Assembly: GCA_003209955.1 (NCBI GenBank)
Contig: QCOD01000001.1
Coordinates: 97,330 to 144,272, forward strand
Source of the DNA: OCS116 cluster bacterium AG-430-B22
GTDB taxonomy: Bacteria > Pseudomonadota > Alphaproteobacteria > MED-G09
DNA length: 46,943 bases
Direction of reading: 5' to 3'
Shown here: positions 1 to 46,943 of the stretch, piece by piece
Layout: the number at the start of each line of letters is the position of its first letter
Position numbering within the stretch: position 1 is the first letter of the stretch
The notes under the pieces: model-generated
What the model was told of the DNA's origin: nothing
Database searches by the model: none
What the model saw: only the letters and a program-made list of their open reading frames with translations
Position numbers and translations under genes: made by a program

Positions 1-639
1 TCAGCTTTTGGAAAGAAAGCGATAAAAAGAATGAATAAGTTAGGAATGATGATTGATATTAGTCATATTTCAGATAAAGCCTCACTTGAAGCAATAAAAT
101 TATCATCAGCACCAGTCATTGCCTCTCATTCATGTGTAAAATCAATTGCAGACCATCCTAGAAATATATCTGACGAATTACTTTTTGCACTTAAGGAAAA
201 TGAGGGTGTTATTCAAATAACAGCATTTGCAAATTATGTTAAGGTTAACAATGATCGATTTAATTCTATAATCAGTCTCGGTAATAAGGTTGCAAAACTT
301 TATGGTGATAAAAGTTTTAACCCATCATTACACTCAAATAAAAGAGAGTTTCTTGAAGGGATAGAAAATATAAATATGGAATTCCCAATTCCAGACATTG
401 ATAATTTTATAGATCATATAGATTATGTTGTTGATCTTATAGGTGTTGATTATGTAGGTATTTCCTCTGACTTTGGTGGCGGAGGAGGGATTAGCGGATG
501 GATGGACGCCTCAGAGACTAAACTATTAACTCGCAAGTTAAAAGAAAGAGGTTATTCATCTAAAGAAATTGAAAAAATTTGGGGTGGAAATATTCTGCGT
601 GTTTGGAAGAGAGTTGAAGATATTGCTAGCAACACTTAA
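1..639 (+). CDS. Membrane-type (renal) dipeptidase, peptidase family M19, C-terminal part
   Basis: This is the C-terminal part of a zinc-dependent dipeptidase; the reading frame is open to the left edge, so the start and the first metal ligands lie outside the window. Family M19 enzymes hydrolyse dipeptides, including D-amino-acid dipeptides, through a two-zinc TIM-barrel site. Visible family marks are the 'GMMIDISH' strand, the 'ASHS' segment with its conserved histidine, the 'HPRNISDE' stretch, and 'GVDYVGISSDFGGG', which matches the usual 'DHVGIGSDFDG' near the end of the barrel. The C-terminus 'IWGGNILRVW' is also typical. The visible part is about 212 residues, against 320-400 for a whole enzyme. 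Its stop codon overlaps that of yqgE on the other strand. The substrate cannot be read from sequence. Confidence 0.88.
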   Translation, partial: SAFGKKAIKRMNKLGMMIDISHISDKASLEAIKLSSAPVIASHSCVKSIADHPRNISDELLFALKENEGVIQITAFANYVKVNNDRFNSIISLGNKVAKLYGDKSFNPSLHSNKREFLEGIENINMEFPIPDIDNFIDHIDYVVDLIGVDYVGISSDFGGGGGISGWMDASETKLLTRKLKERGYSSKEIEKIWGGNILRVWKRVEDIASNT

Positions 640-1199
640 GCTAATCCACTATCATTTGATAGATTATTTATATTAAAACCTATTCCTTCAATTGCTCTTT
701 CCCACATATTGTTATAATTATCACCAAATATTAAATTTTCATCAGCATTTGATATTATCCAATCGTTTGATTTAAGTTCGTTTTCTAGTTGTCCTGGGGA
801 CCAACCACAACATCCGAGATATAAATTTACTCCAGAGTTAATTTCTTCCATACATAATGAAGATAAAGAATCCTTAGACGAATTTAGAAAACAATTTGCA
901 CCATTTATCTCAATACTGTCTTCTAAAATTATATCTGAATTATGCAATAAAAAACCTTTATCTATTGAAACAGGACCGCCATTAAAAATTGGTATATAAG
1001 CATTTGAACTTATTTGACTTATATTCATATCTTTGAGGACATCTTTTAAATTTATTTTATGTGGTCTATTTAATACAATTCCCATTGCGCCGTCGGAAGA
1101 AAAATTAATTAATAATATTACTGATTTAGAAAACCTTGGATCAGGCATTGATTTCGAAGCAATTAGTAAGCTTCCTTCAAATGTAATATTTTTATCCAT
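636..1199 (-). CDS. yqgE: YqgE/AlgH family protein (UPF0301)
   Basis: This is a 187-residue member of the YqgE/AlgH family, which is widespread in proteobacteria and of unknown biochemical function; the name AlgH comes from a reported link to alginate regulation in Pseudomonas. The diagnostic N-terminal run is present: 'GSLLIASKSMPDPRFSKSVI' followed by 'GAMGIVLNRP'. The central 'NGGPVSIDKGFLLHN' and the 'YLGCCGWSPGQLENEL' block are also family hallmarks. Length is normal (about 185-200). It is divergent from the peroxiredoxin gene across about 100 bp, and its stop overlaps the dipeptidase stop through a shared TTAA. It has no signal peptide and is probably cytoplasmic. Confidence 0.95.
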   Translation of the reverse strand: MDKNITFEGSLLIASKSMPDPRFSKSVILLINFSSDGAMGIVLNRPHKINLKDVLKDMNISQISSNAYIPIFNGGPVSIDKGFLLHNSDIILEDSIEINGANCFLNSSKDSLSSLCMEEINSGVNLYLGCCGWSPGQLENELKSNDWIISNADENLIFGDNYNNMWERAIEGIGFNINNLSNDSGLA

Positions 1200-1299
1200 T
1201 TTTCTTCAAAAACTAGTGACTAATTTATATCATAATATATATACTAAGAAACTTGCATAAGCAGGTATAAAATCAATTTTAATTTATTAGGAGAAAACT

Positions 1300-1785
1300 A
1301 TGGCTATACAAGAAGGAGATAAAATTCCTGAAGCAACTGTCCATCATATGACTGATGCAGGACCAACACCTATAACAACAAGTGAATTATTCTCAGGAAA
1401 GAGATCAGTTCTTTTCGCAGTTCCTGGCGCATTTACTCCAGGTTGCTCAATGCATCATTTGCCTGGTTTTATAGATAATTCTGATGAAATTCTAGGTAAA
1501 GGTGTAGATCAAATAGTTTGTTTATCAGTGAATGACCCTTTTGTAATGGCTGCATGGGGCAATGATAAGGGAACAGGTGATAAAATGCTTATGGTTGGTG
1601 ATGGTAATGGTGAACTTACTGAAGCGCTTGGATTATCCATGGATGGTTCAGGTTTTGGTCTAGGCAAAAGATCATTAAGATATTCGATGATAATTGATGA
1701 TAATTCGTTAACAAAACTTAATGTTGAAGAAAACCCAGGAGAAGTTGCCGCATCGAGTGCGGAAACTATTCTTAGTCAATTATAA
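1300..1785 (+). CDS. Peroxiredoxin, Prx5 type
   Basis: This 161-residue thiol peroxidase of the AhpC/TSA superfamily, Prx5 branch, reduces hydrogen peroxide and organic hydroperoxides. The peroxidatic cysteine is C49 in 'PGAFTPGCS', followed by 'MHHLPGFI', a typical Prx5 sequence. Later blocks '[11 protein letters not shown]' and '[16 protein letters not shown]' also match the family. Prx5 proteins of this size commonly use glutathione/glutaredoxin; no glutaredoxin domain is fused here. The start is well supported: AGGAG lies 8 bases before the ATG, and a TATAAAAT-like box sits at 1266-1273 without a good -35. The stop codon overlaps that of rnhA on the opposite strand in the palindrome TTATAA. 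Confidence 0.94.
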
Positions 1786-2214
1786 TTTTTCTAATGCTGA
1801 ACGAGCAAGATAATCTGCTTGCTCGTTTCCTGTATTACCAGCGTGACCTTTAACCCAAACCCAAGATATATTTTTATCTTTTATAGCTTCATCAAGACGC
1901 ATCCATAATTCCTTATTTTTTACATCTTTTTTATTTGCTGTTTTCCAGTTATTTTTTTTCCAATTCGATATCCAACTTGTTATTCCATCTTTTACATAAT
2001 TCGAGTCCGTATATAGGGTGATTTCATAATCTTTATCTATTTCTTCTAGTGCCTTAATTGCAGCCATAAGTTCCATACGATTATTTGTAGTTTCTCTATC
2101 TCCACCTGATAGCTCTATATTTTCATTATCTATTTCGATAAGAACACCCCAGCCGCCAGGACCAGGATTTCCCGAACATGCGCCGTCAGTATATATATCA
2201 ACTTTTTTATTCAT
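1780..2214 (-). CDS. rnhA: Ribonuclease HI
   Basis: RNase HI cleaves the RNA strand of RNA-DNA hybrids, removing primers and R-loops in the cytoplasm. The four-acid active site is intact: D10 in '[11 protein letters not shown]', E48 in 'NRMELMA', D70 in 'LYTDSNYV' and D134 in 'NEQADYLAR', plus the helper histidine H124 in 'VKGHAGN'. Length (144 residues) is standard for a single-domain bacterial enzyme. Its ATG overlaps the thrB stop by one base (TAATG), so it is the last gene of the ispH-thrB-rnhA operon and probably translationally coupled. The same gene order is common in alphaproteobacteria. A second RNase H (rnhB) is also in this window. Confidence 0.97.
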
Positions 2215-3167
2215 TAAATGCCATATTCTTTAGGATTATTTATATCTTTGTGAAAATCAAGAATTTTAACAAATTCATTTGGATTTTTAGGAGTTACCAT
2301 TGCACTTTCATCGTTAACCCTCCAATCAATAAGTCGAGTTAATAGAAATCTCAAAGCAGAACCCGAACATAATATGGGTAATTTTTCGATTTCAGCATTA
2401 CTTAATTTTCTCTCTTTTTGATACCCATTTAAAAGGCTTCGCGATAATAAGATATCAAACTCACCATCCTTAAAACACCACGCATTGATACATATACTTA
2501 AGTCGTAGGATAAAAAATCATTACATGAAAAACTAAAGTCTATAACTCCAGAGATTTGATCCTCATGAAAAAGGATATTGTCTGGAAAAAGATCTGCATG
2601 AATAATTCCACTAGGTAGATCTTTTGGCCAATTTGATCTTACTCTATCGTATTCTTCATATATATTTTTACTAAGATCTTTTGAAAAATTTTCTGCTATA
2701 GCTGTTGAATTTTCAATCAATTGTGGAAAAATCTCCAACCCCATTGGATTTTTTCTATTAATTTCTAAACTGTTACTAATATTGTGTATCTTTCCTAAAA
2801 TTAAACCAAGCTGATAGGCTTGTTTTTCAGTAACAGAAAGAGTTGATGCTCCATCCAAAAAAGTTAATATTGATGCTGGTTTATCTATAATTTCTGAGAA
2901 CAGTTTATTCTTATTCTTTAAAGGAAGAGGGCATTTAATTCCATTTGATGATAAATAAAACATATATTCGAGAAAAAAGGGAATGTCTTTTTTTTCGACC
3001 CTATCTTCGTAAATTGTTAGAATAAAAGAACCTTTTTCTGTTTTTAATTTATAATTAGTGTTTTCAACACCTTCTGAAATGCCTACATATTCTATTAATT
3101 TACCTATTTCATAGTCTTTTAGAAAAAGATTTAAGTCTTCTGAAGTTACATGTGTATAAACTGCCAT
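2214..3167 (-). CDS. thrB: Homoserine kinase, aminoglycoside-phosphotransferase-fold type
   Basis: This 317-residue homoserine kinase phosphorylates L-homoserine with ATP, the penultimate step of threonine synthesis. It belongs to the APH-like kinase fold found in alphaproteobacteria and pseudomonads, not the GHMP fold of E. coli ThrB. The N-terminus '[16 protein letters not shown]' and 'GVENTNYKL' are hallmarks. The catalytic loop 'IHADLFPDN' and the metal-binding 'GVIDF' are present in the expected order. It sits 3 bp after ispH and overlaps rnhA by one base, so the three genes form one transcript. Threonine and isoprenoid synthesis are not metabolically linked; the grouping is a conserved alphaproteobacterial arrangement. 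Confidence 0.94.
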
Positions 3168-3170
3168 TTA

Positions 3171-4118
3171 TTACTCACTAAGTTCCCTGGGTATTTTAAA
3201 TGTTATATTTTCATCAGCAACTGAGATCTTTTTAATTTCTACATTATATAATTGATTCAATTCGTTTATAAACTCTTGAATTAGTATATCTGGTGCGCTT
3301 GCGCCAGCCGTTAATCCTATTTTTTGTTTTTTTTCGACCAATTTCCAATTAACTTCAGATATGTCTGATATCAAATATGTTTCATCACAACCAGATCTTT
3401 TTCCAACTTCAACCAATCTTAGTGAATTTGATGAGTTATTGGCACCAATGACATAAATTAAATCACATTTACTCGCAATAGATTTTATTGCTAATTGACG
3501 GTTTGTAGTTGCATAACAAATATCTTCTTTTGGTGGTTGAATAATATTTGGAAAAATACATTTTAATTCATCAATGATTTCTTTGGTATCATCAACTGAT
3601 AAGGTGGTTTGAGTGATTAGAGCCACCTTCTTATAGTTAATTTTTTTTAATTTTTTAACATCTTGTTTATCTTGAATTAAAGTAATAGCATCTAAAGGAA
3701 TTTGCCCCATTGTCCCTATAACTTCTGGATGACCTTCATGACCAATGAGAAATATATGAGCTCCATCCCTATAAAGCCTTTTTGCTTCATTATGAACCTT
3801 TATAACTAAAGGACATGTTGCATCAATAAATGGCATTTCTTTTGCCTTAGCTTCAATCAAAACACTTTTAGGAATTCCATGTGCAGAAAAAATTACTCTA
3901 GATCCTTTAGGGGCATCTCTAAGGTTTTCAATAAATATCACACCTTTAGACTCTAAATCTTTTATTACCCAGGGGTTGTGAACAATTTCGTGTCGTACAA
4001 AAATTGGTGGCCCATATTTCTCTAATGATAACTCAACAATATTTATTGCTCGATCAACACCAGCACAAAACCCTCTCGGATGAGGTAGATATAATATTTT
4101 TTTTAATTTTAAGTTCAT
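3171..4118 (-). CDS. ispH: 4-hydroxy-3-methylbut-2-enyl diphosphate reductase
   Basis: IspH is the last enzyme of the non-mevalonate (MEP) isoprenoid pathway. It reduces HMBPP to IPP and DMAPP with a [4Fe-4S] cluster. The three cluster cysteines are visible: C18 in 'PRGFCAGV', C102 in 'DATCPLV' and C201 in 'DICYATTNRQ'. 'FSAHGIPKSV', 'GHEGHPEVIGTMGQ' and 'TAGASAPDILI' are further family motifs. Length (315 residues) is normal. It is the first gene of the ispH-thrB-rnhA operon, reading leftward, and diverges from the lipoprotein gene over about 80 bp of very AT-rich DNA. It implies that this organism makes isoprenoids, including the ubiquinone tail used by UbiA, by the MEP route. Confidence 0.97.
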   Translation of the reverse strand: MNLKLKKILYLPHPRGFCAGVDRAINIVELSLEKYGPPIFVRHEIVHNPWVIKDLESKGVIFIENLRDAPKGSRVIFSAHGIPKSVLIEAKAKEMPFIDATCPLVIKVHNEAKRLYRDGAHIFLIGHEGHPEVIGTMGQIPLDAITLIQDKQDVKKLKKINYKKVALITQTTLSVDDTKEIIDELKCIFPNIIQPPKEDICYATTNRQLAIKSIASKCDLIYVIGANNSSNSLRLVEVGKRSGCDETYLISDISEVNWKLVEKKQKIGLTAGASAPDILIQEFINELNQLYNVEIKKISVADENITFKIPRELSE

Positions 4119-4200
4119 TTTATGTCTGATTTAACTAATATATATTTATTATACAAATTTATTTACTTATTTAAGAATTAATATTTTCTTGGAAAACAAT

Positions 4201-4653
4201 ATGTTTAAAAATTATTTCATAATATCTATTTTGATTTTTTTAGTTAGCTGTTCTGACTCTGCTTATTTTGACCCTGGTCCATGCCCAAGAGCAGCTATAT
4301 TAAAAGGAAGTGAGACAAAAGAAATAAACAGATCAGATTTAGTTATTGAATTAAATAGGACGATAATGATTTGTGAATATAACTTAAGAAGGAAGAATAT
4401 TAATTTTGATGTTGGTATTTTTGGCGATGTTATTAACAGTGATACTGTAACATTAGAGAATTTAAACATTAATCTTTTTATAGCATTTGTTGGACCAGAT
4501 GATACAGTTATAGACAAGTGGTCAAAAAATGTTTCTGTGAAACTGAAGAATCAAAAAATAAGCTCTTTTTCAATTCCGATAGAAGGACTCAGGTCAAAGA
4601 TTGAAGAGGGTAGAACAGGTTCATCATATAAAGTTCTGATTGGTCTTGAATAA
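4201..4653 (+). CDS. Small putative lipoprotein of unknown function
   Basis: I do not recognise a named family. The 150-residue product has a short basic start, a hydrophobic stretch and a lipobox 'LVSC' with C17 as the predicted lipidated cysteine, so it is likely a periplasm-facing lipoprotein. The mature part carries a second early cysteine in 'DPGPCPRAAILKGS', another in 'IMICEYN', and then a beta-rich region ('NFDVGIFGDVIN', 'NLNINLFIAFVGPDD', 'KISSFSIPIEGL') that suggests a small sandwich fold. I chose the ATG at 4201 over an in-frame TTG at 4189 because it gives a cleaner signal peptide. It lies between divergent ispH and the glycine riboswitch. The gcv promoter begins right after its stop, so it is probably a separate transcription unit. 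Confidence 0.72.
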   Translation: MFKNYFIISILIFLVSCSDSAYFDPGPCPRAAILKGSETKEINRSDLVIELNRTIMICEYNLRRKNINFDVGIFGDVINSDTVTLENLNINLFIAFVGPDDTVIDKWSKNVSVKLKNQKISSFSIPIEGLRSKIEEGRTGSSYKVLIGLE

Positions 4654-4658
4654 CCAAA

Positions 4659-4687
4659 TTGACAAAATCTTATATGTGTTTAATTAT
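4659..4687 (+). promoter_or_regulatory. Sigma-70-type promoter of the glycine riboswitch/gcv operon
   Basis: A perfect -35 hexamer TTGACA (4659-4664) is followed after 17 bp by AATTAT (4682-4687), a fair -10. Transcription would start near 4694, about 17 bases before the first riboswitch stem. The spacing and position fit, but the -10 is imperfect in an AT-rich background. Confidence 0.6.
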
Positions 4688-4710
4688 ATAAAAAGAATCA
4701 ATTGATTCTA

Positions 4711-4877
4711 GATATTTGCGGGAGAGACTTTTATAGCGCCGAAGGAGCAACCGCCCTCGGAAACTCTCAGGCAAAAGGACCGCAAATATCATAAAACTCT
4801 GGAAAGTAAGTTTAATACTTCTCCGACGGGGTAAGCAACTTAGGTTGTCAAATCTCTCAGGGTCCAATGACAGAGGA
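4711..4877 (+). promoter_or_regulatory. Tandem glycine riboswitch (two aptamers)
   Basis: This is a classic two-aptamer glycine riboswitch ahead of the glycine cleavage operon. Aptamer 1 is closed by a perfect 10-bp P1 (4711-4720 with 4781-4790). It contains the conserved 'GCGCCGAAGGAGCAA' core and 'AAACTCTCAGGCAAAAGGACCG'-like 3' strand. Aptamer 2 has P1 CTCTG/CAGAG (4797-4801 with 4871-4875), the 'CTCCGACGGGGTAA' core and the 'AATCTCTCAGGG...GACAGAGG' end typical of the proteobacterial class. In this family glycine binding normally turns on gcv expression so that excess glycine is broken down. No U-run terminator follows the aptamers, so control is more likely translational. See the separate expression-platform entry. 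Confidence 0.96.
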
Positions 4878-4912
4878 GGGCAGTTGGAAACAACTATTCT
4901 GTCATGGAGATT
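4851..4912 (+). promoter_or_regulatory. Predicted riboswitch expression platform burying the gcvT ribosome site
   Basis: Three nested helices can form that exclude aptamer 2. AATCTCT (4851-4857) pairs with GGAGATT (4906-4912), covering the GGAGA Shine-Dalgarno. ATGACAGAG (4867-4875) pairs with TTCTGTCAT (4897-4905). AGTTG (4882-4886) pairs with CAACT (4891-4895) around a GAAA loop. The first two use the conserved 3' core and the P1 strand of aptamer 2, so glycine binding should release the ribosome site. I paired these by hand; no energy was computed. Confidence 0.6.
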
Positions 4913-4914
4913 AT

Positions 4915-6051
4915 ATGTCTGAGGCTTATTGGGGTTTAGAACAAAATCTTAAAACTACCCCTTTATACAAAGTTCACAATGATAATAGAGCAAAATTAGT
5001 ACCTTTTGCTGGATATAATTTACCTATTCAATACGAAAACGGTATTATTGCTGAGCATAATCATACGAGAAATTCTGTAAGTATTTTTGATGTTTCACAT
5101 ATGGGGCAGATTAAAATATCAGGACCAATGATTTATGATGCAATGGAAAAGATACTTCCCATTTCTTTTTCTAAAATAGCTCCTGGTCAAATTAAATATA
5201 CACAATTTCTTAATAACGAAGGTAAGATTATTGATGATCTAATGATCTGTAGAACTTTTGAGGAAGATCATGTTTGGCTTGTTGTTAATGCAGATTGCAC
5301 CCCTAAAGACCTTGATCATTTATATAATAATCTTAATAAAACCTATAAAATTGAATTAATTAAAGATAGAGCTCTAATAGCCTTACAAGGACCAAAGTCA
5401 TCAAATATTTTAAAGACTTTTTTTCAAGAAATTGATGATATGGCTTTCATGACAGCTGATTGGTTTAATTATAATAATGAAAATTTTTTTATTTCTAGAT
5501 GTGGGTATACTGGTGAAGATGGTTTTGAGATATCGATAAAAGATAGACATGCAGAAAAATTTATAAACGAACTTTTACAATGCGAAGGTGTTAAACTTGC
5601 TGGTTTGGGCGCTAGAAATTCTTTAAGAATGGAAGCAGGACTTTGTTTGTATGGAAATGACATATCATCCTCTGTATCACCAATCGAAGCTGGTTTAACT
5701 TGGTCTATTCCAAAAGAAAGAATCGAAAATGGCGGTTTTATTGGCCATGAATCGATCAAAAAAGATTTAGAAAATGGGGTTGAAAGAAAATTAGTTGGCA
5801 TTAAGCCTTTAGGTAAACTTCCTGCTAGAGAAGGGGCACAAATTCTTGATAAAAATGAAAAAACAATAGGCAAAATCACTAGTGGAGGGTACTCTCCTTC
5901 GCTCCAAGCACCAATTGCTATGGGATACATTAATTCAGATATCCTAAAAAATAATTATGAAGTTTTATTAGATGTTAGAGGTAATTTAATACCAGCAGAA
6001 ATAACTTCACTTCCTTTTGTTGAGCATAAATATTTTCGGGGTAACAAATAA
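4915..6051 (+). CDS. gcvT: Aminomethyltransferase, glycine cleavage T protein
   Basis: GcvT moves the methylene group from the aminomethyl-lipoyl arm of GcvH to tetrahydrofolate, releasing ammonia. The 378-residue product has the N-terminal 'TTPLYKVHNDNRAKLVPFAG' segment, 'SIFDVSHMGQI', and later 'GEDGFEISI', 'GARNSLRMEAGLCLYGND' and 'SPIEAGLTW', all typical of the folate-binding T protein. I place the start at the ATG at 4915, with GGAGA at 4906-4910. The frame is open further upstream, but the ATG at 4867 lies inside the 3' end of aptamer 2 and would add 16 residues with no homology to the family. It is first in the gcvT-gcvH-gcvPA-gcvPB operon, under riboswitch control. The dehydrogenase (lpd) is not in the window. 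Confidence 0.95.
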   Translation: MSEAYWGLEQNLKTTPLYKVHNDNRAKLVPFAGYNLPIQYENGIIAEHNHTRNSVSIFDVSHMGQIKISGPMIYDAMEKILPISFSKIAPGQIKYTQFLNNEGKIIDDLMICRTFEEDHVWLVVNADCTPKDLDHLYNNLNKTYKIELIKDRALIALQGPKSSNILKTFFQEIDDMAFMTADWFNYNNENFFISRCGYTGEDGFEISIKDRHAEKFINELLQCEGVKLAGLGARNSLRMEAGLCLYGNDISSSVSPIEAGLTWSIPKERIENGGFIGHESIKKDLENGVERKLVGIKPLGKLPAREGAQILDKNEKTIGKITSGGYSPSLQAPIAMGYINSDILKNNYEVLLDVRGNLIPAEITSLPFVEHKYFRGNK

Positions 6052-6052
6052 A

Positions 6053-6424
6053 ATGGCTGAGATTTATTTTACTAAGGACCATGAATGGATAAAAGTAGAA
6101 GACAATATTGGTGTTGTAGGTATTACTGCATATGCAAGTGAGCAACTGGGAGATATTGTTTTTGTTGAACTGCCGGAAGAAGGTATAACTGCAGAAATTG
6201 GAAAAGATATTGCTGTTGTTGAATCTGTAAAAGCAGCGAGTGAAGTATATTCTCCAGTTTCTGGTACAATAATAAAATCAAATGAAGATCTTAATTCAAC
6301 CCCAGAAATAGTAAATGAAGACCCTGTTGGTAAGGGTTGGTTTTACGAAATTAAAATTTCTAATAATGACGAGCTTTTAGGGCTTATGTCTGAAGAAGAA
6401 TATCAGAAACATATAGGTGATTAA
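6053..6424 (+). CDS. gcvH: Glycine cleavage system H protein (lipoyl carrier)
   Basis: GcvH is the small lipoylated shuttle that carries the aminomethyl group from the P protein to the T protein and electrons to dihydrolipoamide dehydrogenase. The lipoylation site is K60 in 'VVESVKAASEVYSPVSG'. The start 'MAEIYFTKDHEWI' and the end 'LLGLMSEEEYQKHIGD' match the family. Length (123 residues) is normal. The ATG at 6053 lies one base after the gcvT stop; an upstream in-frame start inside gcvT would only add unrelated residues. It is followed immediately by gcvPA with no gap. Confidence 0.97.
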   Translation: MAEIYFTKDHEWIKVEDNIGVVGITAYASEQLGDIVFVELPEEGITAEIGKDIAVVESVKAASEVYSPVSGTIIKSNEDLNSTPEIVNEDPVGKGWFYEIKISNNDELLGLMSEEEYQKHIGD

Positions 6425-7768
6425 ATGAGATATTTACCATTAACTAAAAATGATAGAGAAGAAATGTTAAATACTATTGGAGTAAACAATATTGATGAAC
6501 TTTTTTCCAATATTGCCGATAAAGTAAGTATTAATCCAAAATTTAATTTACCTAATCATAAAACCGAAATGGAAGTAGAAAGACATTTATCTCTTTTGTC
6601 CGATAAAAATCTTCATGCAGATAATAGCAATTTTTTCATAGGCGGTGGATCATATAAGCATCATATTCCTGCAAGTGTAGATCACATTATTCAGAGATCA
6701 GAATTTTTGACTTCATACACCCCTTACCAACCAGAAATATCACAGGGTACATTGCAATATCTATATGAATTCCAAACTCAGGTATCTCTTCTAACTGGCA
6801 TGGATATTTCTAATGCATCTATGTATGATGGGTCAACGGCTGCTGCTGAAGCAGTATCTATGGCGAAAAGAATAACTAAAAGAAATGAAGTTATTTTATC
6901 AAATACAATCCACCCTCATTATGCAGATGTTATCAAAACTATATCAGGTATTAAAGATAACGAGTTTGTTTATAATAGAAATTTTTCTATTGATATTGAT
7001 TATTTATTTAATGAAATTGATGAAAATACTGCTTGTGTAGTCATACAAAATCCAGACTTTTTTGGCTCTTGTTATGATTTGTCATCTTTAGCAGAATTTG
7101 TTCAAAGTAAGGGAGCATTACTTATTGTTGTTGTAACTGAAGTATTATCATTAGGAATGATGAAATCTCCAGGCGCAATGGGCGCTGATATTGTGGCATG
7201 CGAAGGTCAGTCCCTAGGCAATCCTATGAATTTTGGAGGACCTTATGTAGGTCTATTATCAACAAAGAATAAATATTTAAGACAAATCCCTGGAAGGATT
7301 GTTGGAGAGTCTGAAGATGTTGATGGAAAAAAAGGTTTTGTACTAACATTATCAGCAAGAGAGCAACATATTAGAAGAGAAAAAGCTACATCAAATATAT
7401 GTACAAATTCAGGACTATGCAGCCTGGCATTTACAATTCACTTAACACTTCTTGGTGAGAAAGGTTTTAAGAACCTTTCAAGACTTAATCATGAGTCAGC
7501 ATTAAATTTGAAAGAAAAAATATTAAAAATCCCAGAAGTTAAATTGTTAAACAAAAGTTTTTTTAATGAATTTACTATCGCATTACCAATTAAGGGCGAA
7601 GTATTTGTTGATAGAATGGCAGAAAAAGGTGTTCTAGCAGGTATACCTGTATCAAGATTGATTAATAATAATAAGGAATTAGATAATTTTATCGTGGTTG
7701 CTAGTACGGAAACTAATACGGAAGATGATATGAATTCATATATTGAAGCAGCAAATGAGGTTTTATGA
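6425..7768 (+). CDS. gcvPA: Glycine dehydrogenase (decarboxylating) subunit 1
   Basis: This is the alpha subunit of the split P protein, which decarboxylates glycine and passes the aminomethyl group to lipoyl-GcvH. Here P is two genes (447 + 499 residues) rather than the single chain of about 950 residues of E. coli. Recognisable blocks are 'MRYLPLTKNDREEML', 'FIGGGSYKHHIPASVD', 'YTPYQPEISQGTLQYLYEFQTQ', 'LTGMDISNASMYDGSTAAAEA' and 'REQHIRREKATSNICTNSGL'. This subunit lacks the PLP lysine, which is in gcvPB. It starts directly after the gcvH stop, and its own stop overlaps the gcvPB start (ATGA), which fits tight translational coupling of the two halves. Confidence 0.96.
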   Translation: MRYLPLTKNDREEMLNTIGVNNIDELFSNIADKVSINPKFNLPNHKTEMEVERHLSLLSDKNLHADNSNFFIGGGSYKHHIPASVDHIIQRSEFLTSYTPYQPEISQGTLQYLYEFQTQVSLLTGMDISNASMYDGSTAAAEAVSMAKRITKRNEVILSNTIHPHYADVIKTISGIKDNEFVYNRNFSIDIDYLFNEIDENTACVVIQNPDFFGSCYDLSSLAEFVQSKGALLIVVVTEVLSLGMMKSPGAMGADIVACEGQSLGNPMNFGGPYVGLLSTKNKYLRQIPGRIVGESEDVDGKKGFVLTLSAREQHIRREKATSNICTNSGLCSLAFTIHLTLLGEKGFKNLSRLNHESALNLKEKILKIPEVKLLNKSFFNEFTIALPIKGEVFVDRMAEKGVLAGIPVSRLINNNKELDNFIVVASTETNTEDDMNSYIEAANEVL

Positions 7769-9264
7769 TGAAAAATTCGGATAAAGGTCTAAATCACGAT
7801 GAACCAATATTATTTGAAATTGGTGGTATGGATAAATCTGGAGTTGATCTTAATGAGCCAACATTTAAAGAAAATTTTATTGGTGATTGTTTTGAGGATC
7901 GAGAAATTGGTTTACCTGGATTAAGTGAGCCTGAGTCAATTAGACATTATGTTAGATTATCAAGAAAGAACTACTCTATTGATGCAGGTCTTTACCCTTT
8001 AGGTTCGTGTACAATGAAGCATAATCCAAGACTAAATGAGAAATTAGCAAGACTAAAAGGATTTTCTGAGGTTCATCCACTTCAACCTTTATCAACATGC
8101 CAGGGTGCCCTTGAACTTATAGATGAAATTTCTATTTGGTTAAAAGAATTAACAGGAATGAAGGCTGTTACTATGACTCCAAAAGCTGGCGCTCAAGGTG
8201 AACTTTGTGGAATGCTTGCAATTAAAAAAGCAATAGAAGCTAGAAATGAGTGTAATCGAACTAAGGTTTTAGTCCCTGATTCCGCTCATGGTACTAATCC
8301 TGCAACTGCTGCTTTTTTAGGTTTTGATGTTGTAACAATAAAATCTGATAAAAACGGTAGATTGAATTTTGATGATTTTAAAGAAAATGTAGATAAAGAC
8401 TTTGCTGCAGCAATGATTACAAATCCAAATACATGCGGTCTTTTTGAGGACGATATTATTGAAATAGCAAATTATATTCATGATGCAGGTGGTTATTTGT
8501 ATTGTGACGGAGCTAACTTTAATGCCTTAGTTGGTAAAGTGAGGCCTGGTGACTTGGGTATTGATGCTATGCATATCAATTTACATAAAACATTTTCTAC
8601 ACCCCATGGTGGAGGTGGGCCAGGGTCTGGTCCGGTAGTTTTCTCTGATATTTTAAAGGATTTCTGTCCAGCCCCACTTTTAAAACAAGATGAAGAAAAT
8701 TATTATTTAGTGGAAAATCATAATGACAAAGATATTGATAAATCTTTTGGCCGGCTTTGTGTTTTTCATGGCCAAATGGGAATGTTTGTTAGAGCTTTAT
8801 CTTATATGATGAGCCATGGTTCTGATGGTTTAAGACAAGTTTCAGAAGACGCAGTTCTGAATGCAAATTATATTAAGTCTTCATTAGAGGATATTTTGAC
8901 ACCTGCTTATGAAGGATATTGTATGCATGAGGTTTTATTCAATGATGATTTCTTAAGTGGAACGGGTGTTGAGACAATTGATTTTGCAAAGGCTTTAATA
9001 GATAAAGGTTACCATCCAATGACAATATATTTCCCTCTTGTTGTTCATGGAGCATTACTTGTTGAACCAACTGAAACTGAGTCAAAGAATTCTATTGATC
9101 AATTTATTGAAACCATTAGGGAACTGGCTTCAAAAACTCAAGATGGAGAAGATTTCTTTAAGAAGGCTCCAATTTATACTCCTATTAGAAGATTGGATGA
9201 AACGAAAGCCGCAAGAAACCCAGTTTTAAGATGGCAAAAGAATGACGTAATTGCAGCAGAGTAG
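7765..9264 (+). CDS. gcvPB: Glycine dehydrogenase (decarboxylating) subunit 2
   Basis: This is the beta subunit of the split glycine cleavage P protein, bearing the PLP cofactor. The Schiff-base lysine is K275 in 'HINLHKTFSTPHGGGGPG', the strongest family signature. 'YPLGSCTMKHNPR', 'MTPKAGAQGELCGM', 'DSAHGTNPATAAFLGF' and 'ITNPNTCGLFE' are also diagnostic. At 499 residues it is a normal beta chain. Two adjacent ATGs (7765 and 7768) are possible; the first overlaps the gcvPA stop. The gene ends in TAG, which overlaps the GTG start of rnhB by one base, so the last gene of the glycine operon is joined to a DNA-repair gene. Confidence 0.96.
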   Translation: MMKNSDKGLNHDEPILFEIGGMDKSGVDLNEPTFKENFIGDCFEDREIGLPGLSEPESIRHYVRLSRKNYSIDAGLYPLGSCTMKHNPRLNEKLARLKGFSEVHPLQPLSTCQGALELIDEISIWLKELTGMKAVTMTPKAGAQGELCGMLAIKKAIEARNECNRTKVLVPDSAHGTNPATAAFLGFDVVTIKSDKNGRLNFDDFKENVDKDFAAAMITNPNTCGLFEDDIIEIANYIHDAGGYLYCDGANFNALVGKVRPGDLGIDAMHINLHKTFSTPHGGGGPGSGPVVFSDILKDFCPAPLLKQDEENYYLVENHNDKDIDKSFGRLCVFHGQMGMFVRALSYMMSHGSDGLRQVSEDAVLNANYIKSSLEDILTPAYEGYCMHEVLFNDDFLSGTGVETIDFAKALIDKGYHPMTIYFPLVVHGALLVEPTETESKNSIDQFIETIRELASKTQDGEDFFKKAPIYTPIRRLDETKAARNPVLRWQKNDVIAAE

Positions 9265-9878
9265 TGCCCGATTTTTCTGTTGAGGATAAAAAAAGACAAT
9301 TAGATTTTAATAATATTGCTGGTGTAGATGAGGCGGGAAGAGGTCCTTGGGCTGGACCAGTTTATTCAGCAATCGTTATTTTAAATAGGAACTGTATACC
9401 TGAGGGTATAAATGACTCTAAAAAAATTTCGGAAAAAAAACGTATAAAGCTATATGAAGAAATTCTTATAAATCATAAATATGGCATAGGTTGCGCTTCA
9501 CCAGATGAAATAGATCAATTAAATATTCTTGAGGCTACATTTCTTTCTATGAGAAGAGCATTACAAAATTTAATTATAAAACCTGATTATATACTTGTAG
9601 ATGGGAATTTAAGTCCAAATTTTAATATTCCTCATGAAAGTGTAATAAAAGGTGATAGAATCTCAATGTCAATTGCTGCAGCATCGATAATTGCTAAAGT
9701 TGAGAGAGACAAATATATGTTAAATATCGATAATGAACACCCAGAATATAAATGGAAAAAAAATAAAGGATATGGAACAAAAGATCACCAAAATGCATTA
9801 AATGCTTATGGTGTAACCAAACACCATAGAAAATCATTTTCTCCCATTCGCAAGATATTGAGTCCTTCAGCTGACTAA
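9264..9878 (+). CDS. rnhB: Ribonuclease HII
   Basis: RNase HII cuts RNA in RNA-DNA hybrids and starts removal of single ribonucleotides misincorporated in DNA. The active-site 'GVDEAGRGPWAGPVY' (D22, E23) is intact, with 'LVDGN' and 'ISMSIAAASIIAKVERD' following as expected. The 204-residue length is typical. It starts at GTG, overlapping the gcvPB stop (TAGTG), with no clear Shine-Dalgarno, so translation probably relies on coupling. The next gene is ccrM; rnhB next to ccrM is common in alphaproteobacteria. Its position implies it is at least partly transcribed from the glycine-responsive promoter. The last GANTC-bearing bases of the gene form part of the array upstream of ccrM. Confidence 0.96.
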   Translation: MPDFSVEDKKRQLDFNNIAGVDEAGRGPWAGPVYSAIVILNRNCIPEGINDSKKISEKKRIKLYEEILINHKYGIGCASPDEIDQLNILEATFLSMRRALQNLIIKPDYILVDGNLSPNFNIPHESVIKGDRISMSIAAASIIAKVERDKYMLNIDNEHPEYKWKKNKGYGTKDHQNALNAYGVTKHHRKSFSPIRKILSPSAD

Positions 9879-9904
9879 TGACTCAACATATAGATAATTG
9901 AATC
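9860..9904. promoter_or_regulatory. Three CcrM target sites (GANTC) at exact 20-bp spacing upstream of ccrM
   Basis: GAGTC (9860-9864), GACTC (9880-9884) and GAATC (9900-9904) lie 20 bp apart, about two helical turns. They are just upstream of a predicted ccrM promoter; the first is inside the end of rnhB. In Caulobacter the ccrM promoter region also carries GANTC sites whose methylation state affects its expression. A role in autoregulation here is inference. Confidence 0.6.
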
Positions 9905-9917
9905 AAATAATAATTCT

Positions 9918-9946
9918 TTGAATATATTTTGTTGACCAAATATAAA
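9918..9946 (+). promoter_or_regulatory. Predicted ccrM promoter
   Basis: TTGAAT (9918-9923) and TATAAA (9941-9946) are separated by 17 bp and match five or fewer of six consensus bases each. Transcription would start near 9953, giving a leader of only about 11 bases that still contains GAGG (9955-9958), 5 bases before the ATG. Confidence 0.5.
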
Positions 9947-9963
9947 ATTCCTATGAGGATATT

Positions 9964-11085
9964 ATGGTTATGGAAGAAAAATCTCATATAAAATACTCAA
10001 TTAAAAAAAATTTTATTTATCATGGAGATTCCCTGAGTATTCTAAAAACAATCCCAAGTAATTCTGCTGACCTTGTATTTGCTGACCCTCCTTATAATTT
10101 ACAACTTAAAAATAAACTATTACGTCCTGACTCTTCAAAGGTAGATGCTGTTAATGACAAATGGGATCAGTTTGAAAGTTTTAAAAATTATGATGATTTT
10201 ACAACAAATTGGCTAACGGAAGTAAAAAGAGTTACAAAACAAGACGGAACAATCTGGGTTATAGGTTCTTATCATAATATTTTTAGAATGGGTAAAATTA
10301 TTCAAGATTTAGGGTTTTGGATTCTTAACGATATAATTTGGAGAAAATCCAATCCAATGCCAAATTTTAAAGGAACAAGATTTACAAATGCACATGAAAC
10401 ATTGATTTGGGCTGCACAAGGTCAGGATGCTAAATATGATTTTAATTATCAAGCGATGAAATCATTGAATGATGGAATTCAGATGCGCTCAGATTGGGAA
10501 ATACCTATTTGTTCTGGTAAAGAGAGACTTAAGGATGCTTCTGGTAAAAAAATACATTCAACACAAAAACCTGAAGCACTTTTACATAGAGTCTTATTGT
10601 CTTCTTCAAATCCAGGAGATTTAGTCCTTGATCCTTTTTTTGGAACTGGAACTACTGGTGCAGTAGCAAAAAAATTAGGTAGAAATTATGTTGGTATAGA
10701 ACAAGATAAAAACTACATAAAAGAAGCTAAAAAAAGGATTAAGAATGTAACACTATTAGGTAAAAAAGAGTTAGAGGTTACAGAATCAAAAAAAAATCAA
10801 ATTCGTGTTCCTTTTGGAAGCTTAGTTGAGAGTGGAATAATAAAACCTGGAAGTGTTTTAAAAGGCCCAAAGAGTTTGAAAGCTAAGAAATTTTCAGCAA
10901 CTGTTAGAGCTGATGGTAGTGTTTATTCTGAAGGTGAAAAGGGCTCTATTCATCAAATTAGTGCTAAATTACAAGGCAAAGAATCATGTAATGGATGGAC
11001 TTTTTGGCATTTGGAAAATAATGGTGAGCTTCAATTAATTGATAATTTGAGAACGAATTTTATTAACGCTAATAAAGTTAATTAA
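9964..11085 (+). CDS. ccrM: Adenine-N6 DNA methyltransferase CcrM (GANTC)
   Basis: CcrM is the cell-cycle-regulated solitary DNA methyltransferase of alphaproteobacteria; it methylates adenine in GANTC and so marks replicated DNA. The beta-class motif order is visible: catalytic 'DPPYN' at 41-45, a middle target region, then the AdoMet-binding '[14 protein letters not shown]' around 218-231. The C-terminal extension of about 80 residues ('[15 protein letters not shown]...[16 protein letters not shown]') is the conserved CcrM tail and separates it from restriction-system methylases such as HinfI. Length (373) is close to Caulobacter CcrM. No restriction endonuclease is adjacent. The stop overlaps that of ubiA on the opposite strand in the 8-bp palindrome TTAATTAA. 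Confidence 0.96.
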
Positions 11086-11959
11086 TTATAAGCTCCAATA
11101 TAAGAAAAAAAGAAATCTGAAGCCCCAGTAAGTTATTGCTTTTAAATATTTTTAAACATCTATCACTGTTATCTATATCTAAATAAATAATTTGAGAAAC
11201 TAGGTGAATTAATAAAGATAAAATAGCTAAATGAATAATTAAACTATTACTTAGACTTAAAAGTATAACTGCAAATATCATGAAAAAAATTGAATAAAAA
11301 ATAAGTAAAGCATATTTGGTGTTTTGGCCTAGTTTTATTGCAGATGATTTTAGATTTAATAAGAAATCATCATCTTTGTCTTGATGCGCATAAATTGTGT
11401 CATATCCGACAGTCCAAAATATACATGCCAGATAAAGCATAATAGGGTAAATGGATGAAAAATCGTTTGAAAGAGATAACCAACCAAGCAATGCACCCCA
11501 ATTAAATGTAATACCTAAAAAAACTTGGGGCCACCAAGTTATTCTTTTCATTAACGGATAAATAAAAACAGGCATCAAAGCAAGACAACCAAAAATTATA
11601 GTTAATTTATTAAACTGAATAAGTATTAATAATCCAATTAAAAGCTGAACTAACAAAAAAACCATTGCATTAATCGTTTTTATTTTATTGGAAGCAAGCG
11701 GTCTATCTTTTGTTCTTATTACATTTTTATCATATTCTTTATCTAGAAAATCATTCCATGTACAACCAGCTCCTCGCATAATAATTGAACCTATAAAAAA
11801 AAGAATAAAAAAACTAATAGGAGCTAATTGTTCAATATATAAACTATATAAAAGCAATGACCACATGCATGGCCAGAACAAAAGCATAAAGCCAACAGGT
11901 TTATCGTACCTTGCAAGCTGAATAAATGGTGTAATTTTATTTAAAAGAGTATCGCCCAT
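11078..11959 (-). CDS. ubiA: 4-hydroxybenzoate polyprenyltransferase
   Basis: UbiA is an integral membrane prenyltransferase that attaches the polyprenyl tail to 4-hydroxybenzoate, the second step of ubiquinone synthesis. The first prenyl-diphosphate/Mg motif is 'NDFLDKEYD' (residues 69-77). The second is the '[13 protein letters not shown]' segment in the second half. About eight or nine hydrophobic helices can be read, such as '[17 protein letters not shown]' and '[12 protein letters not shown]'. Length (293) is normal. It diverges from rsmE over 63 bp. The UbiA-RsmE-GshA neighbourhood is common in alphaproteobacteria. The 3' end overlaps ccrM by 8 bp tail to tail. Confidence 0.95.
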
Positions 11960-11984
11960 GATTTGTTATTTAATTGTCTAAGAG

Positions 11985-12014
11985 TTACCTAACATTTATC
12001 TTTTACTTTATAAT
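11985..12014 (+). promoter_or_regulatory. Predicted rsmE promoter giving a (nearly) leaderless mRNA
   Basis: A perfect -10 TATAAT (12009-12014) ends 8 bp before the rsmE ATG at 12023; a weak -35 TTACCT lies at 11985-11990 (18-bp spacer). Transcription would begin at about 12021-12023, at the start codon itself, and no Shine-Dalgarno is visible. Confidence 0.45.
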
Positions 12015-12022
12015 ATTAAAAT

Positions 12023-12763
12023 ATGAAAATTATACGAGTTTATATAAATAAAAAAATAACAAATGGGTTTATAGATTTAGATCAATCTCAAACTCACTAT
12101 ATTAAAAATGTTATGCGATTAAATATTGGGGATAATTTTAATATTTTTAATGAAAATGATGGTGAGTGGGCTGTTGAACTTCTTGAATTAAATAAGAAAA
12201 TATCAAAAGTTAAGACATTAAAAGAAATTGGCTTTAAAGATAAGCCGAGTGATATTTGGATACTTTTCGCGCCAGTTAAAAAATTAAGAGTCGATTTTAT
12301 TGCTCAAAAAATAACTGAATTAGGCGCTAGAGTCATTTGGCCAGTTATTACAGAAAGAACTCAATTCAAATCTATTAAGGAATCTAAAATCTTATCTAAT
12401 GCAATTGAGGCTGCTGAACAATGCGGTTTAACATTCATTCCAAAGGTTAATAAGATAGAAAATCTCGAATACATACTTGATAATTGGGATCATCATGATT
12501 CTGAGCGAACTTTAATATTTTGTGATGAAAAATGTAAAAATAATCCAAAAAAACAACTTGAGTCCATTAAAAAGATAAATAAATCAAATAAATGGGCTAT
12601 TCTTATTGGTCCAGAGGGTGGTTTTAGCGACAAAGAAAGAGAAAAGATTAATAGTATTAAAAATTTAAGCATTATTTCACTTGGACCAAGAATTTTAAGA
12701 TCTGATACTGCAATAGTTAGTTCGTTATCTCTTTTGCATTCAATTATGGGTGATTGGGTATAG
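12023..12763 (+). CDS. rsmE: 16S rRNA (uracil-1498-N3)-methyltransferase
   Basis: RsmE methylates N3 of U1498 in 16S rRNA, near the decoding site. The 246-residue protein has the family's two parts. The N-terminal PUA-like segment includes 'HYIKNVMRLNIGDNFNIFNE'. The C-terminal SPOUT knot includes 'LIGPEGGFSDKER' and 'SLGPRILRSDTAIVSSLSLL', which bind AdoMet. The 'ALxK' region reads 'PVKKLRVDFIAQKITELGA' and matches the usual 'K.....d.i.qkatELGV'. The start codon is placed at the ATG next to a very close -10 box. It is followed after 31 bp by gshA in the same direction, probably co-transcribed. Confidence 0.95.
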   Translation: MKIIRVYINKKITNGFIDLDQSQTHYIKNVMRLNIGDNFNIFNENDGEWAVELLELNKKISKVKTLKEIGFKDKPSDIWILFAPVKKLRVDFIAQKITELGARVIWPVITERTQFKSIKESKILSNAIEAAEQCGLTFIPKVNKIENLEYILDNWDHHDSERTLIFCDEKCKNNPKKQLESIKKINKSNKWAILIGPEGGFSDKEREKINSIKNLSIISLGPRILRSDTAIVSSLSLLHSIMGDWV

Positions 12764-12794
12764 CTTTATAGGCGAAAATTAACTAAAAAATAGA

Positions 12795-14147
12795 ATGGAA
12801 AGAATCGAATCAAAAGATCAGTTAATACGCTACATAGCCGAAGGGGAAAAAGACCCATCAGATTTTAAGATTGGAACAGAGCATGAGAAATTCCCATTCA
12901 ATATTAATAAAAATAAACCAATTTCATATGATGGCAAGAATGGTATTCGAAGTCTTCTTGAGAATTTCGAAGAATATGGATGGAAACCAATTTATGAAAA
13001 TGGAAATGTTATTGCGCTCAATCGGGATAATAAAATAGGTGGAGGTTCAATAACTCTTGAACCAGCAGGTCAGTTTGAACTTTCTGGAGCTATGTTAGAT
13101 ACTGTTCACGAAACATTCTTTGAGTTGGTTGAGCACAAAAAGCAATTATCAAATATTAGAGAAAAAATGGGATTAGATTTTTTAGCTATCGGGTTTACTC
13201 CTGACTGGTCTAGAGATGAAATGCCAATAATGCCTAAAAAACGATATGATATTATGAGAAGTTATATGCCTACTAGAGGTAATCATGGGCTTGATATGAT
13301 GCTAAGATCATGCACTTCTCAGGTTAATTTAGATTATTCGTCTGAAATGGACATGGTTAAGAAGTTAAGGCTTTCATTTCTTCTTCAACCTATTGCAACA
13401 GCTTTATTTTCTAATTCACCATTTAGTGAAAACTCTCTTAATGGCTTTAGCTCATATAGAAGTGAAGTTTGGAGGGATACTGATCCAGATAGAACAGGCA
13501 TTTTAACTTTTATTTTTAATGATGATATGAGCTATGAGCGATATGTAAATTATGCTTTGGAAGTTCCTATGTACTTTATTAATAGAAATGGAGAGTACAT
13601 TAATTTAACTGGCCATACCTTTGATGACTTTATTAATAGAAGAATTGAGGTAGTAAAAGATTTTTATCCAACTATAGATGATTGGGAGCTTCATCTGACA
13701 ACAATTTTTCCTGAGGCCAGGTTAAAAAAATTTATTGAAATGAGAGGTGCAGATGCAGGTAATATAGATCATGTATGTGCATTATCGGCTTTTTGGGTAG
13801 GATTAATGTATGATGATCATTCTCTAGATGCAGCTATAGAATTAACAAAAAATATATCTTCTGAAGAATTAGTAGAATTAAGGAATATAGTTCCCAGTAA
13901 AGGATTAAATTCTAAATTAGATAAACTGGATCTTTATCAATTGGCATCTGAAGTTATATCAATATCAAAAGATGGCCTTAAAAGAAGAAACAATCTAAAC
14001 AAAGATAATTTAGATGAGAGTTATTATCTAAAATATTTGGAAGATATTATTGGCACTAAGAAAAACCCTGCTGATAACCTTATCGAAAAATTCAAAAATA
14101 ACTGGAATGAGGATATTTCAAAAATATATGAGAATTGTCGTTTCTAA
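12795..14147 (+). CDS. gshA: Glutamate-cysteine ligase (alphaproteobacterial/plant type)
   Basis: GshA joins glutamate and cysteine using ATP, the first and limiting step of glutathione synthesis. The 450-residue length and the early 'IGTEHEKFPF' (residues 26-35) identify the plant/alphaproteobacterial class rather than the E. coli class. 'GGGSITLEPAGQFELSG', 'FLAIGFTPDWSRDEMPIMPK' and 'MLRSCTSQVNLDYSSE' are further class marks, and 'RLKKFIEMRGADAGN' closes the active-site part. No Shine-Dalgarno stands out before the ATG. The second enzyme (gshB) is not in the window. The glutathione-transferase-like protein and the peroxiredoxin in this window are possible users of glutathione. Confidence 0.95.
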   Translation: MERIESKDQLIRYIAEGEKDPSDFKIGTEHEKFPFNINKNKPISYDGKNGIRSLLENFEEYGWKPIYENGNVIALNRDNKIGGGSITLEPAGQFELSGAMLDTVHETFFELVEHKKQLSNIREKMGLDFLAIGFTPDWSRDEMPIMPKKRYDIMRSYMPTRGNHGLDMMLRSCTSQVNLDYSSEMDMVKKLRLSFLLQPIATALFSNSPFSENSLNGFSSYRSEVWRDTDPDRTGILTFIFNDDMSYERYVNYALEVPMYFINRNGEYINLTGHTFDDFINRRIEVVKDFYPTIDDWELHLTTIFPEARLKKFIEMRGADAGNIDHVCALSAFWVGLMYDDHSLDAAIELTKNISSEELVELRNIVPSKGLNSKLDKLDLYQLASEVISISKDGLKRRNNLNKDNLDESYYLKYLEDIIGTKKNPADNLIEKFKNNWNEDISKIYENCRF

Positions 14148-14203
14148 GTTTTGCTATTTTCATTATTTTTGTTTAGATTGTTATTTTTTTAAGGAAAAAA
14201 ATT

Positions 14204-15322
14204 ATGAATTTCGATTTTTCAGAAGATCAGAAAATGCTTAAAGAGCAGGTTTCTAAGTTTTTATCTGATAATTGCTCTTTAGATGTTGCTAGAGATATTC
14301 TTGAAAGTGATAAAACTTACTCAGAGGAAGTGTGGCGTGGTTTAGTAGATTTGGGATTAACTGGAACAGCAATTCCTGAAGAATATGGTGGGTTAGGTTT
14401 AGGCGCTCTTGAATTATGTGTAGTTGCTGAAGAGTTAGGAAGAGCTGCGGCACCAGTTCCATTTTCTTCATCAGTTTATCTAGGAACTGAAGCTATAGTT
14501 AAATATGGTACAGATAGTCAAAAAGAGAAATGGCTACCAAAATTAGCTGTTGGTGAATTGATTTCTACTTTTGCGCTTCCTGAAACTAATTCAGAACCAA
14601 CTGAAAAAAACATCAAAACAACTTTTTCTAATGGAAAGATTAATGGAAGAAAAATACCTGTTGCAGACGGAAGTTATGCAGATATCGCAATTGTAGTTGT
14701 TAAAAATAAAGATGATGGCCATATAGCCCTAGCTATTGCTGATTTAACTTCTAAAAATGTAAAAAGAAATCAAATTAGCACATTAGACCCTTCAAGAGAT
14801 CATGCTGATGTTATTTTTGAAAATTCTGATGCAGAACTTATGGATACTGGTGATGAAGGGTGGGGAGCTATTGAGAATATATTAAATTATGCTGCTGTTT
14901 TAATGGCTTTTGAGCAGATAGGTGGCGCTGAAGCTTCTTTAAATATGGCAAAAGAATATGCGCTTGATAGATATGCTTTTGGCCGGCAAATTGGATCTTA
15001 CCAAGCAATTAAACATAAGTTGGCTGATATGTATGTAAAAATTGAGTTGGCTAGATCAAATAGTTATTATGGGGCAATGATGCTAAATGACGGCGGTGCT
15101 GATTTAAAGATTGCTGCAGCTGCATCTAGAGTAGCTGCAACAGATGCATATAATTTTGCCGCTCAAGAAAGCATTCAAACACATGGTGGAATTGGCTTTA
15201 CTTGGGAAGCAGACACACAATTTTTTTACAGAAGAAGTCAAGTTCTCGGTTTAGCTCTGGGTAGCTCAATCACTTGGAAAAATAAACTTGTTAATCAGCT
15301 AGAAGAAAAAAATATTAGTTAA
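14204..15322 (+). CDS. Acyl-CoA dehydrogenase family protein, probable non-catalytic partner subunit
   Basis: This 372-residue acyl-CoA dehydrogenase fold protein is preceded by a good ribosome site (AAGGA). The order is normal: helical N-domain ('MNFDFSEDQKMLKEQV', 'EEYGGLGLGALELCVVAEELGR'), beta domain, then the C-terminal four-helix domain with 'ALDRYAFGRQIGSYQAIKHKLADM' and 'IQTHGGIGFTWEAD'. Where the next gene has 'LMNERLAIG', this one reads 'LNYAAVLMAF', so the helix glutamate used as base in this subfamily seems absent. It is separated from the next gene by 11 bp. Similar adjacent pairs form alpha2-beta2 enzymes (mycobacterial FadE28/FadE29 type) with one active site per dimer. The subunit role is inference from sequence and pairing. 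Confidence 0.85.
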   Translation: MNFDFSEDQKMLKEQVSKFLSDNCSLDVARDILESDKTYSEEVWRGLVDLGLTGTAIPEEYGGLGLGALELCVVAEELGRAAAPVPFSSSVYLGTEAIVKYGTDSQKEKWLPKLAVGELISTFALPETNSEPTEKNIKTTFSNGKINGRKIPVADGSYADIAIVVVKNKDDGHIALAIADLTSKNVKRNQISTLDPSRDHADVIFENSDAELMDTGDEGWGAIENILNYAAVLMAFEQIGGAEASLNMAKEYALDRYAFGRQIGSYQAIKHKLADMYVKIELARSNSYYGAMMLNDGGADLKIAAAASRVAATDAYNFAAQESIQTHGGIGFTWEADTQFFYRRSQVLGLALGSSITWKNKLVNQLEEKNIS

Positions 15323-15333
15323 GGAGAATATTT

Positions 15334-16563
15334 ATGGATTTTAATGACACTAAGGAAGAAGCAGATTTTAGAGAAGAAGTTAAACTTTGGCTAAAAGAAA
15401 ATGCTTCAAAAGGTGAAAAGGTTGGTGGTCGCTATGATGCGATAGATGTTCAAGAAGATGCTTTATCTCGAGCAAGAGATTGGCAAGCTAAAAAGGCTGA
15501 AGCTGGTTACGCAGCAATTACATGGCCAAAAGAGTTTGGTGGTCTTGGGGGTACAGCAATTCAATCAGTTATTTATTCTCAAGAGGAAGCTAAATACAAT
15601 GTTCCAACAGGTTTTTTCGAAATTGGTCTTGGTATGTGTATTCCAACAATGATGGCTTGGGCAACAAAAGAACAAAATGAAAGATTTGTTAAACCTGCTC
15701 TTTATGGCGAAGAAGTATGGTGCCAGTTGTTTTCAGAACCTTCTGCAGGTTCAGATGTTGCTGGTGTTAGAACTAAAGCTGAAAAAGATGGCGATGATTG
15801 GATTATTAATGGTCAAAAAGTATGGACCTCAGGAGCGCATTTTTCTGACTTTGGAATAATAGTGGTTAGAACTGATCCAAATGTTGCTAAACATAAAGGG
15901 TTATCTTTTTTCTTCCTTGATATGAAATCCGAAGGAATAGAAGTTAAACCTATCAGACAGCTTTCTGGTGGTGCAAACTTTAACGAGGTCTTTTTTACTG
16001 ATGTAAGGGTTCCAGATACCCAAAGGCTAGGTGATGTAGGACAAGGATGGAAGGTTGCTCTAACAACTCTGATGAATGAAAGACTTGCAATTGGCGTTCC
16101 TAAGTCCGCAGATTATAGTTCACTTACTAGAGCAGCAAAAGAGGTTGATTTAAATGATCAACCAGCAATTAAAAACGATTTAGTTAGGTCAAAAATAGCT
16201 GATTGGTATATTCAGGCTGAGGGTCTTAAATATACAAAGATGAGGACTTTAACTGCTTTATCAAAGGGTGAAACTCCAGGGCCAGAAAGTTCAATTGGTA
16301 AAATCGTTTCTGCACCTAAAATGCAGGATCTTGCTTCATTTGCTATGGATCTTCAGGGAGCTGCTGGAATAATTAATGACTCCGAAATTGCTTTACTGCA
16401 TTCAATTTTTCAAAGCCAATGGTTAAGTGCTGCTGGTTATAGAATTGCAGGTGGAACAGATGAGATACTCAGAAACATCGTTGCAGAAAGAGTTCTTGGT
16501 CTTCCTCAAGATGTAAGAGTAGATAAATCAGTGCCATTTAATGAATTGCCAAGTGGGCGTTAA
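15334..16563 (+). CDS. Acyl-CoA dehydrogenase, probable catalytic subunit
   Basis: This 409-residue flavoprotein oxidises an acyl-CoA to the 2,3-enoyl-CoA. FAD and substrate motifs are present: 'QLFSEPSAGSDVAG' around 131-144, 'GQKVWTSGAHFSDFG' around 160-174 and 'YRIAGGTDEILRNIVAERVLGLP' near the end. The likely catalytic base is E249 in 'LMNERLAIG', at the position used by isovaleryl-CoA dehydrogenase and FadE-type enzymes. The ribosome site AAGGAG is strong. It is one of two adjacent, same-direction acyl-CoA dehydrogenase genes and probably works with the one before it. The FadE-like pair suggests branched or bulky acyl-CoA substrates such as sterol-side-chain-like compounds, but the exact substrate cannot be read. 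The stop overlaps that of the phosphatase on the other strand. Confidence 0.92.
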   Translation: MDFNDTKEEADFREEVKLWLKENASKGEKVGGRYDAIDVQEDALSRARDWQAKKAEAGYAAITWPKEFGGLGGTAIQSVIYSQEEAKYNVPTGFFEIGLGMCIPTMMAWATKEQNERFVKPALYGEEVWCQLFSEPSAGSDVAGVRTKAEKDGDDWIINGQKVWTSGAHFSDFGIIVVRTDPNVAKHKGLSFFFLDMKSEGIEVKPIRQLSGGANFNEVFFTDVRVPDTQRLGDVGQGWKVALTTLMNERLAIGVPKSADYSSLTRAAKEVDLNDQPAIKNDLVRSKIADWYIQAEGLKYTKMRTLTALSKGETPGPESSIGKIVSAPKMQDLASFAMDLQGAAGIINDSEIALLHSIFQSQWLSAAGYRIAGGTDEILRNIVAERVLGLPQDVRVDKSVPFNELPSGR

Positions 16564-17642
16564 TTTATTTCAATAGAGTTAACTTGCTTTCCATTAATAT
16601 CTTTTAAGGATAAATGGATAATATTTTCAGTAAATTCAATGAATCCATAATTTTCCCATAGATACATAGAGTTAATTCTATTAGGCCCTTGTTCAGGTGG
16701 TCTATCTTTACCTTTGTATTTTGTAACCCATGCAGCGCCTGGAAGATTTAGTGAACTAGAAGTTATTTCATATAACATAGTTCCTTTTGCAGTTTTCTCT
16801 TTGTAAATTCCTCCAGCATGCCTGTCGCCAGATAAGAAAATAATATCTTTCATTTTTTTTGTATCAATAAGATCATACAATTTCTTTTTTTCCCTTGGTA
16901 AGTTTCCCCATTTCTCAAATCCATGACCCTCTGCAATAATTTGAATGCTAGAAGCAATTATTCGAACATCTGCATTTTCATCTAATTTATTTGATAACCA
17001 CTCCCATTGTTTCTTGCCAAGTAGGGTCTTATTAGGATTATTATCAGATAAATAACGCTCTTTTCCAGGAGCTCCTCTTTCATCTGTGCGCTTAAGCGGT
17101 GATCTAAAATACCTTGTATCAAGAAAAATTATTTGCAAGATTCCTTTTTTTGTTATTTTTTTTGTTTCGAAATATATACCCTCTCTATCTCTTCTTGGAT
17201 CATTTAAAGAAATATTCCAAAAATCTAGGAATAGATTTTTAGCTTCTTTTTTATATTGATAATCAGCACCGCCATCATTTTTACCATAATCATGATCATC
17301 CCATATGGCATAAACTTCATTAGTTTCCTTTAGCTGAGCGAAAGGAATTTTTGTTTTCTGTTTTTTATAGGCTTTACTTAATTTGTTTAATTTACCTGTA
17401 ATCCTATCATCACCATAAACATTATCTCCCATAAAAATAAAAATATCTGATCTATCTTTAAGTATACTTTTCCATATAGGTTGCTCTTTTTCTTGAGTAA
17501 GGCAAGCTCCATGCGCAATCTTATTTATATATTTTGGAGTGGAGTATAATTTTTTAAATGGCAGGGCACTAGAAAAAAGGGAAGCCAAACTTCCTAAAAG
17601 AAAATTTCTGCGATTAATTTTAGGGATAAGCTTTTTTCTCAT
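16560..17642 (-). CDS. PhoD-like alkaline phosphatase/metallophosphoesterase, Tat-exported
   Basis: This 360-residue exported phosphoesterase is of the PhoD type. The N-terminus has a twin-arginine signal: 'NRRNFLLGSLASLF' with RR at 11-12, then a hydrophobic stretch. The metal-site blocks of the family are in order: 'FIFMGDNVYGDD', 'AIWDDHDYGKNDGG', 'FLDTRYFRSP' and 'FLSGDRHAGGIY'. Characterised PhoD enzymes are calcium- and iron-dependent phosphodi/monoesterases used to gain phosphate. Length is shorter than Bacillus PhoD because the separate N-terminal beta domain is missing. No Pho box was recognised. It lies downstream of a terminator that ends the TonB receptor gene, so it needs its own promoter. 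Its stop shares TTAA with the acyl-CoA dehydrogenase. Confidence 0.88.
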   Translation of the reverse strand: MRKKLIPKINRRNFLLGSLASLFSSALPFKKLYSTPKYINKIAHGACLTQEKEQPIWKSILKDRSDIFIFMGDNVYGDDRITGKLNKLSKAYKKQKTKIPFAQLKETNEVYAIWDDHDYGKNDGGADYQYKKEAKNLFLDFWNISLNDPRRDREGIYFETKKITKKGILQIIFLDTRYFRSPLKRTDERGAPGKERYLSDNNPNKTLLGKKQWEWLSNKLDENADVRIIASSIQIIAEGHGFEKWGNLPREKKKLYDLIDTKKMKDIIFLSGDRHAGGIYKEKTAKGTMLYEITSSSLNLPGAAWVTKYKGKDRPPEQGPNRINSMYLWENYGFIEFTENIIHLSLKDINGKQVNSIEIN

Positions 17643-17655
17643 ACTTTTATTATAT

Positions 17656-17683
17656 AAAAAAAGGGCGCTAATTAATAGCGCCC
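17656..17683 (-). terminator. Intrinsic terminator after the Oar-like TonB receptor
   Basis: Read on the minus strand, an 8-bp perfect stem (TAGCGCCC with GGGCGCTA; 17676-17683 and 17663-17670, loop of 5) is followed by seven U (A7 on the plus strand at 17656-17662). It is placed 25 bp after the receptor stop and before the phosphatase start. Confidence 0.9.
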
Positions 17684-17707
17684 CTTATTTAATATTATTC
17701 TTTTTTA

Positions 17708-20700
17708 TTAGAATTCATATTTAAGACCAACTTTAAGTTGCCACACCGATTTTCCGATTTTTCTTACTGGGTCTCCATCAATATCAAAACTTTTGTATAC
17801 ATATCTACCTTGATCATCAACTTCTGCTTCAACAACGCCTCTAGAGTTCATTGTACCGCCAGCATAATTTTCAAATCCACCCCAATCAGAATTTATTAGA
17901 TTTAAAACATTCTCAATATCAACAAAGAATGTTGCTTTTCCAGTTATACCACCAGTAGGAAGTTGTTGAGCTATTCTTACATCAAAAGTTCCTTCCCAAG
18001 GGCTATTAAAGCTATTTCTTGGTACCGCATTTCCTCTATAACCTGATAATCCAGAGTCATCTAAAAACTGATTAAATGCCTCAAGATCAAATCCATCAGC
18101 ATAAAGCACATTTGGATCATTTAGGCTTGGTACATATAATAGATCAATATTTTCTCCATCAGTTCTGTAACCACTCAAATCCCCAAGGAATGTATAACTA
18201 AAAGGTGTGCCAGATTGTCTGAAACCATTTAATGCAATACTTGTTTCTAAATCACCAAAGATATTACCTTGCCAACTTAGTTTATAATCAAAGGCATGTT
18301 CTACCTCATAATGTGAAGGAGAATTTACAGGGGTTAAATGATCAAATACTGGGAATCTTGTTGCGCTTGAAAAGATAATAGAACTTGTCATGGCATGGGC
18401 CATTTCTCTTTCTTGATGGGCATATGATAGATATAAATCAATTCCATTATCAAAAGTTTTTTCGAATGAAATACTGTAAATATCGCTTTCAGGTTCTACA
18501 TCTTTAAAGGTTGTCAGATATCCAACATAACTACATCCACCGTATAACGGTCTGTTATCAGCTAGTGCATTCCCTCTTGGATCACAACCACCTATATAAG
18601 CTCCAACAGGATCCTCTTCTTTCATGTGCATATAATTAGCTCTTAAAGTAAAAGGACCAATTAAATTAGAGTCTAAGTCTGCTGTTACCCCTACATGTAA
18701 TTTAGTTATGGATGGTATACCAAAATCTTTATCCATCATATTAGTATAGCCACCGGTATCCCCAATTTCGTTTCTTACAAGAGCTAAAGCAGCATCACCA
18801 GGGTAACTTTCAGGTGTACCAGGAGTAGGTAAGTTATTGCTTCTTGCTCTAAGTTTATTTCCAGGTAAACCTAAACCAGTATCAATGTATGGCCCCCCAT
18901 ACCAAACTGGCGGAAGGTTGCCACTAAACTCACCCCAACCAAATGTAACCAATACATTATCTTGGGCTTGCCAATCTAAAGAGAAACGAGGCATTAGAAT
19001 ATCTTCACCATCTAAACTCACATCATTTTCAGGAGCAGGTCTATAAGTATCGCCTGTCCAATTATACCAAAATGTATTTTTCTCAGGTACTGAGTCCATA
19101 CTTATTTCTTCATATCTAAAACCTATCCTTGCAGTTAAGTCAGGTGAGATATCCCAGGTATCTTGAAAATAAATTATTGTGAAATCCATATTGAATCGAC
19201 CAGCTGCATCTAGAGGATTATTTGTATCGGCATTTCTATAATCTAATTCTCTAAGATTACCTGCAATAAAATCATCAATGGAGTTATAATCATATTCTCC
19301 AAGACTATTCCTTGAAAACATATTGAACATATCATTTTCAACTACTTTGTAGCCAAGTTTTAATGCGTGATTTCCAATATCATAATAACCAGCAATTTCG
19401 TATTGTTTTCTGTTTGTTTCAATCTGATTAGCATGTCGATACTGGTCAGGTCCAAAAAATACTGTTCCTCCCGAGGCAACTCTTATACCAACTTCACCAA
19501 TTGTTTTTGCTCCTACAGGAGTGTTCGGATTACTCACATCTGTATCAGAAATTAAAATTTTAGTAGAAAAATTATCTGTCCAATTCGAGTTTAACTCTAA
19601 TTTCATTGACTCATATTCTTTGTTAATTCTATACCAATTACTCGATAATGGTAGGCCCCAAGTTCTATTAAAGTAGGCTGACTCAGTAGAGCCTTCAGTA
19701 AGGTTGTAAGAAAAAGTAAGATTATGATTTTCAGATAAATTAGCATCCAATCTTAAAAATGTTTTTTCATCTTCTTCTTCACGAGCTTTATTATATGAAC
19801 CTGCATCATAACCAATTACATCCATAGCGGCTTTAATAACGGCATCAGCTTCAGCCTTTGTTACTGAACCAGATTGAAAACCAAGTAAAGATATTGGGTC
19901 TGATGCTTCATATTTTTCATATCCTAGAGAAAAGAATAACTTATCCTTAATAATGGGACCATTAAATGTGAAAGAAAACAATTCAGTATCAGGGTCAGGT
20001 TGGTCGGTTTTTTCACCAAATGGTTCATCACCACTTTTTTGAGATGCTTCAACAGTGAAAGATCCATGAAAATCATTAGTTCCAGCTTTAGTTGTTAAAA
20101 CAATGTTTCCACTTAATGCTTCACCAAGTTCTGCATCATAATTTGCAACTTTTACTGATACTTGTTCGACAAGGTCAATAGAAATAGGCATTCTATTCGT
20201 TGGATAAGCATTGCTACTAAGACCATAGGAGTCATTAGCGCTTACGCCATCAATAACGAAACCGATTAATCTTGGCATTCCACCGGCGAAAGATAATCTT
20301 CCTTCGTTATCAACGGTCACAAAGGGATCTAATCTTGCGATATCTTTGATATCTCTATCTATTGAGGGAAGGGTTGCCAAATCTTCTGAAGTGAAGGTTG
20401 ATCCAGGTCCTACTCCTAAGGTGTCGAAATTAACAGCCTGACCTGTCACAATAATTTCTTCAATATCTGTTCCACCAAGTTGAATATTTAGATTATATTC
20501 ACCACCCAGACTTGTATATATACCTGATCTTAAAGATGATTGCCCATCTTTGGTAGCCCTAACATCAAAAGGACCACCTAAACGTAACCCTCTTGAATAG
20601 AATGAACCAGTATTATTAGTACTTGTTGAAGCTTTTGTTCCAGAAGGCACATGTGTTATTTGAATAGATACACCTGAAACTGGATTACCAGAGCTATCAA

Positions 20701-20833
20701 ATACTGAGCCTCTAATAGCGCCTGTAGTTTGCTCGGCACTAATAGTTAGAGGTAAAATAATTGAAATTGAGAAAAGAAAAAAAGAATAGAAAGTTACTTT
20801 CTTAGATAACTTTAGAATACTTTTAGGAAACAT
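17708..20833 (-). CDS. Oar-like TonB-dependent receptor with carboxypeptidase-regulatory-like domain
   Basis: This is a 1041-residue outer-membrane receptor. A signal peptide of about 33 residues ends at 'TISA'. An Ig-like carboxypeptidase-regulatory domain follows at about 37-120 ('AIRGSVFDSSGNPVSGVSIQ', 'TNNTGSFYSRGLRLGGPFDV'), then a TonB-box-like 'IEEIIVTGQ', a plug ('IDGVSANDSYG', 'GEALSGNIVLTTKAGTNDFHG') and a long beta barrel. It ends in 'LKVGLKYEF', with the terminal phenylalanine expected of an outer-membrane barrel. The layout is that of Oar/TonB receptors of xanthomonads, myxobacteria and some marine alphaproteobacteria, whose substrates are often unknown. The AAGGG ribosome site precedes the ATG. 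No cognate permease, SusD or peptidase gene is adjacent. It has its own terminator. Confidence 0.93.
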   Translation of the reverse strand: MFPKSILKLSKKVTFYSFFLFSISIILPLTISAEQTTGAIRGSVFDSSGNPVSGVSIQITHVPSGTKASTSTNNTGSFYSRGLRLGGPFDVRATKDGQSSLRSGIYTSLGGEYNLNIQLGGTDIEEIIVTGQAVNFDTLGVGPGSTFTSEDLATLPSIDRDIKDIARLDPFVTVDNEGRLSFAGGMPRLIGFVIDGVSANDSYGLSSNAYPTNRMPISIDLVEQVSVKVANYDAELGEALSGNIVLTTKAGTNDFHGSFTVEASQKSGDEPFGEKTDQPDPDTELFSFTFNGPIIKDKLFFSLGYEKYEASDPISLLGFQSGSVTKAEADAVIKAAMDVIGYDAGSYNKAREEEDEKTFLRLDANLSENHNLTFSYNLTEGSTESAYFNRTWGLPLSSNWYRINKEYESMKLELNSNWTDNFSTKILISDTDVSNPNTPVGAKTIGEVGIRVASGGTVFFGPDQYRHANQIETNRKQYEIAGYYDIGNHALKLGYKVVENDMFNMFSRNSLGEYDYNSIDDFIAGNLRELDYRNADTNNPLDAAGRFNMDFTIIYFQDTWDISPDLTARIGFRYEEISMDSVPEKNTFWYNWTGDTYRPAPENDVSLDGEDILMPRFSLDWQAQDNVLVTFGWGEFSGNLPPVWYGGPYIDTGLGLPGNKLRARSNNLPTPGTPESYPGDAALALVRNEIGDTGGYTNMMDKDFGIPSITKLHVGVTADLDSNLIGPFTLRANYMHMKEEDPVGAYIGGCDPRGNALADNRPLYGGCSYVGYLTTFKDVEPESDIYSISFEKTFDNGIDLYLSYAHQEREMAHAMTSSIIFSSATRFPVFDHLTPVNSPSHYEVEHAFDYKLSWQGNIFGDLETSIALNGFRQSGTPFSYTFLGDLSGYRTDGENIDLLYVPSLNDPNVLYADGFDLEAFNQFLDDSGLSGYRGNAVPRNSFNSPWEGTFDVRIAQQLPTGGITGKATFFVDIENVLNLINSDWGGFENYAGGTMNSRGVVEAEVDDQGRYVYKSFDIDGDPVRKIGKSVWQLKVGLKYEF

Positions 20834-21011
20834 ATTTTTGACCCTTTATTTTAAAAATATAATGATGAAATTTGTATAAAATTTCTTATGTAATTAATCT
20901 ATCAATTCTTATCATAAAATATGGATTCTTCGCACAGTTTTTTATGAAGTTTTTGTAAATTTTTTTTTTAAGGTGTGTAACTTTGGTAATTTTAAAAAAT
21001 TTATTAATAAC

Positions 21012-21045
21012 AAAAAAAATGGCCCGAATTAATTTCGAGCCATTT
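21012..21045 (-). terminator. Intrinsic terminator after the second TonB receptor
   Basis: On the minus strand a stem of 7 bp (AAATGGC/GCCATTT, 21039-21045 with 21017-21023), extended after one mismatch by CGAA/TTCG, precedes a U-tract (A8 on the plus strand at 21012-21019). It is about 20 bp after the stop of the receptor ending at 21066. The rest of the 232-bp gap up to 20834 must hold the promoter of the Oar-like receptor, but I could not place it. Confidence 0.88.
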
Positions 21046-21065
21046 GATTTACTATATTTATTTAA

Positions 21066-23342
21066 TTAATAAGAAACATTAAAGGTTACACCTACCGTAG
21101 ATGGTTCATTCCACCACCCTCTAGATGTTAGACCACCAATTGTAGCCCATCTTTGTTCTCTCTCATCAGTAAGATTTCTACCCCATAATGTTATGCTGTA
21201 ATTATCGACAGAATAACTAAGCGTAGCATTAACATTTTCAATGCTATCTAGGTCTCCCAATGGGTTATTTGAAGAGTCTGAATTCATTTCATCTCTGAAA
21301 CGATACGATACTCTACCTTTTAATTCACCATTACCTAGTTGAGCTGTGTATGAAGTAGTAAACCCAAATGTATTTTCTGGAGTGTTACGAGGAATTAATC
21401 CAGAATTATCAGTAATAACTCCATCACCTGTTAAGTCAGCAAGATAATCTTTGTACTCAGCTTCAAGATAACCATAAGTAACCATAAGGTCCCAAGCTTC
21501 AGTAACCTGATACATTAATTCTAATTCTATACCAGTCATCTCCATTGATGCAGCATTACGAATAACTGTAGCAACATTTGCTAAGTTAACAGGTATAAGA
21601 ATAGATTCCTGTTTATCATCGTATTCAGATTTAAAAATAGCACCATTAAAGATTGCTCTTCCATCCTGTAGTGTTGATTTCCAACCAAACTCATAATTTT
21701 TAACATATTCCGGTTCATAACCAGGATAGATATCGTAGTTAGCCTGACGAGCGAAGAAACCACCACTTTTAAAGCCTTCACTATAAGCGGCATAATACAT
21801 TACATCATCGTTAAGTTGGTATCTAAGTCCAACTTTTGGTGTAGTTTCATCCCATTTAGCTGAGTATGATGTTGGGTTGTATATTCCTGGCCATGGTTCT
21901 CCTCTTAGAGGATAATAACCAGGAGCTGAAGCGCCACCGACAAAGTCTTTTTCTTCTTCAGTCCAACGGAAGCCCGCAGTTAGTGTTAATTGATCAGTAA
22001 CAAACCAGTCAACGGAAGCAAAAACAGCTATAGATTCTGTAACTTGAGTTTGCCCATTGTTACCAGCAACATCATCTTCCCATACATCTACATCATCATA
22101 TCCTGCAACACCTTTTCTACCAAAAGGCCAAGGTGGAACACCTAAACGTGATAATTGATAAAATAAGTCATAAACATTCCATCTTTGTGCAAAATCAGCT
22201 TCCCAATCATAGATACCAGCGATAAACTGAAATTTATCTGAGAATTGTGATGTTACTCTGAATTCATGACTTGTTTGTTCCCAGTCATTAAAGAAATTCA
22301 TTCTTAATAAACGAGCAGGTGAGCCATCAAAATCTTGCATATTTTGTTCATCCATATCTCTGTTCGAATATATATAAGTGTATAAGAAGTTCTCAGTGTC
22401 ATAATTAGCTGTAACAATCATTGACTCATATTCATTATCACTAAAATTTGATCCATCTGATTCAACTGTATTCGGACCATCATTTGCATTTATTTCACAA
22501 CCATTACGAGGATCAAAGCCAATTTGAGTAATTGTACATGCTAATTCACCTACACGATTTCTATTAACATAAGAACCCTGCTCACTTTTATCTTCCATTA
22601 TTTCATAATGAAATTTGAGGCTAAATTGATCATTAGGTTCCCATAAAGTAGTGAAACCATAATTTAACTTGTCATCGCCACCAGCATCTTTTTCTAGGAA
22701 TGTATTATATACATGACCATCATGTTCGATGCTTGCAGCAAATATTTTAACACCTAATTGATCTTCAATAATAGGAACTTGGATAACTGTTTTAAGATCT
22801 TGTCTTCCAAACTCACCAATTGTTAAACTAGCGTCAACTCCGAGATCAGTAAGAGATACAGGAGTTCTAATCACATTAAGAATACCGCCTGTTGTATTTT
22901 TACCGAACAATGTTCCTTGTGGTCCACGAAGAACCTCAATTCTTTCGATGTCAAAATTATCTAGAAGAACACCACTTGATGTACCTAAAAACATACCATC
23001 CATTACAACACCAATTGATGGTTCATAACTTTTATCGCTTTCAAGAGAAGCAACACCTCTAATAGTTATAGCAGCACCACTTGCGATACCAGGAGTTCTG
23101 TTAATAAATAGATTTGGTGCAAAAGCTTGAATATCTTCAATTCTTCTAACGCTACCTTCATTCAATTGGTCTGTAATAGCAGTCACAGCCATCGGAACAT
23201 CTTGAATGGATTCTTCTTTCTTTCTTGCTGTAACAATTATTTCTTCAATTGCTAATGTTGGAGCGCTTTCTTGAGCTTGAACATTGAAGTTCATTGTCAA
23301 AATAAGAGTAAACATTAACAAAGTTTTAGTTAAAAATTTCAT
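21066..23342 (-). CDS. TonB-dependent outer-membrane receptor
   Basis: This 758-residue TonB-dependent transporter has a clear signal peptide (cleavage after 'NFNVQA', about residue 23) and a TonB box 'IEEIIVTARKKEES' at 32-45. The plug carries the usual marks: 'SIQDVPMAVTAI', 'AITIRGVAS' and 'IERIEVLRGPQGTLFGKNTT'. The barrel includes 'YYAAYSEGFKSGGF' and ends 'GVTFNVSY' with a terminal aromatic. It resembles the large class of iron-siderophore/unknown-substrate receptors expanded in sphingomonads and marine proteobacteria. The ribosome site GGGGAG is strong. A weak Fur-like sequence lies upstream. There is no adjacent ABC transporter, so the substrate is unknown. It is a single-gene unit with its own terminator. 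Confidence 0.93.
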   Translation of the reverse strand: MKFLTKTLLMFTLILTMNFNVQAQESAPTLAIEEIIVTARKKEESIQDVPMAVTAITDQLNEGSVRRIEDIQAFAPNLFINRTPGIASGAAITIRGVASLESDKSYEPSIGVVMDGMFLGTSSGVLLDNFDIERIEVLRGPQGTLFGKNTTGGILNVIRTPVSLTDLGVDASLTIGEFGRQDLKTVIQVPIIEDQLGVKIFAASIEHDGHVYNTFLEKDAGGDDKLNYGFTTLWEPNDQFSLKFHYEIMEDKSEQGSYVNRNRVGELACTITQIGFDPRNGCEINANDGPNTVESDGSNFSDNEYESMIVTANYDTENFLYTYIYSNRDMDEQNMQDFDGSPARLLRMNFFNDWEQTSHEFRVTSQFSDKFQFIAGIYDWEADFAQRWNVYDLFYQLSRLGVPPWPFGRKGVAGYDDVDVWEDDVAGNNGQTQVTESIAVFASVDWFVTDQLTLTAGFRWTEEEKDFVGGASAPGYYPLRGEPWPGIYNPTSYSAKWDETTPKVGLRYQLNDDVMYYAAYSEGFKSGGFFARQANYDIYPGYEPEYVKNYEFGWKSTLQDGRAIFNGAIFKSEYDDKQESILIPVNLANVATVIRNAASMEMTGIELELMYQVTEAWDLMVTYGYLEAEYKDYLADLTGDGVITDNSGLIPRNTPENTFGFTTSYTAQLGNGELKGRVSYRFRDEMNSDSSNNPLGDLDSIENVNATLSYSVDNYSITLWGRNLTDEREQRWATIGGLTSRGWWNEPSTVGVTFNVSY

Positions 23343-23405
23343 TATTAATCTCCCCAGATATTTATATTTTCAAATAACCTTTAAATTTAAGTATTTATGA
23401 AATAA

Positions 23406-23424
23406 ATAAAGATTATCATTTTTA
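23406..23424 (-). promoter_or_regulatory. Weak Fur-box-like sequence upstream of the TonB receptor
   Basis: Read on the minus strand, the 19-mer AAAAATGATAATCTTTATT matches the classical Fur box at 15 of 19 positions by my count, with a perfect central GATAATC. It lies about 65-80 bp before the receptor start. AT-rich DNA makes such matches common, and many alphaproteobacteria use RirA/Irr instead of Fur. Confidence 0.25.
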
Positions 23425-23515
23425 TAACATTAGCAATCTAAACTTAAAAGTTTTAATCGCAAGCTAAAATAATAAAAATATGTTAATGAGTAAGTATTTA
23501 TAAATAGAGATTGCA

Positions 23516-24511
23516 ATGTTATCACACAAATTTTGTATAGCACCAATGATTGATTATACTGATAGGCATTGTCGTTATTTTTTTAGAAAACTTACGAAAA
23601 AAGCTTTTTTATATAGTGAAATGGTTGTTGCTGATGCAATTGTTTACGGTGATAAAGACTTTTTTTTAAAATTCAATGATTCTGAGCATTCTGTAGCACT
23701 TCAAATAGCGGGGAGTAATCCAAAAAACCTATCATATGCTGCTAAATGTGGAGAAGATTATGGCTATGATGAAATTAATTTTAATCTTGGTTGTCCATCA
23801 AAAAGAGTTCAAGAAGGAAATTTTGGAGCTTGTTTAATGAATGACTTAGATCTAGTAGAGTCTTGTTTAACATCAATGATTAAATCGGTAAATATTCCTG
23901 TTACGGTTAAATGTAGGATTGGTATTGATGAAGATGATCCATATGTCGTTCTACCGATTATGATTGAAAGATTAAAAAAAATTGGAATTAAGACAATTAT
24001 TATACATGCAAGAAAAGCAATTTTAAATGGACTTGACCCTAAGGAAAATAGAGAAATTCCGCCTCTTGATTATGATTTAGTTAGATTAATAAAAAGAAAA
24101 TGGCCAGATTTAAATTTAGTTTTAAATGGAGGTGTTAATTCAATTGAGAAGGCTAAAAAGGAATTGAACTCTAATAAATATGACCCTGACGGCGTTATGA
24201 TGGGAAGAGCTGCATACATAGATCCTTTTTTGTTAACAAATATAGATCATATTTTTTTCGACGAGAAAAAAAGGGATCAAACTAGATTTGATATTGTTAA
24301 AGAAATGATACCTTATATAGAAACTGAGATTTCATGTGGAGTATACTTAAATCATATAACAAGACATATGCTCGGCCTTTTTCATGGAGTTAAGGGCGCA
24401 AAGTTATGGAGAAGTTACTTATCGGAAAATGCACCAAAAAGAAAAAATGATATTAATGTGATTAAGGAAGCATTAATTAAGATTGAAGAAGTTCAAAAAG
24501 AGGTGGTCTGA
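23516..24511 (+). CDS. dusA: tRNA-dihydrouridine(20/20a) synthase
   Basis: DusA reduces uridines 20 and 20a in the tRNA D-loop with FMN and NADPH. The DusA-class start 'FCIAPMIDYTDRHCRYFFRK' is clear. The catalytic cysteine is C93 in 'FNLGCPSKRVQEGNFGACLM'. 'PVTVKCRIGID', 'IIHARKAILNGLDPKENREIPPL' and 'PDGVMMGRAAY' complete the FMN barrel; a C-terminal helical tRNA-binding part follows. At 331 residues it is of normal length. The gene diverges from the TonB receptor over 173 bp. Its TGA overlaps the ATG of the TauE-like gene by one base, so the two are co-translated, though no functional link is obvious. Confidence 0.95.
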   Translation: MLSHKFCIAPMIDYTDRHCRYFFRKLTKKAFLYSEMVVADAIVYGDKDFFLKFNDSEHSVALQIAGSNPKNLSYAAKCGEDYGYDEINFNLGCPSKRVQEGNFGACLMNDLDLVESCLTSMIKSVNIPVTVKCRIGIDEDDPYVVLPIMIERLKKIGIKTIIIHARKAILNGLDPKENREIPPLDYDLVRLIKRKWPDLNLVLNGGVNSIEKAKKELNSNKYDPDGVMMGRAAYIDPFLLTNIDHIFFDEKKRDQTRFDIVKEMIPYIETEISCGVYLNHITRHMLGLFHGVKGAKLWRSYLSENAPKRKNDINVIKEALIKIEEVQKEVV

Positions 24512-25332
24512 TGTATTATGAGGGTATCGGTCTGCTACCATTTTTTTTTGCATTAATTTTTTCAGGATTAATATCTGGCTTTATTGCAGGTCTTCTTGGT
24601 GTTGGCGGAGGGATAATTATTGTTCCAGTTCTTTATCATGTATTGTCTTCTCTTGGTTTTTCTCATGAAATTATAATGCATGTCTCTGTAGCAACATCTC
24701 TTGCTATCATCATACCAACAGGATGGCGTTCTTATGTAGCGCACAAAAAAAATAATGCAGTTGATTTCTCAATTATAAAAAAATGGATTGGACCAACTTT
24801 AATAGGGTCTGCTTTTGGAGCAACTACTGCTGGATTAATATCAGGTTTTTATTTGACATTATTTTTTGCTACAGTTGCTTTATTGGTTTGTATCCATTTA
24901 TTAATGCAAAATGATAATTTAAGATTAGGAAATAAATTACCTTCTGGTTTTTTTAGCTACAATATTCCTTTGTTGGTTGGTGCATTTTCTTCCATGCTTG
25001 GTATTGGAGGTGGAACATTTAATGTAAGCATCATGTCTTTATATGGAGTTCCTATTCATAAAGCTGTAGGAACTTCAGCAGGGCTAGGTTTTTTTCTGTC
25101 TATACCAGGTACATTATTTTTTATCCTTACTGGATTGTTTGTAGCTAATTTACCACCTGGATCTCTTGGGTATGTCAATTTATTAGGTCTAATATTAATT
25201 GCCCCTTTAGCTGCTCTGTCGGCTCCTTTTGGAGCAAAATATGCACATTCACTTCCTAAGAAAACATTAACTAGATTATTTGCTATTTTTTTATTTTTTA
25301 CATCAATAAGAATGTATCTAGAGATTTTTTAA
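24511..25332 (+). CDS. TauE/SafE-family membrane exporter
   Basis: This 273-residue integral membrane protein of the TauE/SafE (DUF81) family has about eight hydrophobic segments in two repeats. The repeats open with the glycine-rich hallmarks 'FIAGLLGVGGGIIIVPVLY' near the start and 'LVGAFSSMLGIGGGTFNVSIMSLYG' in the second half. Family members export sulfite, sulfoacetate or related organic anions, or take up small carboxylates; specificity cannot be predicted. Its ATG overlaps the dusA stop by one base. The stop shares a TTAA with that of the phosphomannomutase on the opposite strand. No sulfur-metabolism genes are near it. Confidence 0.9.
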   Translation: MYYEGIGLLPFFFALIFSGLISGFIAGLLGVGGGIIIVPVLYHVLSSLGFSHEIIMHVSVATSLAIIIPTGWRSYVAHKKNNAVDFSIIKKWIGPTLIGSAFGATTAGLISGFYLTLFFATVALLVCIHLLMQNDNLRLGNKLPSGFFSYNIPLLVGAFSSMLGIGGGTFNVSIMSLYGVPIHKAVGTSAGLGFFLSIPGTLFFILTGLFVANLPPGSLGYVNLLGLILIAPLAALSAPFGAKYAHSLPKKTLTRLFAIFLFFTSIRMYLEIF

Positions 25333-26825
25333 ATTTTTTGATCATAATCACCAATTTCTTCAAATTTTATTAATTCACTATTAAGATCATGAAATACTTC
25401 TTTCATTCTATCCTCGGATACTGTGCTTTCACACACAACAACAAGATTTGGTGAATTTGATGAAGCTCTTATTAAACCCCAAGAACCATCTTCAAGATGA
25501 ATTCTAACTCCATTTACAGTTAAGATAGATAATATTTTTTGTCCTGCTAAAGGCTGATTATTTTTCATTTTATTTTGAAAAATCTTTTTTATTTTTTCTA
25601 CAACATCATATTTTTTTTCTTCTGGGCATTTTGGAGACATAGTTGGTGATGAGAAGGTTATAGGGAGCTCGTTATATAAATCATTAAGTTTTTTATTTTT
25701 GTTTTTGTCTAATATTTTTAGAATTTCAATTGCAGACAAAATACCATCATCATACCCTCGACCTATCGGGTTATTGAAAAAGAAATGACCGGATCTTTCG
25801 AAACCAGCTGTAGCATTTATCTCATTTGTTTTTCTTTTAATATAACTGTGACCAGTTTTCCACAAAACAATTTCAGAATTGCTCTTTTTAAGAATTTCAT
25901 CAGTTAGAAAAAGGGAAGTAGACTTAACATCAACTACAAATTTTGAATTTGAATTTTCCAAGGATAGGTTTCTAGCAATAAGTAACCCAATTTTATCAGC
26001 AAATATTTCTTGTCCGTTATTATCAACTACACCTACGCGATCTCCATCACCGTCAAATGCAAAACCTATATCTGCATTATTTTCTAAAACATTTTTTCCT
26101 AAATCTTTTAGCATTATTAAATCTTCAGGATTAGGATTGTAATTTGGAAATGAGCTATCCAAATCACAATGCAAGGGAATAACTTCAACACCCAATAAAC
26201 TAAGAGCTTTAGGCGCAAAAAGACCTGCCGTACCATTTCCACATGCTACTACAGCTTTAATTTTTCTATTTATTTTATATTTTGAAGTTATATCTAAGAG
26301 ATACTCATTATTGATGTTCCTAAAAATATATTTTCCAGGATTATTTGAAGTTTTATCTTTATCTTCTATAACTTTTTTTAAATTATTAATTAGATCTGGA
26401 CCAAAAGTAAGAGTCTTTTCATTCCCCATTTTTATTCCTGTCCAACCATTAGGGTTATGGCTAGCTGTAACCATCGCAACATTATCACAGTCGAGAAAAT
26501 ATTGAGAAAAATAAGCTCCAGGAGAAATTGTTAAACCTACATCATAAACATCAACTCCAGAGGCTATTAATCCCCCAATAAGAGCTTCTTTTATTTCTTC
26601 AGAGTATGATCGGAAATCATGTCCTACAGAAATTCTGCCATTATTATTAGATTGTTTGATAAGTTTTCCTAAACCTAGTCCAATTTTTTGGACGCCTGCT
26701 AAATTAATTTGTTTAGGATATAGCCAACGTGCATCATACTCCCTAAAGCCTAAATTATATATTTCAGGATTTTCATCATAATCTTTAAGTTTAAAATTTA
26801 CTGGATTTGAATAGTTGATATCCAA
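25329..26825 (-). CDS. Phosphomannomutase/phosphoglucomutase
   Basis: This is a 498-residue enzyme of the alpha-D-phosphohexomutase superfamily, PMM/PGM (AlgC-like) branch. It interconverts the 1- and 6-phosphates of mannose or glucose for surface polysaccharide and LPS. All four active-site parts are visible: 'FREYDARW' at the start, the phosphoserine loop 'TASHNP' (S122), the metal loop 'FDGDGDRVG', the sugar loop 'GFERSGHFFF' and the phosphate loop 'RASSNSPNLVV'. It starts with TTG at 26825, directly after the TAG of the dehydrogenase gene, with AAAGGA 6 bases upstream inside that gene. There is no better ATG before the 'FREYDARW' motif. It is co-transcribed with the upstream SDR. Confidence 0.92.
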   Translation of the reverse strand: MDINYSNPVNFKLKDYDENPEIYNLGFREYDARWLYPKQINLAGVQKIGLGLGKLIKQSNNNGRISVGHDFRSYSEEIKEALIGGLIASGVDVYDVGLTISPGAYFSQYFLDCDNVAMVTASHNPNGWTGIKMGNEKTLTFGPDLINNLKKVIEDKDKTSNNPGKYIFRNINNEYLLDITSKYKINRKIKAVVACGNGTAGLFAPKALSLLGVEVIPLHCDLDSSFPNYNPNPEDLIMLKDLGKNVLENNADIGFAFDGDGDRVGVVDNNGQEIFADKIGLLIARNLSLENSNSKFVVDVKSTSLFLTDEILKKSNSEIVLWKTGHSYIKRKTNEINATAGFERSGHFFFNNPIGRGYDDGILSAIEILKILDKNKNKKLNDLYNELPITFSSPTMSPKCPEEKKYDVVEKIKKIFQNKMKNNQPLAGQKILSILTVNGVRIHLEDGSWGLIRASSNSPNLVVVCESTVSEDRMKEVFHDLNSELIKFEEIGDYDQKI

Positions 26826-27728
26826 CTAAGTTCCTTTCATTGCTTTTTCTAATACTTTACCAGTTTGTTCTCCACCATTAAAGAATGGCTTAGCTTCAGA
26901 GAAATCAGATATTTTGTCCCAGTTTTTTTCTAAATCTTCAGCCGAAGCTTCTAAACCAAGGTTTTCTCCTTCGCTTTCCATTATCTTAGCAACAGAATAA
27001 ACACCAGCTCCAGCACATAGAATTGTTCCAGTAGGGCCATTCTCACTTGATAGATAAATAACTGCCGGGGTAACGCTACCAGGGGTCAAAAGCTGTTCAG
27101 CCTCAGGGGGCATGAGATTTTCTGTCATTCTGGTGTATGCTACCGGGCATAAGACATTACAATTAATATTATATTTTTGTCCTTCAAGCTTAAGAGTATT
27201 TACAAATCCTACAACACCAAGTTTTGCAGCCCCATAATTTGATTGACCAAAGTTTCCATATAAACCTGTAGATGAAGTGGTAACTAAAATTCTTCCATAG
27301 TTCTGTTCTTTCATAATCTCCCATACCATTTTTGTAGGTTTGACTGATCCCATCAAATGAATATCTGTTACAAGAGTAAAATCTTCCATAGTCATCTTAG
27401 TAAAAGACCTATCCCTTAATATTCCTGCATTGTTTATGAGTATATCTATCCGACCAAACTCATCCATTGTTTGGTCAACCATATTTTTTACGCCATCATC
27501 ATCAGTGACAGATGAGCCATTTGGGATAGCTACTCCTCCAGCTTCAGTGATTTCTTTTACAACATTATTGGCTGCATCAGATGAACCTCCTGATCCATCA
27601 ACAGAGCCCCCAAGATCATTTACAACAACTTTTGCACCTCTTTTTGCAAATTCTAGAGAGTGACTTCTACCCAATCCACCTCCTGCTCCAGTTACAATCA
27701 CAACTTTATCTTTGAAGCTTATTGTCAT
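26826..27728 (-). CDS. Short-chain dehydrogenase/reductase, 3-hydroxyacyl-CoA dehydrogenase-like
   Basis: This 300-residue SDR resembles the (3R)-hydroxyacyl-CoA dehydrogenase domain of peroxisomal multifunctional enzyme 2. The NAD(P) loop 'VTGAGGGLGRSHSLEFAKRG', then 'VVNDLGGSVDGSGGSSDAA' (typical of that group), 'NNAGILRDRSFTKM', and the catalytic 'SNYGAAKLGVVGF' are all present, with a serine in 'TTSSTGLYG'. I use the ATG at 27728: an upstream in-frame ATG at 27740 exists, but GGAGG (the bases coding its residues 2-3) is exactly placed as the ribosome site for the later one. It is followed directly by the phosphomannomutase. A role in fatty-acid or sterol-like acyl-CoA metabolism is plausible, given the acyl-CoA dehydrogenases in the window, but unproven. 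Confidence 0.9.
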   Translation of the reverse strand: MTISFKDKVVIVTGAGGGLGRSHSLEFAKRGAKVVVNDLGGSVDGSGGSSDAANNVVKEITEAGGVAIPNGSSVTDDDGVKNMVDQTMDEFGRIDILINNAGILRDRSFTKMTMEDFTLVTDIHLMGSVKPTKMVWEIMKEQNYGRILVTTSSTGLYGNFGQSNYGAAKLGVVGFVNTLKLEGQKYNINCNVLCPVAYTRMTENLMPPEAEQLLTPGSVTPAVIYLSSENGPTGTILCAGAGVYSVAKIMESEGENLGLEASAEDLEKNWDKISDFSEAKPFFNGGEQTGKVLEKAMKGT

Positions 27729-27835
27729 TTTATCCTCCATAATGAATATATATACTCTTAATATTTTGAAAAACTTATGGTCAAGTTAAATTTTCTTAAT
27801 AGAATGAATTAACAAATTTTTAAAAAGAGGTTTAG

Positions 27836-28444
27836 ATGATTTTATACGATTTTATTCCAGCGCCAAATCCAAGAAGAGTAAGGGTATTTCTTCATGAAAA
27901 AGGAATAGAGGTTCCAACAAAACAAATTAATATTATGAAGGGAGAGCATAAAGAAGAAGATTATAAAAAAATAAGTCCTTTATCTCAAATCCCTACTTTA
28001 AAGTTAGATGATGGAACATGTATAACTGAATCTATAGCCATTTGTAGGTATTTTGAGGCTTTGCACCCAGAACCAAGTTTAATGGGAAGTAGTCCAGAAG
28101 AGATAGCTGTTATTGAAATGTGGCAAAGAAGACTAGAACTATTACTTATGATAAGTATTGCTAATACCTATAGACATGGACATCCTGCAATGGCTGCTTT
28201 AGAAGATCAAGTTAAAGAGTGGTCAGAAGCAAGCCGTCCAAGGGTTATAAAAATGCTTCATTGGTTTGACAAGCAAATGCAAGATAAAGAGTTTATGTGT
28301 TTAGACAAATATACGATTGCCGATATTTCTGCGCTCATTTGTTTTGATTTTGCTAAATGGCCAAAGATTGAGATTCCAGAGGAATGCATTAATCTTAAAA
28401 ATTATTATGAGAGACTTAATTCTAGGCCAAGTGCAAAAGCATAA
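27836..28444 (+). CDS. Glutathione S-transferase-like protein
   Basis: This 202-residue protein has the two-domain GST layout: a thioredoxin-like N-domain (about 1-80; 'MILYDFIPAPNPRRVRVFLHEKG', 'ISPLSQIPTLKLDDGTCITES' with the conserved Pro and the ES that binds glutathione) and a helical C-domain (about 90-202) with 'YTIADISALICFDFAKW'. The N-terminal catalytic residue sits in 'PAPNPRR', where many bacterial GSTs have SPN or SxxS; the activity is not predictable. AGAGG precedes the ATG. It is divergent from the SDR over 107 bp and followed by the rnpB promoter. gshA in this window suggests that glutathione is available. Confidence 0.9.
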   Translation: MILYDFIPAPNPRRVRVFLHEKGIEVPTKQINIMKGEHKEEDYKKISPLSQIPTLKLDDGTCITESIAICRYFEALHPEPSLMGSSPEEIAVIEMWQRRLELLLMISIANTYRHGHPAMAALEDQVKEWSEASRPRVIKMLHWFDKQMQDKEFMCLDKYTIADISALICFDFAKWPKIEIPEECINLKNYYERLNSRPSAKA

Positions 28445-28453
28445 GATTATTTC

Positions 28454-28482
28454 TTGACCAAATTATTGTTTTTTAATAGAAA
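28454..28482 (+). promoter_or_regulatory. Predicted rnpB promoter
   Basis: TTGACC (28454-28459) and TAGAAA (28477-28482) are separated by 17 bp. A start 7 bases after the -10 falls at 28489, which is exactly the first base of the rnpB P1 stem. That agreement supports the call. Confidence 0.6.
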
Positions 28483-28488
28483 AAAATA

Positions 28489-28828
28489 GTCAGATGGCTG
28501 GATGATCGCACTTTTATGTGAGGAAAGTCCGGGCTCCAAGAGACGCAGTGCCGGATAATGCCCGGCGAGGGTGACCTCAGGGAAAGTGCCACAGAAAATA
28601 TACCGCCATTTTGGTAAGGGTGAAAAGGTGCGGTAAGAGCGCACCGCAAATATGGTAACATATTTGGCAAGGCAAACCCCACTGGGAGCAAGACCAAATA
28701 GGAATAGTGATATAAATGTCTCTTTATGCTATTCGGGTAGGTTGCTAGAGATTTATGGCGACATAAATTCAAGATGAATGATCATCACCACTTTGTGGAT
28801 ACAGAACCCGGCTTATAAGCCATCTGAC
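28489..28828 (+). ncRNA. rnpB: RNase P RNA, bacterial type A
   Basis: This is the catalytic RNA that matures tRNA 5' ends, about 340 nt. The ends form a perfect 11-bp P1 (GTCAGATGGCT, 28489-28499, with its complement 28818-28828). The universal conserved cores are present: 'GAGGAAAGTCCGGGCTCC' near the 5' end, the 'AGGGTGACCTCAGGGAAAGTGCCACAGAAA'-like CR-II/III region split over 28566-28600, the 'AAACCCCACTGGGAGCAAGACCAAATAGG'-like segment, and the 3' 'ACAGAACCCGGCTTATAAGCC'. The order matches the alphaproteobacterial type. It has its own promoter and stands just upstream of the dcw operon. Short reading frames across this span on the minus strand are not genes. Confidence 0.97.
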
Positions 28829-28864
28829 AAAAAATACATTATTTTAATAAATTCTAACAAAAAG

Positions 28865-28873
28865 TTATCCACA
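28865..28873 (+). promoter_or_regulatory. Perfect DnaA box upstream of mraZ
   Basis: TTATCCACA is an exact match to the strong DnaA consensus, in the 151-bp gap between rnpB and mraZ. It lies about 20 bp upstream of the TATAAT of the predicted dcw promoter, roughly in the -35 region. A single box does not make an origin. Transcriptional control by DnaA is inference. Confidence 0.55.
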
Positions 28874-28893
28874 GATAACCCTAATTTATCATA

Positions 28894-28899
28894 TATAAT
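28894..28899 (+). promoter_or_regulatory. -10 box of the predicted mraZ/dcw promoter
   Basis: A perfect TATAAT, with transcription expected to start near 28906. No good -35 lies 16-18 bp upstream; the DnaA box partly occupies that place, which would fit an activator- or DnaA-dependent promoter. The start falls just before the MraZ operator, giving a leader of about 74 bases to the mraZ ATG. Confidence 0.5.
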
Positions 28900-28908
28900 C
28901 CACTTTTT

Positions 28909-28943
28909 ACCATTGACTCCCATACAATCCCATGTTAACCCAT
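28909..28943 (-). promoter_or_regulatory. MraZ operator (phased ATGGG repeats)
   Basis: On the minus strand ATGGG occurs three times at exact 10-bp steps (CCCAT on the plus strand at 28919, 28929 and 28939). A one-mismatch copy, ACCAT, sits another 10 bp upstream at 28909. MraZ is known to bind direct TGGG repeats separated by about 6 bases upstream of its own gene in E. coli and other bacteria, and to repress the dcw operon. The match in unit, spacing and place is very good. Confidence 0.85.
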
Positions 28944-28979
28944 AATATAACGCCATGCGTGTGTTCAAAAGGATTATAA

Positions 28980-29459
28980 ATGAATATTTTTTTGTCAAAT
29001 ACAGTTAACAAGATTGATGCTAAGGGAAGGGTTTCAATTCCATCTCAATTCAGATCTGTTCTTGAAAACCAAGGATTTGCTGGGGTTTATTTATATCCGT
29101 CATTTACAACTCAATCAATTGATGGTGGAGGAGAGTCTTTAATCAATCAAATTGCTCAAAGTATTGAAAAAATGCAGCTCTTTGCAGAAGAAACTGATGC
29201 ATTAGCTACTGCTCTTTTTTCCGAGACATATCAACTTAACTATGATCAGGACGGAAGAGTATCTCTTCCTGGATCTTTAATAAAACATGCAGGATTAAAA
29301 GATAAAGTAACATTTGCTGGTATAGGGCAAAAATTTCAAATGTGGGAACCATCTGCTTTTGAGAGCTTTAAAATTGATGCTAGAACAAAGGCTCTTCAAA
29401 ATAGAGATTTGATAGGGCCATCCGTTAATTTTTCAAAAAATTCCCAGGTTAATGAGTGA
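28980..29459 (+). CDS. mraZ: Transcriptional regulator MraZ
   Basis: MraZ is the first gene of the dcw cluster and its DNA-binding autorepressor. It has two SpoVT/AbrB-like swapped-hairpin repeats. The first is 'NTVNKIDAKGRVSIPSQFR' (residues 7-25). The second is 'YQLNYDQDGRVSLPGSLIKHAG' in the later half. Length (159) is slightly above the usual 140-155. AAGG precedes the ATG at 28980. The upstream 10-bp-phased ATGGG repeats are the expected operator for this protein. Its TGA overlaps the rsmH ATG by one base. By analogy with E. coli MraZ it should limit expression of all genes downstream through ftsZ. Confidence 0.96.
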   Translation: MNIFLSNTVNKIDAKGRVSIPSQFRSVLENQGFAGVYLYPSFTTQSIDGGGESLINQIAQSIEKMQLFAEETDALATALFSETYQLNYDQDGRVSLPGSLIKHAGLKDKVTFAGIGQKFQMWEPSAFESFKIDARTKALQNRDLIGPSVNFSKNSQVNE

Positions 29460-30436
29460 TGTCAAATATAGAGCTTCAACATAAACCTGTAATGTGTGAA
29501 GAAGTTCTTTCAATATTAAATCCTTCTGATGGTTGTGTATATTTAGATGGAACTTTGGGGGCAGGGGGCCATTCAAGAAAAATTTTAGAAAGTGCAGATT
29601 GTAGCGTTATAGGAATTGATAAAGATCCAACCGCAATTGAGTTATGTAGAGATCTTGAAAAACAATATGGTAATAAATTTTTATCAATTAATGGAAGCTT
29701 TGGTAATTTATCTCAACACCTTCACTCAATAGGGATTAATAAAATTGATGGAATTTTATTAGATTTAGGAACCTCCTCGATGCAGCTAGGAACGCCCGAG
29801 AGAGGATTTTCTTTTCAATTTGATGCGCCTTTAGATATGCGTATGACTCAGACTGGAGAAACAGCATATGATATAATAAATTCATTAAGTGAAAAATCTT
29901 TAGCAGATATAATTTTTTATTTTGGTGAAGAAAGAAGCTCAAGAAAAATTGCAAAAGCAATTGTAAATAAAAGAAAAATTAAGAAAATCAAAACAACATT
30001 TGATCTAAATGAAATAGTTTTAAGTGTTAAAAAAACAAAAAATAAAAAAATACATCCCGCTACTAAAACTTTTCAAGCACTAAGAATATATATTAACAAT
30101 GAACTTAAGGATCTATATAAGGCATTGATTTCTATTGAGAAAGTTCTTTCTGAGAAAGGAAGGTTAGTAATTATTTCTTTTCATTCTCTTGAAGATAGAA
30201 TTGTAAAAAACTTTATTAAAGAAAATTCGATACCTTTAAAAAAATACGATCCTAAAAATCCCGATCAGATTTTTGTTTATGAAAACAGAAAAGTAATAAA
30301 GCCATCCAAAGATGAGGTTAAGAAAAATCGAAGATCAAGATCAGCAAAGCTAAGATGGGTTTTTAGGTCATCACTCAAAGTAAGCCAATTGAATTCATCT
30401 CATAATTTTATTAGTTATGGAGGTATAGAATGCTGA
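29459..30436 (+). CDS. rsmH: 16S rRNA (cytosine-1402-N4)-methyltransferase
   Basis: RsmH (MraW) methylates N4 of C1402 in the 16S rRNA P-site. The 325-residue protein has the usual start 'HKPVMCEEVLSIL', the AdoMet site 'YLDGTLGAGGHSRKIL', 'GILLDLGTSSMQL', 'RGFSFQFDAPLDMRM', and the C-terminal 'VIISFHSLEDRIVKNFIKE' and 'NRRSRSAKLRW'. I take the ATG at 29459, overlapping the mraZ stop (TGATG). A GTG one codon upstream is a possible alternative. It overlaps ftsL by 7 bases. This is the standard second place in the dcw cluster. Confidence 0.97.
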   Translation: MSNIELQHKPVMCEEVLSILNPSDGCVYLDGTLGAGGHSRKILESADCSVIGIDKDPTAIELCRDLEKQYGNKFLSINGSFGNLSQHLHSIGINKIDGILLDLGTSSMQLGTPERGFSFQFDAPLDMRMTQTGETAYDIINSLSEKSLADIIFYFGEERSSRKIAKAIVNKRKIKKIKTTFDLNEIVLSVKKTKNKKIHPATKTFQALRIYINNELKDLYKALISIEKVLSEKGRLVIISFHSLEDRIVKNFIKENSIPLKKYDPKNPDQIFVYENRKVIKPSKDEVKKNRRSRSAKLRWVFRSSLKVSQLNSSHNFISYGGIEC

Positions 30437-30720
30437 GAATAATTTCATTTTTTAGCATCGTAATTTTTTTGATGATTAATATCTATCATTACAATGTTAG
30501 TTATGAGGCCATTAAATTAGAAAAGAAAATTTACAAAATTGAAAATGAAATTTTTGATGAACAAAATCGTGAAACTCAGTTAACTACAGAATGGGCAATC
30601 ATTACAAGTCCTAAGAATTTAGAAAAATTAGCAGATAGATATTCCAAAAGCTTAAATCTGAAACCAGTTACAGGTAATCAGATATTAATTAATTCTCAAA
30701 ATAAAGATGAGATCAATTAA
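30430..30720 (+). CDS. ftsL: Cell division protein FtsL
   Basis: This small single-pass division protein is recognised mainly by its place between rsmH and ftsI. The 96 residues comprise a short cytoplasmic start, one membrane segment ('IISFFSIVIFLMINIYHY', about 4-21), and a periplasmic coiled-coil-like part rich in K/E/I ('IKLEKKIYKIENEIFDEQ'), ending in 'LEKLADRYSKSLNLKPV', the short segment typical of alphaproteobacterial FtsL. Sequence conservation is low in this family. FtsL joins FtsB and FtsQ to recruit and activate FtsW-FtsI at midcell. It overlaps rsmH by 7 bases and is followed directly by ftsI. Confidence 0.9.
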   Translation: MLRIISFFSIVIFLMINIYHYNVSYEAIKLEKKIYKIENEIFDEQNRETQLTTEWAIITSPKNLEKLADRYSKSLNLKPVTGNQILINSQNKDEIN

Positions 30721-32454
30721 ATGTCTAAATCAAAAATATATAATAAAATAATTGTTGGAGATGATATTCAACACCTATTGGTAAATGATCAAAAAACTAA
30801 TAAATATTCTTTATCAAAGGACCCTATAACAGTTGGAAAAGAAAGATTAAAAATTGCACTTTATTTCTTTGTTTTTTTCTTTGCTATTTTTTCTGTTAGA
30901 AATACATTCTTGTCTGTTTTTCCAGGCGATGTTATCAGTGAACCTCAATTTTCTCTAGCTTTATCAACAAAAAAACCATTACCTGATATTTATGATAGGA
31001 CTGGTAAAAATCTCTTAGTTACCACTTTTAAAACTACTAGGGCTGCTGTGGTCAAAAGGTCTTCTTTTAATAATTTTGATGTTCATAAGGCAGCAAATAA
31101 ATTATCTCCTTATCTAAAAGAAGAACCAAAAGAATTATTGGAAAGACTTTTAAGTGGGAAATATGTCGAAATTGCTAATGATATAAGTGAAAAACAGCAA
31201 TATGATATTTTAAACTCAGGTGTTGCAGAGGTTGAATTCCATAAAGTTTGGAGAAGAGTTTATCCGAGTAAGTCATTAGCATCACATATTCTTGGCCATT
31301 CAAACCGAGATTTTGATCAGAAATCTTCATCTGGTTTTGAAAGGTGGTTATACAAGAATGAAATTAAAAATAATAAAATTAATTTATCAATAAATTTAAA
31401 TATTCAAAATCATCTCGAAAATATTATTGAAAATGCAATTACGGAATATAATGCAGAAGCAAGTTTTGGTATTGTTCTTAACGCAAAAAATGGGGAAATT
31501 ATAGCTCTTGCATCATTTCCTAATTTTGATCCAAATACAGTTAATAATCATTCACAATCAAAAACAGCTAATCAAAGATTTAATAGGGCTATACAAGGAA
31601 GTTATGAGCTTGGCTCAGTAATGAAAATATTTACACTAGCTATGGCTTTAGAAGAAGAAAGAATTAACTTATCCGATGAGTTTGATGTATGGAAATGTAT
31701 TAATAAAAATCGAAAAAAATGTCTTTCAGATTATCGTAAGAGTAAGGTGCAATATTTGAATGCTGCACAATGTCTTATCAACTCTTCAAATATTTGTATG
31801 GCTCAAATTGCTCATATAGTTGGACTAGAAACACAAAAAAGATTTTTATCTGAAACAGGATTACTTGATGAACAATTTATTGAGCTTTATGAAATGGGAA
31901 AGCCAAGTTTACCAGAGAGGTGGAACGAACTATCAATGGAGCAGATATCCTTTGGTCAGGGTTTAGGTGTAGTGCCTTTATCTTTTGCATCAGCTGTTGC
32001 TGCAGTTGTTAATGGAGGATATTTAATCGAACCAACATTATATCTTAGAGATAAAGGTTATAAAACTAACGCTAAATTAATTACTTCTGATGTAAGTAAA
32101 AGCATGCGCTATGTTATGCGTGAAGTCGTGAAGAATGGTTCTGGAAAAAAAGCTGATGTAGATGGATATAATGTTATTGGTAAAACTGGAACTGCTGATA
32201 AACCTTGTATTACAGGGGGTTATTGCGGAAGGATGACTAGTTTTGTTGGTGCTTTTCCAGGAAATGATCCAGAGTATGTTGTTTTGGTTAGTTTAGATAA
32301 TCCAAAAGGAAAAAAAGGTGTAAGAGGTTCTTCAGCATATTGGAATGCAGCACCCGCTGCTGGTGAAATTATAAAGTTAATAGCTCCTCAATTAAATATT
32401 CCAATTCAAAATAATTTTAATGTGTTTCAAGAACATGCCAGGGCAGATAATTAA
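30721..32454 (+). CDS. ftsI: Septal peptidoglycan transpeptidase FtsI (PBP3)
   Basis: FtsI is the class B penicillin-binding protein that cross-links septal wall and pairs with FtsW. The 577-residue order is: cytoplasmic tail, one membrane segment about residues 45-64 ('IALYFFVFFFAIFSVRN'), a pedestal domain with 'PLPDIYDRTGKNLL' and 'YPSKSLASHILGHSNRDF', and the transpeptidase domain. The active-site motifs are SVMK (S299), 'SSN' and 'KTGTA'. The alphaproteobacterial 'YELGSVMKIFT' is seen here instead of the gammaproteobacterial 'EPGS'. It starts right after ftsL and overlaps murE by one base. Confidence 0.96.
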   Translation: MSKSKIYNKIIVGDDIQHLLVNDQKTNKYSLSKDPITVGKERLKIALYFFVFFFAIFSVRNTFLSVFPGDVISEPQFSLALSTKKPLPDIYDRTGKNLLVTTFKTTRAAVVKRSSFNNFDVHKAANKLSPYLKEEPKELLERLLSGKYVEIANDISEKQQYDILNSGVAEVEFHKVWRRVYPSKSLASHILGHSNRDFDQKSSSGFERWLYKNEIKNNKINLSINLNIQNHLENIIENAITEYNAEASFGIVLNAKNGEIIALASFPNFDPNTVNNHSQSKTANQRFNRAIQGSYELGSVMKIFTLAMALEEERINLSDEFDVWKCINKNRKKCLSDYRKSKVQYLNAAQCLINSSNICMAQIAHIVGLETQKRFLSETGLLDEQFIELYEMGKPSLPERWNELSMEQISFGQGLGVVPLSFASAVAAVVNGGYLIEPTLYLRDKGYKTNAKLITSDVSKSMRYVMREVVKNGSGKKADVDGYNVIGKTGTADKPCITGGYCGRMTSFVGAFPGNDPEYVVLVSLDNPKGKKGVRGSSAYWNAAPAAGEIIKLIAPQLNIPIQNNFNVFQEHARADN

Positions 32455-33881
32455 TGATTTCATTAAAAGATATAAAAGATCATTTATCTTCAGATGTTAT
32501 TATTAAAGGGGTGACATGCGATAGTAGAAAAGTTGAGCCCGGGTATATTTTTGTAGCCATTCAAGGAGAAATAAATCGAGGTGAAGATTTTATTGATGAA
32601 GCGATTAGAAAAGGTGCAAGTGTTATTGTAACTTCTTTAGATTCTGATTTAAAATTAGATATCCCAATCATTAAAGATGAAAATCCAAGGAGATATTTAT
32701 CCTATATCTCATCAATTGTTTTTAATGATTCTCCTCAGACAGTTTGTGCGATTACGGGAACTAATGGAAAAACATCTACAACAAATTTTTTACAACAAAT
32801 CTGGAATTTGATGGGATTAAAATCTTCTAGTATTGGTACTTTAGGTATTATTGGAAATGAAGAAATACAAGATACAAATATTACTACTCCAGACCCCGTC
32901 TTACTACATAAGACATTGGAAAAATTATCCAATCAGAGCTTTACACATTTAGCTTTAGAGGCCTCAAGCCATGGCTTATCACAATACCGAATTGATAATG
33001 TTAAAATTAGAGCAGCAGGGTTTACAAATATTAGCCAAGACCATCTTGATTATCATAACACTATGGAAGAATATTTTGATGCAAAGAAACGTCTTTTTAC
33101 AGAAATACTTCCTAAAGATAATTATTCCGTTATTTGCATCGATACAGAAGAAGGCAGAGAATTATCTTCAATTATTAACGCTAGTGGAAAAGGTGTCATA
33201 GAGGTTGGTGAGTCAGCAAACGCACTTAATCTGAGAAGGTTGGTTCCAACTGAGTTAGGAATGGAAATGATATTTCAATATAGTGGTAGACAATTTTCTA
33301 TTCCTCTTAAGGTTGAAGGTTATTTTCAAGCTATGAATATTTTATGTGCAGCAGGATTAGCTATAGCCTCAGGTTCACCATCAGAAAAAGTTTTTGAGCA
33401 TTTAAAAGATCTTAGACCAATCCCTGGGAGACTTGAGTTCTGTGGTTTGAGTAAAAAAGAAGCTAAGATCTATGTTGATTATGCTCATACTCCAGATGCA
33501 TTAACTGCAGCTTTATTTTCTCTAAGAGAGCTTACAGAAAACAACATAACCATCGTTTTTGGTTGTGGAGGTGGTAGAGATAGATTTAAAAGACCTATCA
33601 TGGGAGAAATAGCAGAAAATTTTGCAGATTGCATAATTATTACAGATGACAATCCTAGAAATGAAGATTCAAATAAAATTAGAAAGTCAATATTAGAAAC
33701 TTGTCCCTCAGCTATAGAAATACCCAATCGAAAAAAGGCTATTATTACTGCAATCAATAAAGGTGAAAAAGGTGATTCAATTTTAATTGCTGGTAAAGGT
33801 CATGAAAAGTTTCAAATTATTGGCGATAGAAAAATTCCTTTTTCTGATCAAGAGATAATAAGGGAAGTGATAGGTAATTAA
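32454..33881 (+). CDS. murE: UDP-MurNAc-tripeptide synthetase (meso-diaminopimelate-adding)
   Basis: MurE adds the third residue to UDP-MurNAc-L-Ala-D-Glu. The ATP loop 'TGTNGKTSTT' is at 101-110. 'TTPDPVLLHKTL', 'LALEASSHGL' and 'DYAHTPDAL' are family marks. The 'TDDNPRNED' segment (the DNPR motif) marks meso-diaminopimelate-adding enzymes rather than lysine-adding ones, so the wall is of the Gram-negative type. Length (475) is normal. The start overlaps the ftsI stop by one base, and murF begins immediately after its stop. Confidence 0.96.
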   Translation: MISLKDIKDHLSSDVIIKGVTCDSRKVEPGYIFVAIQGEINRGEDFIDEAIRKGASVIVTSLDSDLKLDIPIIKDENPRRYLSYISSIVFNDSPQTVCAITGTNGKTSTTNFLQQIWNLMGLKSSSIGTLGIIGNEEIQDTNITTPDPVLLHKTLEKLSNQSFTHLALEASSHGLSQYRIDNVKIRAAGFTNISQDHLDYHNTMEEYFDAKKRLFTEILPKDNYSVICIDTEEGRELSSIINASGKGVIEVGESANALNLRRLVPTELGMEMIFQYSGRQFSIPLKVEGYFQAMNILCAAGLAIASGSPSEKVFEHLKDLRPIPGRLEFCGLSKKEAKIYVDYAHTPDALTAALFSLRELTENNITIVFGCGGGRDRFKRPIMGEIAENFADCIIITDDNPRNEDSNKIRKSILETCPSAIEIPNRKKAIITAINKGEKGDSILIAGKGHEKFQIIGDRKIPFSDQEIIREVIGN

Positions 33882-35282
33882 ATGACTGAAATATTGTGGG
33901 ATGGTAAAGAAGTGTTAGGTATAATTAACGGCCATGGAAGCTGTGATTGGTTTGCTTCAGGTGTTTCAATTGATACTAGAACATTAAATAAAGGTGACAT
34001 TTTTTTCGCTTTACCTGGTTTAAATAATGATGGAAATGATTTTATTGAAGATGCTCTTAACAAAGGAGCCTGTGCTGCAATTTCAAATAGACCATCTCTT
34101 ATTAATTCAAAAAAGGTAATTTTTGTTAATGATGTTTATAAAGCACTTTATAAGTTGGCTAATTATGCTCGTCAAAGAGCAAAAGCTAAAATAATAGGAA
34201 TAACAGGAAGCTCAGGAAAAACAACCTTAAAGGAGATGATATCAAGTTGTTTGGCTGACTATGGAAAAGTTCATAAATCTGAAAGATCATTCAATAATCA
34301 TATCGGAGTACCTTTATCTCTTGCAAGAATGCCAATAGATGTTGATTACGCTGTATTTGAGATCGGAATGAATAATAAAGGTGAAATATTAAAGTTAACA
34401 AATCTTATTAGGCCTCATATTGGTATTGTTAATAATGTAGGTGAAGCTCATATAGGCAATTTTGACTCAAAGAAAGATTTAATAAAAGAGAAGCTATCGA
34501 TTATCGAGGGTATCGTCGATGGAGGAAGTTTAATAATTAATGAAAACCTAAAATCAGATTTGGATATAAACATAATTAAAAATAAAAGTTTAAATATCTC
34601 AACCTTTGGAGTTCTAGAAGATTCTGATATTTATCTAAAAGAGAATATTGAAATAGATACTGGCAGTGTACTTAAAGTAAAAATTAAAGATAAAATAATA
34701 AATTATACATTAGCAATACCTGGTGAACATATGGCTTTAAACACTTTGCCCGCACTAATGACTTGTAAAATTACAAATAATCCAACTGAAAAATTCACGA
34801 AGAAACTATCGAATTTTAAAAATATTGAAGGAAGAGGAAACATGTTTAATTTAAATTTCCTTGGTAAGTCATTATCAATAATTAATGAAAGTTTTAATGC
34901 AAATCCCAACTCAATGGAAGCTGCTATAATATCTTTTAGCAACCTAAATTCTAAGTCTTGTTTAAGAAAAGTTTTATTTATTGGAGACATGATGGAGTTA
35001 GGTAAATTCTCTGAGAATTATCATAAGAAAATTGCTCAATTAATTAATAATACATCTATAGATATTGTTTATGCTGTGGGTGAAGAAATTAGATATTTAT
35101 GGGAAGAAATTGATTTTCAAAAGAAAGGTGCTCTATTTCAAAATGTTGATCAAGTTATTCTTAATTTACAAGATCTCCTTGATAATAATGATACTGTGAT
35201 GCTTAAAGCATCATCAAAAATTAATTTTTCGAAAGTAATTAAAGAGATAAATACGCAAAAACCTATAAGAAAGATTGCTTAA
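33882..35282 (+). CDS. murF: UDP-MurNAc-tripeptide:D-Ala-D-Ala ligase
   Basis: MurF attaches D-Ala-D-Ala to the UDP-MurNAc-tripeptide, completing the pentapeptide. The sequence shows the N-terminal UDP-binding 'SIDTRTLNKGDIFFALPG', the ATP loop 'ITGSSGKTTLKEM', 'ERSFNNHIGVPLSLAR', 'FEIGMNNKGEI' and the C-terminal 'ESFNANPNSMEAAI' and 'FIGDMMELG'. At 466 residues it is typical. It follows murE without a gap and overlaps mraY by one base. Its D-Ala-D-Ala substrate is made by Ddl, encoded later in the same cluster. Confidence 0.96.
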   Translation: MTEILWDGKEVLGIINGHGSCDWFASGVSIDTRTLNKGDIFFALPGLNNDGNDFIEDALNKGACAAISNRPSLINSKKVIFVNDVYKALYKLANYARQRAKAKIIGITGSSGKTTLKEMISSCLADYGKVHKSERSFNNHIGVPLSLARMPIDVDYAVFEIGMNNKGEILKLTNLIRPHIGIVNNVGEAHIGNFDSKKDLIKEKLSIIEGIVDGGSLIINENLKSDLDINIIKNKSLNISTFGVLEDSDIYLKENIEIDTGSVLKVKIKDKIINYTLAIPGEHMALNTLPALMTCKITNNPTEKFTKKLSNFKNIEGRGNMFNLNFLGKSLSIINESFNANPNSMEAAIISFSNLNSKSCLRKVLFIGDMMELGKFSENYHKKIAQLINNTSIDIVYAVGEEIRYLWEEIDFQKKGALFQNVDQVILNLQDLLDNNDTVMLKASSKINFSKVIKEINTQKPIRKIA

Positions 35283-36370
35283 TGATATTATATCTAGTTC
35301 AAATATTAAACTTTGATTTTCCGGGAATAAACTTATTTACATATCTCTCATTTAGAGCTGGTTGCGCGATAATAACATCATTGCTAATTGTTTTACTTAT
35401 TGGGCCAAAATTTATAAAGAGTATGCTTATCAAACAAGGTAATGGTCAGCCTATAAGGGAAGATGGCCCAAAAAGTCATTTGCATTCAAAAAAAGGAACG
35501 CCTTCTATGGGAGGGCTATTGATTCTTTCTAGTTTTTTAATTAGTACGCTAATCTGGGGAGATATTTTTAATAGCTTTATTTGGATAGTTATTTTATCTA
35601 CAATTTTATTCGGTTTGATTGGGTATATTGACGACAGAAAAAAAATTAAGGATCAAAACCCAAAAGGAATTTCATCAAAAAATAAGTTTTTATTACAAAT
35701 TCTATCTTCTTTTATTCTAATTTTTTTAATTTCTTTGAAGTCGTCTTCAGAATTAGTTTACAGTATTTCAATTCCATTTGTTAATGGAGTTTTTTTCTTA
35801 GGATTAATTCTTTATTATTGTTTTACAAGTATAGTCATTGTTGGAACATCAAACGCAGTTAATTTAACGGATGGATTAGATGGATTAGCTATAGTCCCGA
35901 TAATGATTGCAATAGCTAGTTTTGGTTTAATTACATATCTATCTGGTAATTTAGTATTTTCGGAATATTTAGGAATAAATTATATACCATATTCAGGAGA
36001 GTTAAGCATTCTATGCTGTGCACTTTTAGGGAGTTGTCTAGGTTTTTTATGGTTTAACGCTCCTCCAGCTATGATTTTTATGGGTGATACAGGCTCATTA
36101 TCTTTGGGTGCAATTTTAGGTTCTATCGCTGTTATCACTAAACATGAACTAGTTTTAATAGTCATTGGTGGTGTTTTCGTTCTTGAAGCAATGTCCGTAA
36201 TAATTCAAGTTTTCTCTTATAGAGTTTTTGGAAAGAGAGTGTTTAAAATGGCTCCGATACATCACCATTTTGAAAAGAAAGGTTGGTCTGAGTCAACAAT
36301 AGTAATTAGATTTTGGATAATATCTTTTGTATTAGCGATAGTTGGATTAGCGACTTTGAAAATAAGGTAA
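35282..36370 (+). CDS. mraY: Phospho-N-acetylmuramoyl-pentapeptide transferase
   Basis: MraY moves phospho-MurNAc-pentapeptide onto undecaprenyl phosphate to form lipid I. The 362-residue protein is very hydrophobic (about ten membrane helices) and carries the catalytic segments 'GTPSMGGLLIL', 'GYIDDRKKI', 'SNAVNLTDGLDGLA', 'FMGDTGSLSLGAILGSIAV' and 'APIHHHFEKKGWSESTIVIRFW'. The aspartates needed for magnesium and catalysis are all present. It overlaps murF by one base and is followed after 8 bp by murD. Confidence 0.97.
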   Translation: MILYLVQILNFDFPGINLFTYLSFRAGCAIITSLLIVLLIGPKFIKSMLIKQGNGQPIREDGPKSHLHSKKGTPSMGGLLILSSFLISTLIWGDIFNSFIWIVILSTILFGLIGYIDDRKKIKDQNPKGISSKNKFLLQILSSFILIFLISLKSSSELVYSISIPFVNGVFFLGLILYYCFTSIVIVGTSNAVNLTDGLDGLAIVPIMIAIASFGLITYLSGNLVFSEYLGINYIPYSGELSILCCALLGSCLGFLWFNAPPAMIFMGDTGSLSLGAILGSIAVITKHELVLIVIGGVFVLEAMSVIIQVFSYRVFGKRVFKMAPIHHHFEKKGWSESTIVIRFWIISFVLAIVGLATLKIR

Positions 36371-36378
36371 AATGAACA

Positions 36379-37668
36379 GTGTTAGAGAATTATGAAAATA
36401 TTATTATTTATGGTTTAGGGCAAAGTGGCATTTCGTCATATGAAAAACTTAAGGATACAAAAAATATTTTTATTTGGGATGATTGTGAGAAAAAAAGAAA
36501 AGAATTAGAAAAAAAAGGTTATGAGTTTAATGAACCAAGAAAGTGGCCATGGGAAAAGATTGATTTATTAATATCTTCACCAGGTATTGCGTTAAATTTT
36601 GGTACTAACTCTTTAATTGTTAAAGAGTCTAAAAAAAATAAAATAAAGATTGTTGGTGATATTGAAGTTTTTCACCAAGAGTTAAAAAGTCTAGGAATTA
36701 GAAAAAAGATTATCGCTGTAACTGGTACAAATGGTAAATCAACATTTGTATCTGTTTTAAATGAAATACTTCAAAAATCAGGCTTTAAAAGTTGTATAGC
36801 AGGAAATATTGGAATTCCTGTCTTATCTGTAAATGTAGATGATTTTGATATCATTATTTTAGAGATATCATCCTTTCAATTGGAGTTAATTGATGAGTTT
36901 AGAGCGGATATATCGGTTTTATTAAATGTTTTTGAAGATCACAATGAGCGATATGAATCCTATGAGGTATACCAAAAAACAAAAACAAAAATTTTTTTAA
37001 ATCAAAGAAACTCAGATTATGCAGTTTTTGATGATTTTTATTTATCAAAAAAAGTATTAAAGGAAATTAACCCCTTACCAAAGCATGTATTATTTAAAGA
37101 TAATGAATTTAATGATCTGGATAATAAAATTTCTCAAAACGGAATAATTAAAAAATTTTTACCAGCCCTAATCAAGGTTACGGATATTTTAGATGTTGAT
37201 AGAAATTTTGTAATGAAACAATTAATAAAATTTAAGAATCTCAATCATAGAATTTATGAAGTTTGTTCAAAAAATGGTGTAAGTTTTATTAATGATTCTA
37301 AAGCAACTAATCCTGCAGCAGCTAACTTTGCCACAAGTCAGTTTAAAGATATATATTGGATTCTTGGTGGTTTATCAAAAAATAATGATCTAACTAAATT
37401 AAATTTATCTAATAAAAACATTAAAAAAATTTTCTTAATTGGATCATCATCTGACCAACTCAGTCAAATAATACCTGAAAAAGTAAAATTTGAAGTATCG
37501 CATAATTTAGAAAATGCAACTAAATCTGCCTACAAGGAAGTTTTAAAAAGTCAAAAGGGCTGTATCCTCTTATCTCCCGGTTGTAGTTCGCAAGATCAAT
37601 TTATTGACTATCAGGAAAGAGGAAACAAATTCACTAAAATTGCGAACAATTTGGTAGTGAAATGTTAA
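36379..37668 (+). CDS. murD: UDP-MurNAc-L-alanine:D-glutamate ligase
   Basis: MurD adds D-glutamate to UDP-MurNAc-L-Ala. It has a N-terminal Rossmann part ('NIIIYGLGQSGISSYEKL'), the ATP loop 'VTGTNGKSTFVSVL', 'LEISSFQLELI', 'NVFEDHNERYESYEVYQ' (usually 'LNxxxDHLDRH'), 'FINDSKATNPAAA' and the C-terminal 'ILLSPGCSSQDQF'. Length is 429. The start is GTG at 36379, since the nearby ATG at 36372 is in another frame and stops after seven codons; AAGG lies about 12 bases upstream. The stop overlaps ftsW by 7 bases. Confidence 0.95.
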   Translation: MLENYENIIIYGLGQSGISSYEKLKDTKNIFIWDDCEKKRKELEKKGYEFNEPRKWPWEKIDLLISSPGIALNFGTNSLIVKESKKNKIKIVGDIEVFHQELKSLGIRKKIIAVTGTNGKSTFVSVLNEILQKSGFKSCIAGNIGIPVLSVNVDDFDIIILEISSFQLELIDEFRADISVLLNVFEDHNERYESYEVYQKTKTKIFLNQRNSDYAVFDDFYLSKKVLKEINPLPKHVLFKDNEFNDLDNKISQNGIIKKFLPALIKVTDILDVDRNFVMKQLIKFKNLNHRIYEVCSKNGVSFINDSKATNPAAANFATSQFKDIYWILGGLSKNNDLTKLNLSNKNIKKIFLIGSSSDQLSQIIPEKVKFEVSHNLENATKSAYKEVLKSQKGCILLSPGCSSQDQFIDYQERGNKFTKIANNLVVKC

Positions 37669-38819
37669 GAATTTCACGAACAAATACTGGTCCAGTCGGT
37701 GAATGGTGGTTCACAGTGGATAGGTATATGTTATTTGGTATAATCTTTCTTGGATTAAGTGGTTTATTTTTTTCGTTGGCGGTTAGTCCTGTGGAAGCGG
37801 GACATTTAAAAGCTAACCAATATTATTTTTTAATTAAACAATCAGTTTTTTTATTAATTTCTGTCGCCTTAATGATAACAATATCGATATTACCAAAAGA
37901 ATTCACTCGAAAAATATCTCTAATCCTATTTGTATGCAGTTTATTAGGAGTTTTATTAACACTTATTATAGGTTTATCGAGCGGAGGGGCGTCAAGGTGG
38001 ATATCAGTTTTTGGCATAATTACGATTCAACCTTCAGAGTTTTTGAAACCATGCTTAATTATTTTATCAGCTTGGTTTTTTGCTAGATCAAAAGAAGAGC
38101 AAAACAATAAATACAGTTTAATTCCAGGATTATTATTTATCTTAGTTGCAACACTTTTAATGCTCCAACCAGATCTTGGGCAAACTATATTGTTATTTAT
38201 AACAATTTTATGTCTGGTGTTTGTGCAGGGTTTCCCTTGGTTAATAATAGCGCCCGCTGGTTTAGTTTCTATGATATTAATAATTTTCTTTTATTTTAAT
38301 TTCCCCCATTTTGCTTCACGGTTAGATTCATGGATAGAGATATGGTTTGGGGGAGGTGCGGCTAATTCAAAACTGACGCAAACTCAAGCAGCTATTGATG
38401 CTATTGAGAATGGTCAAATTTTTGGAAAGGGAATTGGTGAAAGTTGGGTTAAATACCATCTTCCTGATGCTTATACAGATTTTATTTTTGCAGCAATCGC
38501 TGAAGAAAGTGGTTTAATAGTAACTATATCACTTATGTTTTTATATTTAATCCTAATAATGAGAGGATTAATAAGGTCCATGAATCAAAATAATTTTTTC
38601 AATCAACTAGCCTCATCTGGATTAATTATTTTGTTTGGTCTTCAGGCACTAATTCATATAGCGGTAAATTTAAGCTTAATACCTGCAAAAGGAATGACTT
38701 TACCTTTTATTAGCTATGGTGGCTCTTCATTACTTGCAATGGGCATTACAATGGGAATGTTTTTAGCTTTAACAAAAAAAACAAATGACTTTACGACGCC
38801 AGATAAATTAAAAAATTAA
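37662..38819 (+). CDS. ftsW: Lipid II polymerase FtsW
   Basis: FtsW is the SEDS-family glycosyltransferase that polymerises lipid II at the septum, working with FtsI. The 385-residue protein has about ten membrane helices. Conserved blocks are 'GGASRWISVFGIITIQPSEFLK', split here as 'GGASRWI' and 'QPSEFLKP', 'LLMLQPDLGQTILL', 'GQIFGKGIGESWVKYHLPDAYTDF', and 'LPFISYGGSSLLAMGI'. The aspartate in 'QPDLGQ' is the proposed catalytic residue region. The N-terminus 'MLRISRTNTGPVGEWWFTVDR' resembles alphaproteobacterial FtsW. It overlaps murD by 7 bases and lies 16 bp before murG. Confidence 0.96.
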   Translation: MLRISRTNTGPVGEWWFTVDRYMLFGIIFLGLSGLFFSLAVSPVEAGHLKANQYYFLIKQSVFLLISVALMITISILPKEFTRKISLILFVCSLLGVLLTLIIGLSSGGASRWISVFGIITIQPSEFLKPCLIILSAWFFARSKEEQNNKYSLIPGLLFILVATLLMLQPDLGQTILLFITILCLVFVQGFPWLIIAPAGLVSMILIIFFYFNFPHFASRLDSWIEIWFGGGAANSKLTQTQAAIDAIENGQIFGKGIGESWVKYHLPDAYTDFIFAAIAEESGLIVTISLMFLYLILIMRGLIRSMNQNNFFNQLASSGLIILFGLQALIHIAVNLSLIPAKGMTLPFISYGGSSLLAMGITMGMFLALTKKTNDFTTPDKLKN

Positions 38820-38835
38820 TCAATGTTAAATATTT

Positions 38836-39936
38836 ATGAAAAATAAAAAAAATAAACCTTACATAATGATCGCAGCAGGCGGATCAGGTGGTCACTTATT
38901 TTCAGCTGATGCTGTTTCTAATGAATTAAAGAAAAGAAACTATAGAATAATCTTGCTGACTGATAAAAGAGTAGAAAGATTCTTAGATAATTTTAAAGCC
39001 GATAAAATTATCCTCGTTCCATCAGATACTTTTACAAATAAAGGTTTTATAAAATGGCCACATGTAGCCTTTAAATTATTATTAGGATTTTTTATTTCCC
39101 TTTTTTGGATAATTTTGACCAGACCAATATTATCTATTGGATTTGGAGGTTATCCGAGTTTATCTCCTTTGCTAGCCTCGAAGTTATTAGGTCGTAAAAT
39201 AATAATACATGAACAAAATACAATTTTTGGAAGAGCAAATAGTTTTTTATATTCTTTTGCTGATGGTGTATCAAATGGATTTAAAAATACAAGAATAAAG
39301 GTAGATAAAAATATTAATAACAATAATTTTTTGGGTAATCCAGTTAGAGAAGAAATAGTTAAATATAAAGACGAAAAAAAGATATTTGATAAAAGAAATA
39401 TTAGTATATTAATTTTTGGTGGTAGTCATGGAGCGTCCTTTCTAACAGAATTAGTCGCTAAGTCACTTAATTATCTGCCATCAGAAATATTTCAAAATTT
39501 AAATATTATTCAACAATGTAGAAAAGAAGATATTAATTTCTTAACAGATTATTTTTCAAAAAATAATGTAAGACATAATGTTAGTGAATTTTTTTACGAT
39601 CTCCCAAAGTTAATAAACCAATCAGATATTGTTATTTCCAGAGCTGGAGCATCAACTTTAAGCGAGATGGCTATATGTGGTAAGCCATGTATTTTTATTC
39701 CTTTACCAAATACACTTGATGGAGATCAAGAACATAATGCAAGGAATTTTGAGTTAGCAAATGCAGCAATTGTATGTGACCAAAAATATCTTAATCCCCA
39801 ATCTTTATCAAAAAAAATCCTAGAATTAATTAATGACTCGAGCAAGCGTGAAAAACTTTCTAAAAATATTAAATCACTTGGAATACCTAATGCATCGTCA
39901 AATATTGCTGATTTTGCTGAAAAGGTTATAGGTTAA
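38836..39936 (+). CDS. murG: N-acetylglucosaminyltransferase MurG
   Basis: MurG adds GlcNAc to lipid I to make lipid II, on the inner face of the membrane. The 366-residue GT-B glycosyltransferase shows the N-terminal loop 'AAGGSGGHLFSADAVSNEL', where most orthologues have proline after HxF ('GGTGGHVFPA'); here it is serine. 'SIGFGGYPSLSPLLA', 'HEQNTIFGRANSFL', 'ILIFGGSHGASF' and 'VISRAGASTLSEM' are typical, ending with 'PLPNTLDGDQEHNARNFELANAA'. It has a hydrophobic patch for membrane contact (about 75-95, 'LLLGFFISLFWIIL'). It lies 2 bases before murC. Confidence 0.95.
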   Translation: MKNKKNKPYIMIAAGGSGGHLFSADAVSNELKKRNYRIILLTDKRVERFLDNFKADKIILVPSDTFTNKGFIKWPHVAFKLLLGFFISLFWIILTRPILSIGFGGYPSLSPLLASKLLGRKIIIHEQNTIFGRANSFLYSFADGVSNGFKNTRIKVDKNINNNNFLGNPVREEIVKYKDEKKIFDKRNISILIFGGSHGASFLTELVAKSLNYLPSEIFQNLNIIQQCRKEDINFLTDYFSKNNVRHNVSEFFYDLPKLINQSDIVISRAGASTLSEMAICGKPCIFIPLPNTLDGDQEHNARNFELANAAIVCDQKYLNPQSLSKKILELINDSSKREKLSKNIKSLGIPNASSNIADFAEKVIG

Positions 39937-39938
39937 AA

Positions 39939-41333
39939 ATGGACCATCTTAATAAAAAAGGAAGAATTTTTTTAGTTGGTATAGGCGGCATAGGAATGAG
40001 TGGAATAGCTGAAATACTTCACAATTTAGGATATGAGGTAACAGGCTCAGATCAAAAAGAAGGATCAAATATTATTAGATTAAAGAAGTTAGGTATAAAA
40101 ATTAAAATTGGTCATAATGCTAGTAATATTAAAGGCTCATCGTTAATCGTTTATTCTTCTGCAATAAAAAAACAAAATGTTGAAATAAAAGAGGCCCTAA
40201 AGATTAAAATTCCATTAATAAGTAGAGCAGAAATGCTTGCGGAACTAATGAGAATGAAAAAAACAATTACAGTAGCCGGAAGTCATGGCAAAACTACAAC
40301 AATATCAATTATTTCTGAAATATTTGTAAAATCTAAATTAGATCCTACTGTTATAAATGGAGGAATAATAAATTCTCTTGGATCTAACACCAGGTTAGGT
40401 TTTGGCGATTGGATGATAGTTGAAACAGATGAGTCTGATGGAAGTTTTACTAAATTACCTTCTTTTAGCGGGTTAATAACTTCAATTGATGATGAGCATA
40501 TAGATTTTTACAATAATATGAGAAATCTTGAAAATGCATTTGAACAATATATTAACAACATATCTGTTTTTGGGTTTTCGGTTATTTGCTCTGATGATAA
40601 CAAATTATATAAAATAGCAACCCAACAAAAGAGATCTGATCATTTCTTTTATGGAACAAATGCAAGAGCTAATTATAAAGCGAAAAATATTAGAATTAAT
40701 AAGCAAGGTCAAACTTTTGATATTGAAATTAAAAATATAAATGAAAAAAGAAAAGTATATAAAAATATTCAATTTCCAATGCAAGGAAGACATAATCTAC
40801 TAAATGCTCTAGGTGCAATTACAATATCTCATAGGATTGGAATAAGTTTCAAATTTATTCGCCAAGCATTGAGAGATTTTGAAGGTGTGAAAAGGAGAAT
40901 GACATTAATAAAAACATTAGATAAAAGAAAATATTTTGATGACTATGCTCATCACCCAACCGAAATTAAAGCTTCATTAAAGGCATTAAGAGATTTATCT
41001 AACAGAAGAATAATTGCTGTTGTACAACCTCATCGCTTTTCTAGAATAAAGCAAACATTTGATAAATTTTCTAAAAGTTTCGAAAATTCTGATTTTGTTA
41101 TTATTCTTCCGGTTTATGCGGCTGGCGAAAAAAAAATAAAAAATATTAACGCTAGTAGCTTAGCTAAAAGTATTCAAAAAAACTCTAAAACTAAAACTCT
41201 AGCGTTTAATGATTTTAAAAAAGTTGAAGATTATTTAAATGATGAAGTCAAAAAAGGAGAAACGGTAATATTTATGGGTGCAGGAAATATTTCTGATTTA
41301 GCCAATAATTATGTAAATACTTTAGGTAAATAA
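39939..41333 (+). CDS. murC: UDP-N-acetylmuramate:L-alanine ligase
   Basis: MurC adds the first peptide residue, L-alanine, to UDP-MurNAc. The 464-residue protein starts with the Rossmann-type 'LVGIGGIGMSGIAEILHNLGY' region, followed by 'GSDQKEGSNIIRLKKLG', the ATP loop 'VAGSHGKTTTISII', 'VETDESDGSF', 'TSIDDEHIDFY' (normally 'tNIDxDHxD'), and 'YFDDYAHHPTEIKASL', the MurC-specific block. The end 'IFMGAGNISDLANNYVN' is also typical. It is followed one base later by the murB start codon, so the pair is tightly coupled. Confidence 0.96.
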   Translation: MDHLNKKGRIFLVGIGGIGMSGIAEILHNLGYEVTGSDQKEGSNIIRLKKLGIKIKIGHNASNIKGSSLIVYSSAIKKQNVEIKEALKIKIPLISRAEMLAELMRMKKTITVAGSHGKTTTISIISEIFVKSKLDPTVINGGIINSLGSNTRLGFGDWMIVETDESDGSFTKLPSFSGLITSIDDEHIDFYNNMRNLENAFEQYINNISVFGFSVICSDDNKLYKIATQQKRSDHFFYGTNARANYKAKNIRINKQGQTFDIEIKNINEKRKVYKNIQFPMQGRHNLLNALGAITISHRIGISFKFIRQALRDFEGVKRRMTLIKTLDKRKYFDDYAHHPTEIKASLKALRDLSNRRIIAVVQPHRFSRIKQTFDKFSKSFENSDFVIILPVYAAGEKKIKNINASSLAKSIQKNSKTKTLAFNDFKKVEDYLNDEVKKGETVIFMGAGNISDLANNYVNTLGK

Positions 41334-41334
41334 T

Positions 41335-42253
41335 ATGTCTGAATTTCATAATTTAATTAATAATAATTTGTTTCAGGGAAGAATTTTCTTTGATAAATCT
41401 CTTGAAAATTTAACATGGTTAAAAGTTGGCGGTAGAGCTTCTTGTTTGTATATACCTAAAAATAAAAAAGATTTGGCAGTTTTTTTTAAAGCAAATTGAT
41501 AACAAAGTTAAAATTAATGTCTTTGGAAGGCTATCAAATGTTTTGATAAGAGATGGTGGTATTTCAGGAGTTACTATTCTTATACCGCCAAGTTTTTCTG
41601 AAATTGAAATTTATAAAAATAATAAAATTAAACTTAGCTCAGGGATTCTTGATAAAAATGTTTCGAAATTAGCTTTTGATAATAATTTGGGAGGTTTTGA
41701 ATTTCTTTCAGGTATTCCTGGCAATATAGGAGGCGCGATAGCAATGAACGCTGGTTGTTATGGTTCAGAAATAAAAGATATTGTTGAAGAAGTTTTAATT
41801 CTAGAAAGAGATGGCGAATTAAAATCATACAATAATGAAGAAATGCAGTTTTCTTATAGAAAATCTGTTATTAGAAAAGATCAAATTATAATTGAAGCTA
41901 CTTTTAAAGGAATGCATGAGAATAAATCATATATTAAAGGGAAAATGGATGAGGTTATAAGTTCCAAGAAGGTATCACAGCCGTCTAAGGTAGCAACAGG
42001 TGGAAGCACATTTAAAAATCCAAAAGAAGTAAAGGCTTGGAAATTAATTAATTCTTCTGGTTTGAGTGGCTATAAGATTGGTGGAGCAATGATTTCACCA
42101 ATTCATAACAATTTTTTTATTAATACAGGCAATGCATCAGCAAAAGATTTTGAAAAACTTGGTGAATTTGTAATTCACGAGGTCGAAAAGCATCACGGCA
42201 TAAGGCTTGAATGGGAAATTCACCTTATAGGAGATAGTATTGATGAAATTTAA
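41335..42253 (+). CDS. murB: UDP-N-acetylenolpyruvoylglucosamine reductase, interrupted by a one-base frameshift
   Basis: MurB is the FAD/NADPH enzyme that finishes UDP-MurNAc synthesis. The ATG at 41335 opens the right frame ('NLTWLKVGGRASCLYIPKNK', then 'KDLAVF'), but this frame ends at TGA 41497-41499. The rest continues in the next frame from the run of eight T at 41480-41487: 'FLKQIDNKVKINVFGRLSN', 'LSGIPGNIGGAIAMNAGCYG', 'GSTFKNP' (catalytic serine) and 'AWKLINSSGLSGYKIGGAMI'. Removing one T gives a normal 305-residue protein. Predictors may call only the part from a TTG at 41426, which is not the true start. MurB is essential, so a sequencing/assembly indel is the first suspect; RNA-level slippage at the U8 run is possible. 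ddl overlaps its 3' end. Confidence 0.88.
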
Positions 42254-43154
42254 TGGAAAGATTGCAGTTTTAAAGGGTGGTTACTCTGATGAAAGAGTAA
42301 TCAGTCTAAAAACAAGTGAAAATGTTGAACAGGCACTTAAAGAATTAGGTTTCAGATATGTTTCGATAGATTGTAAAGACGACTTTGTGGAAAAATTAAT
42401 TAACTCTAATTTTGACTTATGTTTTAATGCTCTTCATGGTGAATTTGGTGAGGATGGTCAAATACAGGCGCTTCTTGAAGAAATTGGGATAAAATATACT
42501 CACTCAGGTATTTCATCGTCAATTCTTGCAATGAATAAGGCATTTTCTAAAGAAATTTTTATAAGAAATAATGTGCCTACTCCTAAATATAAAATGCTAG
42601 ATAAACAAGACATCAATGAAAATGATATTTTAATCCCCTCTGTAATTAAACCAATAAATAATGGTTCAAGTGTTGGTGTATACATAATTTTAAGTGAATC
42701 AGATAAAACTAATTTCTTAAATGATTTAAAAAAATGGAAATACGGTAAATATATAATGATTGAAAAGTATATTAAAGGAAGAGAACTAACATGTGGAATT
42801 ATAGCTAACAAACCTACAGAAGTTATAGAAATTAAAGCCAAAAATATTTTTTATGATTATGAAACTAAATATACGAAAGGTATGTCAGAATATGTTTTAG
42901 CCAATGATATTCCTCGCGAAATTTATTCTAAAATTCAAGATTTAACTATGCATTGCCATAACTTGCTTGGCTGTAAGGGTGTTACAAGAACAGATTTTCG
43001 TTTAGAAGAAGGTGAGATTCTTAGTCCTTATGTTTTAGAGTTAAATACAAACCCTGGTTTAACCAAAACATCATTAATTCCGAAATTAGCTGCCTTTCAA
43101 GACATTTCTTATAATAATTTAATTAACTTAATCATTGAGGATGCAATATGTTAA
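42243..43154 (+). CDS. ddl: D-alanine--D-alanine ligase
   Basis: Ddl makes the D-Ala-D-Ala dipeptide used by MurF. The 303-residue ATP-grasp enzyme has 'IAVLKGGYSDERVISLKTSENV' at the start, 'ALHGEFGEDGQIQALLEEIGIKYTHSG', 'PSVIKPINNGSSVGVYI' and the metal/ATP end 'GVTRTDFRL' with 'LELNTNPGLTKTSLIPKLA'. I use the ATG at 42243 because AGGAGA (42229-42234) is 8 bases before it; an in-frame TTG lies one codon upstream. It overlaps murB by 11 bases and ftsQ by 7 bases. The murC-murB-ddl-ftsQ order is standard for proteobacteria. Confidence 0.96.
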   Translation: MKFNGKIAVLKGGYSDERVISLKTSENVEQALKELGFRYVSIDCKDDFVEKLINSNFDLCFNALHGEFGEDGQIQALLEEIGIKYTHSGISSSILAMNKAFSKEIFIRNNVPTPKYKMLDKQDINENDILIPSVIKPINNGSSVGVYIILSESDKTNFLNDLKKWKYGKYIMIEKYIKGRELTCGIIANKPTEVIEIKAKNIFYDYETKYTKGMSEYVLANDIPREIYSKIQDLTMHCHNLLGCKGVTRTDFRLEEGEILSPYVLELNTNPGLTKTSLIPKLAAFQDISYNNLINLIIEDAIC

Positions 43155-43885
43155 AATTTAAAAGAAAAACATATTTTTTCTTCATAATATTTTTGAGTCT
43201 AATTGCTTTTTCAATTTATTCATTCTTTTATGAAAATAATCCTTTAAATAATTATTATAATAATTTTTCAAATTCATTTTTTAAACTTGAAAAATTAAAA
43301 CTTGATGGAAGGTTAAGATCAAACAAGACAAAGATCTTGTCTTCTTTATCACTTGAAATCAACTCGCCTATTCTTGATATCAATTTAGAAAAAATAAAAA
43401 AAAATATTTTGTCAGTCCCTTGGATAAAAAGTGCAAAAGTAAGCAGAAAACTTCCAAATGAAATTCATATTTTTATTGAAGAGTATGAACCTGCTGCTAT
43501 TTGGGAAAATAAAAATGAAGTTTTAATACTTGATAAAGATGGATATCATATTGAAAAAATTCAAAAAAAAGATGCATATTCTGATTTACTTTTTGTTTAT
43601 GGCAATGAGGCGGATTTAAATCTCAGTAATTTTTTAAATGCTTTGGATGATTATCCTTCATTAAGAGGAAGGATTGATTATGCAACTTTTATTGGTAAAA
43701 GAAGATGGGATTTATATTTTAAAGAGGGTGTCTTAATTAAATTGCCTATGGGGGATGTAAATGATGCTTTGCTTGAGCTAGATCAACATTTAAAAGATTA
43801 CAACTTAATAGAAAAGGGTCATAAGAAAATTGATTTAAGAATAAAAGGTGAAATATCTACAGATAGAGTTTTCAAAAAAAGTTAA
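43148..43885 (+). CDS. ftsQ: Cell division protein FtsQ
   Basis: FtsQ is a bitopic membrane protein that links early (FtsA, FtsZ) and late division proteins through FtsL-FtsB. The 245-residue product has a basic start, one membrane helix about 8-28 ('FFFIIFLSLIAFSIYSFFY'), then a POTRA-like domain about 48-115 ('LEKLKLDGRLRSNKTKILSSL', split; 'ILDINLEKIKKNILSVPWIKSAKVSRKLPNEIHIFIEEYEPAAIW', split) and the beta domain. 'PWIKSAKVSRKLPNEIHI' is the diagnostic piece. It overlaps ddl by 7 bases and ftsA by one base. Confidence 0.93.
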   Translation: MLKFKRKTYFFFIIFLSLIAFSIYSFFYENNPLNNYYNNFSNSFFKLEKLKLDGRLRSNKTKILSSLSLEINSPILDINLEKIKKNILSVPWIKSAKVSRKLPNEIHIFIEEYEPAAIWENKNEVLILDKDGYHIEKIQKKDAYSDLLFVYGNEADLNLSNFLNALDDYPSLRGRIDYATFIGKRRWDLYFKEGVLIKLPMGDVNDALLELDQHLKDYNLIEKGHKKIDLRIKGEISTDRVFKKS

Positions 43886-45174
43886 TGAAAAAAAATAGCA
43901 ATCAAATAGATTTATTTTCAGTAGATAATAAATCAAATCAATCAAAAAATATTTTGACAGCCATAGATATTGGATCAGATAAGATTGTTTGTTTTATTGC
44001 TAAAATTGATGAAATAACGAGAGAAAAAAGAGGATTAAGGGTTGTTGGATCTGGATATTGTCAATCAAAAGGTATAAGAAACGGTAAAGTTATTGATCAA
44101 AGGGAGGCAGAAAAATCGATAAGACTTGCCCTGGATAAAGCTGAAAAAGATGCAAATATTGAGATTAATAATGTTTATGTTTGTATTTCAGGTGATTTCT
44201 TAAAAAGTCATGTTTTAAAAGGTTCAATTAGCATTCCACAAAGAACGATTAATCAAGAACATGTTGCTGAAGTTATTTCTATAACTAATAATAAATATAC
44301 TCCAACTAACCAGAAAATAATTCATATTGTCCCTTCGAATTTTTTTGTAGATGGAACAAGGAATGTTATCGATCCGTCAGGTTTAGTAGCAGATAAGCTT
44401 GGCGTAGAATTAAACTATATCACATCTGAAATTAATCCTCTTATTAATATAGAAAATATTATTAAAAAGATGCATTTAAAAATAGAGGGCTTTATTGCAA
44501 AACCATATGCATCAGGTTTAGCCTGTTTACAGGAACATGAGCTAGATTTTGGTTCAGTTTGTATTGATATTGGTTGTGGTACTACATCAATATCAATATT
44601 TTTTGAGGGAACAATAGTCTATGCAAAAACTATAAATCTAGGAGGGTGGTACATAACTAACGATGTTGCCTTAGGATTGCATACATCTTTTGAACATGCT
44701 GAGGGAATTAAAAATTTATATGGTAATACAATTATGGGCACTAATGACTCTGAACAATATTATGAAATTCCAAATGATAGTGAAAACACTACAAGAAATA
44801 AATTTAAACTTAGTAATTTAGTATCTATAATTAAATATAGGTATGAAGAAATACTAGAGAAAGCCGATGAAGTAATTGAAAAATCTGGTTATTCTGAATA
44901 TGCAAAAAGAAATATTATATTAACGGGCGGTACAGCAGGATTACCAGGAAGTATTGAATTAGCTCAAAGAGTTTTTGATGCAAATGTTAGAGTAGGTTTG
45001 CCTACTAAAATTGGCGGCTTGTCAGGTGAAATTGGTAGTCCTTCATTTTCATCATGCTCAGGCGTACTAATACACTGTTTAAAAAAATCAAAAAAGAATC
45101 ATGAAGCAATTTCAATAAAGAGCGCTGAAAAAATTGGTAAGTTCTTTAAAAATCTTATGGGCCAAGATTTTTAA
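43885..45174 (+). CDS. ftsA: Cell division protein FtsA
   Basis: FtsA is the actin-like protein that anchors FtsZ filaments to the membrane and recruits other division proteins. The 429-residue sequence shows the ATPase-fold marks 'LTAIDIGSDKIVCFIAK', 'GIRNGKVIDQREAEKSI' (1C-domain region), 'SVCIDIGCGTTSISIF', and 'NIILTGGTAGLPGSIELA'. The C-terminal 'EKIGKFFKNLMGQDF' can form the amphipathic helix that inserts in the membrane. It starts in overlap with the ftsQ stop and is followed by a 68-bp gap before ftsZ, the largest gap inside the division cluster. Confidence 0.95.
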   Translation: MKKNSNQIDLFSVDNKSNQSKNILTAIDIGSDKIVCFIAKIDEITREKRGLRVVGSGYCQSKGIRNGKVIDQREAEKSIRLALDKAEKDANIEINNVYVCISGDFLKSHVLKGSISIPQRTINQEHVAEVISITNNKYTPTNQKIIHIVPSNFFVDGTRNVIDPSGLVADKLGVELNYITSEINPLINIENIIKKMHLKIEGFIAKPYASGLACLQEHELDFGSVCIDIGCGTTSISIFFEGTIVYAKTINLGGWYITNDVALGLHTSFEHAEGIKNLYGNTIMGTNDSEQYYEIPNDSENTTRNKFKLSNLVSIIKYRYEEILEKADEVIEKSGYSEYAKRNIILTGGTAGLPGSIELAQRVFDANVRVGLPTKIGGLSGEIGSPSFSSCSGVLIHCLKKSKKNHEAISIKSAEKIGKFFKNLMGQDF

Positions 45175-45230
45175 AATCTCCAATTTCTTGTTAAAAACTT
45201 AGAATCAGTTGAAATATTAACTAATTTGCT

Positions 45231-45237
45231 AAGGAGG
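45231..45237 (+). promoter_or_regulatory. Strong Shine-Dalgarno of ftsZ
   Basis: AAGGAGG, the full anti-16S complement, lies 5 bases before the TTG start codon at 45243. It is among the strongest ribosome sites in the window and decides the non-ATG start of ftsZ. Confidence 0.8.
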
Positions 45238-45242
45238 TTGCT

Positions 45243-46577
45243 TTGTCAATTGAATTATCTGCGCCTGAGGTTGAAAAATTAAAACCCCGTCTTGCCCTTC
45301 TAGGTATTGGTGGCGGAGGAGGTAATGCTCTAAGAACTATGATTGATAGTGGTTTAAAGGGAGTAGATTTGTATGCTGTTAATACAGATGCTCAAGCACT
45401 AGAGGAACATGATCAGACTACAAGAATTCAAATAGGAGCAAATATTACAAAGGGTTTAGGTGCAGGAGCTGACCCTAAAATAGGAAAAAAAGCTGCGCAA
45501 GAATCTATCGAGGAGTTAAAAAGTTACCTGAAAGGAATAAATATGCTCTTTATTACTGCCTGCATGGGTGGAGGAACGGGAACAGGTGCTGCTCCAATAG
45601 TAGCAAAACTTGCAAAAGAGATGGGTATTCTTACTGTTGGCGTTGTAACTACACCATGGAAGTATGATGGAACAAAAAGAATGAAGATGGCTAAAGAAGG
45701 TATAGATGAACTTTCAAAATGTCTTGATACCCTGATAGTTGTTCCCAATGAGAATGTATTTAGGGTTGCTAATATAGAAACTTCTTTTGATGAATGTAAT
45801 GAAATTATTAATAGAACTTTATATGATGGTGTCTCTGCAATTAGTTCTCTAATAACTAAGAGAGGAAGAATTAATATAGATTTTGCAGATGTTAAGACAA
45901 TTATGGCATTTATTGGAAAAGCGATGTTTGGCGTTGGACAAGCTTCTGGTGATGATAGAGCGGTTATTGCTGCTAAAACATCTATATCAAACCCAATGCT
46001 AGACGGAATCAATTTAAGAGATGCTAAAGGTCTTCTTATTTCAATTACTGCAAATACTGAAATTACCCCTGTTGAAATTGATGCTGCTACAAATGTTATC
46101 CAGAATGAGGTAAACAACCCAGATGATTGCGAAATCATAACAGGTGTTTTTATGGATGAGGAATTAGGCGATGAATTAATTGTGGCTACTGTTGCTACTG
46201 GAATGAATGACCAAATTGAAGATAAAGTTATTGAAATTGAGCCATCAACCAATGATAGTCTTGAAGAATATAATGATGATGTTCAACCAGTCGATCTTGA
46301 AGTTAGAAAAGTTAATCAGGACCACCCAGTAAATACAGATGATTATCCGGATATAATGGAAAATAAATTTGATGAGCAAGAAATAGATAATTTAGAGGAA
46401 ACAGAATTAGAACAAGAACAACAGGCAGATGTAATAGAAGATTTGCCGGAACCTGAAGATTGGGAGAATGATGATGTTCCGTTATTTAAGAGCGATAGAC
46501 TTGATAATAATGATGATAATAAAGATTTTGACTCACAAATGGAAATTCCTGCTTTTTTAAGAAAAAATAAACAATGA
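45243..46577 (+). CDS. ftsZ: Cell division GTPase FtsZ
   Basis: FtsZ is the tubulin-like GTPase that forms the division ring. The 444-residue product has 'LKPRLALLGIGGGGGNALRTMI', split at 14-33, the tubulin signature 'GGGTGTGAAP' at 109-118, 'TTPWKYDGTKRM', and the T7-like 'INIDFADVKTIM'. After about residue 320 comes a long, very acidic, low-complexity linker (Asp/Glu/Asn rich), then the conserved C-terminal peptide 'EIPAFLRKNKQ', which binds FtsA and other partners. The start is TTG, fixed by a perfect AAGGAGG. One GANTC site (45202-45206) lies in the upstream gap. There is no clear terminator before lpxC; 218 bp of AT-rich DNA follow, in which I see no gene. Confidence 0.96.
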   Translation: MSIELSAPEVEKLKPRLALLGIGGGGGNALRTMIDSGLKGVDLYAVNTDAQALEEHDQTTRIQIGANITKGLGAGADPKIGKKAAQESIEELKSYLKGINMLFITACMGGGTGTGAAPIVAKLAKEMGILTVGVVTTPWKYDGTKRMKMAKEGIDELSKCLDTLIVVPNENVFRVANIETSFDECNEIINRTLYDGVSAISSLITKRGRINIDFADVKTIMAFIGKAMFGVGQASGDDRAVIAAKTSISNPMLDGINLRDAKGLLISITANTEITPVEIDAATNVIQNEVNNPDDCEIITGVFMDEELGDELIVATVATGMNDQIEDKVIEIEPSTNDSLEEYNDDVQPVDLEVRKVNQDHPVNTDDYPDIMENKFDEQEIDNLEETELEQEQQADVIEDLPEPEDWENDDVPLFKSDRLDNNDDNKDFDSQMEIPAFLRKNKQ

Positions 46578-46795
46578 AATTTAAATTTTCGTCCTTCTAT
46601 TAAATATAATTTGATAAGATCGAACATATTAACTCGCTTTTTTTACTTATTAATAATGAAAAATAAAGAAAATTAAGTTAATTAATATTATAGATTACTA
46701 TTAATTTATAAAGTTACAAATAGACACAAAGTTTGATTTGGATTCTTTTATTATCACTGTTAACTAAGATACTAATCTATTTGTGGAAATTTAAA

Positions 46796-46943
46796 ATGTC
46801 TTGTAGTTTTCTAACAGCTTCTGGGTTTTATCCATGGCAGACAACAATAAAGAAAAAAATATCAACTTCTGGAATTGGTCTTCATAAGGGTGATATAATA
46901 AACTGTTTTGAGCTTCCATCCATAATAGGGACCTCAGGACCAT
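46796..46943 (+). CDS. lpxC: UDP-3-O-acyl-N-acetylglucosamine deacetylase, N-terminal fragment
   Basis: The window ends inside the start of lpxC, the zinc deacetylase that commits UDP-acyl-GlcNAc to lipid A. From the ATG at 46796 the frame reads 'MSCSFLTASGFYPWQ' and then 'TTIKKKISTSGIGLHKGD', which matches the conserved 'QRTIKxxIxxxGVGLHSG' opening of LpxC. The N-terminus is about 14 residues longer than usual, and the bases after 'GLHKGD' ('IINCFELPSIIGTSGP') align only loosely with the usual 'V...L.PAP.NTGI'. lpxC directly after ftsZ is the standard end of the dcw cluster. Only 49 codons are visible, so metal ligands cannot be checked. Confidence 0.8.
   Translation, partial: MSCSFLTASGFYPWQTTIKKKISTSGIGLHKGDIINCFELPSIIGTSGP

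Follow-up and report, generated by a model that had tools for sequence, protein, structure and literature searches.

The gcvT gene of a marine bacterium studied here, which codes for a glycine-degrading enzyme, is preceded by a leader that resembles a pair of glycine aptamers, and this raises the question of how such a leader could pass a glycine signal on to the gene. The window, i.e. the whole stretch of 46,943 nucleotides that was analyzed, comes from OCS116 cluster bacterium AG-430-B22, a marine alphaproteobacterium of the PS1/OCS116 clade; positions are those of the window, and all leader features lie on its forward strand. A previous reading of the sequence alone (the sequence-only reading) had proposed that three nested helices hide the gcvT ribosome-binding site when the second aptamer is not folded.

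The gcvT Leader and Its Aptamers

The gcvT coding sequence (4915-6051, with its ATG at 4915 in the ORF list) has orthologues of 82-96% identity and is followed by gcvH and then by a split gcvP. Its Shine-Dalgarno sequence, GGAG (4906-4909), was invariant in the family comparison, which comprised 15 aligned gcvT leaders from three genera (the relatives). Directly upstream of these glycine-related genes, both aptamers exceeded the gathering score of 32 of the glycine riboswitch family RF00504, aptamer 1 (4709-4792) with 68.0 bits and aptamer 2 (4789-4883, converted from G000:C1:102118-102212) with 45.9 bits. The presence of a tandem glycine riboswitch upstream of gcvT was thereby borne out, and the leader is regarded as a putative glycine-binding element. 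Membership of the glycine-GGAnGA family RF03166, with which the leader has the Rfam clan and the tandem layout in common, was rejected because the score of 68.4 bits was below the gathering score of 110.

A promoter-like sequence, TTGACA-N17-AATTAT (4659-4687; 10 of 12 matches in a consensus scan), would weakly suggest a transcription start near 4694; two such sites were found in the region and 1.7 were expected by shuffling, so that the signal is hardly above chance. The palindrome GAATCAATTGATTC (4695-4710), directly 5' of aptamer 1, forms a hairpin and is not retained in the other genera. An upstream in-frame ATG at 4867 was rejected as the gcvT start and attributed to chance, since the third genus has ACG or AAG in place of this codon and the distance to the gcvT start differs in leader L016. 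Elsewhere in the window lies an ordinary, full-length RNase P RNA of bacterial class A (28490-28831, 326.9 bits).

A Switching Helix That Excludes P1 of Aptamer 2

The three helices of the sequence-only reading, an outer helix (4851-4857/4906-4912), a switching helix (4867-4875/4897-4905) and an inner hairpin (4882-4886/4891-4895), were all found exactly where it had placed them. The switching helix, with nine pairs including one G-U, joins AUGACAGAG (4867-4875) to the anti-P1 strand UUCUGUCAU (4897-4905). Nucleotides 4871-4875 double as the 3' strand of aptamer-2 P1, which in the ON state would pair with CUCUG (4797-4801), a strand invariant in the 15 relatives, and because both helices need these five nucleotides they exclude each other, as had been claimed. 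In a folding check that combined seven 3' ends with three 5' ends of the window's leader, the ligand-free ensembles favored the switching helix with a probability of 0.78-0.99 over the 21 choices of ends, and forcing aptamer-2 P1 cost 5.0-8.6 kcal/mol.

When the 3' half of aptamer 2 was paired with the 34 nucleotides before the start codon, RNAduplex chose the outer and switching helices unaided; the z value was -2.06, and 9 of 200 dinucleotide shuffles did equally well. This signal from a single sequence is modest, and comparison was therefore needed. The core of the switching helix, GACAG (4869-4873) and CUGUC (4899-4903), was invariant in 15 of 15 relatives while its neighbors varied, and the end pairs were retained in 9-12 of them. 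CUGUC lies outside the aptamer amid variable sequence, and no alternative partner was found for it; its invariance therefore supports the pairing. Because GACAG/CUGUC never varies, covariation of these strands is not possible among close relatives, and the outer and switching helices together showed one two-sided change in the 15 leaders, which 104 of 500 shuffles matched. The covariation looked for in close relatives was thus found for the inner hairpin and not for the other two helices.

Computed Masking of the Shine-Dalgarno Sequence

In the sequence-only reading the Shine-Dalgarno sequence was covered by AAUCUCU (4851-4857) through the seven pairs of the outer helix, the last one a U-G. 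The computed OFF state did mask this site, but mostly through UCC (4863-4865); this strand lies beside the switching helix and paired with GGA (4906-4908) with a probability of 0.68-0.81 without ligand over the 21 choices of ends. UCC was invariant in the 15 relatives and is the counterpart of the GGUCC strand that coevolves in the class (see below).

We consider it unlikely that the exact three-helix structure, with AAUCUCU as the chief cover, represents the OFF state. RNAduplex selects the outer helix, but it ignores intrastrand pairing; CUCU/GGAG, the only part of this helix that is conserved, was kept in 15 of 15 relatives, and both halves are under other constraints; and the model of the Neisseria gonorrhoeae gcvT leader employs the aptamer-2 segment CUCAGG, which adjoins this strand. 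However, the outer helix reached a probability of just 0.00-0.07 in all 21 ensembles, its AAU/AUU pairs (4851-4853/4910-4912) were retained in only 12, 5 and 8 of the 15 relatives, and it leaves a 9-nt bulge in which the invariant UCC goes unused. AAUCUCU is therefore a minor partner, and its helix with GGAGAUU is the least secure element of the earlier model. The computed release of the Shine-Dalgarno sequence in the P1-forced fold was sensitive to the choice of 3' end, with values between 0.21 and 0.92, and for this reason was dropped as main evidence for an ON state.

The Inner Hairpin and the P5 Pseudoknot

The inner hairpin AGUUG-GAAA-CAACU (4882-4895; five pairs and a GAAA loop) was present in 15 of 15 relatives, in the forms AGUUG/CAACU, AGUUGCU/AGCAACU, AGGUUU/AAACCU and AGGCUU/AAGCCU, and we take these two-sided changes to be real covariation. 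Its probability was 0.92-0.95 in both the free and the P1-forced ensembles, with 0.93 in the former and 0.95 in the latter, so that it fits the ON as well as the OFF state. The hairpin thus exists and covaries, but it is not the switch itself.

The earlier OFF model, although right in its core, was incomplete in that it missed P5 and left the conserved G-rich strand 4876-4881 unexplained. P5 has been described, as summarized in PMC13104608 with reference to Torgerson et al. 2020, as a pseudoknot that joins a C-rich P3b loop to a G-rich strand immediately following aptamer 2. In the window, GCCCUC in the P3b loop of aptamer 1 (4753-4758), invariant in the 15 relatives, is the complement of GAGGGC (4876-4881), which directly follows the P1 strand of aptamer 2. 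Across the class both strands change together (GCCCUC/GAGGGC, CGCUCUC/GAGAGCG, CGACCCC/GGGGUCG, CGAGCCCC/GGGGCUCG and UCCCG/CGGGA). On their own, the two P5 strands of the window give a duplex of -10.4 kcal/mol, and P5, glycine and tertiary contacts together could cover the cost of switching. The OFF drawing has strand 4876-4881 as an internal loop, flanked by the switching helix on one side and the inner hairpin on the other, so that the RNA probably cannot form P5 and the OFF fold at once. The sequence GAGGAGGG (4873-4880) was rejected as a second ribosome site because P1 and P5 account for its conservation.

Coupling of Aptamer 2 to the Start Region across the Class

The comparison was extended to 73 alphaproteobacterial gcvT leaders, mostly one per family. 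The 3' half of aptamer 2 paired with its own pre-start region with a mean z of -1.61 against shuffles, and own pairing was better than pairing with the regions of swapped species by 2.3 kcal/mol (z -8.1, 0 of 5000 permutations). Restricted to the last 20 nt, the same test gave a z of -8.6, and region -34 to -17 gave -1.6. The 3' half of aptamer 1, used as a control, gave +0.7, and the small effects seen with the first 37 nt of the coding sequence (z -2.3) and with the P3b region (z -2.8) suggest a slight contribution from base composition. Swaps matched for GC content left a difference of -2.14 +/- 0.49 kcal/mol, as against +1.00, -0.46 and -0.59 in the controls, and own pairing was superior in 51 of the 73 leaders, so that the design is not clear in every one; for the window's aptamer, 27 of the 73 pre-start regions paired at least as well as its own, many of them far GC-richer.

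Exact complements likewise exceeded those of swapped pairs (GGUCC/GGACC, AGGUUCC/GGAACCU, AGGUCUCC/GGAGACCU, GGUCGUG/CACGACC and GGUUC/GAACC), and 28 of the 73 leaders, where 9.6 would be expected, carried the anti-P1 motif [CU]UGU[CU], the complement of the P1 strand, within their last 34 nt, in most cases 9-19 nt upstream of the start. This class-wide coupling indicates that the OFF structure of the window is a variant of a class design, in which an anti-P1 strand comes first and a sequence that pairs with the GGUCC strand comes next, overlapping the Shine-Dalgarno sequence. The earlier model is thus not special to this genome. We would give even chances to the broader view that alphaproteobacterial gcvT leaders share a single expression platform, built from a start region and an aptamer-2 3' half that have coevolved, with the intervening strand taking part in P5, so that docking and masking are coupled by strand exchange. 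No description of such a coevolving class-wide platform was found in the literature searched, a search that had key subscription papers outside its reach.

Several leaders apart from this sample were also observed. Six alphaproteobacterial glycine riboswitch loci (L087, L071, L075, L076, L109 and L112) had no gcvT match in the fetched stretch, and some of them may control other genes. In the assembly of one relative, gcvT-like genes are preceded by two further tandem glycine riboswitches, L003 (G008:C29) and L117 (G008:C68), whose platform is different; the aptamer-2 P1 of L003 has a 5' strand, CGUAUUAACUCU, that can pair over 12 bp with AGAGUUAAUAUG, which includes the start codon. These two loci look foreign to that relative's genome, possibly as SAR11-like contamination. 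Eleven leaders from outside the Alphaproteobacteria were inspected by eye, and several regulate other genes; five of the non-alphaproteobacterial loci (L118, L119, L121, L123 and L141) are tandem switches before FAD-dependent oxidoreductase-like genes, in which aptamer-2 bases, again judged by eye, complement the pre-start region, e.g. CCAGGAC/GUCCUGG in L123.

Alternatives and Proposed Mechanism

Control by transcription termination, intrinsic or Rho-dependent, with the start-codon pairing in a secondary role, has for the intrinsic kind a precedent in the tandem glycine ON switches of Bacillus subtilis, which PMC13104608 also discusses, and a Rho-dependent version is compatible with the sequence. 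However, no terminator-like site was found in 4600-5100 and no U-run follows the hairpin, so that the terminator hairpin with U-run of the B. subtilis type is lacking, and in N. gonorrhoeae the glycine response survived a Rho inhibitor (PMC13104608). Termination as the controlling step is thus quite unlikely. That the complementarity is a by-product of a purine-rich Shine-Dalgarno sequence facing the pyrimidine-rich CUCUC of the aptamer, with no switch depending on it, is scarcely credible, because, although CUCU and GGAG are each otherwise constrained and invariant in the family, leader swaps retain the composition of both elements yet lose the 2.3 kcal/mol, the aptamer-1 strand bears CUCUC equally and showed no coupling, and the invariant CUGUC lies outside the Shine-Dalgarno sequence without another partner.

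The reading that we prefer is that the leader is very probably a tandem glycine riboswitch that turns translation on by strand exchange, without a terminator. As in translational ON switches of the N. gonorrhoeae type, an aptamer-2 strand is complementary to the region before the gcvT start and 4600-5100 holds no intrinsic terminator; together with the coupling in 73 leaders, this upholds the translational ON switch of the sequence-only reading as very probable. What the analysis shows is the set of pairings and how well they are conserved, together with their coupling in the comparison across species and a computed ligand-free ensemble that favors the OFF fold; that the RNA binds glycine, switches in the ON direction and blocks the ribosome is inferred.

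With glycine, both aptamers would fold and P1 of aptamer 2 (4797-4801/4871-4875) would form, GAGGGC (4876-4881) would dock in the P3b loop of aptamer 1 as P5 with the hairpin 4882-4895 next to it, and the Shine-Dalgarno sequence (4906-4909) would not be engaged by the aptamer. In the absence of glycine, CUGUC (4899-4903) would capture GACAG (4869-4873) from P1 to build helix 4867-4875/4897-4905, and UCC (4863-4865), less often CUCU (4854-4857), would mask GGAG, so that binding of the 30S subunit would be blocked.

Relation to Known Glycine Riboswitches

The kind of switch proposed here is known, and the sequence-only reading had its core right, gave too much weight to the outer helix and lacked P5. 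The tandem glycine ON switch of B. subtilis gcvT acts through intrinsic transcription termination; it resembles the present leader in being glycine-ON and in joining two aptamers to one expression platform, and it differs in its use of termination, as no terminator was found here. The pairing of a C-rich P3b loop with G-rich sequence directly 3' of aptamer 2, as found in the window, is also a feature of the P5-bearing tandem glycine ON switches of Torgerson et al. 2020, as far as these are presented in PMC13104608.

The closest known system is the gcvT switch of N. gonorrhoeae (PMC13104608, 2026), which shares with the present leader the tandem aptamers upstream of gcvT, an ON switch without a terminator, a possible P5, and OFF pairing between a segment of the 3' half of aptamer 2 and bases just 5' of the gcvT start. 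For that leader, prediction gave no intrinsic terminator, a Rho inhibitor left the glycine response in place, and mutation of aptamer-2 U224, of CUCAGG (in a truncated leader) or of pre-start bases raised expression without glycine (PMC13104608). In N. gonorrhoeae, CUCAGG pairs with UUGAGA in an extended hairpin, whereas here the anti-P1 strand CUGUC and UCC/GGA are used; the gonococcal site is additionally bound by the sibling sRNAs (PMC13104608), and its OFF pairing was tested by mutation, whereas the one described here is known by comparison and computation. In the literature searched, with key subscription papers outside it, N. gonorrhoeae alone (2026) offers a detailed, mutation-tested OFF model of this type.

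In agreement with the experiments in N. gonorrhoeae, the direction proposed here is glycine-ON. To these known systems the present analysis adds a base-level model of strand exchange offered for terminator-less tandem glycine switches of a whole bacterial class, it proposes that the known P5 pseudoknot competes with the OFF fold, and it provides, in the comparison of own with swapped leaders, a simple test that is applicable to other translational riboswitches.
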